Source: a bacterium (lineage in GTDB: Bacteria; Bacteroidota; Rhodothermia; Balneolales; M1805). Taken from it: a DNA stretch of 38,144 nucleotides. Below, in pieces: positions 1 through 38,144 of this stretch; the first letter of the stretch is position 1, and each line of letters starts with the position of its first letter. The notes beneath the pieces are model-generated. The model saw nothing but the letters and a program-made list of their open reading frames with translations. It did not search any database and had not been told where the DNA came from. The stretch lies in assembly GCA_006226965.1 (NCBI GenBank), contig SBGQ01000063.1, positions 1-38,144 on the forward strand. The letters are read 5' to 3'. Both the position numbers and the translations under genes were made by a program.

Positions 1-1
1 A

Positions 2-1180
2 GTTAAATATGTGTTATTTGATGGGAATGAGAGAAGTAGTCAGGCTTTTTTACAACAAATATCAGGTTTAACTATTCCGGGATTAATATCAAGGAATCAG
101 GCAGAACGAGCAAAAATCAGATTAGAGCGCTCCCGTTTTTTTTCTGAGGTTTCTAGTCCACAGTATGTTAGGGTAGATTCAGGTATAGGAATAAAGTATA
201 TCGTTAGAGAACAAAACCCCAATCGCTTTGATTTGATATTAGGATATGTGCCTAAATTAACCGGTGGAGGAGATATTGTCGGAAATGTAGAGTTGGATTT
301 GATGAACATCATCAGCGAAGGGAATCAAATTGCGTTAAATTATTCGAGATTAGAAGCTTTAAAAACTAGAATTGATGTTGAACTTAATCAAAAATATATA
401 GCTGGATTGCCTATTAGTGCAGGTATTCAATTTGATTTGTACCAACGTGACAGTACGTTTCAAACAAAAAACTGGCGAATTAACAGCACTTATGAACTAA
501 GTCCTTACTCATCAATTGGTGTAACAGGAAGAAGTGAATCAACCGGAACCGGAGTTTCAAATTCTCAGCAAATAAGTAATGGGAATGCTCTTTTTTACGG
601 ATTTGTCTATGAGTTAGATTTTCGGAATGATGTGTATGTGCCGACTCGCGGTTTGTATAGCAAGATAGCAGCAGAATTTGGAAAAAAAGAAAATACCTTG
701 GACTCCGATACCAGTATGTATCCGAAACGTGAGACCAAACAATGGTTTACACTTGAAAGCGAGTGGTATAATACCTTTAAAGGCAGGCATACCTTTTTGT
801 TAAGTGGATATGGCTCTATTTTATTGTCAGATTTTTATCAGGACTCGGATTTATTTCGCTTTGGAGGCTCTAAAACATTCAGAGGGTATAATGAAGAGCA
901 GTTTGGAGCATCGAAAGTGTTATGGGCAAATTTGGAATATCGTTTTCTATTGGACAGAAGCAGCTTCTTATTCGCTTTTCATACAAGAGGTTGGACTGAA
1001 TCTCCCACATTAAAAACAGAGGCTGGCGTTATAGCCGGATATTCGAAATTTTTACAGTCTTTTGGGTTAGGCTTAGCGTATAAAACTCGATTAGGATTGT
1101 TGAGCTTTACGTATGCAAAATCACCGGAAGATACCTTTGATAATGCCAAAATACATTTTAGTGTTAAGGGGAGTTTGTAG
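2..1180 (+). CDS. Omp85-family outer-membrane protein (BamA/TamA-like), 3' part
   Basis: The frame is open at the left window edge, so this is the C-terminal part of a longer gene; a GTG at 11 is only an internal codon. The visible 390 or so residues begin with what looks like the end of a POTRA-type region (about residues 1-50), with a repeated alternating pattern of beta strands after it. Near the end is an FGGSKTFRGYNEEQFG segment, matching the conserved G-x-RGY element of Omp85 barrels that sits inside the pore and is needed for function. The protein therefore probably inserts or exports proteins at the outer membrane. It stops 6 bp from the convergent DUF445 gene. An assignment to TamA, BamA or a patatin-fused relative needs the missing N-terminus. 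Family level is fairly secure, exact role is not. Confidence 0.75.
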   Translation, partial: VKYVLFDGNERSSQAFLQQISGLTIPGLISRNQAERAKIRLERSRFFSEVSSPQYVRVDSGIGIKYIVREQNPNRFDLILGYVPKLTGGGDIVGNVELDLMNIISEGNQIALNYSRLEALKTRIDVELNQKYIAGLPISAGIQFDLYQRDSTFQTKNWRINSTYELSPYSSIGVTGRSESTGTGVSNSQQISNGNALFYGFVYELDFRNDVYVPTRGLYSKIAAEFGKKENTLDSDTSMYPKRETKQWFTLESEWYNTFKGRHTFLLSGYGSILLSDFYQDSDLFRFGGSKTFRGYNEEQFGASKVLWANLEYRFLLDRSSFLFAFHTRGWTESPTLKTEAGVIAGYSKFLQSFGLGLAYKTRLGLLSFTYAKSPEDTFDNAKIHFSVKGSL

Positions 1181-1186
1181 ATAGAG

Positions 1187-2311
1187 TTAATCACCAATCC
1201 ATTTATCCAATCCCCAAATGAACCCGACTATCAAACCGATTGCTAGTGTAGCCCAAACAGGTTGCCAAATCACAAAACCGCCAATCATTCCAAGAAGAGC
1301 CCCTAAATATTGAATGTATTGGAATTGCTCATTTGTAGTGCCTTTAATAAGATTCGATAAACGTTCTTCATCAAATCGTTGAATATTTTCTTCAACTAAT
1401 TGGTGTACATCGAATTGTTGTAAGATAGAAAACAAGCTTTTGCTCACATATTCTTCAATTTGTTCCGATTTTTCTTCAATGAGCGGCGGTATTTTATCTA
1501 ATGATTCATCCAGTTTAGTGAGCGTGGATTCTAACTGTTGCGGGAGTTGGGCTATTGCATTTTCAACCATACGTTGAGCATGTTCGCCTCGCATCAACAT
1601 GTAAGCTTTGAGCGCCATTTTCTCCATTGAGTTGTTGTCTAAACTATCTTCGATTTTTGAGATGATTTCTTTTGCGATTTCAGCGCGTACATCCGGATTT
1701 TCTACTAATGATGAAACGTATTCCGTTATGATTCCTTTTAATTCATTTCGAAATGCTTCACTTTGTAATACGTTATGAATTAAATCCAATCCTTTACGGC
1801 GATAGGTTCCTATTAAATCAGATTCAATCAGTTTTTGTTTAATGATTTCAGGATTGATTAAATCGGTGGATACAGCTTGCGCCAAACGATAAGCAATACG
1901 ATTTTTTTGTGATGGAATTAAACCTTGTCCTAAAATCGGACGCTTATATTTGGGTTTGAATAACATGGTTATTGCTAACCAATTCGTGAGATAACCGATT
2001 AAGCCGCTAACGCTTATCATGGTGAGCAGACCGTCTAATGCAAGGAAGTTACCATAGAAGTTGAGCTTAATTCCGTTAAAATCCCAAAAACGAGCTGCTA
2101 TAAATACAATCGTTAAAAAGCCCGGTAGAAGTTTTAGCCCAAGTATGAAGTTGGAATGTCCTTTTGCAGGCGGAGGTGGTGTATGTACTTTTTTCTTTTC
2201 TGATGGTTCCGGAAGCGAATTGCTAACATGTGAGCTGATTAATTTTCCCAATGAACTGCCCAATTTTTTGGTGCGTTCGCCTGCATGTGTTAAAAGGTTT
2301 TGGTCGGACAT
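1187..2311 (-). CDS. DUF445 family membrane protein
   Basis: 374 residues. A charged and proline-rich N-terminal stretch (SEKKKVHTPPPPAKG near residue 40) precedes two hydrophobic segments around residues 55-75 and 90-112. The sequence GYLTNWLAITMLFKP followed by GLIPSQKNRIA is the hallmark of DUF445/YheB-type proteins. A long, mostly helical central region with predicted coiled-coil character follows, and two more membrane segments lie close to the C-terminus (from about residue 330). The family is widespread and its biochemical role is unknown; B. subtilis YheB belongs to it. The gene converges on the Omp85 gene, with only 6 bp between stops and no room for a separate terminator. The 5' side opens on the 405-bp control region shared with the divergent T9SS cargo gene. 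Confidence 0.85.
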   Translation of the reverse strand: MSDQNLLTHAGERTKKLGSSLGKLISSHVSNSLPEPSEKKKVHTPPPPAKGHSNFILGLKLLPGFLTIVFIAARFWDFNGIKLNFYGNFLALDGLLTMISVSGLIGYLTNWLAITMLFKPKYKRPILGQGLIPSQKNRIAYRLAQAVSTDLINPEIIKQKLIESDLIGTYRRKGLDLIHNVLQSEAFRNELKGIITEYVSSLVENPDVRAEIAKEIISKIEDSLDNNSMEKMALKAYMLMRGEHAQRMVENAIAQLPQQLESTLTKLDESLDKIPPLIEEKSEQIEEYVSKSLFSILQQFDVHQLVEENIQRFDEERLSNLIKGTTNEQFQYIQYLGALLGMIGGFVIWQPVWATLAIGLIVGFIWGLDKWIGD

Positions 2312-2537
2312 AAATTGCTTATTTCTGAAAGTGGGGAAGGTATATGATTTTAATGAAGAAAAGTTGTCTCACTCATGCATTTATATGTATTGATTAATCG
2401 AACAAATCCCAGCCAAATACAAAATTTGTACTCATGTATTCACATTAATAAACGTTTAAGTATAGATAGCGCAACTATAATTGATGGTATAGAATGAATA
2501 AAAAGAGCGTTTTAACAAAAAATAAGTATTCCACGGT

Positions 2538-2562
2538 CCATCAATCCAAATCACATTGATGG
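2538..2562. repeat. Inverted repeat CCATCAAT/ATTGATGG
   Basis: Perfect 8-bp arms at 2538-2545 and 2555-2562 with a 9-bp spacer. It lies midway between the divergent DUF445 and T9SS cargo genes and has no T-tract, so it looks more like a protein-binding dyad than a terminator. Its function is unknown. Confidence 0.45.
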
Positions 2563-2656
2563 GTAATTAATTATTCAATCCAGTTACTGAATCAAAATGG
2601 ACTTTTCTTTCTAAATAGAACTGGTATTGCTTGATGATTTCAAAAAAAAGCTTAAC

Positions 2657-2686
2657 TTGGCGTATAGGTGAAAGCGCTTACATTTA
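2657..2686 (+). promoter_or_regulatory. Candidate Bacteroidota-type promoter of the 818-aa T9SS cargo gene
   Basis: TTG at 2657-2659 and TACATTTA at 2679-2686 are 19 bp apart, which fits the TTG-N17-23-TAnnTTTG pattern of Bacteroidota sigma factors with one mismatch in the last base. The start codon is 30 bp downstream, giving a plausible short leader. Prediction from sequence only. Confidence 0.4.
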
Positions 2687-2693
2687 GCGCTTT
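2669..2693. promoter_or_regulatory. LacI/CcpA-type operator with nested palindrome
   Basis: TGAAAGCGCTTACA at 2669-2682 fits the cre/LacI-family consensus TGWAARCGYTWNCA at every position, with the central CG typical of LacI-family sites. A larger dyad surrounds it: AAAGCGCT at 2671-2678 and AGCGCTTT at 2686-2693, with a 7-bp spacer. The site covers the spacer and -7 box of the candidate promoter, a position expected for a repressor. No LacI-family gene is in the window, so the binding protein is unknown. As RNA the larger dyad could also form a hairpin in the leader. Confidence 0.5.
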
Positions 2694-2716
2694 AGGTTGG
2701 TAATTATTAAATATTT

Positions 2717-5173
2717 ATGTCTATGAAAACTCGTTTTCTCGGTGTTTTTACACTGTTGTTTGCGGCCGTTTTAACGCTATCATCAATAAAAATAAACGCT
2801 CAATCCATTTATGAACCGGAAGGCATAAATATGCCGGGAACGTGGAATAGCTGGACAAACTCGCTCGATACTGAGCAAATGGGAAATTTCAGAATGCGGT
2901 TCCGTGCATTTGGCGGCGGACAGTATATAAGTCAACTTTCGGTAAATACCAGTGAGGCTGATGTGGTTGGCGGTGCATACAAAATGCTGTTTACAAGCGG
3001 CCCAAGCGGAAGTTTATATCAAAATAAATGGGCTGATGGTGCTCTGTCAGAAAATATCGTTAGTCCGTTTAAGTTGGGAGGAAACGCAGATAATGAGCTT
3101 ACTTTATCTGATGGGTTTGTTTATACCATCATTTTTGATGACAACGGTTATGCTGATTCCAAAGCATCAATGATGAAAACAACGAATGCTCCGGTTCAAA
3201 TTCTGTCTGTTTCGGGCGTTCCGACGGCATCGGTCACAGCGGGTGAAGCTGTCGGCATAACCATCGAATTATCGAATATAAAATCACCGGAAGAGCGTTT
3301 TTATGTGTTGTACAGCACGGACGAATATCAAACAACCGAAAAAATCGAGATTACTGAATTTGATGGCGTGATCGGTTCCGTAAATATTCCCGGACAGGCT
3401 GATGGTGTTACCTTATCGTTTTTTGTAATAAGTACAGCCGTTGATGCTGATTCTTGGGGAGAAAATCGTGATTTATTCATATTAGACTGGGATTCTAATG
3501 ATGGAGCAAATTATAGCATAGGATTTGGTTCATTAGCATCTTTGTTGATTCCTGCGAATAATGCTGTTGGTTTAGAAAAGGATGTGAGTTTTGTTTGGAC
3601 ACCAATTCAAAGTGCTGAAGCGTATCAAATTCAAGTAAGTGCCGAAGCCGATGCGGAGTTCTCCACGCTTTTAGCCGATGAGGTCGTAACAGATACCACA
3701 TTTACCATTCCAGCCGACAGTTTAACCTTTAATTCAATGTATCGCTGGAGAGTGCGAAAAAGCAGCGAAACAGAGGAAAAATGGTCGAATGTGTATCATT
3801 TTAAAACGCGTGCGAGTATTGAATACGTTAATTTGAATGAACGTGCTTTGGTAATAAATAAAGGCGACAGCGTTCGAATATCAGGAAGAGTTTATATTCC
3901 GGAAATTACAGCCGGAGAAGGACTTACGGAGAATTTGCAGGCTTGGGTCGGTATTTCATCAACGAATACAAATCCGGCTGAATGGGGAGAAGAAAGTTGG
4001 AATGATGCAAGTTTTAAAACTCAAAGCGGTAACGATGATGAGTTTGAGTATTATATCGGTAAAGAACTGGCAAACGGTACTTATTTTATTGCAACACGAT
4101 ATCAATATAAAAATGACGGATTTGTTTTTGGAGGAAGTTCTGCTAACGGAGGTGGCTTTTGGGATGGAACAACAAATACAAACGCAACCCTGACAGTTAC
4201 ACAACTTGCTACGGCTTTAAGTCCGGCAGGTGGTGTTCAACACCTTAGTGTACATCCGACTTTTACGTGGAAGAATATCCCTGATGTGTCGTTTGATGTG
4301 CAGGTTACCACACTTTCAGATGCGAATTTTGCGAACCCTGTGGCTAGCGTAACCGGTATTCAGGATTCCGTGCTAACATTAGAAACCGCTTTAGAATTCG
4401 GGCATTCTTATCGTTGGCGAGTACGTTTAGGCGGTGAAATCCCGGGTCCGTATTCGGAATCAAAAACGTTTAAAACAAGGGGAGAAGTCGGTTTTTTCAA
4501 TCTTCAATTTGTGGAAAACGATACCTTGGCGGTTAGCGAGTCCTTATCGATGTATGCGCAGTTGTATATAAACGGATACACGACTTTGGCAACTGTTGCA
4601 ACACAAGTAAGTGTTTGGATCGGAATCAACACAGAAAATACAGATCCTTCCACTTGGGATGAGTCAACATGGAATTTTGCCCTATTGAATGAAAACAGTT
4701 TAGGCAATAATAACGACGAATACTCGGTTCAGACCGGTTCAGATTTACCTGTAGGAACCTATTATGTGGCAGCGAGAATGGCTTATTTGGATGATGATTA
4801 TATGTACGGCGGTTTTTCTTCTAACGGTGGTGGTTTTTGGTCTGAAACTAACGGGAATTATTCGTTTGAAGTGATTGTGCCGACATCGAATGAAACGATT
4901 CAAAAAGCTGCACAAACGCATTTGCTGCAAAATTACCCCAATCCATTTAACCCGAATACGACTATTCCGTTCGAGTTGGAATCGGCTACACAAGTGAAAT
5001 TGTTTGTAGTTGATGTATTGGGCAGGGAAGTGGCAACATTAGTGAATCAATCCATGACACAAGGCAAGCATTCTGTTTTGTTTGATGCGAGTCGGTTTGG
5101 AAGCGGATTGTATTTTATAAGAATGGAAGCCGGAAATCAGCGTTTTGTTAAGGCGATGACGTTAATTAAATAA
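2717..5173 (+). CDS. Secreted multidomain protein with T9SS sorting domain
   Basis: 818 residues. A signal peptide (about residues 1-29, ending INAQ) is followed by a 90-residue beta domain opening with MPGTWNSWTNS, resembling N-terminal modules of secreted carbohydrate-active proteins. Then come two copies of a two-part unit. Each unit has a fibronectin-III-like domain ending YRWRVR, then a domain of about 130 residues with WVGI, NTNPAEWGEESWN, GTYF-A-R and SSNGGGFW motifs. Residues from about 736 form the T9SS type A C-terminal domain (LLQNYPNPFNPNTTIPFEL), which directs export across the outer membrane and surface attachment. No catalytic domain is recognisable; binding or adhesion to a polymer is an inference. 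The upstream LacI-type operator and the downstream polysaccharide deacetylase favour a link with carbohydrates. No Shine-Dalgarno is seen; a second ATG two codons in is an equal alternative start. Confidence 0.85.
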   Translation: MSMKTRFLGVFTLLFAAVLTLSSIKINAQSIYEPEGINMPGTWNSWTNSLDTEQMGNFRMRFRAFGGGQYISQLSVNTSEADVVGGAYKMLFTSGPSGSLYQNKWADGALSENIVSPFKLGGNADNELTLSDGFVYTIIFDDNGYADSKASMMKTTNAPVQILSVSGVPTASVTAGEAVGITIELSNIKSPEERFYVLYSTDEYQTTEKIEITEFDGVIGSVNIPGQADGVTLSFFVISTAVDADSWGENRDLFILDWDSNDGANYSIGFGSLASLLIPANNAVGLEKDVSFVWTPIQSAEAYQIQVSAEADAEFSTLLADEVVTDTTFTIPADSLTFNSMYRWRVRKSSETEEKWSNVYHFKTRASIEYVNLNERALVINKGDSVRISGRVYIPEITAGEGLTENLQAWVGISSTNTNPAEWGEESWNDASFKTQSGNDDEFEYYIGKELANGTYFIATRYQYKNDGFVFGGSSANGGGFWDGTTNTNATLTVTQLATALSPAGGVQHLSVHPTFTWKNIPDVSFDVQVTTLSDANFANPVASVTGIQDSVLTLETALEFGHSYRWRVRLGGEIPGPYSESKTFKTRGEVGFFNLQFVENDTLAVSESLSMYAQLYINGYTTLATVATQVSVWIGINTENTDPSTWDESTWNFALLNENSLGNNNDEYSVQTGSDLPVGTYYVAARMAYLDDDYMYGGFSSNGGGFWSETNGNYSFEVIVPTSNETIQKAAQTHLLQNYPNPFNPNTTIPFELESATQVKLFVVDVLGREVATLVNQSMTQGKHSVLFDASRFGSGLYFIRMEAGNQRFVKAMTLIK

Positions 5174-5180
5174 AAACACA

Positions 5181-5211
5181 ATTCACGTGAATGTAATTAA
5201 CCAAAGTTAAT
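5181..5211. promoter_or_regulatory. Two consecutive dyads upstream of the deacetylase gene
   Basis: ATTCACGTGAAT at 5181-5192 is a perfect 12-bp palindrome. ATTAAC at 5196-5201 and GTTAAT at 5206-5211 form a second dyad with a CAAA spacer. They lie between the cargo gene stop and the terminator hairpin. They could be operators for a promoter reading into the deacetylase or a 3' UTR structure. Function is not known. Confidence 0.4.
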
Positions 5212-5244
5212 CGCTCTTGAGTAGAAAAAAGGTATTTTCCTGAG

Positions 5245-5280
5245 AACAAGGATTCAAAAATGAATCCTTGTTTTGTTTTT
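5245..5280 (+). terminator. Strong intrinsic terminator (or attenuator) between cargo gene and deacetylase
   Basis: A perfect 11-bp stem, AACAAGGATTC at 5245-5255 and GAATCCTTGTT at 5262-5272 with a 6-base loop, is followed by a T-rich tract to 5280. It would end the 818-aa gene transcript. The deacetylase ATG lies only 21 bp beyond the tract, so the same structure could act as an attenuator for that gene. Confidence 0.8.
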
Positions 5281-5301
5281 GGTTATCAATCCATAATAAT
5301 C

Positions 5302-6243
5302 ATGCTATTAAAAAAAATCAGTTCAGGTGTATTTCATCCCGGTATTTGGGTTCTTTTATTGGCAATACATCTATCAGCATCGGCGCAGATACAAGTCGCT
5401 TTATCATTTGATGATCCGCATACAAATCAAACCCTTGACTTAAATTGGAATCAAAGAAACGAATCCATTTTACGAATCTTAAAAAAGTTCGAGTTGAGTT
5501 CGACGTTGTATGTGTGCGGCTTTAGAATTGATTCTGAATCCGGAGATTCTTTATTAAAAACGTGGGATTTAGCCGGGCATGAGTTAGCCAATCACAGTTA
5601 CTCGCATTGGTATTTAAACAGTAAAAAAATATCGGCTCTGGCATTTGTAAATGATATAAAACGTTCAGATTCATTGATTAATGGATATTCTGCCTTTGTG
5701 AAGAGATTTCGTTTTCCGTATCTGAAAGAGGGGAATACTGAGGGAAAACGGGATTCTGTCCGTGATGCTTTGAACCAAACAGGTTATGTGAATGGTCATG
5801 TGAGTATTGATGCCTCAGACTGGTATTATGATCAACAATTAAGAGATACTCTTTCGAAAAATCCTAACGCTGATGTGGATTTATATAAGCAAGCATATCT
5901 GGAACATATTTGGGATCGAGTTCAGTATTATGATTCATTGGCAAGTGTTGTGGGGTACTCCAAAATGAAGCATGTATTATTGCTTCATCACAATTATATC
6001 AATGCTCGATTTTTGGGTGATTTATTGACGTTTCTAAAACAAAACGGTGTGCAACTTATATCGACCAAAGAAGCATATTTGGATTCCATTTATTCTCAAA
6101 TACCAATGATTTTACCGACGGGAGAGAGTATTATTTGGCAGCTGGCTAAACAAATTCCGGAACATGCATCAACTTTGAGGTATCCCGCTGAGGATGGTAC
6201 GTATGAGAAAGATATTTTGAGGAAAAGAATCAACGAAAGATGA
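5302..6243 (+). CDS. Secreted polysaccharide deacetylase (NodB homology, CE4-like)
   Basis: 313 residues from the chosen ATG. An N-terminal signal peptide ending SASAQ fits export. The NodB motifs are visible: LSFDDP with Asp37-Asp38 (catalytic base and metal Asp), NHSYSH with His98 and His102 (metal ligands), RFPY at 137-140, and LLHHN near the end. The family hydrolyses N- or O-acetyl groups from chitin-like, peptidoglycan or exopolysaccharide substrates; the actual substrate is not readable. An in-frame ATG at 5260 is rejected as start because it lies in the loop of the terminator and would put a poor extension ahead of the signal peptide. No Shine-Dalgarno and no clear separate promoter are seen, so expression may depend on readthrough from the cargo gene. 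Confidence 0.85.
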   Translation: MLLKKISSGVFHPGIWVLLLAIHLSASAQIQVALSFDDPHTNQTLDLNWNQRNESILRILKKFELSSTLYVCGFRIDSESGDSLLKTWDLAGHELANHSYSHWYLNSKKISALAFVNDIKRSDSLINGYSAFVKRFRFPYLKEGNTEGKRDSVRDALNQTGYVNGHVSIDASDWYYDQQLRDTLSKNPNADVDLYKQAYLEHIWDRVQYYDSLASVVGYSKMKHVLLLHHNYINARFLGDLLTFLKQNGVQLISTKEAYLDSIYSQIPMILPTGESIIWQLAKQIPEHASTLRYPAEDGTYEKDILRKRINER

Positions 6244-6448
6244 TTGGTGTAATTCTGCCAGTTTCTGTTCTTTGCTGCCATAAATGTTTAACGTTTTACG
6301 AGAACCGAAATCCCGAAAGTGCTTAGAATCCAGTTCCCAAACCCTCTGCTGTTCTCGTTCGGCAAAATTCATGAATTCCTAATCGTAAGTGAGTTTTGTA
6401 TATACGCTGCACACGTAACGCTTCGCTGTAAAATTGGGTATATAGCTT

Positions 6449-6476
6449 GGAGGCTCCTGCATCCGCAGGAGTGACA
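6449..6476 (+). repeat. Dispersed hairpin element, copy 1
   Basis: The core is CTCCTGC (6454-6460), loop ATCC, GCAGGAG (6465-6471), flanked by GGAGG on the left and TGACA on the right. It shares the GAGxCTCC...GGAGTGAC frame with the element at 35670-35697 and the looser copies at 35750-35900. Like that copy it is followed by a T-rich stretch of about 40 bp and then an octamer array. Such short palindromes occur in many copies in bacterial spacers; the function here is unknown. Confidence 0.6.
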
Positions 6477-6511
6477 CTTTTTTGAACACTACCATGAGGA
6501 CTTTTCATCAT

Positions 6512-6575
6512 CTAATCAACTAATCAACTAATCAACTAATCATCTAATCATCTAATCAACTAATCAACTAATTGC
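6512..6575 (+). repeat. Octanucleotide tandem array, CTAATCAA x7 plus one degenerate unit
   Basis: Seven units of CTAATCAA or CTAATCAT at 6512-6567 and a degenerate eighth (CTAATTGC) to 6575. The reverse complement, TTGATTAG, is exactly the variant unit found twice in the second array at 35536-35631, so the two arrays belong to one family in opposite orientation. The array touches the stop codon of the PPK2 gene. Confidence 0.85.
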
Positions 6576-6576
6576 C

Positions 6577-8043
6577 TCATAATCTCATCGCTTTTACAAG
6601 AGCTTTTAGTACCATGAGTCTGGAAATGCGTTTGTCATTTGAAGGGATAATATGCCAAGGAGCGTGTTGCGTATCGGTTCTTACTAACATTTCATGAATG
6701 GCATCTTCATATTGCCCCCATTTATCGCGATTTCGCCAATCTTCGTCCGTGATTTTATAATTTTTATACGGTGTTTCTTCACGTGCTTTAAAACGAGCAA
6801 GTTGTTCTTCCGGTGTAATATGCAAAAAGAACTTCACCACACGAGTGCCGTGGTCAACCAGTTGCTGTTCAAACTCGTTTATTTCAAAGTAAGAACGCTT
6901 CCACTCGGGAACCGTGGCAAAACCCTCCACACGTTCCACCATAACGCGTCCGTACCAAGATCGGTCGTATAAAGTCACATTTCCGTCACGTGGAATATGT
7001 CGCCAAAATCTCCACAAATAATGATGTGCTTTTTCTTCATCGCTTGGGGCGGCAGTTTGAATTACACGATAAAACTTAGCATCCATACAAGAAACAACTC
7101 TGCGAATAGCGCCGCCTTTACCTGCAGCATCCCAACCTTCAAATACAATTACCGTCGATTTTTGTTTTTGATGAGATTTCCAGGATAAATCCTGAAGTTC
7201 AAGAGAAACGTCTTCAAATTCTTTTTTATAAGCTTTAATGTCTTTTACTGTTGGAAATTGCACCGTAGATATCACACTATGAGATTTTAACCAGTTTTGT
7301 TCTTCACTATAACCTAAATCAAGAGTAAGAGGCTTTTTATGTAATTGATTTTTAAGTGCTTTAATTAAAATTTCGGCTGTAAACACTTCACGATAGCGTT
7401 CATCAGATGCATCAATAACTTGCCACGGTGCAGCAGCAGAATCCGTTAAGCGTATCGTCTGTTCTGAAATGGTTAAGAAACTATCGTACTGTTTATGAAA
7501 CTCCCAGTCTTGTTTTGAAACACGCCAAGCTGTTCGTTTGTCTTTTTCCAGTTTTTTAAATCTCGCTTTTTGCTCTTTTTTGCTGATATGCAGCCACAAT
7601 TTAATAATGATTGTGCCATTATGAGACAACATGTGCTCATGAAAACGAATTCGATGTAATTGAGAATTAAACGATTCTTCACTTAAATCGCCATGAACCC
7701 GATCTATAATTGCTTGTGTGTACCAAGATCCAAAAAAGATTCCCACTGTTCCTGCTTGTGGCATAACTCGCCAATATCTCCAGAACTCAGGGCGATTTTT
7801 TTCTTCATCTGATAAAGCATGAAAAACTTGTGTTTGAATGGAGCGAGTATCCATCCATTCATGCAATTTATTTACAAGTGCGCCTTTACCGGAACCTTCC
7901 ACGCCCGAAATAATGAGCAAAACAGATTTGTTAGACTTACTCAGTTCATGTTGTAACTGTAATAATTCTAGGCGCAGCTGTGGGACTTTCTCATCATATA
8001 CTTCTTTAGAAAGTTTGTTTTCAGTGGATACATGGTTAAACAT
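6577..8043 (-). CDS. pap: Two-domain PPK2 (polyphosphate:AMP phosphotransferase type)
   Basis: 488 residues from the ATG at 8043. Two PPK2 domains are in tandem. The first has a Walker A loop GVEGSGKG (about residues 47-54) and a modified FFGSWYTQAIIDRVHG segment. The second has GWDAAGKGG (303-311) and the lid/catalytic DRSWYGRVMVERVEG (from 360). This double architecture is that of class II PPK2 enzymes (PAP), which phosphorylate AMP to ADP with polyphosphate; in that class the C-terminal domain is the active one, and here it also keeps the better motifs. The cytosolic role is nucleotide recharging from polyphosphate. An in-frame TTG at 8055 is less likely than ATG 8043, which has a G-rich stretch 5-9 bp upstream. 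Convergent with the deacetylase, divergent from the 2,095-aa gene. Confidence 0.88.
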   Translation of the reverse strand: MFNHVSTENKLSKEVYDEKVPQLRLELLQLQHELSKSNKSVLLIISGVEGSGKGALVNKLHEWMDTRSIQTQVFHALSDEEKNRPEFWRYWRVMPQAGTVGIFFGSWYTQAIIDRVHGDLSEESFNSQLHRIRFHEHMLSHNGTIIIKLWLHISKKEQKARFKKLEKDKRTAWRVSKQDWEFHKQYDSFLTISEQTIRLTDSAAAPWQVIDASDERYREVFTAEILIKALKNQLHKKPLTLDLGYSEEQNWLKSHSVISTVQFPTVKDIKAYKKEFEDVSLELQDLSWKSHQKQKSTVIVFEGWDAAGKGGAIRRVVSCMDAKFYRVIQTAAPSDEEKAHHYLWRFWRHIPRDGNVTLYDRSWYGRVMVERVEGFATVPEWKRSYFEINEFEQQLVDHGTRVVKFFLHITPEEQLARFKAREETPYKNYKITDEDWRNRDKWGQYEDAIHEMLVRTDTQHAPWHIIPSNDKRISRLMVLKALVKAMRL

Positions 8044-8213
8044 ATGAGCCCCCAATAGGTGTTCCGAATTGTAATCAAGGTAAGATTAATCGCTTGTCTT
8101 CCAAAATGGAATTCGTAATCCGAGTAGGGAACAGTGTGGTCTGTTTAGGCAACAGTTGAATTGTAAAAAAGTGTTTAGAGTCTTAATTGAATCGGTTTTT
8201 AATTGGCGCGTGA

Positions 8214-8241
8214 TTGGCATCGCATAGTCCGAATAATATTG
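8214..8241 (+). promoter_or_regulatory. Candidate promoter of the 2,095-aa T9SS cargo gene
   Basis: TTG at 8214-8216 and TAATATTG at 8234-8241 are separated by 17 bp, matching TTG-N17-23-TAnnTTTG with one mismatch. The SD at 8251 would lie just behind the transcription start, leaving a leader of about 20 nt. Confidence 0.35.
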
Positions 8242-8250
8242 TTTAGTTCC

Positions 8251-8258
8251 AAAGGAGG
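8251..8258 (+). promoter_or_regulatory. Strong Shine-Dalgarno of the 2,095-aa gene
   Basis: AAAGGAGG ends 5 bases before the ATG at 8264 and is a near-perfect match to the canonical SD. No other start codon in the window has anything similar, which fits the known low SD use in Bacteroidota and makes this site an outlier. Confidence 0.75.
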
Positions 8259-8263
8259 AAACT

Positions 8264-11200
8264 ATGTTACATCGATTACAAAGCACGTTGTTTGCTATGG
8301 TGTTGACACTAAGTTTGGTCTCACTAGCCGGAGCACAAAACACGATTAGCGGAACGGTGATAGATGCAACCACCGGGAATACTATCGAAGGTGCAACGGT
8401 TACTTTAGGCGCTGCTTTAGCTACAACCACCGATGCAAGCGGACACTATACCTTTACAGGTGTTCCAACGTCAAAAGTTCTTGCTGATTTTGAATTCGAC
8501 CCTTCCCAAGGTGATGCTCCATTATCAGTAAATTTTACCTCTTCAGTTGAAATTGAAACCTATCAACTTACCGTATCTAAAGACGGTTATATTTCTCAGG
8601 TTGATAATGATGTAATAATGACTAACGGAGAAGACAAAACGATGAATATCAGTTTGTCTCCTGTGTTAAATGAAGGCTCACTACGATTTGTTTTACATTG
8701 GGGCACAACGGAAAGTGATTTAGATTTTCATTTATATACACCTCAAATTGATGGCTCTAATTACATTGTTTATTATGGTAATCAGGGTTCATTATTGAGT
8801 GCACCATTTGCCTCATTAGATTTAGACGATACAAGTTTTGAGGGGCCGGAAACCATTACAATCGGACAATTAATTACAGGTACATATACTCTGTATGTGA
8901 ACAATTTCAGCCAGAATTATCCAATCGGTGAATCCGGAGCTTATGTATTAATTTATCAAGGATCGCAGCAAATTACCCGAATTAATATCAATACAAGCGG
9001 CACAGATAAATACTGGATAGTCGGTACTATTGACGGTGATTCAGGTGTGTTCTCCGAAGTAAACGGATTCTCGCCAACCGATCCTGCCGGATTGTATAAA
9101 ATGGCGCCAAAAACATCGTTTTCACTGGCAGAATTGACACCATCTTATATTTGGACATTCGGTGACGGAGACATGAGCGGAGATGCTAATCCTATGTATG
9201 AATATCTAAATCCGGGTTTGTATTCGGTAAGCTTAACCGTAAATACTTCTCCCTATTTTGATGATGCAGTAGTAGTAAAGCCGGATATCATTGATGTGTT
9301 TTCCGGAAATTCTGTGTCTGAAATTGAACCGAACGAGTATTCATCTCAAGGACAAGAGCTCACCATAGGTGTAACTGCTAATGGTTCTATAGGTTTTGAT
9401 AACGATGGTAATGACTGGTATGCAATCTCTATACCGGAAGACGGAAGCTTTAACGTAGAAGTAACTAAATCAAGTGGTTTAGCATCTCGTTTAGCATTTT
9501 ATCATAACAATGGCGGATATACAGGCTCATTACTAAAAGAAGGCTCCGGTACTAGCGATAGTTTTGGCGGAACAGATGTGATTACGTTCCCGGATATTGC
9601 AGCAGGAACCTACTATATTCACATTTACATGGACAATATAGGCGGCGTTTTCCCAGGCGGTTCAGGAACCTATCAAATTGCCACAAGCTTCGAACCTACA
9701 GGCATTTTAGCTGAGTATGAATCGAATGATTATCCATCGCAAGCAATTCCGTTAGATTTGAATGCAGGAACATCCGGTCATATCGGATATTGGGGCGCAA
9801 CAGCTATAGATCGTGAAGATTGGTACGCTATTGATGTATTAGAAGACGGACATTTAAAAGTGCAAATCGACAAAAGTGCAACTTTAGCTTCATCATTGTA
9901 TCTATATCACAATAATGGCGGCTATTCAGGTACTTTAATAAAAGAAGGCACTGCTAATTCTGATAAATTGGGTGGCTCTGATGTTATAGAAATGTACGAT
10001 TTAGTAGCCGGAACCTATTTTATTCAGGTGTTTCTGCAAACGGATTCATACGCTAACAATATCTCCGGATATGGCACTTATGAGTTAACAACCTACTTTG
10101 AAAGTACAGGAATCGAAAATGATGTTGAACCGAATGACTATCCGTCGCAAGCTCAAATCATCAATACTACAGATATCAAAACAGGTCATATAGGTTATTG
10201 GGGTGCAACAGCTCAAGACCGTGAAGATTGGTATGCCGTAAGTATTCCTGAAGACGGTGCATTGCAAATTACCGTAATGAAAGGGTTGACACTTAGTTCA
10301 AAAGTATTCCTTTATCAAAATAATGGAGGTTATTCCGGTTCTTTAGTGAAAGAAGGTAATACTAACGAAACACAGTTTGGCGGACCGACTTTAGTAGAAG
10401 TTCCAAATTTAAGTGCAGGTGAATATTTAATTCAGATTTACTTGCAAACAGATTCTTATGCGCAAAACATTAGCGGTTTTGGTACATATGAATTAAGCAT
10501 GATGTATTTGCCTACAGGTGTTCCTGCTGATTTTGAGCCCAATGATTACACCACACAGGCACAAATGGTTTTCATGAATCAAAAAACTAGCGGACACATC
10601 GGTTATTTCGGTTCTGCACCGATAGATGTAGTAGACTGGTTTAAATTCACCAATGAAACTTCAGGAGATGTAACAATTCAAGTAAATAAAGACATGAATT
10701 TGGCATCAAAATGGAGCTTATTTGAAGCAAACGGTGATTATAATGGTGCTTTAATAACAAGCGGAACTGCTCAGCCAACAGATTTTGGCGGTTCTGACAT
10801 GGTTTCCGTTCCAGCTTTACCAGCAGGTGATTATTACGTTCAGATTTACCTTGAAATGAGTCCGATGGCTCAATATCTGGGTGGATTTGGTACGTATGAA
10901 CTCATGTTATCAACAGGTGGAGTTGTTTCAGATTATATAGAATCAACCATGGAAGGCGGTTTATGGTCTGAGACTACAACATGGATAAACGGTGTTGTTC
11001 CACAATATGGAGATAATGTAATTATTCATGGTGATGTTCAGTTGGACTATACCACAGAAGTAAACGAATTAATCGTTGATTATCCGGCACGTTTGTACAA
11101 CAATCATCCAAACGGAGAAGTAGTAGATCTGATGGTAGTCGGAAACCTCACGAACAACGGTTACATCTTTACAACCATGGAATATGGCGGATTTAGCTTT

Positions 11201-14200
11201 AACGTTATCGGAAATATTATGAATAACGGCGTTATTGCAACGAATACCTTCAATTTACATGGCAGTGGAGAACATGCAAATCAAGTATTGTCAGGACATG
11301 GCCAAATTGGTTATACAGACAATAACAACTTGCCGACCGGTTTACTAGGTTTAGTAACATCAATCAGCAAATATGAAGGAATGGTAATCGTAAATGGTAT
11401 TACCAATTTCAGTAGTGTTTCAATTGATGAATATTTCATGGGATTTGATTTATCTGCTCCGGGTGAATATTCAACGAACGAAATCGGTTTTACCAATAAC
11501 AACGATCAGAACATGTACAGCATCGTAAATGCACAACAAATTATTGGTGGACGTGTATTTGCCGATGGAAATGCGTTGTTCTTTAGAACTCAATTCCAAG
11601 ATGTATCCTTAGATGGAATGATTCTCGTTGCAGAGCATATTGCACTGAACGGTTCAACCAATAACTATGCTCATATAATTGGTGTGGATGTTTTATCATC
11701 ACCGGCAAAATTGGCAAAAGTTCAACCAAACGTTACTATGCCTGCATTAAGAGATTTGGGGTTAGAAATAAATGGCGTAATACATAACTATGGCCAAATA
11801 TTTAACGCCGGTATCTCTGAAATGCAGTTTAATGCTTATGTATTTGGTGATATTTACAACCATAACAGATGGGCAACTGATTTCACATTCATGGTTGCTA
11901 ACGGCGACCAAAGTGTATCATCAGATCAGCAACCGGATTTCATCGGGTTTGCTTCGAATTTGGCAATTCCTGCAAATGTTGTAGATGCTACCACATGGCA
12001 ATGGTTTTTCTGGCCATATGAAAATGATAAAGAACGGTTAGAAGGCGAAGTAAACGAATACATTTACGGCGAGCCTCCTTATGAAGAAGCGTATGGTGCC
12101 GTTATTTGTAGTACCAATGTTGGTTGGTCGCGCAAGGTTAATCTGTACTTGAATGATAAAATAAACTCTGATTTAATGGCAGGATTCGAAACCAATATTC
12201 AAAACGGTTCGGCTCCGCTGTATGTAGAGTTTTACGATCGTTCGTATGGTAACCCTACCTCATGGTATTGGGAATTTGGTGATGGCGAATCATCAAACGA
12301 ACAAAACCCGACTCATACCTACGTAAATCCGGGAATGTACACGGTAAGTCTCACCATTTGGAATGGAGATTTACAAGACCGAGTTGAATACATGAACTTC
12401 ATCCAAGTATTTGGAGAAGGAGACTATGGTGTTCTAACCGGGCAAATTACGGATGCAGTTACCGGTTTACCTGTGCCTTTTGCATGGGTTGAAATAGGTT
12501 GGATGAGCACAACTACCGATGAAAACGGATATTACAGAATCGAAAACATTCCTCCGGCAGGAATGCATGTCGATTTCTGGGCTGATCAAAATTATGGTAT
12601 GGCACCGTTGGGTGTACAATTCTACAGTAGTGTGCTGGATGGAACGTATCCGTTCTATGTAAGCGTAACTGGTTATAACTATTATTATTACAACCATGTT
12701 ATGATTATTCCGGGACAAGAAACTGTATTTAACGTGAGTTTGTCACCATTACTTACATCTGCAACTATGCGATTTGTACTCAACTGGAATGCAGCACCTA
12801 CCGATTTAGATGCTCACTTACAAACTCCGCAGTTTAGCAACGGCAACTCATATCATGTGTATTATGCAGAGTCTGGAAATATGGAAGCTGAGCCATTTGC
12901 TCAGTTAGACCATGATGTTACCAATGGTTACGGACCGGAAACCATTACAATAAAAGAACTTACATCAGGATTATATCATTTCTATATCTATAATTTCTCC
13001 GGTGATGTTCCAATAAATGAGTCCGGTGCCGTAGTTCAGGTTTACAATGAAAATGGTATTCTGCAAACTATTGAAGCTCCAAAAGAGGGCAATGGTTTAT
13101 ACTGGTATGTCGGTACGATTGATGGGGAAAATCAAAACTTTACACTCATTAATACCATACAGACTACAGAGCCCGGTAGCCCGCTGATGAAATCTGTTCG
13201 AATTCCTAAAGTTCAGCCGCTTGCAACTGAAGCCGAACCGGTAATCAGCTATTATTGGGAATTTGGTGACGGAAATTCATCAACAGAAATGAATCCATTC
13301 CATATGTACACTAATCCTGGCTTTTATTCAGTTCGATTAGTTGTAAACAATGGCGTTCAACAAGCTGAAATGTATTATCAGGATTATATCCGGGTTGCTG
13401 ACCCAAGTAATAGCGTTTTAGCTGTTAATGATACTGTTACCGTTATAGCCGGACAGGCAATACGCATTAACATGCTTGATAATGATTATCTGCCGAATAA
13501 CGGTTATTACAATTCTTGGTTTATGAATATCGAATCTGCTCAGTTGGGTATGCTTATTCCGTCTATGGATAACCGCTTTGCCATGTACATTGCCAGTGCA
13601 GATGTATCGGGTATTGAAGAATTCCGCTATGGAATTGCTAATGAGTACAGTTATTCAGAAGCGAGTATATTCGTTCGAGTAATTCCGGGTATTGTAGTTT
13701 CGAATACTCCGCCGGTTGTTATGTTGCCACTTGAATTATCCATTTTGGAAGATTCTTCAATTGTATTCCCTGCACGTAAAGTAATCTTTGATGACCGAAC
13801 AGATTTTAATGATTTGTTGATTGAGTTCGGAACATCATCTACAAATGTTCAGGTAAACTACAATGCAGAAACCGGTCAAGTTGCCATTACTTCTTTACCA
13901 AACTTCTGGGGAACCGCGCGAGTAGGTGTAAAAGCAACCGACGAACAAGGTCTGTACAGAATAGATTCTATGTTGGTAACATTTATTCCTGTAAATGATA
14001 TGCCATTCGCTCAAGTAACCGTTTCATCGGGTGAATTGGTTGAAGGCGGAATGAAGTTTACATTCACAGACGAGTCCACAGACAATCTAGATCCTGAAGG
14101 CGGTATCGTTTCTTGGTTGTGGGATTTTGGAGATGGAGAATCATCAACAGAACAAAATCCGGAACACATTTTCAAAGCAAACGGCATGTACACTGTTACC

Positions 14201-14551
14201 TTAACCGTAACGGATAATGCAGGAGCAACTGCAGTTGCAGAAGAAGATGTGGAAATCGTTATAACCAGCAACGAATCCAACATGGTTTATACTTTGGCGT
14301 TACATGGAAACTATCCGAATCCGTTTAACCCAACAACAACTATCCGATTTGAAGTTCCTGAAACAGGAAATGTAGAATTGTCCGTTTATAATACCTTGGG
14401 TCAAAAAGTGGCTACGGTATTAAATAAAACTATGTATACAGGTTTGTATAGTGTTCCATTTGACGCATCAAAACTATCAAGCGGAACCTATTTATATGTA
14501 ATGCGCTACCAAAACAAACAATTAGTTGGCCGCATGACATTAGTAAAATAG
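8264..14551 (+). CDS. Giant modular T9SS-secreted surface protein (2,095 aa)
   Basis: Signal peptide (1-25, ending AGAQ). Then in order: carboxypeptidase-regulatory-like domain (about 28-129); DUF2135/YfaP-like domain (about 140-260, DLDFHL and GPETITI); PKD (about 290-345, WTFGDGDMSGDANP); four PPC-type repeats (about 353-882); a beta-strand-rich region of about 420 residues resembling a parallel beta-helix (890-1305); PKD (1306-1383); second regulatory-like domain (1389-1496); second DUF2135-like domain (1500-1623, DLDAHL, YGPETITI); PKD (1657-1713); two cadherin/Ig-like domains (1720-1913); PKD (1914-2003); T9SS type A sorting domain (from about 2008, NYPNPFNPTTTIRFE). No protease or glycosidase domain is seen, so an adhesive or structural surface role is inferred. 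The start is fixed by the strong SD. Transcribed alone; a hairpin follows. Confidence 0.9.
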   Translation: MLHRLQSTLFAMVLTLSLVSLAGAQNTISGTVIDATTGNTIEGATVTLGAALATTTDASGHYTFTGVPTSKVLADFEFDPSQGDAPLSVNFTSSVEIETYQLTVSKDGYISQVDNDVIMTNGEDKTMNISLSPVLNEGSLRFVLHWGTTESDLDFHLYTPQIDGSNYIVYYGNQGSLLSAPFASLDLDDTSFEGPETITIGQLITGTYTLYVNNFSQNYPIGESGAYVLIYQGSQQITRININTSGTDKYWIVGTIDGDSGVFSEVNGFSPTDPAGLYKMAPKTSFSLAELTPSYIWTFGDGDMSGDANPMYEYLNPGLYSVSLTVNTSPYFDDAVVVKPDIIDVFSGNSVSEIEPNEYSSQGQELTIGVTANGSIGFDNDGNDWYAISIPEDGSFNVEVTKSSGLASRLAFYHNNGGYTGSLLKEGSGTSDSFGGTDVITFPDIAAGTYYIHIYMDNIGGVFPGGSGTYQIATSFEPTGILAEYESNDYPSQAIPLDLNAGTSGHIGYWGATAIDREDWYAIDVLEDGHLKVQIDKSATLASSLYLYHNNGGYSGTLIKEGTANSDKLGGSDVIEMYDLVAGTYFIQVFLQTDSYANNISGYGTYELTTYFESTGIENDVEPNDYPSQAQIINTTDIKTGHIGYWGATAQDREDWYAVSIPEDGALQITVMKGLTLSSKVFLYQNNGGYSGSLVKEGNTNETQFGGPTLVEVPNLSAGEYLIQIYLQTDSYAQNISGFGTYELSMMYLPTGVPADFEPNDYTTQAQMVFMNQKTSGHIGYFGSAPIDVVDWFKFTNETSGDVTIQVNKDMNLASKWSLFEANGDYNGALITSGTAQPTDFGGSDMVSVPALPAGDYYVQIYLEMSPMAQYLGGFGTYELMLSTGGVVSDYIESTMEGGLWSETTTWINGVVPQYGDNVIIHGDVQLDYTTEVNELIVDYPARLYNNHPNGEVVDLMVVGNLTNNGYIFTTMEYGGFSFNVIGNIMNNGVIATNTFNLHGSGEHANQVLSGHGQIGYTDNNNLPTGLLGLVTSISKYEGMVIVNGITNFSSVSIDEYFMGFDLSAPGEYSTNEIGFTNNNDQNMYSIVNAQQIIGGRVFADGNALFFRTQFQDVSLDGMILVAEHIALNGSTNNYAHIIGVDVLSSPAKLAKVQPNVTMPALRDLGLEINGVIHNYGQIFNAGISEMQFNAYVFGDIYNHNRWATDFTFMVANGDQSVSSDQQPDFIGFASNLAIPANVVDATTWQWFFWPYENDKERLEGEVNEYIYGEPPYEEAYGAVICSTNVGWSRKVNLYLNDKINSDLMAGFETNIQNGSAPLYVEFYDRSYGNPTSWYWEFGDGESSNEQNPTHTYVNPGMYTVSLTIWNGDLQDRVEYMNFIQVFGEGDYGVLTGQITDAVTGLPVPFAWVEIGWMSTTTDENGYYRIENIPPAGMHVDFWADQNYGMAPLGVQFYSSVLDGTYPFYVSVTGYNYYYYNHVMIIPGQETVFNVSLSPLLTSATMRFVLNWNAAPTDLDAHLQTPQFSNGNSYHVYYAESGNMEAEPFAQLDHDVTNGYGPETITIKELTSGLYHFYIYNFSGDVPINESGAVVQVYNENGILQTIEAPKEGNGLYWYVGTIDGENQNFTLINTIQTTEPGSPLMKSVRIPKVQPLATEAEPVISYYWEFGDGNSSTEMNPFHMYTNPGFYSVRLVVNNGVQQAEMYYQDYIRVADPSNSVLAVNDTVTVIAGQAIRINMLDNDYLPNNGYYNSWFMNIESAQLGMLIPSMDNRFAMYIASADVSGIEEFRYGIANEYSYSEASIFVRVIPGIVVSNTPPVVMLPLELSILEDSSIVFPARKVIFDDRTDFNDLLIEFGTSSTNVQVNYNAETGQVAITSLPNFWGTARVGVKATDEQGLYRIDSMLVTFIPVNDMPFAQVTVSSGELVEGGMKFTFTDESTDNLDPEGGIVSWLWDFGDGESSTEQNPEHIFKANGMYTVTLTVTDNAGATAVAEEDVEIVITSNESNMVYTLALHGNYPNPFNPTTTIRFEVPETGNVELSVYNTLGQKVATVLNKTMYTGLYSVPFDASKLSSGTYLYVMRYQNKQLVGRMTLVK
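9321..10910 (+). repeat. Four tandem PPC-type repeats inside the giant protein gene
   Basis: Four units of about 390 bp encode similar domains that begin with an E-x-N-D/E-Y-x-S/T-Q-A motif and contain GHIGYWGA, DREDWYA, a Y/F-x-N-NGGY stretch and a C-terminal GTYEL. Units 2 and 3 are the closest pair (both have SGHIGYWGAT or TGHIGYWGAT and LQTDSYA). Bacterial pre-peptidase C-terminal domains of this type are usually trailing domains of secreted proteases; here they are internal with no protease. Confidence 0.8.
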
Positions 14552-14612
14552 AATGAAAATTGGCTTTAGCTATCATTCTGAGAAATTAGGGTGTTATGTT
14601 TAGTGGGAAGAA

Positions 14613-14635
14613 GGGGAGCAGTTTTACTGCTCCCC
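14613..14635 (+). terminator. Hairpin after the giant protein gene
   Basis: GGGGAGCAG (14613-14621), loop TTTTA, CTGCTCCCC (14627-14635): a perfect 9-bp GC-rich stem 61 bp behind the stop. The following T-tract is weak, so termination is likely but not certain. Confidence 0.65.
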
Positions 14636-14688
14636 AATTCTTTACATGAAATAGAAAGTGCTTTGGTTGTTATATAATCGATGTTTTG

Positions 14689-14925
14689 ATGAAAAAGAAA
14701 ACATATAAGTTATGTCCTGCTTGCAGCAACTTTTGCCGTTCCGATGAAGCTGACAAGTTTTGTAATGTTTGCGGTTCTGAATTAATAGAAGCTTGCCAAC
14801 ATTGCGGTACTGAGATTGATATGCCCTATGCGAGGTATTGTAAACATTGCGGGAGTCCGTATCGAAATACTGAATTCGAGTCCGTCATCAGGCAAGAGAA
14901 AATCGTTATTTACAAAAGTAAATAA
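14689..14925 (+). CDS. Small double zinc-ribbon protein
   Basis: 78 residues from the ATG at 14689 (an adjacent TTG one codon upstream is the alternative). Four Cys pairs are visible: CPAC and CNVC form the first ribbon, CQHC and CKHC the second, the spacing of a DZANK-type double zinc ribbon. The rest of the chain is a short basic tail (QEKIVIYKSK). No enzymatic domain is attached, so it probably binds a protein or nucleic acid partner; the function is unknown. It is transcribed toward the DUF2723 gene, and its stop codon lies in the left arm of the shared terminator. Confidence 0.7.
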   Translation: MKKKTYKLCPACSNFCRSDEADKFCNVCGSELIEACQHCGTEIDMPYARYCKHCGSPYRNTEFESVIRQEKIVIYKSK

Positions 14926-14964
14926 AAAAGGCTATCTCAATTTCTTGAGATAGCCTTTTTTATT
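14921..14964. terminator. Bidirectional terminator, zinc ribbon / DUF2723
   Basis: A perfect 20-bp stem, 14921-14940 and 14945-14964, with loop TTTC. Six A residues on the left and six T residues on the right give a U-tract in both directions, as expected between convergent genes. It overlaps the last codons of the zinc-ribbon gene. Confidence 0.9.
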
Positions 14965-14980
14965 AGGAATTGAAGACCAA

Positions 14981-17977
14981 TTAGAAAATGATACGATCAA
15001 CCTGACGTTTATTTTCAGCTTCATCAGTAGGGAAGCCGATTAAATTTTCAGTTAAAAGATTTGCTTCATTAGCCAATTCAACGGCACGGTCGCCTAAACC
15101 GCTCATCCAGAATACACGTTGCGCCACGAAAATTCGGGAAGCAGCATAATATAATTCACGTTGGATAGTATCGCGATCAGCAACTAAGGCTTGTAATTTC
15201 GATTGTAAGCTGTATGCTTTTTTCATGTCCGCATTTTGGCGCGCTTCACGAATGGCTTGCTCCGTTTGATAGGCTTCAGACTCAATAGAACCGATTCTAT
15301 CCATGAAATACTTTAAATCATCTAGAGTGAGCGGTAAGCTCTGATCGATTAAACGAGTTGCATCTTCAAAACTTCCGGCCGCAGCATAGCGGTAAGCGTA
15401 ACGAACAATCGAGGTAGCATCATAAATCAAGTTTTCGTTAAATGGAACTTGAGATTCGCCTTTTTTGAGGTATTCCAATGCAGCTGTTTTGTTACCCTGT
15501 TGTAAGTATTTAGAAACTAAATTTGCATACAATTCGCGGTAAGTTTCCATCATTCTTCTGATGTTTTCATCAAAATAAGCTTTTGGATTATTTACCTCAC
15601 GGAATTTGAAAGTGTCCAAACGTGCAGCATGGATGGCAGGGATAACTTTACCTTGACCTTCGTTATGGCGTTTAGGTATTAAACGGTAAGCCTGACCTTC
15701 TAAATAGAAGTAGTTTTGCATGTTTAACTGACCGTCACGTGAAACCGTAATTGCGAAATAAATTGGACGTTTCCACACATTGGCTTTAATGATATCCATG
15801 ATTAAATCGTCCTGAACACGAGTGTAATACAACTCATTTCCGCGACCGTCTTTTGTGAGGAAATTACCTTTGTAACTGAAACTCATTTCATCATCCAAAG
15901 AATCTACCGGAATAGGGAAGTCGATACGGTCAGATTTTACATAGAACGATAAGTCTTTGTTTTTACGAGCATTTTCTAAGGCTGAGCCTTCGTTGTTCTC
16001 TGTGTAAAACGTGTTTTTCAACAATTCTTTATCCACTTTAAAACGAACCGTTTTTGGCTCCCAGAAATCAGAGGCTTTCGAAAACTGAAACTTAGATTCA
16101 ATGTTTTTGATTTGGTCATCTGATAAAGTGAGTTCAACCGGAGGCGATTCGTGCGACCATTGGTTTTTCAATTGGTTGATGTACCAAGGTGTATTTAACA
16201 AGGAAAGACAAACTACACGAACGTCAGTTCTAACTTTTTCCACTTCCTGTAAATACCAAAGAGGGAAGGTGTCGTTATCACCGTTAGTGAACAGAATTCC
16301 GTATGGCGCAACCGAGTTCAACAAGTTGTAAGCGTAATCCGGAGCCACATAACGTAAGGAACGATCGTGGTCGTCATAGTTTTGAACGAGCATATTACCC
16401 GGAACCGCAATCAACACTAACGCAAAAGCACCGTAACTGATTGACGGTGTTTTATCGAGTAAGGATTTTAAACCGTCCAGTAAAGCTCCAAATCCGATAC
16501 CAACCCAAATAGCAAATGCAAAGAAAGAGCCTACATACGCATAATCTCGTTCACGCGGTTGATAGGGATACTGATTCAGGTAAACGATAATTGCTATACC
16601 CGTTACAATAAATAAGACGCTTACAGCCAATGCTCGTTTCCAGTCTTTCTGAACATGGAAAATCAAACCTAATAATCCAAGTAGGAAAGGAAGGAAGAAA
16701 TAATTGTTATTTCCCCAGTTATCTTTATATCGGCTGTCAGAAAAGCCTGCATCCCAGCCGGTATCCTGAATATCACTTTCACGCCCAATAAAGTTCCAGT
16801 TGAAATACCGGATGTACATATGGTTCATCTGATAATTCCAGAAATAATCCCAATCGGAACTGTATTCGGCATATTTCTGAACATGACGTGGTTCTTGGGA
16901 ATATCTTCTCGGAAATAAAGTTTCTTTTGAGATGGTTCCACGTTGGTTATCATACGTTCTGCCGCTTAAAATCGGAGTGCTTCCGTACTGCTCTCGTTTA
17001 ATGTAAGAGATGAACGATTCCATCGTTTCAGGGTCGTTTTCATCTACAGGAGGGTTGGCAATAGAACGAATAAACACTAAGGCATAACTGGAATATCCAA
17101 TTACAATCATGGCATAACTAATAGCCACAATATTGGCAATTTTATAACCTTTTATATGAGTGTAATAAATAGCTCCAATTATCAATAAAATAAAAAGAAC
17201 GATAAACGTAGCCGGACCGATTAAATAAGACGTAGATTTTTCAATTGAACCGGCAATAGTTGCTAATTGAGTTACTGTAAACGGATAAATAGACCCAAAT
17301 GCTAAAACAGAACCGATTCCCATGGCTATGAATGAAGTCCATTTGAATTCTGTTTTTTTGAAGTAAACAATCAAGGCCACAAAGAACAAACACAGAACGT
17401 TTAATAAGTGTACGCCTAAGGCTAAACCGAACATATAAGCGATTAAGACTAACCAACGTTCGTTGCCGGGTTCATCGTGGTGTTCACTCCACTTCATCGT
17501 TAACCAAACTACAATCGAGGTAAAGAACATGGATGAAGCATACACTTCGGCTTCAACGGCGCTAAACCAAAACGTATCGGAAACGGCGAATGTGAGTGCA
17601 GCAATAAGACCTGATCCGTAAATACTAACCTTGTCGGCAATGCCTAATTCATCGGGTTTTCCTTTGAACTCAATCATTAAACGTACTACAATCAAGTGTA
17701 AAAACATGATGGTTGCAGCCGACATAACCGCACTTAACATGTTCACCCAGAAAGCAACATTTTCAGGAGATGCAAATAATGAAAACATGCGTCCCATTAA
17801 TAAGAAGAAAGGTGCTCCCGGCGGGTGAGTAACCTGTAAACGGTTGGCTACGGCAATAAATTCACCCGGATCCCAAAAGCTTGCAGTGGGCGCCAACGTG
17901 AGCACATATAAAATGAATGAAAACAGGAATGTAAATAATCCTAAAAGTTGATTTACTTTTTTATGATTTGATAACAT
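14981..17977 (-). CDS. DUF2723 polytopic membrane glycosyltransferase (GT117/TMEM260 type)
   Basis: 998 residues from the ATG at 17977. The N-terminal half has about ten hydrophobic segments; the first loop carries FWDPGEFIAVANRLQVTHPPGAPF, the acidic DxxE and HPPGAP signature of DUF2723. The C-terminal 450 residues are soluble and helical with TPR-like character. DUF2723 belongs to the GT-C fold; the human member TMEM260 O-mannosylates IPT (Ig-like) domains of plexins. A protein O-glycosyltransferase role at the inner membrane, with a lipid-linked donor, is thus a reasonable inference, but bacterial substrates are not established. An in-frame TTG at 18028 is rejected because it would extend an already complete start into the divergent promoter region. 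Divergent to the M1 peptidase gene. Confidence 0.85.
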   Translation of the reverse strand: MLSNHKKVNQLLGLFTFLFSFILYVLTLAPTASFWDPGEFIAVANRLQVTHPPGAPFFLLMGRMFSLFASPENVAFWVNMLSAVMSAATIMFLHLIVVRLMIEFKGKPDELGIADKVSIYGSGLIAALTFAVSDTFWFSAVEAEVYASSMFFTSIVVWLTMKWSEHHDEPGNERWLVLIAYMFGLALGVHLLNVLCLFFVALIVYFKKTEFKWTSFIAMGIGSVLAFGSIYPFTVTQLATIAGSIEKSTSYLIGPATFIVLFILLIIGAIYYTHIKGYKIANIVAISYAMIVIGYSSYALVFIRSIANPPVDENDPETMESFISYIKREQYGSTPILSGRTYDNQRGTISKETLFPRRYSQEPRHVQKYAEYSSDWDYFWNYQMNHMYIRYFNWNFIGRESDIQDTGWDAGFSDSRYKDNWGNNNYFFLPFLLGLLGLIFHVQKDWKRALAVSVLFIVTGIAIIVYLNQYPYQPRERDYAYVGSFFAFAIWVGIGFGALLDGLKSLLDKTPSISYGAFALVLIAVPGNMLVQNYDDHDRSLRYVAPDYAYNLLNSVAPYGILFTNGDNDTFPLWYLQEVEKVRTDVRVVCLSLLNTPWYINQLKNQWSHESPPVELTLSDDQIKNIESKFQFSKASDFWEPKTVRFKVDKELLKNTFYTENNEGSALENARKNKDLSFYVKSDRIDFPIPVDSLDDEMSFSYKGNFLTKDGRGNELYYTRVQDDLIMDIIKANVWKRPIYFAITVSRDGQLNMQNYFYLEGQAYRLIPKRHNEGQGKVIPAIHAARLDTFKFREVNNPKAYFDENIRRMMETYRELYANLVSKYLQQGNKTAALEYLKKGESQVPFNENLIYDATSIVRYAYRYAAAGSFEDATRLIDQSLPLTLDDLKYFMDRIGSIESEAYQTEQAIREARQNADMKKAYSLQSKLQALVADRDTIQRELYYAASRIFVAQRVFWMSGLGDRAVELANEANLLTENLIGFPTDEAENKRQVDRIIF

Positions 17978-18103
17978 TATATTCGAAATCGTTCTAGCTA
18001 AATGAAGCGCAAATGATACCGTGAACAAAACCGAAATACAAGAATTTTGTCAGATTTGGTACCTTCACCCCAGATTATTAAAATTTTGTTCCAAACGGCA
18101 CGT

Positions 18104-20605
18104 ATGTCAAAATCGTATCTCATCGTTCTTCTTTTTTTACCAGCTCTTCTAATTTCCTGTTCAACAACTAAGAAAGCCCCTTTAAATAACACGGAATCGA
18201 AGTATATAGATTCCTTGATTACGGAGCCTAGCGTTTATTATTGGGATAAACCAAAGTTTGAATTACCCATTTCTACATGGGATTTATTACATCAGAGAAT
18301 TCATATTTCCGCTTTTCCGGAAACGCAACAGTTTGCAGTTCATACAGACATCATTCTAAAGAACAAGCCATTAGAGCAAAATAAGTTGTATTTAGACGCA
18401 ATCGGCATTTTTCCCGATTCAGTGATTAATCTCAGTAACAATAAATCTCTGACCTTTGATACGACAGCAACATCCTTGCTTATTTACTTAGATAAACGTG
18501 TTCAACGTGGAGATACTCTTGCTGTACGAGTGATATACACAATTCAAAATCCGGGAATTGGGATTCATATCGTTGATGCGAAAAATGAGTTTGCAGACGA
18601 ACCGTTTCAAATTTGGACACAAAATCAACCTGATGAAATTCGTTATTGGTTGCCAACTATTGCCGGCCCTGCGGATAAGGCAAGTATGGAGCTCTGGCTC
18701 GATGTGCCAGATACATTATCGACTATAGCTACGGGTATTTTGCTGGAAAAGTCTGAATCGAAACAGGGAAGAAGAACCGATTATTGGCGTTTACAACAAG
18801 ACCAGTCAACCTATTTATGGGGATTTGTAATCGGTCAATTCGAAAAATCTGTTCAACGTTATAGCGATAAACGGCTGGAGTTTTTTACGGATAAGAAATT
18901 CAAAGCATACCATTCGATTATCTATAAAGATGTACCGCAAATGATTGAGCTTATGGAATCTTATACGGCGATTCCGTTTCCGTTTGATGCTTTGCGGTTT
19001 GTTCCTATTTATGAGTTTGATTCAGCCGGTATGGAAAACACAGGGATGGTTACCTTATTTGACGAAGCTCAGTTCGATTCAACTGCGCTTATCGATGTAA
19101 ATAATGACGGGTTGCTGATGCATGAAATAGCGCACCATTGGTTCGGAAATACGGTTACGGTAAACGAATGGGGTTCAGTTGCTTTACAAGAAGGGATAGC
19201 CACATGGTTCGAATTAGAGTTTTTTAAGACGCATCGTCAAGCCGCTTATGAAGACGAAAAATGGTGGAATATGTATTCGTATTTGCATGAAAGCAGCCAA
19301 TACAAGCGTCCGATTATAACCCCAAATTATGACAATCCTAATCAGTTATTTGATACCCATTCGTACGAAAAAGCGGCATTAGTTTTTGATTATCTTCGAT
19401 TTTTGATAGGAGAAGATGCGTTTCAATCGGTTTTGAGAGAGTGGTTAAAAACTCCGCAAGATCAAATCAACATAAACCATTTTCAAAAAATTGTTGAAGA
19501 GCAAACCGGAAAATCGTGGAATATCTTTTTTAATCAATGGTTTAAGCAACCCGGACATCCCAAAATTGAACTTTCCCATTTTTCTGACGGAAACAAAACC
19601 ATTGTAAAACTTGCTCAGGTTCAAAATCTGAAAAAAGAACCGGTTTTTCAGTTGAGATTACCCTTAACTCTATTCTATGCTGATTCTGTTCAGGAAACAT
19701 GGATTCAATGGTACTCGAAAGACACCGTGATTTCTGTTCCCGCAGAATTGAAGGACATACAGCTAAATAATGGATTCATAGCACCTGTTGAAATTCATCA
19801 ACATGTGGGTTTAAGTCAACTCATCTATCGACTCCGAAATACAACCGACGTCCATACTTTGGTAAATTCGTTGCTTTCTGTGCAAGCAAATGATAAAGAC
19901 TCCATTTTAACCAAAGAGTTAAAGAATCTGATTCAGAATCATCCGTCAAATTTGGTACAAAGTATTGCTGCAGAGGTTTTAACAGCGCAATACACAACGG
20001 ATGAGCGTGATTATTTTGTACATCTCTTGCAATCGGAAAAAGACGGAAGAGTACGCATTCAGTCAATTTACGCGTTGGCGGCTGATTCCGCAGCTTGGAT
20101 AGACGATGTTTTGAAAAAGCAATTACAAGCAGAGAAAAGCTATTTTGTGAAAGCTGAAATCATAAAAGTTGGTCTTCAACGCAATGGGGACGCTTGGATA
20201 TCGTTTGTAAAACCGTTTGCTAAACAAACATCCTATCAAGAAGTCCTAAAATCAGCAATTGTGCAAGGTCTTCAGGCCCTTAATTCAGATGAAGCATTTG
20301 AGCTTCAAATGGAGTTGGCATCGTATCAATCAAAAAAATCGTTTGTGTACGAATCGCTGTTTTCTTTGAGCTTGATGGAATCACTTCAACAGAAGCAGCA
20401 AGAACGATTAAACGAGTTGTATAAGAAGAAAGTGATATCAAGTGACTTATCGATTAAGTTATTGGCCGCAAAAGCTTTATTTGCGCAACCTTCACAAAAA
20501 CCGTGGTTATTAGAACATTTGAACTCACTTCCTGAGCAAGATAAAATCTGGTTGCTTTCCGAACTCATTAAACCCGCCCTTGAAGTAGAAGTAAATCAAC
20601 AATAA
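18104..20605 (+). CDS. M1 family metallo-aminopeptidase, lipoprotein
   Basis: 833 residues. The lipobox LISC with Cys19 predicts a membrane-anchored lipoprotein, and this decides the ATG at 18104 over an earlier in-frame ATG at 18047. The exopeptidase motif AGMEN (308-312) and zinc motif HEIAH (340-344) with Glu363 (HExxHx18E) are complete, so the enzyme should be active. The last 270 or so residues are helical and HEAT-like, as in other M1 enzymes. It probably trims N-terminal residues from peptides in the periplasm or at the cell surface. It is divergent from the DUF2723 gene and about 147 bp ahead of the sensor kinase. Confidence 0.9.
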   Translation: MSKSYLIVLLFLPALLISCSTTKKAPLNNTESKYIDSLITEPSVYYWDKPKFELPISTWDLLHQRIHISAFPETQQFAVHTDIILKNKPLEQNKLYLDAIGIFPDSVINLSNNKSLTFDTTATSLLIYLDKRVQRGDTLAVRVIYTIQNPGIGIHIVDAKNEFADEPFQIWTQNQPDEIRYWLPTIAGPADKASMELWLDVPDTLSTIATGILLEKSESKQGRRTDYWRLQQDQSTYLWGFVIGQFEKSVQRYSDKRLEFFTDKKFKAYHSIIYKDVPQMIELMESYTAIPFPFDALRFVPIYEFDSAGMENTGMVTLFDEAQFDSTALIDVNNDGLLMHEIAHHWFGNTVTVNEWGSVALQEGIATWFELEFFKTHRQAAYEDEKWWNMYSYLHESSQYKRPIITPNYDNPNQLFDTHSYEKAALVFDYLRFLIGEDAFQSVLREWLKTPQDQININHFQKIVEEQTGKSWNIFFNQWFKQPGHPKIELSHFSDGNKTIVKLAQVQNLKKEPVFQLRLPLTLFYADSVQETWIQWYSKDTVISVPAELKDIQLNNGFIAPVEIHQHVGLSQLIYRLRNTTDVHTLVNSLLSVQANDKDSILTKELKNLIQNHPSNLVQSIAAEVLTAQYTTDERDYFVHLLQSEKDGRVRIQSIYALAADSAAWIDDVLKKQLQAEKSYFVKAEIIKVGLQRNGDAWISFVKPFAKQTSYQEVLKSAIVQGLQALNSDEAFELQMELASYQSKKSFVYESLFSLSLMESLQQKQQERLNELYKKKVISSDLSIKLLAAKALFAQPSQKPWLLEHLNSLPEQDKIWLLSELIKPALEVEVNQQ

Positions 20606-20632
20606 AGCCTTAATTTTTTAACAGTAAGTTTC

Positions 20633-20662
20633 TTGGTGAATCACATAGATTTGATTACTTTG
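20633..20662 (+). promoter_or_regulatory. Candidate promoter of the hybrid sensor kinase gene
   Basis: TTG at 20633-20635 and TACTTTG at 20656-20662, 20 bp apart. The -7 element has one spacer base less than TAnnTTTG. The same TACTTTG word lies upstream of the S41 protease gene (minus strand), which suggests a local promoter variant. The start codon is 90 bp downstream. Confidence 0.35.
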
Positions 20663-20752
20663 CCCAAAATTGATTTAAGGTATTTGAACATGTTATAGGG
20701 GGCTTGTTTTATAAACGTACCCAAATGTGTTCGCCATTACATTTGAAGCTGT

Positions 20753-23700
20753 ATGAAACAACGTTGGGTTCTGTTGATTTTTTTAATAGGTGTATGTCTG
20801 TCAAGAGCTTATGCTCAGGAGTATCCCATCACTCAAATCACGATAAATGATGGTTTGCCTCAATCCGTTGTTTATTCAATCATGCAAGATTCAAAGGGTT
20901 TTTTGTGGTTTGCCACACAAGACGGAGTAGGCAAATTCGATGGGATATCCTTTGCAAATTATTCGGTTTCTGAGGGTTTACTCGATAATATGGCTCGAGA
21001 TGTTGCCGAAGATATTTTTGGGAATATTTGGATAGCAACAGATTCCGGTGTTTCAATCATTCTGGCTGATGATGATTCAAAAATTGTAACAGTGGATGAG
21101 TTAAGCAATTTGAGAGTTCGAACCTTATATCCTCGACCTGATTCAACGGTTTGGGTAGGTGTTACTGATATGGGAATTTATCAGGTTAAAGACTTTCGGG
21201 TGATACAACATTTAGATAAAAAGTTGGGTTTGGTTTCGAATCGCGTTTATGCACTTGAGTTTGATATCAACAATACGCTTTATGCCGGCACAGAAGACGG
21301 TTTAAGTGTGTATTACAATGGAAGTTTTAAAAACTATACCACAAAAGACGGTTTGTTATCCAATCGTATTCGGGATGTAAAACTAATTGAGAATACAAAG
21401 CTGTGGATTGCCGGATATGGCGGAGGAATTACAGAGTTCAGTCAAGGAAAGTTTAAAAAGTACAGTAAAGCAGAAGGCTTCCCGTCAATTAAAATCAATA
21501 AACTGATTCAGCGTAAAAACGGAAGTATTGTTATGGCTTCTGACGGAAACGGTGTCTATATCTACAATGGCAAAACAGTAGAGCACATTGCAGAGAGTAA
21601 AGGAATTAAAAATGGCAGTTTACAATCGGTTTATGAAGACCAAGAACAAAATTTGTGGTTGGGAACATGGGGAAGCGGCGTTTACCGATTACGTTATTTG
21701 AATATTCTGCAATATGATATCAATTCCGGCTTGCCGGAGAACAATGTTACCGCGGTTACTGTTGACCCCTCAGGCGCTATTTGGATGGGTACAAATAATA
21801 TGGGAATCAGCCGGTTTTATAAGGGTGAAAAAACGTACTACAATACCGGAAACGGTAAGTTACCTGTTAACAGAATTTTTGATCTAACGGTTGCATCTGC
21901 AACAGAAGTGTGGGCTGCAACAGATAGAGGTTTATTTAAGATTGATAAAAATGGTATCAATTATCACGAACAATTAGACGGCTTATCAAAAGCATCAATA
22001 CGAAGAGTAACAAGAGATAAAAATAACAGAATTTGGTCAGGTGTTTTCGGGAATGGTTTATTTGTTATCGACGGTAAATCGGTTAAACAGTTTTCCAGAA
22101 AAGACGGTTTGTTGAATGATAGTGTTTTTGCCATCTCTCATCGAAAAAACGGGGAAACGTGGGTCGGGACTGATGGTGGTATTTCAATTATTAAAGGTGA
22201 TAAAGTTGTCCGTTCAATAACAAAAGACAATGGAATTAAAGACAACCGAATTGCCAATTTGTTGGAAGATTCACACGGGAATATGTGGGTTGGAACATTT
22301 AAAAACGGTCTCGACATTTTTAAAGACGATACACTCATTCATTACGATATCACCAACGGATTATCCAATAATCTGATAACATTTATGGAAGAAGACCAAT
22401 TCGGAAGCGTTTGGGTTGGTACTAAGAAAGGAATTAATCGTTTTTATACTGATAGAATCGTGTCTTATTCCACAATGAACGGCATAATTTCGAACGAAAC
22501 GAATGTGAATTCTTCCTATTACAAGCATCCTTACATGTTTATAGGAACTGTTGACGGTACTTCGCAATTGGATTTATCTTCGGAAATATTCAATAATCAG
22601 GAGCCTCCGGTTTACATTACAGCCGTCAAAAATTTGGATAAACACTTAGATTTACAGTGGTTAAACGAGCTGAACTTCAATCAAAATAATTTAACCTTCG
22701 AGTTTACAGGAATCAATTTCACGAATCCGACTCAATTAAAGTTCAGATATCGATTGGTTGGTTTTGATAATCTGTGGAGAACAACTACTAAACGAAGCAT
22801 TCAGTTCACCAATTTACCTGACGGACACTACACATTTGAAGTCTTAGCTTTAAACTCGTTCGGATTATACAGCGAACAACCGGCACAATTGCATTTTACA
22901 ATCATACCGCCGTTTTGGATAACAAAATCGTTCCGAATTATCGTTTTCAGTTTGATTGTTTTTGTTATCTATATCGGCGTTCGAATGCGGGACAGACGTC
23001 TTCGTCAAATGAATGAAGAACTTGAAATTCAAATAGTTGAACGCACAAAAGCTTTAAAGAAGAGCGAAGAATTATTTCGCCTAATTTCTGAAAACGCAGG
23101 TGAATTAATTGCCGTTTGCAAATTAAGAGGTGAAACCGTTTATGCGAGTCCTTCATTCGAAGATTTACTTGGATATCATCCCAAAGAAATTGAAGGCAAC
23201 AATATCGCCATGCTCACCAATGCCGAAAACCAGGCTGTAATGCTGGATGTTGTTAAACGGATAAAATATAAACCTGAGCAAATAATTTCAGAAGAGGTGC
23301 GATTACAGCATAAAGACGGGCACTGGATTGATTTTGTAACCACAACGAGTGCTGTTCAGATTCAGGAAAGTGATGAAATGCAGTACGTGATTTTAGGCCA
23401 TGATATCAGTTCCAGAAAACGTTCGGAAGAAGAGCTGTTAAAGAGTAAGATGCAGGCAGAGGAAGCGAATCTGGCTAAATCCAGATTCCTTGCAAGTATG
23501 TCACACGAATTACGAACACCGCTGAATGCAATATTGGGTTTTGCTCAGATTATGGCGAATGCGACAGATATTCCTCAGAAGCATCGGGAATACGTAAAAA
23601 TAATGCACAACAGCGGTGAGCATTTGTTGAGTATGATTAACGATATTCTAGATTTATCAAAAATTGAAGCCGGCAGGATGGAATTGAAACCCGGCATTTC

Positions 23701-24838
23701 TTCATTACATGATTTCCTGATTGATTTGGAAAATATGATGCAGATGCAAGCTCGAAAAAATAATCTGGCATTGATATTTGAGCAATCAGAACATGTGCCG
23801 GATCTGATCGAGGTCGATTTTAATAAAATGCGACAGGTTTTAATTAATCTGATTGGTAATGCGATAAAATACACCGAAAAAGGAAACGTGTGGGTGTTTA
23901 CCAAATTGGGTAAATCCGGGGAGCTGGAATTTCAGGTTAGAGATACTGGTCCCGGTATTGAACCCGAACAATTAAGCAAGATATTCGATGCTTTTCATCA
24001 GGTGAACGGGAATAATTTCAGCAAAGGAACGGGCTTAGGATTAACCATTTCTATGAAATTAGCCGTTTTGATGGGCGGAAATATTCATGTGGAATCAAAA
24101 CATGGCTCAGGTTCAGTATTCACATTGAAACTCCCTTACAAATCGGTTGCTAATCACGAAGTAATGCTTTCAAACAGTGATAAATATCACATAAAAGGTC
24201 TAAATGCGGATAGTAAAGCACCCAAAGTGATGATTATTGACGATGTAGATGAGAACCGAGCCATTTTAACAGAATACCTTAGTCAGGTTGGGTTTGAGTG
24301 TTATGATTACACACTCGCTAAGCCGGCTTTATCAGCAATAGATGAAGTAAAACCGGATATTATTCTAACCGACATCATTATGCCGGAAATGAACGGAAAA
24401 GAGTTTTTAGTTGAAATCAGGAATAATCCGAAGACTAAAAAAATGCCTGTTATTGCCATTACAGCTAGTATTTTTGCCGAAACTCGAACAGATTTAATCC
24501 AATTTGGATTCGATGAATTCATTCATAAACCGATAGAGATGCAAACCTTATTGGAGATGATAGCCAAGTTTACACATGTAAGTTATGAACGGGTTGAAAA
24601 AAGTGAGCTGATTGAAACCAAGAATTCAAGTAATCAATATTCTGAAGAACTTTCTCAATTAAATGCGGAACAAAAGGAAGAGTTGGCTGAGGCTTTAGAA
24701 CTCTTGGATATGGAACAGGTACAAGAATTTGTTAAATCTTTACCTGAACATCTTAATTTGAAAAAACACCTGCAATTAGCCCTTGACGAAAAAAATTATC
24801 GTTTTATTTTGAGCTTAAGTGAACAATTGAACGCTTAA
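20753..24838 (+). CDS. Hybrid sensor histidine kinase with extracellular propeller
   Basis: 1,361 residues. Signal peptide (1-22), then a long series of two-component propeller repeats (GLP/GLL-N, IWIATDSG, VWVGT motifs) to about 610, a Y_Y_Y domain (about 620-723) and one membrane segment (728-745). On the inside: short coiled coil, PAS (about 770-895), HisKA with SHELRTPLNAILGF (phospho-His918), HATPase (about 1015-1135) and a receiver with IDDVDEN and LTDIIMPEM (phospho-Asp1207), TAS and HKP. The last 75 residues are helical and lack the AraC-type DNA-binding domain of typical Bacteroidota hybrid two-component proteins; they also show no HxxKG phosphotransfer motif. The signal must pass to a partner not in this window. 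The propeller type often senses polysaccharide fragments. The M28 gene follows after 9 bp. Confidence 0.92.
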   Translation: MKQRWVLLIFLIGVCLSRAYAQEYPITQITINDGLPQSVVYSIMQDSKGFLWFATQDGVGKFDGISFANYSVSEGLLDNMARDVAEDIFGNIWIATDSGVSIILADDDSKIVTVDELSNLRVRTLYPRPDSTVWVGVTDMGIYQVKDFRVIQHLDKKLGLVSNRVYALEFDINNTLYAGTEDGLSVYYNGSFKNYTTKDGLLSNRIRDVKLIENTKLWIAGYGGGITEFSQGKFKKYSKAEGFPSIKINKLIQRKNGSIVMASDGNGVYIYNGKTVEHIAESKGIKNGSLQSVYEDQEQNLWLGTWGSGVYRLRYLNILQYDINSGLPENNVTAVTVDPSGAIWMGTNNMGISRFYKGEKTYYNTGNGKLPVNRIFDLTVASATEVWAATDRGLFKIDKNGINYHEQLDGLSKASIRRVTRDKNNRIWSGVFGNGLFVIDGKSVKQFSRKDGLLNDSVFAISHRKNGETWVGTDGGISIIKGDKVVRSITKDNGIKDNRIANLLEDSHGNMWVGTFKNGLDIFKDDTLIHYDITNGLSNNLITFMEEDQFGSVWVGTKKGINRFYTDRIVSYSTMNGIISNETNVNSSYYKHPYMFIGTVDGTSQLDLSSEIFNNQEPPVYITAVKNLDKHLDLQWLNELNFNQNNLTFEFTGINFTNPTQLKFRYRLVGFDNLWRTTTKRSIQFTNLPDGHYTFEVLALNSFGLYSEQPAQLHFTIIPPFWITKSFRIIVFSLIVFVIYIGVRMRDRRLRQMNEELEIQIVERTKALKKSEELFRLISENAGELIAVCKLRGETVYASPSFEDLLGYHPKEIEGNNIAMLTNAENQAVMLDVVKRIKYKPEQIISEEVRLQHKDGHWIDFVTTTSAVQIQESDEMQYVILGHDISSRKRSEEELLKSKMQAEEANLAKSRFLASMSHELRTPLNAILGFAQIMANATDIPQKHREYVKIMHNSGEHLLSMINDILDLSKIEAGRMELKPGISSLHDFLIDLENMMQMQARKNNLALIFEQSEHVPDLIEVDFNKMRQVLINLIGNAIKYTEKGNVWVFTKLGKSGELEFQVRDTGPGIEPEQLSKIFDAFHQVNGNNFSKGTGLGLTISMKLAVLMGGNIHVESKHGSGSVFTLKLPYKSVANHEVMLSNSDKYHIKGLNADSKAPKVMIIDDVDENRAILTEYLSQVGFECYDYTLAKPALSAIDEVKPDIILTDIIMPEMNGKEFLVEIRNNPKTKKMPVIAITASIFAETRTDLIQFGFDEFIHKPIEMQTLLEMIAKFTHVSYERVEKSELIETKNSSNQYSEELSQLNAEQKEELAEALELLDMEQVQEFVKSLPEHLNLKKHLQLALDEKNYRFILSLSEQLNA

Positions 24839-24847
24839 GATTTAATT

Positions 24848-26476
24848 ATGATGAGATTTATTACTGTGTGTTGTGTAGTTGCCTTGGTAACAAGTGCCTG
24901 TTCTGTCGATCCTGAAAAAGTAGCAGAACAATTAAATCAAGAAACACTAAAAAAACATATCCAGGTTTTATCGTCTGATGAATTTGCCGGTAGAGCTCCG
25001 GCAACCGAAGGTGAACAAAAAACCGTTGAGTATATTATTAACGAATTCAAAACCATTGGTCTAGAACCTGAGTTTGGTGATAGTTTTATTCAAGATGTTC
25101 CGGTTGTAGGACAAAAGGTAAACCATAGTTCAAGTTTGCAGTTTAACAAAGGTAAGAAAGCGATTAAAGCGGCTTACTCTGACGATTTTATGGTTTGGCC
25201 GGCTGATCAAAGCGAAAAGATTACCTTAAAAAACGCCGAATTGGTTTATGTCGGTTATGGAATCCAAGCACCTGAGGAAAATTGGGACGATTACAAAGGT
25301 CTGGACGTTAGCGGGAAAATCATCATCATAAAAAATAATGACCCGGCAGATTTACCCGGAAAATTCGGCGAAAAAGCTCGTCTGTATTATGGTAGGTACG
25401 ATTACAAGTACGAAATCGCAAACAAGTTAGGCGCTTTAGGGGCAATCATCATTCACACAACGGAGACAGCCGGTTATCATTGGCAAGTTGTTTCCAATAG
25501 TTGGGGAAGTGAGCGTTTCGAATTACAAAGCTCTGATAAAAAAGTAACTCAAATTAATGCATGGATAACTCAGGAATTAGCCACAGAGTTATTTAGCGCA
25601 GAAGGTTTAAATCTTGAAAAAGCAATGGCTTCTGCTGATGATGCAAACTTTAAACCCTACTCTTTTAAAAAAGTAAACTTAAGCGGTTCAATAGAGGCAA
25701 CTTATAGAAACTTAAATCTTAAAAATGTGGGGGCTCGTTTAAATGCCGGACAAAATACCGGCGGTGAAGCGGTTATTTTTACAGCGCATCACGACCATTT
25801 AGGCGTTGGATCTCCTGTTAGAGGCGATTCAATTTATAACGGAGCCAGTGATAATGCCAGTGGCATTGCGGCAATGCTCAACATGGCATCAACATTTAAT
25901 TCGATTAAATCTTTTTTAAAGCGAGATATGATTTTTCTTGCTGTTAGCGGAGAAGAGAAGGGTTTATTAGGTTCTAAATATTACGCCGCACATCCGAGTA
26001 TGGAGCCCGGTAAAATCAGTTTTGATGTAAATATCGACGTGGTGAATGTATATGGCAAAACCAAAGATGCTGTTTATGTGGCACTCGGTAAAACTTCAAT
26101 GGATGAGTTTCTGCTGAAAAGAGCAAAACAATTTGGTCGTTCCATTAAACCCGATCAACATCCGGAGCAAGGTTATTTTTATCGCTCAGACCATTTTTCC
26201 TTGGCAAAAGTCGGTATTCCTGCCATTTATCTCGGTGGTGGAACGGAGTTTATTGATAAACCCGCTGATTATGAGGAAACGGTAAAAACCTTGAGCCGCG
26301 AACGATATCATACCGTTTTTGATGAAATGGATGATACTTGGGATTTATCCGGTGCAGAGCAGGATTTACGCTTATTGTTTTTAACGGTTTACGATATGGC
26401 TAATGCGCCGAAGCGAATGGAATGGAAACCTGGAGATGAATTCGAAGCTGCACGTAAAAAATCGGCTTCAAATTAG
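24848..26476 (+). CDS. M28 family metallopeptidase, lipoprotein
   Basis: 542 residues. The N-terminal TSAC lipobox (Cys18) predicts lipidation. A PA (protease-associated) insert occupies roughly residues 110-250. The M28 metal ligands are visible: AHHDHLG with His314 and Asp316, the second Asp in SDNASG, EE of SGEEKGLLGS, Asp of DVNIDVVN and His of SDHFSLAK. This set predicts a two-zinc aminopeptidase. It starts 9 bp after the sensor kinase stop, so the two are probably co-transcribed. Together with the M1 enzyme it gives this locus two envelope aminopeptidases for peptide scavenging. Confidence 0.9.
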   Translation: MMRFITVCCVVALVTSACSVDPEKVAEQLNQETLKKHIQVLSSDEFAGRAPATEGEQKTVEYIINEFKTIGLEPEFGDSFIQDVPVVGQKVNHSSSLQFNKGKKAIKAAYSDDFMVWPADQSEKITLKNAELVYVGYGIQAPEENWDDYKGLDVSGKIIIIKNNDPADLPGKFGEKARLYYGRYDYKYEIANKLGALGAIIIHTTETAGYHWQVVSNSWGSERFELQSSDKKVTQINAWITQELATELFSAEGLNLEKAMASADDANFKPYSFKKVNLSGSIEATYRNLNLKNVGARLNAGQNTGGEAVIFTAHHDHLGVGSPVRGDSIYNGASDNASGIAAMLNMASTFNSIKSFLKRDMIFLAVSGEEKGLLGSKYYAAHPSMEPGKISFDVNIDVVNVYGKTKDAVYVALGKTSMDEFLLKRAKQFGRSIKPDQHPEQGYFYRSDHFSLAKVGIPAIYLGGGTEFIDKPADYEETVKTLSRERYHTVFDEMDDTWDLSGAEQDLRLLFLTVYDMANAPKRMEWKPGDEFEAARKKSASN

Positions 26477-26540
26477 TTATTCTTGGAAATAAGCAGGGAA
26501 GTGTAGATACTTAACTGCTTACTCATCTAATCCGGTTTTT

Positions 26541-26909
26541 GTGAAAGACGAACTACAAAAAAAGAACTTTATTCGCATTTGCGTAATAAACTGGCTGTTA
26601 TCTCCGGTTTTGATGTTCTTTTTTGCCTGGCCATATTTCAAATTTGCTCAATTACTCGATGTTGATGCATCCGTTGACCTTATCGGGAGTTTGCTTTTCG
26701 GATTCGGATTCACCCTTACTATTTTGCACGGTCATGTAAGTGTTGCTGTCGGCAGTTTACACCGCAGAATTTATTATGATTGGTTAGAAGAGAATCCATT
26801 CTCATTTGGATTCTTGTTCCACAAAGCACTTACTACAACTCGTTTTCGCTTAAGCGTTATATCAATTGCTCTTTTAATGGTAATTGTGGGCAGTTTGATA
26901 GAATTATAA
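26541..26909 (+). CDS. Small integral membrane protein of unknown function
   Basis: 122 residues beginning at a GTG; no upstream ATG is in frame. Three hydrophobic segments are visible: about residues 14-36, 45-70 and 104-121. Between them lies an aromatic and charged loop (RRIYYDWLEENPFSFG). I do not recognise the family. It is 64 bp downstream of the M28 gene on the same strand, with no hairpin between, so it may be the last gene of that transcript. It ends one base before the terminator hairpin. Confidence 0.55.
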   Translation: MKDELQKKNFIRICVINWLLSPVLMFFFAWPYFKFAQLLDVDASVDLIGSLLFGFGFTLTILHGHVSVAVGSLHRRIYYDWLEENPFSFGFLFHKALTTTRFRLSVISIALLMVIVGSLIEL

Positions 26910-26910
26910 A

Positions 26911-26939
26911 GCATGATGCATGTATAAAATGCATCATGC
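26911..26939. terminator. Hairpin between convergent small membrane protein and cysM genes
   Basis: GCATGATGCAT (26911-26921), loop GTATAAA, ATGCATCATGC (26929-26939), an 11-bp perfect stem. T-rich flanks are weak on both sides; it fits a bidirectional terminator between convergent genes. Confidence 0.65.
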
Positions 26940-26948
26940 ACATAAAAT

Positions 26949-27827
26949 TTAGCCAAAAAGAGAGCTACTCAGATAACGATCGCCGCGGTCACAAATAATG
27001 TGAACAATTACACCTTCTTCTAACTCATCAGCGAGTTTTAATGCTGCATATAAAGCACCACCGCTGCTCATTCCGGCTAATACACCTTCTTCTTTAGCCA
27101 TTCGTCTGGTCATCGAAGTAGCGTCTTGTTCGCTTACATCAATAATGCGGTCAACTCGAGTCGGTTCATAAATCTTAGGAAGAAACTCCGGTGACCATCT
27201 TCGAATTCCCGGAATACTGGAACCTTCTTTTGGTTGAGTGCCAATAATTTGAATAGCAGGGTTTTGTTCTTTTAAATAGCGGGAAACGCCCATAATTGTT
27301 CCGGTAGTGCCCATCGCAGATACAAAATGCGTGATTTTACCTTGTGTATCACGCCATATTTCCGGCCCGGTAGTTTTATAATGCGCTCCGTAATTATCGG
27401 GATTTGCAAACTGGTTTAATTGAAAATATCCTTCTTCAGAAGCCATTTTTTCGGCTAATTCTCGTGAGTATTCGATGGTTTTAGCAGCCGGAGTTAATAA
27501 CACGTTAGCTCCGTAAGCTTCCATACTTAATACACGCTCTCTGGTTGAATTATCAGGCATAATCAAGGTCATTTCTACGCCCATAATACTCGCAATCATG
27601 GCTAAAGCAATTCCGGTGTTGCCGCTTGTGGCTTCAACAATTTTATCGCCGGGTTTAATTTCACCTCGATCTAATGCTCCTTTAATCATACCGTAAGCAG
27701 CGCGGTCTTTAACACTGCCGCCGGGATTATTTCCTTCCAGCTTGCCAAAAATCTTCACTTTAGGATTGGTATGAATACGTTGATATTCAACGAGAGGAGT
27801 GTTACCAATGAGTTGTTCGAGAACCAT
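26949..27827 (-). CDS. cysM: Cysteine synthase B (O-acetylserine sulfhydrylase)
   Basis: 292 residues, a PLP enzyme that makes cysteine from O-acetylserine and sulfide or thiosulfate. The N-terminus shows LIGNTPLV, then NNPGGSVKDRAA with the PLP-binding Lys40, TSGNTGIALA, the GTTGTIMG phosphate loop and the EGSSIPGIRRWSPEFLPKIY stretch typical of the CysM branch rather than CysK. Cytosolic. It lies 22 bp after the serine acetyltransferase, giving the two-step serine-to-cysteine operon cysE-cysM. Confidence 0.93.
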   Translation of the reverse strand: MVLEQLIGNTPLVEYQRIHTNPKVKIFGKLEGNNPGGSVKDRAAYGMIKGALDRGEIKPGDKIVEATSGNTGIALAMIASIMGVEMTLIMPDNSTRERVLSMEAYGANVLLTPAAKTIEYSRELAEKMASEEGYFQLNQFANPDNYGAHYKTTGPEIWRDTQGKITHFVSAMGTTGTIMGVSRYLKEQNPAIQIIGTQPKEGSSIPGIRRWSPEFLPKIYEPTRVDRIIDVSEQDATSMTRRMAKEEGVLAGMSSGGALYAALKLADELEEGVIVHIICDRGDRYLSSSLFG

Positions 27828-27849
27828 AATTTTGTTTTTTTCCGGTTGA

Positions 27850-28680
27850 TTACGAGTTTTTTACAATTAGCGTATCAATTTCGCCTTTACTGTTCGACAT
27901 CTGTGCCTGATAATAAATTTTTGTGTTAGCCTGCACACTTTGAGTCAGCCATACATTCCCGCCAATTATGGAATGTTCACCAATTACGGTTTCACCGCCT
28001 AAAATGGTTGCTCCGGCATATAAAACAACATGGTCGCCGATGCTGGGGTGACGTTTACTTTCCGCATCACATTTATCAACGCTTAAGGCACCGAGAGTTA
28101 CCCCTTGATACACTTTAACGTTATTTCCTATCACAGTAGTTTCACCGATCACAACACCAGTTCCGTGGTCTATACAAAAGGAGTGACCGATTTGCGCCCC
28201 CGGATGAATATCGATGCCTGTTTTAGAATGAGCGTATTCTGAAATCATTCTGGGAATTAATCGAACACCGTCTTTATAAAGTTGATGGGCAAGACGATGG
28301 GCTGCAATGGCTAAAAATCCCGGATAGGTTCTTATGACTTCGGTTTCACTTTTAGCAGCAGGGTCGCCTTCAAAAATAGCTTTTACATCTAATTCTAATA
28401 AACGATGTATTTCTGATAAGGAGTCAAAGAAGTTAACGGCGATAGCGTCTGTATCTAAATCTCCCTTCACCGGATTTCGATGGAGAATTTGTTCCAGTTT
28501 TAAGATGAGTTTTTCAATATGAAGTTCAAATTCTTTGAGTGACTGAAAGCGATGTTTGGAAAAATCAGGAAATAGAGTTCCGAGTAATTCAACAAACCAA
28601 GATGAAACAACGTCAGGTGATGGGCAGCTGGGGCAATCTTGTTGGTTAGAATAGAGTTTTTGGATGAAATCGCGGTTCAT
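27850..28680 (-). CDS. cysE: Serine O-acetyltransferase (EpsC/CysE type)
   Basis: 276 residues. An N-terminal helical region of about 150 residues precedes a left-handed beta-helix of hexapeptide repeats ([49 protein letters not shown]). The His of DHGTG and the Asp of IDHG match the catalytic residues of serine acetyltransferases. It makes O-acetylserine for CysM in the next reading frame. The long N-terminal part is as in the plant/EpsC-type form. The first upstream gene, the Omp85 barrel, ends 142 bp before the start, so the operon probably has its own promoter. Confidence 0.92.
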
Positions 28681-28687
28681 TTTGATG

Positions 28688-28712
28688 CCTTTGGGTAAAT
28701 TGTCCCAAAAGG
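28688..28712 (-). promoter_or_regulatory. Short dyad just ahead of the cysE start codon
   Basis: CCTTTGGG (28688-28695) and CCCAAAAGG (28704-28712) form an inverted repeat with one bulged base, 7 bp upstream of the ATG. In the transcript it would fold right against the start codon; as DNA it could be an operator. The reverse-strand word TACCTTTT in its distal arm also resembles a -7 box. Function not known. Confidence 0.35.
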
Positions 28713-28822
28713 TACGGCGTTTGCTAATTTATTGCCTTTATGAGTTTGATAAAGCTTTTTTATAAGCATTAAAGCTCAGAGGTAGTATTCAAACAATTGT
28801 AAATCTAACTGATTAGAAATAG

Positions 28823-31114
28823 CTAGAAGGCATGACCGATACCAAAGAACCAATACAGTTGTTTATCGTTAAAAAAGCCGCTTCTTACCGGTTCATGTGC
28901 TCGGAAAGCTCCGTCAATACGAACAATTACGTAATTCCAGTCAATTCGAATACCAAGGCCGGTTCCAACAGCTGTTTCAGCTAAAACATTGGTAAATCTG
29001 AATCGGGTTTCTGTGTTTGGGTTACTAGGGCCGTTCCAAATATTACCGGCATCAACAAAAAAGCCTAGTTGCCAGTTCGCAGAAAACAGACTTTGAAATA
29101 TTTCCTGACGTAATTCCGCAAATGCAGCCAGTTTTATTTCCCCGCCGTTGGTTTGCGATGTATTATCCTGAACAGGACCCGGGCCTAATGTTGCCGGAGC
29201 CCAACCACGGATATCGGCTGCACCACCCGCAAAAAAGCGTCGAATAAGTGGAATACTGGTTGAACCGCCAAAGGGAAGTGCATATCCTGCATAACCGCGA
29301 TACATAAAAATAGAACCGTCGTTTATGGGAACATAGCGGCGATAATCAAGACTGATTTTTACGAATTGATCGTAACGTAATTTTGTGTTTCCCAAACTTG
29401 GAATGGTGTTATCTACAGTTTCAGGATCAAAAATAAAACGGTCGGCTAAATAGGGAAGTGTTCCGCCTAATTCTATGGATGACTCTAAATAATATCCGCG
29501 GTCATGTTTTATAATATCTGTGTTTAAATCACGAATAGTGTAGCGGATTTGGGAGTTAATCTGCGGGTTAAAATCCTGAAGGATTAAACTTTTTTGAAGA
29601 GGAGTAAGGTTGGGATTATTGTTTACTTCGTTTATAAACGATGATGTAGCTTCTGCATCAACCCAGTCAATTTCGAAAAAGTCGAATACAGAGCTCAATT
29701 TTTGAGTGTGATTGGCTTCGTATTTCAGGTTAAAACCGAAGTTGGCTTTAATATCGTAGTTGAATTGGTTGATTTGAGCCGCTCTAAGCAAATAAATGGT
29801 TCTGGAGTTTTCAAAAAGCGGATTTTTGTTTAAGCCCGAAAACGGGAAATTTAAACCGGGAACTGCATAACTGATTGTTGCTTCACTACTAAGCAGTAAC
29901 TTTTCGTTGTTATCTAACTGGGCATATTCGAAACTGCCTTTAACCCCGACTTCCAATTGCTCCGCAGAACCAAATAGGTTTCGATTTAAATAGGTTATAC
30001 CTGTACCTGCTCCCAAACCAAAACGCTGAAACCCGAATACGTTAAAGTTGATGGTATTTCGAGGCACGGTTTGTAAATCAACAAAAACAGGAAGTGTCGG
30101 ATTGTTGAAATTGGCTAAACCACCGTCAGCGCTTAGCGAAAACCGTCTTAAATTTGCGATTCCAAGCTGCTGGAGATTGCTAACCGAACGCAAGTACAAG
30201 GAATTGTTAAAGACGTCGCCAGGCTTAAATTTGAGCTGTTTATACAAGATTTCGAAGTCTGTCTCAGTACTAGGTGACTTGCTGATCAGAATTTTAGCTG
30301 AATCAACGGTATGCTCTTCAGTATTAAGCGTCAGTTTTTCGCTGTAATCGGTCTGACCCTCAGGGCCGGTTACGACGATGTGAGCATCCCCGAAATGATA
30401 CACGCGCCCTTGCTTTATCAATACAAGAATGTCTAAGAATTGAGTATCAATCGTATCTCGTTTTATCAAAAATCGAACAGAGTCTTTGGTAACTGCTGCA
30501 TATCCATTGTTTTTGAGCGCATCAATAATTCGATTTCTTTCCAGATTGATTCGCTCATAGTTGAACTTTTTGCCGGAACTAAAAAGAGTATCTGATAAAG
30601 CCTTATTCGTTAAATCGCTTTGTAACAAAAATCGTTTTTGACGCTCTTTGTCTGAAAATAAATTCAAACCATCATAAGCAATACTTTTAATGGTTGTTGA
30701 ACGCCCTTCTTCGATAATAAAGGATACTTCAACATCCGTTTTGTTGTATTGAATTACAGACGTATCAACACGAGTATCTAAAAAACCCTGAGATTCATAG
30801 TAGGTTTTAATACGATCGATATCTGCTGAAATGGTTTCTCTTACAAGGGGATAGGGTGCTTCACCTACAGATTTTGTGAGAACCCAAAGCCAATACCACG
30901 GACGAAAATTCGGAATGTTTAAAAACTCGCGGTTGGTTTTTGTTCGGATGATAGTTTCTAATACAGAAGTGCTTATTTCATCATTTCCGGTAATGCGGAC
31001 TTGTTTTACAAACAGGCTGGAATCGGCTTTTTGCTGAGCCGACACTACATCACTTGAAATCCCCCAGATCAAGAGAATAAATACGTAAAAACAACTAATT
31101 CCGACTTTTTTCAC
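28823..31114 (-). CDS. Omp85-family outer-membrane protein (TamA/BamA-like)
   Basis: 763 residues with a GTG start and a signal peptide (about 1-27, ending VVSAQ). POTRA-like repeats follow: VKQVRITGNDEISTSVL, TIKSIAYDGLNLFSD and further segments to about residue 350. The C-terminal 400 residues form a beta-barrel with the family signature RRFFAGGAADIRGWAP near residue 650 and a final aromatic strand ending GHAF. It is expected to insert or export proteins at the outer membrane. It is the second Omp85 gene in the window and differs clearly from the one at the left edge. A TATCTTTG box lies 5 bp upstream of the GTG, so the message may have almost no leader. Confidence 0.88.
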   Translation of the reverse strand: MKKVGISCFYVFILLIWGISSDVVSAQQKADSSLFVKQVRITGNDEISTSVLETIIRTKTNREFLNIPNFRPWYWLWVLTKSVGEAPYPLVRETISADIDRIKTYYESQGFLDTRVDTSVIQYNKTDVEVSFIIEEGRSTTIKSIAYDGLNLFSDKERQKRFLLQSDLTNKALSDTLFSSGKKFNYERINLERNRIIDALKNNGYAAVTKDSVRFLIKRDTIDTQFLDILVLIKQGRVYHFGDAHIVVTGPEGQTDYSEKLTLNTEEHTVDSAKILISKSPSTETDFEILYKQLKFKPGDVFNNSLYLRSVSNLQQLGIANLRRFSLSADGGLANFNNPTLPVFVDLQTVPRNTINFNVFGFQRFGLGAGTGITYLNRNLFGSAEQLEVGVKGSFEYAQLDNNEKLLLSSEATISYAVPGLNFPFSGLNKNPLFENSRTIYLLRAAQINQFNYDIKANFGFNLKYEANHTQKLSSVFDFFEIDWVDAEATSSFINEVNNNPNLTPLQKSLILQDFNPQINSQIRYTIRDLNTDIIKHDRGYYLESSIELGGTLPYLADRFIFDPETVDNTIPSLGNTKLRYDQFVKISLDYRRYVPINDGSIFMYRGYAGYALPFGGSTSIPLIRRFFAGGAADIRGWAPATLGPGPVQDNTSQTNGGEIKLAAFAELRQEIFQSLFSANWQLGFFVDAGNIWNGPSNPNTETRFRFTNVLAETAVGTGLGIRIDWNYVIVRIDGAFRAHEPVRSGFFNDKQLYWFFGIGHAF

Positions 31115-31118
31115 TGCT

Positions 31119-31126
31119 CAAAGATA
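31119..31126 (-). promoter_or_regulatory. -7 promoter box TATCTTTG next to the Omp85 start
   Basis: On the minus strand TATCTTTG is a perfect TAnnTTTG box, only 4 bp from the GTG at 31112-31114. About 19 bp further upstream is CTGTTTT, a weak -33 element. Transcription would start at or within a base or two of the start codon. Confidence 0.5.
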
Positions 31127-31160
31127 GGGTATCAGTTTTGGAAAACAGAATAGAACTATC

Positions 31161-31198
31161 AAAAAAAAAGCCGACTTATGCAGACATAAATCGGCTTT
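31161..31198 (-). terminator. Terminator of the DUF2795 gene (minus strand)
   Basis: AAAGCCGACTTATG (31167-31180), loop CAGA, CATAAATCGGCTTT (31185-31198), a 14-bp stem with one mismatch. On the minus strand it is followed by nine T residues. It separates the DUF2795 gene from the downstream Omp85 gene. Confidence 0.88.
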
Positions 31199-31217
31199 AT
31201 TAAAAGGATAAAACGGG

Positions 31218-31463
31218 TTACACTTCGTCGTAATCGAAGCCTTCGTCTTCTTCATTATGGAAGAAATCTTCTTTCATGATATAATCAGGCCAGATTTCTT
31301 CAATACTTTCGTATGGAGTGTCGTCTTCTTCATCAAGTTCATAGAGGTTGTCTAGTACCTGTTGAGGACAACCATTACGCTCAGCCCATTCAATAAGCTC
31401 AGCTCGGGTTGACGGCCATGGAGCATCTTCTAAAGTTGCTGCTAGTTCAATAGTCCAATACAT
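31218..31463 (-). CDS. DUF2795 domain protein
   Basis: 81 residues, very acidic. It begins MYWTIELAATLEDAPWPSTRAELIEWAERNG, the DUF2795 signature, and continues LYELDEEDDTPYESIEEIWPDY. Members are small, soluble and of unknown function; related proteins occur throughout Bacteroidota. It is a single-gene unit closed by a strong terminator. Length and start are as usual for the family. Confidence 0.85.
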   Translation of the reverse strand: MYWTIELAATLEDAPWPSTRAELIEWAERNGCPQQVLDNLYELDEEDDTPYESIEEIWPDYIMKEDFFHNEEDEGFDYDEV

Positions 31464-31659
31464 AGATTAAGGTGTTGTTATTCGTGGATTAAAATGTTTG
31501 TCGTAATAAACAATAGTTTGGGAGAAAATCAAGCACAAAATGTGATAATTTGAAAATTAATTTATCGCATAAGAACGTACTCGAATCTCTTTAATATATT
31601 TCGTAGTATTCGGCGCGAATATATAACATTTTAAATCAACTAAAAAAGGCATAAATATT

Positions 31660-31875
31660 ATGTTTGGTAGTTTTGGTGGTATGGAACTCGTAGTAATCGT
31701 ATTAATCGTTTTACTCTTGTTTGGTGCCAAAAAAATCCCTGAATTAGCACGTGGAATTGGCCAAGGAATTAATGAATTCAAAAAAGCTTCCGGTGAAATC
31801 CGCAAAGAAATTGAACGCGGTGCAAATGAATCGGATGAATTGAATAAAAAGAACGAGTCCACAAAAACACACTAA
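31660..31875 (+). CDS. tatA: Sec-independent protein translocase subunit TatA
   Basis: 71 residues. A short N-terminal segment, one hydrophobic helix (about residues 8-22, [23 protein letters not shown] with the conserved FG hinge) and an amphipathic, charged tail are the TatA/E form. It oligomerises in the inner membrane to move folded proteins. No tatC is visible here. The gatA start is 13 bp downstream, so both are probably on one transcript. A TATATTTC word at 31595-31602 may be the -7 box. Confidence 0.9.
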
Positions 31876-31888
31876 CCCATACTACGTT

Positions 31889-33421
31889 TTGGCGTTTACA
31901 GATTTCAGAACCACTCGAAACGCTCTTCTGAACGGGCAAACTACGCTCCCCGAAGTTGTAGAATCATTTTTATCAACCATTGAAAAAACGAACAAGGATA
32001 TTAATTCCTTTGTAGCGGTTTACCCTGAGCAAGCCCTCGAAAAAGCAAAAGAAATTCAGAAAAAGTTGGATAACGGACAGGCCGGAGCTCTTGCAGGCGC
32101 TGTTATGGGTATCAAAGATGTAATTACTGAAAAAGGTAAACAAGCTACGTGTGCGTCTAATTATCTGCGTAATTACGAAGCCGTTTACGATGCAACGGTG
32201 ATTGAACGTCTTAAAAACGCTGATGCTGTTTTTGTTGGTCGTTTGAACATGGACGAATTTGCCATGGGTTCATCAAACGAAAACTCCATTTTCGGGGCTA
32301 CTAAGAATCCGCATGACACTACTCGTGTTCCCGGTGGTTCATCCGGCGCTTCTGCGGCTTCTGTGGCAGCCAATCAGGTAAACCTGAGTCTTGGTTCAGA
32401 TACCGGTGGTTCGATTCGTCAACCGGCTGCTTACTGCGGTGTAGTAGGAGTGAAACCAACGTACGGACGTGTTTCTCGATACGGGTTAATCGCTTATGCT
32501 TCTTCATTTGATAGTATCGGTCCTTTAGCGCATTCCGTTGCCGATACTGCCGATGCCTTACACGTTATTGCCGGACGCGATGCAAACGACGGAACTTCAG
32601 CCGATGTTGCTGTACCGAATTTTAATGCCATTATCGATTCTCCTGATTCTAACATCAAAATCGGTGTTCCTGCGGAATATTTTGGTGAAGGTCTCGACCC
32701 GGAAATCAAATCAGTTATCGAAGGTCAATTACAAAAATTGGCTTCAAATGGTGCAGAACTTATTCCGATACATTTACCGCATTCGGCTTATGCCATTGCA
32801 ACGTATTACATTTTAGCAACAGCAGAAGCTTCCAGTAATCTTGCTCGATTTGATGGTGTTCGTTACGGCCACCGTACCGACATGAAAGTATTGAAAGAAC
32901 AACTGGCTGCAGAAGCTCAACAAATTAAAGAGCGAATCAAAGTTGCCGGCGGTTCTACAGAAGAGTTAGACCAGGCGCTAAAAGGAATTGACTCCGCATT
33001 AGTAAGAATGTACAAGCAATCCAGAACAGAAGGTTTTGGTGCTGAAGTAAAACGCCGAATCATGTTAGGTACGTATGTATTAAGTGCTGGTTATTATGAT
33101 GCGTATTACGGTAAAGCTCAAAAAATTCGTCGTTTAATCAGTAACGATTTTAAAGATGCGTTTTCTAAAGTTGATGTGATTGTTTCTCCGACTGCACCAA
33201 CAACGGCTTTCAAAATCGGAAGTAATATTGATGATCCTGTTCAAATGTACTTGAATGATATTTACACGATTTCAGCGAATTTGGCCGGTATTTGTGGAAT
33301 ATCAGTTCCTGTAACCAATCACTCAGCTGATGCTATGCCGATTGGTATTCAGTTTATGGCTGATGTGTACAGAGAAGATAACTTGTTCCGAGCCGGACGT
33401 TTGGTTGAGTTAACTCGCTAA
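31889..33421 (+). CDS. gatA: Asp-tRNA(Asn)/Glu-tRNA(Gln) amidotransferase subunit A
   Basis: 510 residues, the glutaminase/amidase subunit of GatCAB, which converts misacylated Glu-tRNA(Gln) or Asp-tRNA(Asn). The amidase signature triad is complete: Lys76 (GIKDV), Ser151 in PGGSSGAS and nucleophile Ser175 in SDTGGSIRQPA, with the usual 75 and 24 residue spacing. The reading frame begins with TTG, since the next ATG is well inside the catalytic domain; the N-terminal MAFTDFRTTRNALLNG is a normal GatA start. It sits 13 bp after tatA. gatB and gatC are not in the window. Confidence 0.93.
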   Translation: MAFTDFRTTRNALLNGQTTLPEVVESFLSTIEKTNKDINSFVAVYPEQALEKAKEIQKKLDNGQAGALAGAVMGIKDVITEKGKQATCASNYLRNYEAVYDATVIERLKNADAVFVGRLNMDEFAMGSSNENSIFGATKNPHDTTRVPGGSSGASAASVAANQVNLSLGSDTGGSIRQPAAYCGVVGVKPTYGRVSRYGLIAYASSFDSIGPLAHSVADTADALHVIAGRDANDGTSADVAVPNFNAIIDSPDSNIKIGVPAEYFGEGLDPEIKSVIEGQLQKLASNGAELIPIHLPHSAYAIATYYILATAEASSNLARFDGVRYGHRTDMKVLKEQLAAEAQQIKERIKVAGGSTEELDQALKGIDSALVRMYKQSRTEGFGAEVKRRIMLGTYVLSAGYYDAYYGKAQKIRRLISNDFKDAFSKVDVIVSPTAPTTAFKIGSNIDDPVQMYLNDIYTISANLAGICGISVPVTNHSADAMPIGIQFMADVYREDNLFRAGRLVELTR

Positions 33422-33446
33422 GAATCAATCACTTTCTTAATAATTT

Positions 33447-33478
33447 AAAAGCCTCTGTTTTCTCAGGGGCTTTTTTTT
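33447..33478 (+). terminator. Terminator of tatA-gatA
   Basis: AAAAGCCTCTG (33447-33457) pairs with CAGGGGCTTTT (33464-33474) with one G-T wobble, and eight T residues run from 33471. Confidence 0.88.
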
Positions 33479-33499
33479 GCTCTTAGACACCCGGAAACA

Positions 33500-33526
33500 A
33501 AAAAGGACAGCATGGCTGTCCTTTTT
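33500..33526. terminator. Terminator of the S41 protease gene, probably bidirectional
   Basis: AAAAAGGACAGC (33500-33511), loop ATG, GCTGTCCTTTTT (33515-33526), a perfect 12-bp stem with A and T ends for both directions. It lies 21 bp behind the minus-strand stop. Confidence 0.88.
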
Positions 33527-33547
33527 ATCAATTCTAAACGGTTTCGA

Positions 33548-35428
33548 TTACTTGCTTTTTGAAACGTGTGAAGCTCTGTAATCCTGAAGTTTTTTCACAT
33601 CGCCCCAAAGTTTCATGGCTTCTTTGAGTGTAGTATCGAACACATCATTATACACTTGATAGAAAGATTGTGCACCCCAAACCTGACGTGCGACATAAGC
33701 TTTCAAAAATCCTTCTGCAATCCAGCGTTCTTTCTCGTAAGTGCCTTTCATCGCAAATAAGGTATCATTTCTGATGGTTGTTTTCATGGTTGTATCGGAT
33801 TCAACAAAACCATTTTGCATGAGTAAGTTTCTAAAATCGAGCATGTCTTTATCGGTGAAAGCAAACTCTTTTCTGAATTTTACTAAGTCTTTATTGTATT
33901 TTTTGTTGAGCTTATCGCCGTTTTTTTCCATATAACTCAATACGAACTCTAAATCGAGGCGTTTGCGTCGCATTAAGCCAAGAATGGCACTTTGTGTTGT
34001 ATCATCTTCAACGATATGGTCGGGTACAATACCGCCGCCGCCATAAACGGTTCTGCCTGCATCGGTACTGTAGCGCAATGAATCCGGTACTTTTTCAACA
34101 AATTGTTCCGCATCAGACATGGCATCGTGCGAGCGTTTGATTAATTCGTAGGCATAGTCTTCACGTCCTTTGAAATAAGGTTTTTGAACCAAGCGACCGG
34201 AAGGAGTGTAGTATTTCGAAATAGTTACACGAATACTGCTACCGTCAACCAATTCATATTGTTGTTGAACCAAGCCTTTTCCGAATGAACGGCGACCAAC
34301 AATTAAACCTAAGTCGTGATCTTGAATGGCACCTGAAACAATCTCAGAAGCAGAAGCAGAACCTTCGTTGATTAAAATCATCATTGGTTTTCCGAAGAAC
34401 GCATCTTCATCAGTAGCCATAAAGTCTTGGTTAAAACGAGATTTACGTCCGCGTGTGGAGAGCAATTTCATATCAGATGATAAAAACTCATCAGCGATAC
34501 GAAGTGCCTGATCCATAAAACCGCCGCCGTTGTTTCTCAAATCGAGAATAAGTTGAGTCATGCCTTGCGCTTTTAAGTCTTTCATCGCAGAGATAAATTC
34601 ATCGTAAGTAGTTCTGGCGAAACGGTTTACTTTTATATATCCGGTTTTACTGTCTAACATATAAGAAGCATCAACCGTGTAAATCGGAATATCATCACGA
34701 ATGATAGTAAACGGAATTAAATCGCTTACACCATGGCGTTTAATACCAACTCGTACTTTTGAGCCTTTTGGACCTCGTAAATTTTTTACCACTTTATCGT
34801 TGGTAAAACCAACAGCGCTGGAGTCGTTAATACTTACAATTTTATCTCCGGCTTCGATACCGATACTTTCAGAAGGACCGCCTGTTAAGGGTGTAACAAC
34901 GGTAATGGTATCGTTAATAATGTCGAACTGAACACCGATACCCTGAAATTTCCCGTCGAATTCTTCCTGAATACGTTCGTTGTCTTCTTTTTCTATATAA
35001 ATAGAGTGCGGGTCCAAATCTTTGAACATAAATCGAATAGCATCTTCCGTACGTTTATCCATGTCTTCCTCAGGTTTTAGCTGAGACAGATAATTATAGG
35101 CTTGTTCAAAACGCATGACAGACTGACGCAAATCGTTCACTTTAAATTCAGCAAAATTGGTTGTATCGAGCGGAGTGCCTTGGATAACAACGGTAGAGTC
35201 GCTCATTCGGCTCACTAAGCCTTTTAAGCTGTTTTTATACAACTCGTCGATATCTACAACATCCACATAGTTGTCTAAAATCTGACGTTGTACCTGAATG
35301 TATTTTTGAAGATGTGTTCTGCTGGGATTTTGCTCACTTGAAAAAACGGAATCAACGTCTGTAACGAATAGAATCGTTAAAATTAAGGCTGATAATAGAT
35401 TCGGATAAAAGAAACGTTTTACTGACAT
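33548..35428 (-). CDS. PDZ-containing S41 family C-terminal processing protease
   Basis: 626 residues. An N-terminal hydrophobic segment (about 10-23) exports or anchors the enzyme. A helical region with LDPHS follows, then PDZ (about 158-240) and the S41 core. The Ser/Lys dyad is present: Ser359 in NEGSASASEI and Lys384 in RSFGKGLVQ. A C-terminal region of about 190 residues beyond the core is helical and charged. Such CtpA-like proteases cut envelope proteins near the C-terminus; in Bacteroidota several process or degrade secreted cargo. Convergent with gatA. Confidence 0.92.
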   Translation of the reverse strand: MSVKRFFYPNLLSALILTILFVTDVDSVFSSEQNPSRTHLQKYIQVQRQILDNYVDVVDIDELYKNSLKGLVSRMSDSTVVIQGTPLDTTNFAEFKVNDLRQSVMRFEQAYNYLSQLKPEEDMDKRTEDAIRFMFKDLDPHSIYIEKEDNERIQEEFDGKFQGIGVQFDIINDTITVVTPLTGGPSESIGIEAGDKIVSINDSSAVGFTNDKVVKNLRGPKGSKVRVGIKRHGVSDLIPFTIIRDDIPIYTVDASYMLDSKTGYIKVNRFARTTYDEFISAMKDLKAQGMTQLILDLRNNGGGFMDQALRIADEFLSSDMKLLSTRGRKSRFNQDFMATDEDAFFGKPMMILINEGSASASEIVSGAIQDHDLGLIVGRRSFGKGLVQQQYELVDGSSIRVTISKYYTPSGRLVQKPYFKGREDYAYELIKRSHDAMSDAEQFVEKVPDSLRYSTDAGRTVYGGGGIVPDHIVEDDTTQSAILGLMRRKRLDLEFVLSYMEKNGDKLNKKYNKDLVKFRKEFAFTDKDMLDFRNLLMQNGFVESDTTMKTTIRNDTLFAMKGTYEKERWIAEGFLKAYVARQVWGAQSFYQVYNDVFDTTLKEAMKLWGDVKKLQDYRASHVSKSK

Positions 35429-35466
35429 AAACCAAAATCAATATGAATAATGTGCGCTGGTTAACG

Positions 35467-35473
35467 CAAAGTA
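35467..35473 (-). promoter_or_regulatory. Candidate -7 box of the S41 protease gene
   Basis: Minus-strand TACTTTG, the same word as ahead of the sensor kinase gene (20656-20662). The start codon is 38 bp downstream. No clear TTG at -33 is seen. Confidence 0.3.
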
Positions 35474-35535
35474 GAAGAATATATGATTCTATGATGAAAG
35501 TTTAATGAAGTTTTTCGCTTAAAACGTTCTTAAAG

Positions 35536-35631
35536 TGATGAGTTGATGAGTTGATGAGTTGATTAGTTGATGAGTTGATGAGTTGATGAGTTGATGAGTT
35601 GATGAGTTGATGAGTTGATGAGTTGATTAGT
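35536..35631 (-). repeat. Octanucleotide tandem array, 12 units
   Basis: Twelve 8-bp units, TGATGAGT with two TGATTAGT variants (35560-35567 and 35624-35631), then degenerate units to about 35650. Read in the other phase the unit is TTGATGAG, and the variant TTGATTAG is exactly the reverse complement of the unit at 6512-6575. Confidence 0.88.
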
Positions 35632-35669
35632 TGATGTAATGATGAAATGATTTTGTAACGTAAAAACAC

Positions 35670-35697
35670 GTCACTCCCGTGCATACGGGAGTCTCAT
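35670..35697 (-). repeat. Dispersed hairpin element, copy 2
   Basis: ACTCCCGT (35673-35680), loop GCAT, ACGGGAGT (35685-35692). On the minus strand it reads GAGACTCCC...GGGAGTGAC and is followed after about 40 bp by the octamer array, the same order and orientation as copy 1 at 6449-6476. Confidence 0.6.
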
Positions 35698-35749
35698 GTT
35701 GATTGGGATTTTGCAGAAAATAAAGTGTTAAACAGGTTGTAAATGGTAT

Positions 35750-35775
35750 GAGATTCCCTCATCCGAGTGAATGAC
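35750..35775 (+). repeat. Dispersed hairpin element, copy 3
   Basis: GAGATTCCCTC, loop ATCC, GAGTGAATGAC; stem ATTCCCTC/GAGTGAAT with one mismatch. The ATCC loop is the same as in copy 1. No octamer array is attached. Confidence 0.5.
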
Positions 35776-35840
35776 TTCTATGGGAAAATCAAGTCAGGAG
35801 CAAAAGTAGGCTTCGCTATACACGTTTTCGAGAGATGCCT

Positions 35841-35865
35841 AGATTGCTGCTTTCGCAGCAATGAC
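35841..35865 (+). repeat. Dispersed hairpin element, copy 4
   Basis: AGATTGCTGC, loop TTTC, GCAGCAATGAC; perfect 8-bp stem ATTGCTGC/GCAGCAAT (35843-35850, 35855-35862). The outer AGAT...AATGAC frame matches copy 3. Confidence 0.55.
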
Positions 35866-35875
35866 GTGGCTTAAT

Positions 35876-35900
35876 GTCATTCCGTTGAAAAACGGCATCT
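35876..35900 (-). repeat. Dispersed hairpin element, copy 5
   Basis: GTCATTCCGTT, loop GAAA, AACGGCATCT; stem CCGTT/AACGG. On the minus strand it has the AGATgCC...GGAATGAC frame. It lies 10 bp from copy 4 and is inverted to it. Confidence 0.5.
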
Positions 35901-36006
35901 GGGAACTGGCAACCAAGAAAAAAAACTGTTCTGTTTTTGCAGAAGCATAGCACCACGTTTACGCGTTTTTAGCCTGCAAAATGACTAAGTATAAATGCAG
36001 AAGCGG

Positions 36007-36133
36007 GTTTAACGTTACTGCTATTCGCATTGCAAAACACTTTATTTAACTCAAAACAGTTTGAGCTTGCGCCCAAAACTCTATTACTTTAATACAATTT
36101 CGTGCATTCGCTCTTTTTATTACTCCGTTAGTT
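36007..36133 (-). other. Possible attC-like segment at the end of the VOC gene
   Basis: On the minus strand the VOC stop codon is inside AACTAACGG, close to the RYYYAAC box of integron attC sites (one mismatch). About 120 bp on is CGTTAAAC, a perfect GTTRRRY box. Size and placement of the stop codon fit a gene cassette end. The inner L boxes do not pair convincingly and there is no integrase in the window, so this is weak. Confidence 0.25.
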
Positions 36134-36625
36134 TGGAGAGTTAAGAGCCATTTTATTTCCTTCCGAGTCAAGGAAAATAGCAAAGTACCCACTTTCATCT
36201 GCGTGAGCTGTTTTAGGTACTAGGATTTGTCCGCCATTTTGTTCTACTCTGTCAAGAACTATTTGGAGATTTTCTCCTGCGTTCAAGTACATTGTAACTC
36301 CGTCCGCAGATGGTTTATATCCGTCTGCCTGAATTATGACGCCAGTTACCAATTGTCCTTCATAAGGCAATATTCCCATTTGCATTCCTTCAACATCCAT
36401 TTTTTCTATTTTGATGTCTAACAATGCCTGATAAAAAGTAATTGCTCGTGAAATATCCTTTGCAGGAATCTCAAACATTGAAATGTAACTCTTCATATCT
36501 GTTGCTTTTGAATGTATTAAAGTGTCTTTTGCCGTTGCTTCAGAATTTGTCTTGTCCGAATTGGTGCATGAAACAAAACATATTGCAGAAACCAACGAAG
36601 CTAATAGTATTGCTTTGACTTCCAT
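36128..36625 (-). CDS. Lipoprotein with VOC (glyoxalase-like) domain
   Basis: 165 residues. The N-terminal segment ends in FVSC (Cys20), a lipobox, followed by a short Ser/Thr/Lys linker. From Met44 (MKSYISMFEIPAKDISRAITFYQALLDI) the rest is a single VOC domain with MGILPYEG, GVTMYLNA and DESGYFAIFLDSEGNKMAL motifs. Homologous VOC proteins of this type are usually cytosolic and begin at the position of that Met, so the exported, lipid-anchored form is unusual. The His and Glu positions of metal-dependent glyoxalases are not clearly complete. The AraC regulator lies 78 bp upstream on the same strand. The function is unknown. Confidence 0.8.
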   Translation of the reverse strand: MEVKAILLASLVSAICFVSCTNSDKTNSEATAKDTLIHSKATDMKSYISMFEIPAKDISRAITFYQALLDIKIEKMDVEGMQMGILPYEGQLVTGVIIQADGYKPSADGVTMYLNAGENLQIVLDRVEQNGGQILVPKTAHADESGYFAIFLDSEGNKMALNSPN

Positions 36626-36703
36626 TGATGTGCTAAGTTTTAATTCAATTGCAAATTAGAGGTAAGTAAAAAGTCAAAATAGTAGAAATGCGACACTAAA
36701 AAA

Positions 36704-37519
36704 TTACTTGTAGAAAAGTGATGCTAGAGTCATGTTTTGATTGCCTAAAAATTCCTTTGGCGTTACTCCAACAAGTTCTTTAAAATCTTTTATGAAATGA
36801 TTTTGGTCGAAATATTCATTCTCGTAAGCAATATCTGTTAGTGTTTCTGATTTTCTATTGAGCATCAAATTTAAACTAGCTTGTAGTCGAATGGCTTTAC
36901 CTAACTGTTTAGGGCTAATGCCAATTTGTTTTTTAAAATGCCTTTCAAGCTGTCTTCTTTTTGAAATGTCTTCTTTCAAAAGAACATGGATGGGAGTTGT
37001 TCCGTTTGTTTTGAGAAGAGTATCAACGGTTGATTTCACGATAGTACTAATCGTGTTTTTTTCATTGAGTTTTTTCAGAAAAAAGGTTTCAATAAGATCA
37101 ATTCTTTTTTGAGTGTCAATAGCTTGAATCATTTCTTCCTCTAATTCATAGGCTTCTGATTGCTCGAAAAGTTCAGAAACAGGTATTTCCTTATCAACCA
37201 AATTTTGAAGAGGCGTTTTCACGAAGTTTGCAAATCCAATAGGGTAGAAGCAGATAGCAAAAGTGTTTACATTACCAACGGGTAAAATATTAAATGATTT
37301 TGTTCGCTGTCCCATTATCATAGCATTGGGATGTAGGATAAATTCTGTTTCAGTAGTGAATCGTTTAATTTTATCGCCAAAATTGAACGTCATTTCTATA
37401 CAGCCATCAGGGACAATTGTTTGCTTTTGATTTTTGGGGTCAAAAGGGACTTCCAATGTCCAATAAAATTTGACAATTGATTCTAAGTCTTTATGTGGTT
37501 TAAAGGTCTGATAGTTCAC
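36704..37519 (-). CDS. AraC family transcriptional regulator
   Basis: 271 residues from GTG 37519. The start MNYQTFKPHKDLESIVKFYWTLE (GTG read as Met) is the usual start of AraC proteins with an N-terminal DUF6597-like ligand domain (IVPDGCIEMTFNFGD). The C-terminal half holds the two helix-turn-helix motifs (RRQLERHFKKQIGISPKQLGKAIR, LTDIAYENEYFDQNHFIKDFKELVGVTPKEF). An ATG at 37576 would add 19 residues, overlap the upstream frame and lacks similarity to the family, so it is rejected. It probably controls the VOC gene or the upstream membrane genes; target sites are not visible. Confidence 0.85.
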   Translation of the reverse strand: MNYQTFKPHKDLESIVKFYWTLEVPFDPKNQKQTIVPDGCIEMTFNFGDKIKRFTTETEFILHPNAMIMGQRTKSFNILPVGNVNTFAICFYPIGFANFVKTPLQNLVDKEIPVSELFEQSEAYELEEEMIQAIDTQKRIDLIETFFLKKLNEKNTISTIVKSTVDTLLKTNGTTPIHVLLKEDISKRRQLERHFKKQIGISPKQLGKAIRLQASLNLMLNRKSETLTDIAYENEYFDQNHFIKDFKELVGVTPKEFLGNQNMTLASLFYK

Positions 37520-37530
37520 TTTTGGTTTTT

Positions 37531-37794
37531 CTAAAATGACGCACAACGACAAACTGAACCGAACGTCGCAATGCAAATTACAAAGTGTTGATAGGTGTTT
37601 TTATTAATCTTGCTGTTCTTGGTTCCTTTAATTTGAAAGATAATTGAAAGTGCAAATCCTAGGAGAATGACAAATGGCAAGGTTGGTTTCTCAAATTTAA
37701 AATTTTCAAAATCGAATTCTTCGACTAAAGCTATCCCAATAATGATTGTTGGAATCAATAATACAATCGATAATCCTATGTAATTTTCCTTGCT
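37531..37794 (-). pseudogene. Membrane-protein segment, probably split from the upstream gene by a stop
   Basis: The frame is open from just after the TAA at 37795-37797 to the TAG at 37531 and codes for about 87 residues with two hydrophobic segments (IGLSIVLLIPTIIIGIALV and LPFVILLGFALSIIF). No ATG exists; only a TTG at 37758 could start it. It is in the same frame as the upstream membrane protein, so a nonsense mutation in one longer gene is a simple reading. The last 20 or so residues (TYQHFVICIATFG...) look like translated spacer. The AraC GTG lies 11 bp past its stop. Confidence 0.4.
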
Positions 37795-38144
37795 TTATTT
37801 TATCAAATCAATCAAAATCCCAATACCTAAGGAAATCAAAGTAAAAGAAATCAGTCCGAGGATATAAGAAATTAGAGCCTTTAAATAACTAACAAATTTT
37901 CGTTTGTCAAAGAATTGTCCTATTGCCCAAAATAAATAAATGAATACAAGATTTATTGCATAGTCAACGATCCTTAATTTGAACAGACTCTCTAGCATAC
38001 CCAAAAATGCTAACATCAACATTCCTATTCCCATAACAAAACATAATAGAATAAGAATTTCATAAAAGTTGTAATTGTATTTTCGAAAGAGAAATTTAAT
38101 CCATATAGCAATAAATATTGCCATAATAATATTTGAATAGCCAT
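37795..38144 (-). CDS. Polytopic membrane protein, partial
   Basis: The frame runs through the right window edge (upstream codons read GYSNIIMAIF), so the 5' end may be missing; an ATG at 38124 is the first in the window in this frame. About 115 residues are visible with three or four hydrophobic segments, aromatic-rich loops (FRKYNYNFYEI) and a charged loop FFDKRKFVSYLK. The pattern is weakly like the membrane part of DUF3667-type proteins, but I do not assign a family. It is AT-rich, and the TAA at 37795-37797 is followed by the same open frame. Confidence 0.55.
   Translation of the reverse strand, partial: GYSNIIMAIFIAIWIKFLFRKYNYNFYEILILLCFVMGIGMLMLAFLGMLESLFKLRIVDYAINLVFIYLFWAIGQFFDKRKFVSYLKALISYILGLISFTLISLGIGILIDLIK

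Follow-up and report, generated by a model that had tools for sequence, protein, structure and literature searches.

The window (the whole stretch of DNA analysed here, 38,144 nucleotides) is contig 35 of a 3.78 Mb draft genome in 184 contigs, and two of its intergenic regions carry a composite of REP hairpin, T-rich spacer and tandem octamer array. Copy 1, on the plus strand, has a lone hairpin and not an inverted pair: the CGTC-type REP GCTCCTGC-ATCC-GCAGGAGT (6453-6472), with an 8-bp stem, a mismatch-free 7-bp core and a 4-nt loop, is directly followed by a GAC tag (6473-6475), a T-rich spacer (TTTTTTGAACACTACC..., 6476-6503) whose T-run is common to other copies, and an octamer array (6504-6571) in which one TTCATCAT unit precedes the CTAATCAA/CTAATCAT units. 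If only the CTAATCAW units are counted, the array occupies 6512-6571 and the T-rich spacer, which contains TTTCATCAT, runs to 6511. The TGA stop codon (6577-6579) of a minus-strand polyphosphate:AMP phosphotransferase (PPK2 family) gene (6577-8055), whose C-terminus is complete, lies 5 bp past the array. On the other side, upstream of the hairpin, self-comparison finds another dispersed-repeat module that belongs to the same intergenic mosaic (6276-6397, unstranded). At 8264-14551 the window also encodes a large, 2095-aa secreted protein that combines PKD domains with a sorting tail for type IX secretion.

Copy 2 lies on the minus strand. Its hairpin B, ACTCCCGTATGCACGGGAGT (that is, ACTCCCGT-ATGC-ACGGGAGT; 35673-35692, or 35670-35692 with the tag), is also a CGTC-type REP and is adjoined by a GAC tag (35670-35672), a T-rich spacer with degenerate octamers (TTTTTACGTTACAAAATCATTTCATCATTACATCAA, 35631-35669) and an array of CTMATCAW octamers, mostly CTCATCAA (35535-35630). 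Hairpin B and a second hairpin, C, are inverted around a linker of ~60 bp and make a 106-bp REPIN-like unit (35670-35775, minus strand), and a further REP hairpin of the same mosaic, ATTGCTGCTTTCGCAGCAATGACG, is on the plus strand at 35843-35866. Copy 2 touches no gene edge and is 106 bp from a start codon. A search of the window against Rfam gave no match to a known structured RNA. The sequence-only reading had placed a two-copy composite at these sites, and both copies are indeed there, with order, orientation, T-run and TTTCATCAT(T) in common. Its T-rich stretch of 35-40 bp is present as well, but in most copies the second half of that stretch consists of degenerate 8-bp units (ATCATTAC / ATTACATC), diverged octamers that lead into the perfect array; the array thus starts closer to the hairpin than had been held, and by our reading the truly non-repeated spacer is only ~15-28 bp.

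Are hairpins and arrays linked in the genome as a whole? A pattern search found two adjoining exact octamer units at 20 genomic sites, within which all 106 matches fall (repeat counts other than those from pattern searches rest on ~425 kb of the 3.78 Mb). At the 17 array sites with readable upstream sequence, we applied a strict detector (8-bp stem with ≤1 mismatch, short loop and GAC tag, in the same orientation and ≤210 bp upstream), and the background was random intergenic points in contigs that had not been picked for arrays. A strict hairpin is present upstream at 12 of the 17 sites versus 1.6% of the random points (P ~1.6e-18). Four more sites (C3, C43, C46 and C89) have a degraded copy of the hairpin sequence, which brings the total to 16/17; the C45 array is the sole site among the 17 with no hairpin upstream. 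The order at the copies is hairpin, T-run, degenerate octamers, perfect octamers. The alternative that hairpins and arrays both gather in intergenic DNA and are otherwise unlinked could appeal to the C45 array and to the existence of hairpins without arrays, but the excess over intergenic expectation, the shared orientation and the conserved T-run spacer make it extremely improbable, and the strict-detector comparison rejects it. The earlier proposal that the two copies are not chance neighbours is thereby borne out, and the genome scan that was to reveal any independent distribution of hairpins and arrays refutes independence. The composite is real and genome-wide, with at least 16 copies.

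The commonest form of the hairpin, ACTCCCGTATNCACGGGAGTGAC, is matched with ≤3 mismatches at 33 sites, and a reversed control gives no match. In 25 varied copies 95.5% of cells are paired and compensatory changes occur at 7 of the 8 pairs, a covariation score that was reached by 0 of 500 shuffles. Stem, loop and tag fit the CGTC-1 family of CGTC-tagged REPs, which includes Neisseria dRS3 (Di Nocera et al. 2013, PMC3733652): the stem is 8 bp and the loop 4 nt, the first pair is A-T (A-U in 23/25 copies), and the terminal CGTC/TGTC tag is seen as GAC(G/A) following the stem in almost every copy. The unpaired tail does not fit CCA; CTC predominates there (GAG on the strand shown), with CTA or CTG in some copies. 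This mismatch does not exclude membership in CGTC-1, because a CCA-fitting tail is claimed for most CGTC REP repeats only (PMC3733652). Like CGTC-1 REPs, the present hairpins are intergenic and have no dedicated transposase adjoining them; unlike them, they are tied to a T-rich spacer and to octamer or heptamer arrays, whereas most of the published REPs are unassociated with other repeats and no tandem arrays are named for them (PMC3733652). Among 59 other genomes of the order, 9 have a similar hairpin with ATTCCC/GGGAAT (10 of 60 with the present genome counted), and none of these others has the octamer arrays.

Inverted hairpin pairs are common in this genome. As in REPINs, two inverted REPs surround a linker at near-constant length (106-108 bp in most units, for example 35670-35775 in the window, and 115 bp at C178), and at least three different linkers are in use. 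Some REPIN-like units stand in tandem, three at ~181 bp spacing in one contig (C169, L201:767-1130) and two in another (C178, L206:827-1110). Self-comparison of ~425 kb shows that the intergenic repeats, 50-1030 bp long, are built of such hairpins and several modules. Neisserial NIME are dRS3 hairpins alternating with repeat modules. By that general description the present mosaics resemble NIME in plan only, as intergenic combinations of hairpins and interchangeable modules; they differ in their short-period tandem tails and probably also in the sequences of the modules.

The tail is the variable part of the composite. Only ~12 of the 33 hairpin sites have an octamer array behind them, and the same hairpin and T-run also precede CATCCGC heptamers (C113, C75), CTACATCG octamers (C151) or other modules, so the tail is best described as an interchangeable slot. 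The suggestion that hairpin, spacer and array form one element therefore stands in so far as the composite recurs, and fails in so far as there is no fixed unit. Periods 8 and 7 dominate the tandem arrays of the genome. Heptamer families GGATGTC, ATCCGAC, GCGGATG, TCTGCCA and TGATGGC (L059:5977-6071, L053:8926-9002, L061:1-85, L050:8981-9029 and L033:2771-2843) occur in the same genome; some of them end contigs, and many of their units contain GAT. The STRR of cyanobacteria are dispersed intergenic short tandem arrays of 7-bp units. The exact arrays at the 20 sites are likewise tandem, short-period, dispersed and intergenic, as in STRR/LSSR repeats, and the heptamers add to the likeness; by description, units and hosts differ.

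The arrays range from 2 to at least 12 units in length. Within the arrays of this one genome neighbouring units are identical in 93 of 127 pairs, versus a mean of 80.6 identical pairs when units are shuffled within arrays, and 93 was reached in 0 of 2000 shuffles. Such runs of identical units point to slippage, in agreement with the earlier idea that the octamer tail is prone to change in length. Contigs C16, C55, C61, C125 and C167 end within arrays, and C16 and C167, which share one unit, may be the two sides of one array. The arrays account for some of the contig breaks of the draft assembly.

A REP-type (Y1) transposase had been proposed as something to look for. A whole-genome search with Pfam PF01797 (Y1_Tnp) gave no match, a false negative given that NCBIfam NF047646 (REP_Tyr_transpos) matches two fragments at the ends of contigs C169 and C153 (G000:C169:13130-13560 and G000:C153:15280-15527; L198 and L197). 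These appear to be halves of one gene that is broken at a repetitive VESSQTVESSH-type stretch. The gene is thus present, split over two contig ends, but the hairpins studied here are absent from its flanks, which hold a different inverted motif, CATTCGGGTCGGGCTATCCGCTG, with only 4 genomic copies; for this reason a link between transposase and hairpins is unsupported. In REPINs with RAYT genes (PMC3116915), which resemble the present units in having inverted REP hairpin pairs of fixed length around a linker, the tag is GTAG rather than CGTC, the RAYT is flanked by its own REPs and there is no octamer tail. These facts bear on the possibility of a single non-autonomous mobile element in which a REP-associated (Y1) transposase acting in trans moves hairpin, spacer and octamer tail together, in the way that RAYTs move REPINs, with the array as its variable tail. 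The recurrence of order and orientation at 16/17 sites, the fixed-length inverted pairs, and three REPIN-like units in C169 ~4 kb from the fragment of the one REP_Tyr_transpos gene are what such an element would give, but we judge it unlikely in view of the CATTCGGGTCGGGCTATCCGCTG flanks, the many hairpins without a tail, the exchange of octamer for heptamer tails behind one hairpin, and the reported absence of a dedicated transposase for CGTC REPs (PMC3733652). A REP/REPIN mosaic with a slippage-prone tail is the better fit.

Where do the arrays end? There are 19 sites with a gene downstream. At 11 of them the hairpin-distal array end is ≤8 bp from a convergent gene's stop codon, and 5 of these 11 abutting genes use as their stop the TGA within the first octamer, read in gene sense. 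Most of the abutting genes look full-length: Pfam or NCBIfam matches reach or nearly reach the model end in PPK2, XseA, TamB, FtsX, OGT and GNAT genes, and homologues of the PPK2 protein align to residue 490 of 492. The genes at C43 and C45 have partial family matches only, the one at C46 has no family hit, and the C12 gene, like that at C46, is outside this full-length test. Insertion that truncated the genes was considered and is ruled out for most abutting genes by the complete family models. An array can halt at a coding boundary with base precision and leave the gene whole. The abutting stops are 9 TGA, 2 TAG and 0 TAA, while among 273 sampled genes TAA makes up 64.5% and TGA 18.7% of stops (P ~1e-5 each way). 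This TGA bias is partly built in, as the array supplies TGA or TAG to any frame that enters it, and complete C-termini limit that bias without removing it. Contact with stop codons is the part of the pattern that we did not find described, save for a parallel in TAACTGA arrays (PMC4679880); literature searches with the literal octamers, a weak method, gave just primers and unrelated sequences, and no published name, among the 12 best of 4,508 papers.

In Beggiatoaceae those TAACTGA heptamers form arrays immediately in front of start codons, for which a regulatory role has been proposed (MacGregor 2015, PMC4679880). The present arrays share with them a short period, intergenic position, a patchy distribution over phyla that includes Bacteroidetes, assemblies that break inside them, placement near starts or, in reverse orientation, directly behind a stop, and all-frame stops on one strand (PMC4679880). 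They differ in period (8, not 7), in unit and in being joined to a REP hairpin, and in this genome they lie mostly at stop codons and not directly at start codons. In two unrelated genomes that a cross-genome scan led to, a Candidatus Amulumruptor MAG (G429) and a Fulvivirgaceae bacterium (G427), dispersed octamer arrays occur without these hairpins, and there 14 of 17 right ends and 3 of 16 left ends are ≤12 bp from a start or stop codon (P 4e-4, with three start codons placed by eye); the MAG uses start codons as edges. Octamer arrays were found in 0 of 394 other sampled genomes of the phylum, so dense use of the octamer is rare. These data raise the idea that CTMATCAW and kindred octamer arrays form a widespread class, one that would arise or insert exactly at coding-sequence edges in unrelated phyla, with fixed polarity and TGA preference and with formation tied to translation boundaries, and that would have become a REP mosaic tail in the present lineage. 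We consider this rather doubtful. If arrays halt at coding boundaries of whole genes in other genomes too, gene-edge arrays would be a testable case of repeat growth under translation constraint or of stop-codon seeding.

Contact with gene edges, here and in the hairpin-free genomes, and the regulatory proposal for TAACTGA arrays could also be read as signs of a functional 3'-UTR or regulatory device, in which the array would serve as all-frame tandem stops or as a single-stranded protein-binding tract beside the coding region and the hairpin would end or protect the mRNA. The copy 1 hairpin has a terminator-like score; against this, the hairpin to T-run gap of 3-6 nt is poor for an intrinsic terminator. 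Nor do the wide range of array lengths, the 8 of 19 arrays of this genome that are not at a gene edge, the restriction of all-frame stops to the reverse strand of the array, the lack of any common function among the neighbouring genes in family searches, or the lack of arrays in the 394 other genomes favour such a device, and we think it improbable.

The explanation that we hold to be probable, with some reserve, is that the window copies are intergenic mosaics that combine CGTC-type REP hairpins (frequently in inverted pairs of 106-108 bp), linker modules and a slippage-grown, STRR-like tail at convergent stops. The tail slot would be filled by a short-period array, either of the CTAATCAA octamer family or of heptamers. 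Homologous recombination or gene conversion between mosaics may have spread the copies, as may a REP transposase at an earlier time, and each array would then grow and shrink by slippage. Tolerance of an array directly at a stop codon may come from its sequence in gene sense, (TTGATTAG)n, which gives TGA stops in every frame, and from the near absence of predicted folding in the array itself; the hairpin beyond it could serve as a terminator or other structure of the 3' end. That TGA is enriched suggests that arrays join or are seeded at TGA through microhomology with their own TGA. The position of copy 2 away from a gene edge, the hairpin to T-run gap and the partly built-in TGA bias count against this explanation. 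Within a known class of intergenic repeats the composite is unusual, and any function is putative; REP hairpins are mostly treated separately from short tandem arrays, and here they make one recurrent mosaic.

Related arrays also occur outside the phylum. A cross-genome scan for a pattern of TGAC, gap and octamers gave 40 stretches, from Bacteroidota, Planctomycetes, Chloroflexi and others; as TGAC was forced on one side, frequencies are not obtainable from it. Hairpin plus array is clear in just one of these stretches, at one site in a gammaproteobacterial MAG (L095), an unrelated genome: on the minus strand near 1551-1616, a CGTC-type hairpin, GGATCCCCGCTTTCGCGGGGATGAC, is followed by a long CTAATCAA array and then by a GTCATTGCGAG repeat. 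In other phyla related octamer arrays are often paired in inverted orientation (TTGATTGG... then ...CCAATCAA), and such pairs could fold into large hairpins behind genes (L093, L094, L102, L109, L111, L126 and L128).
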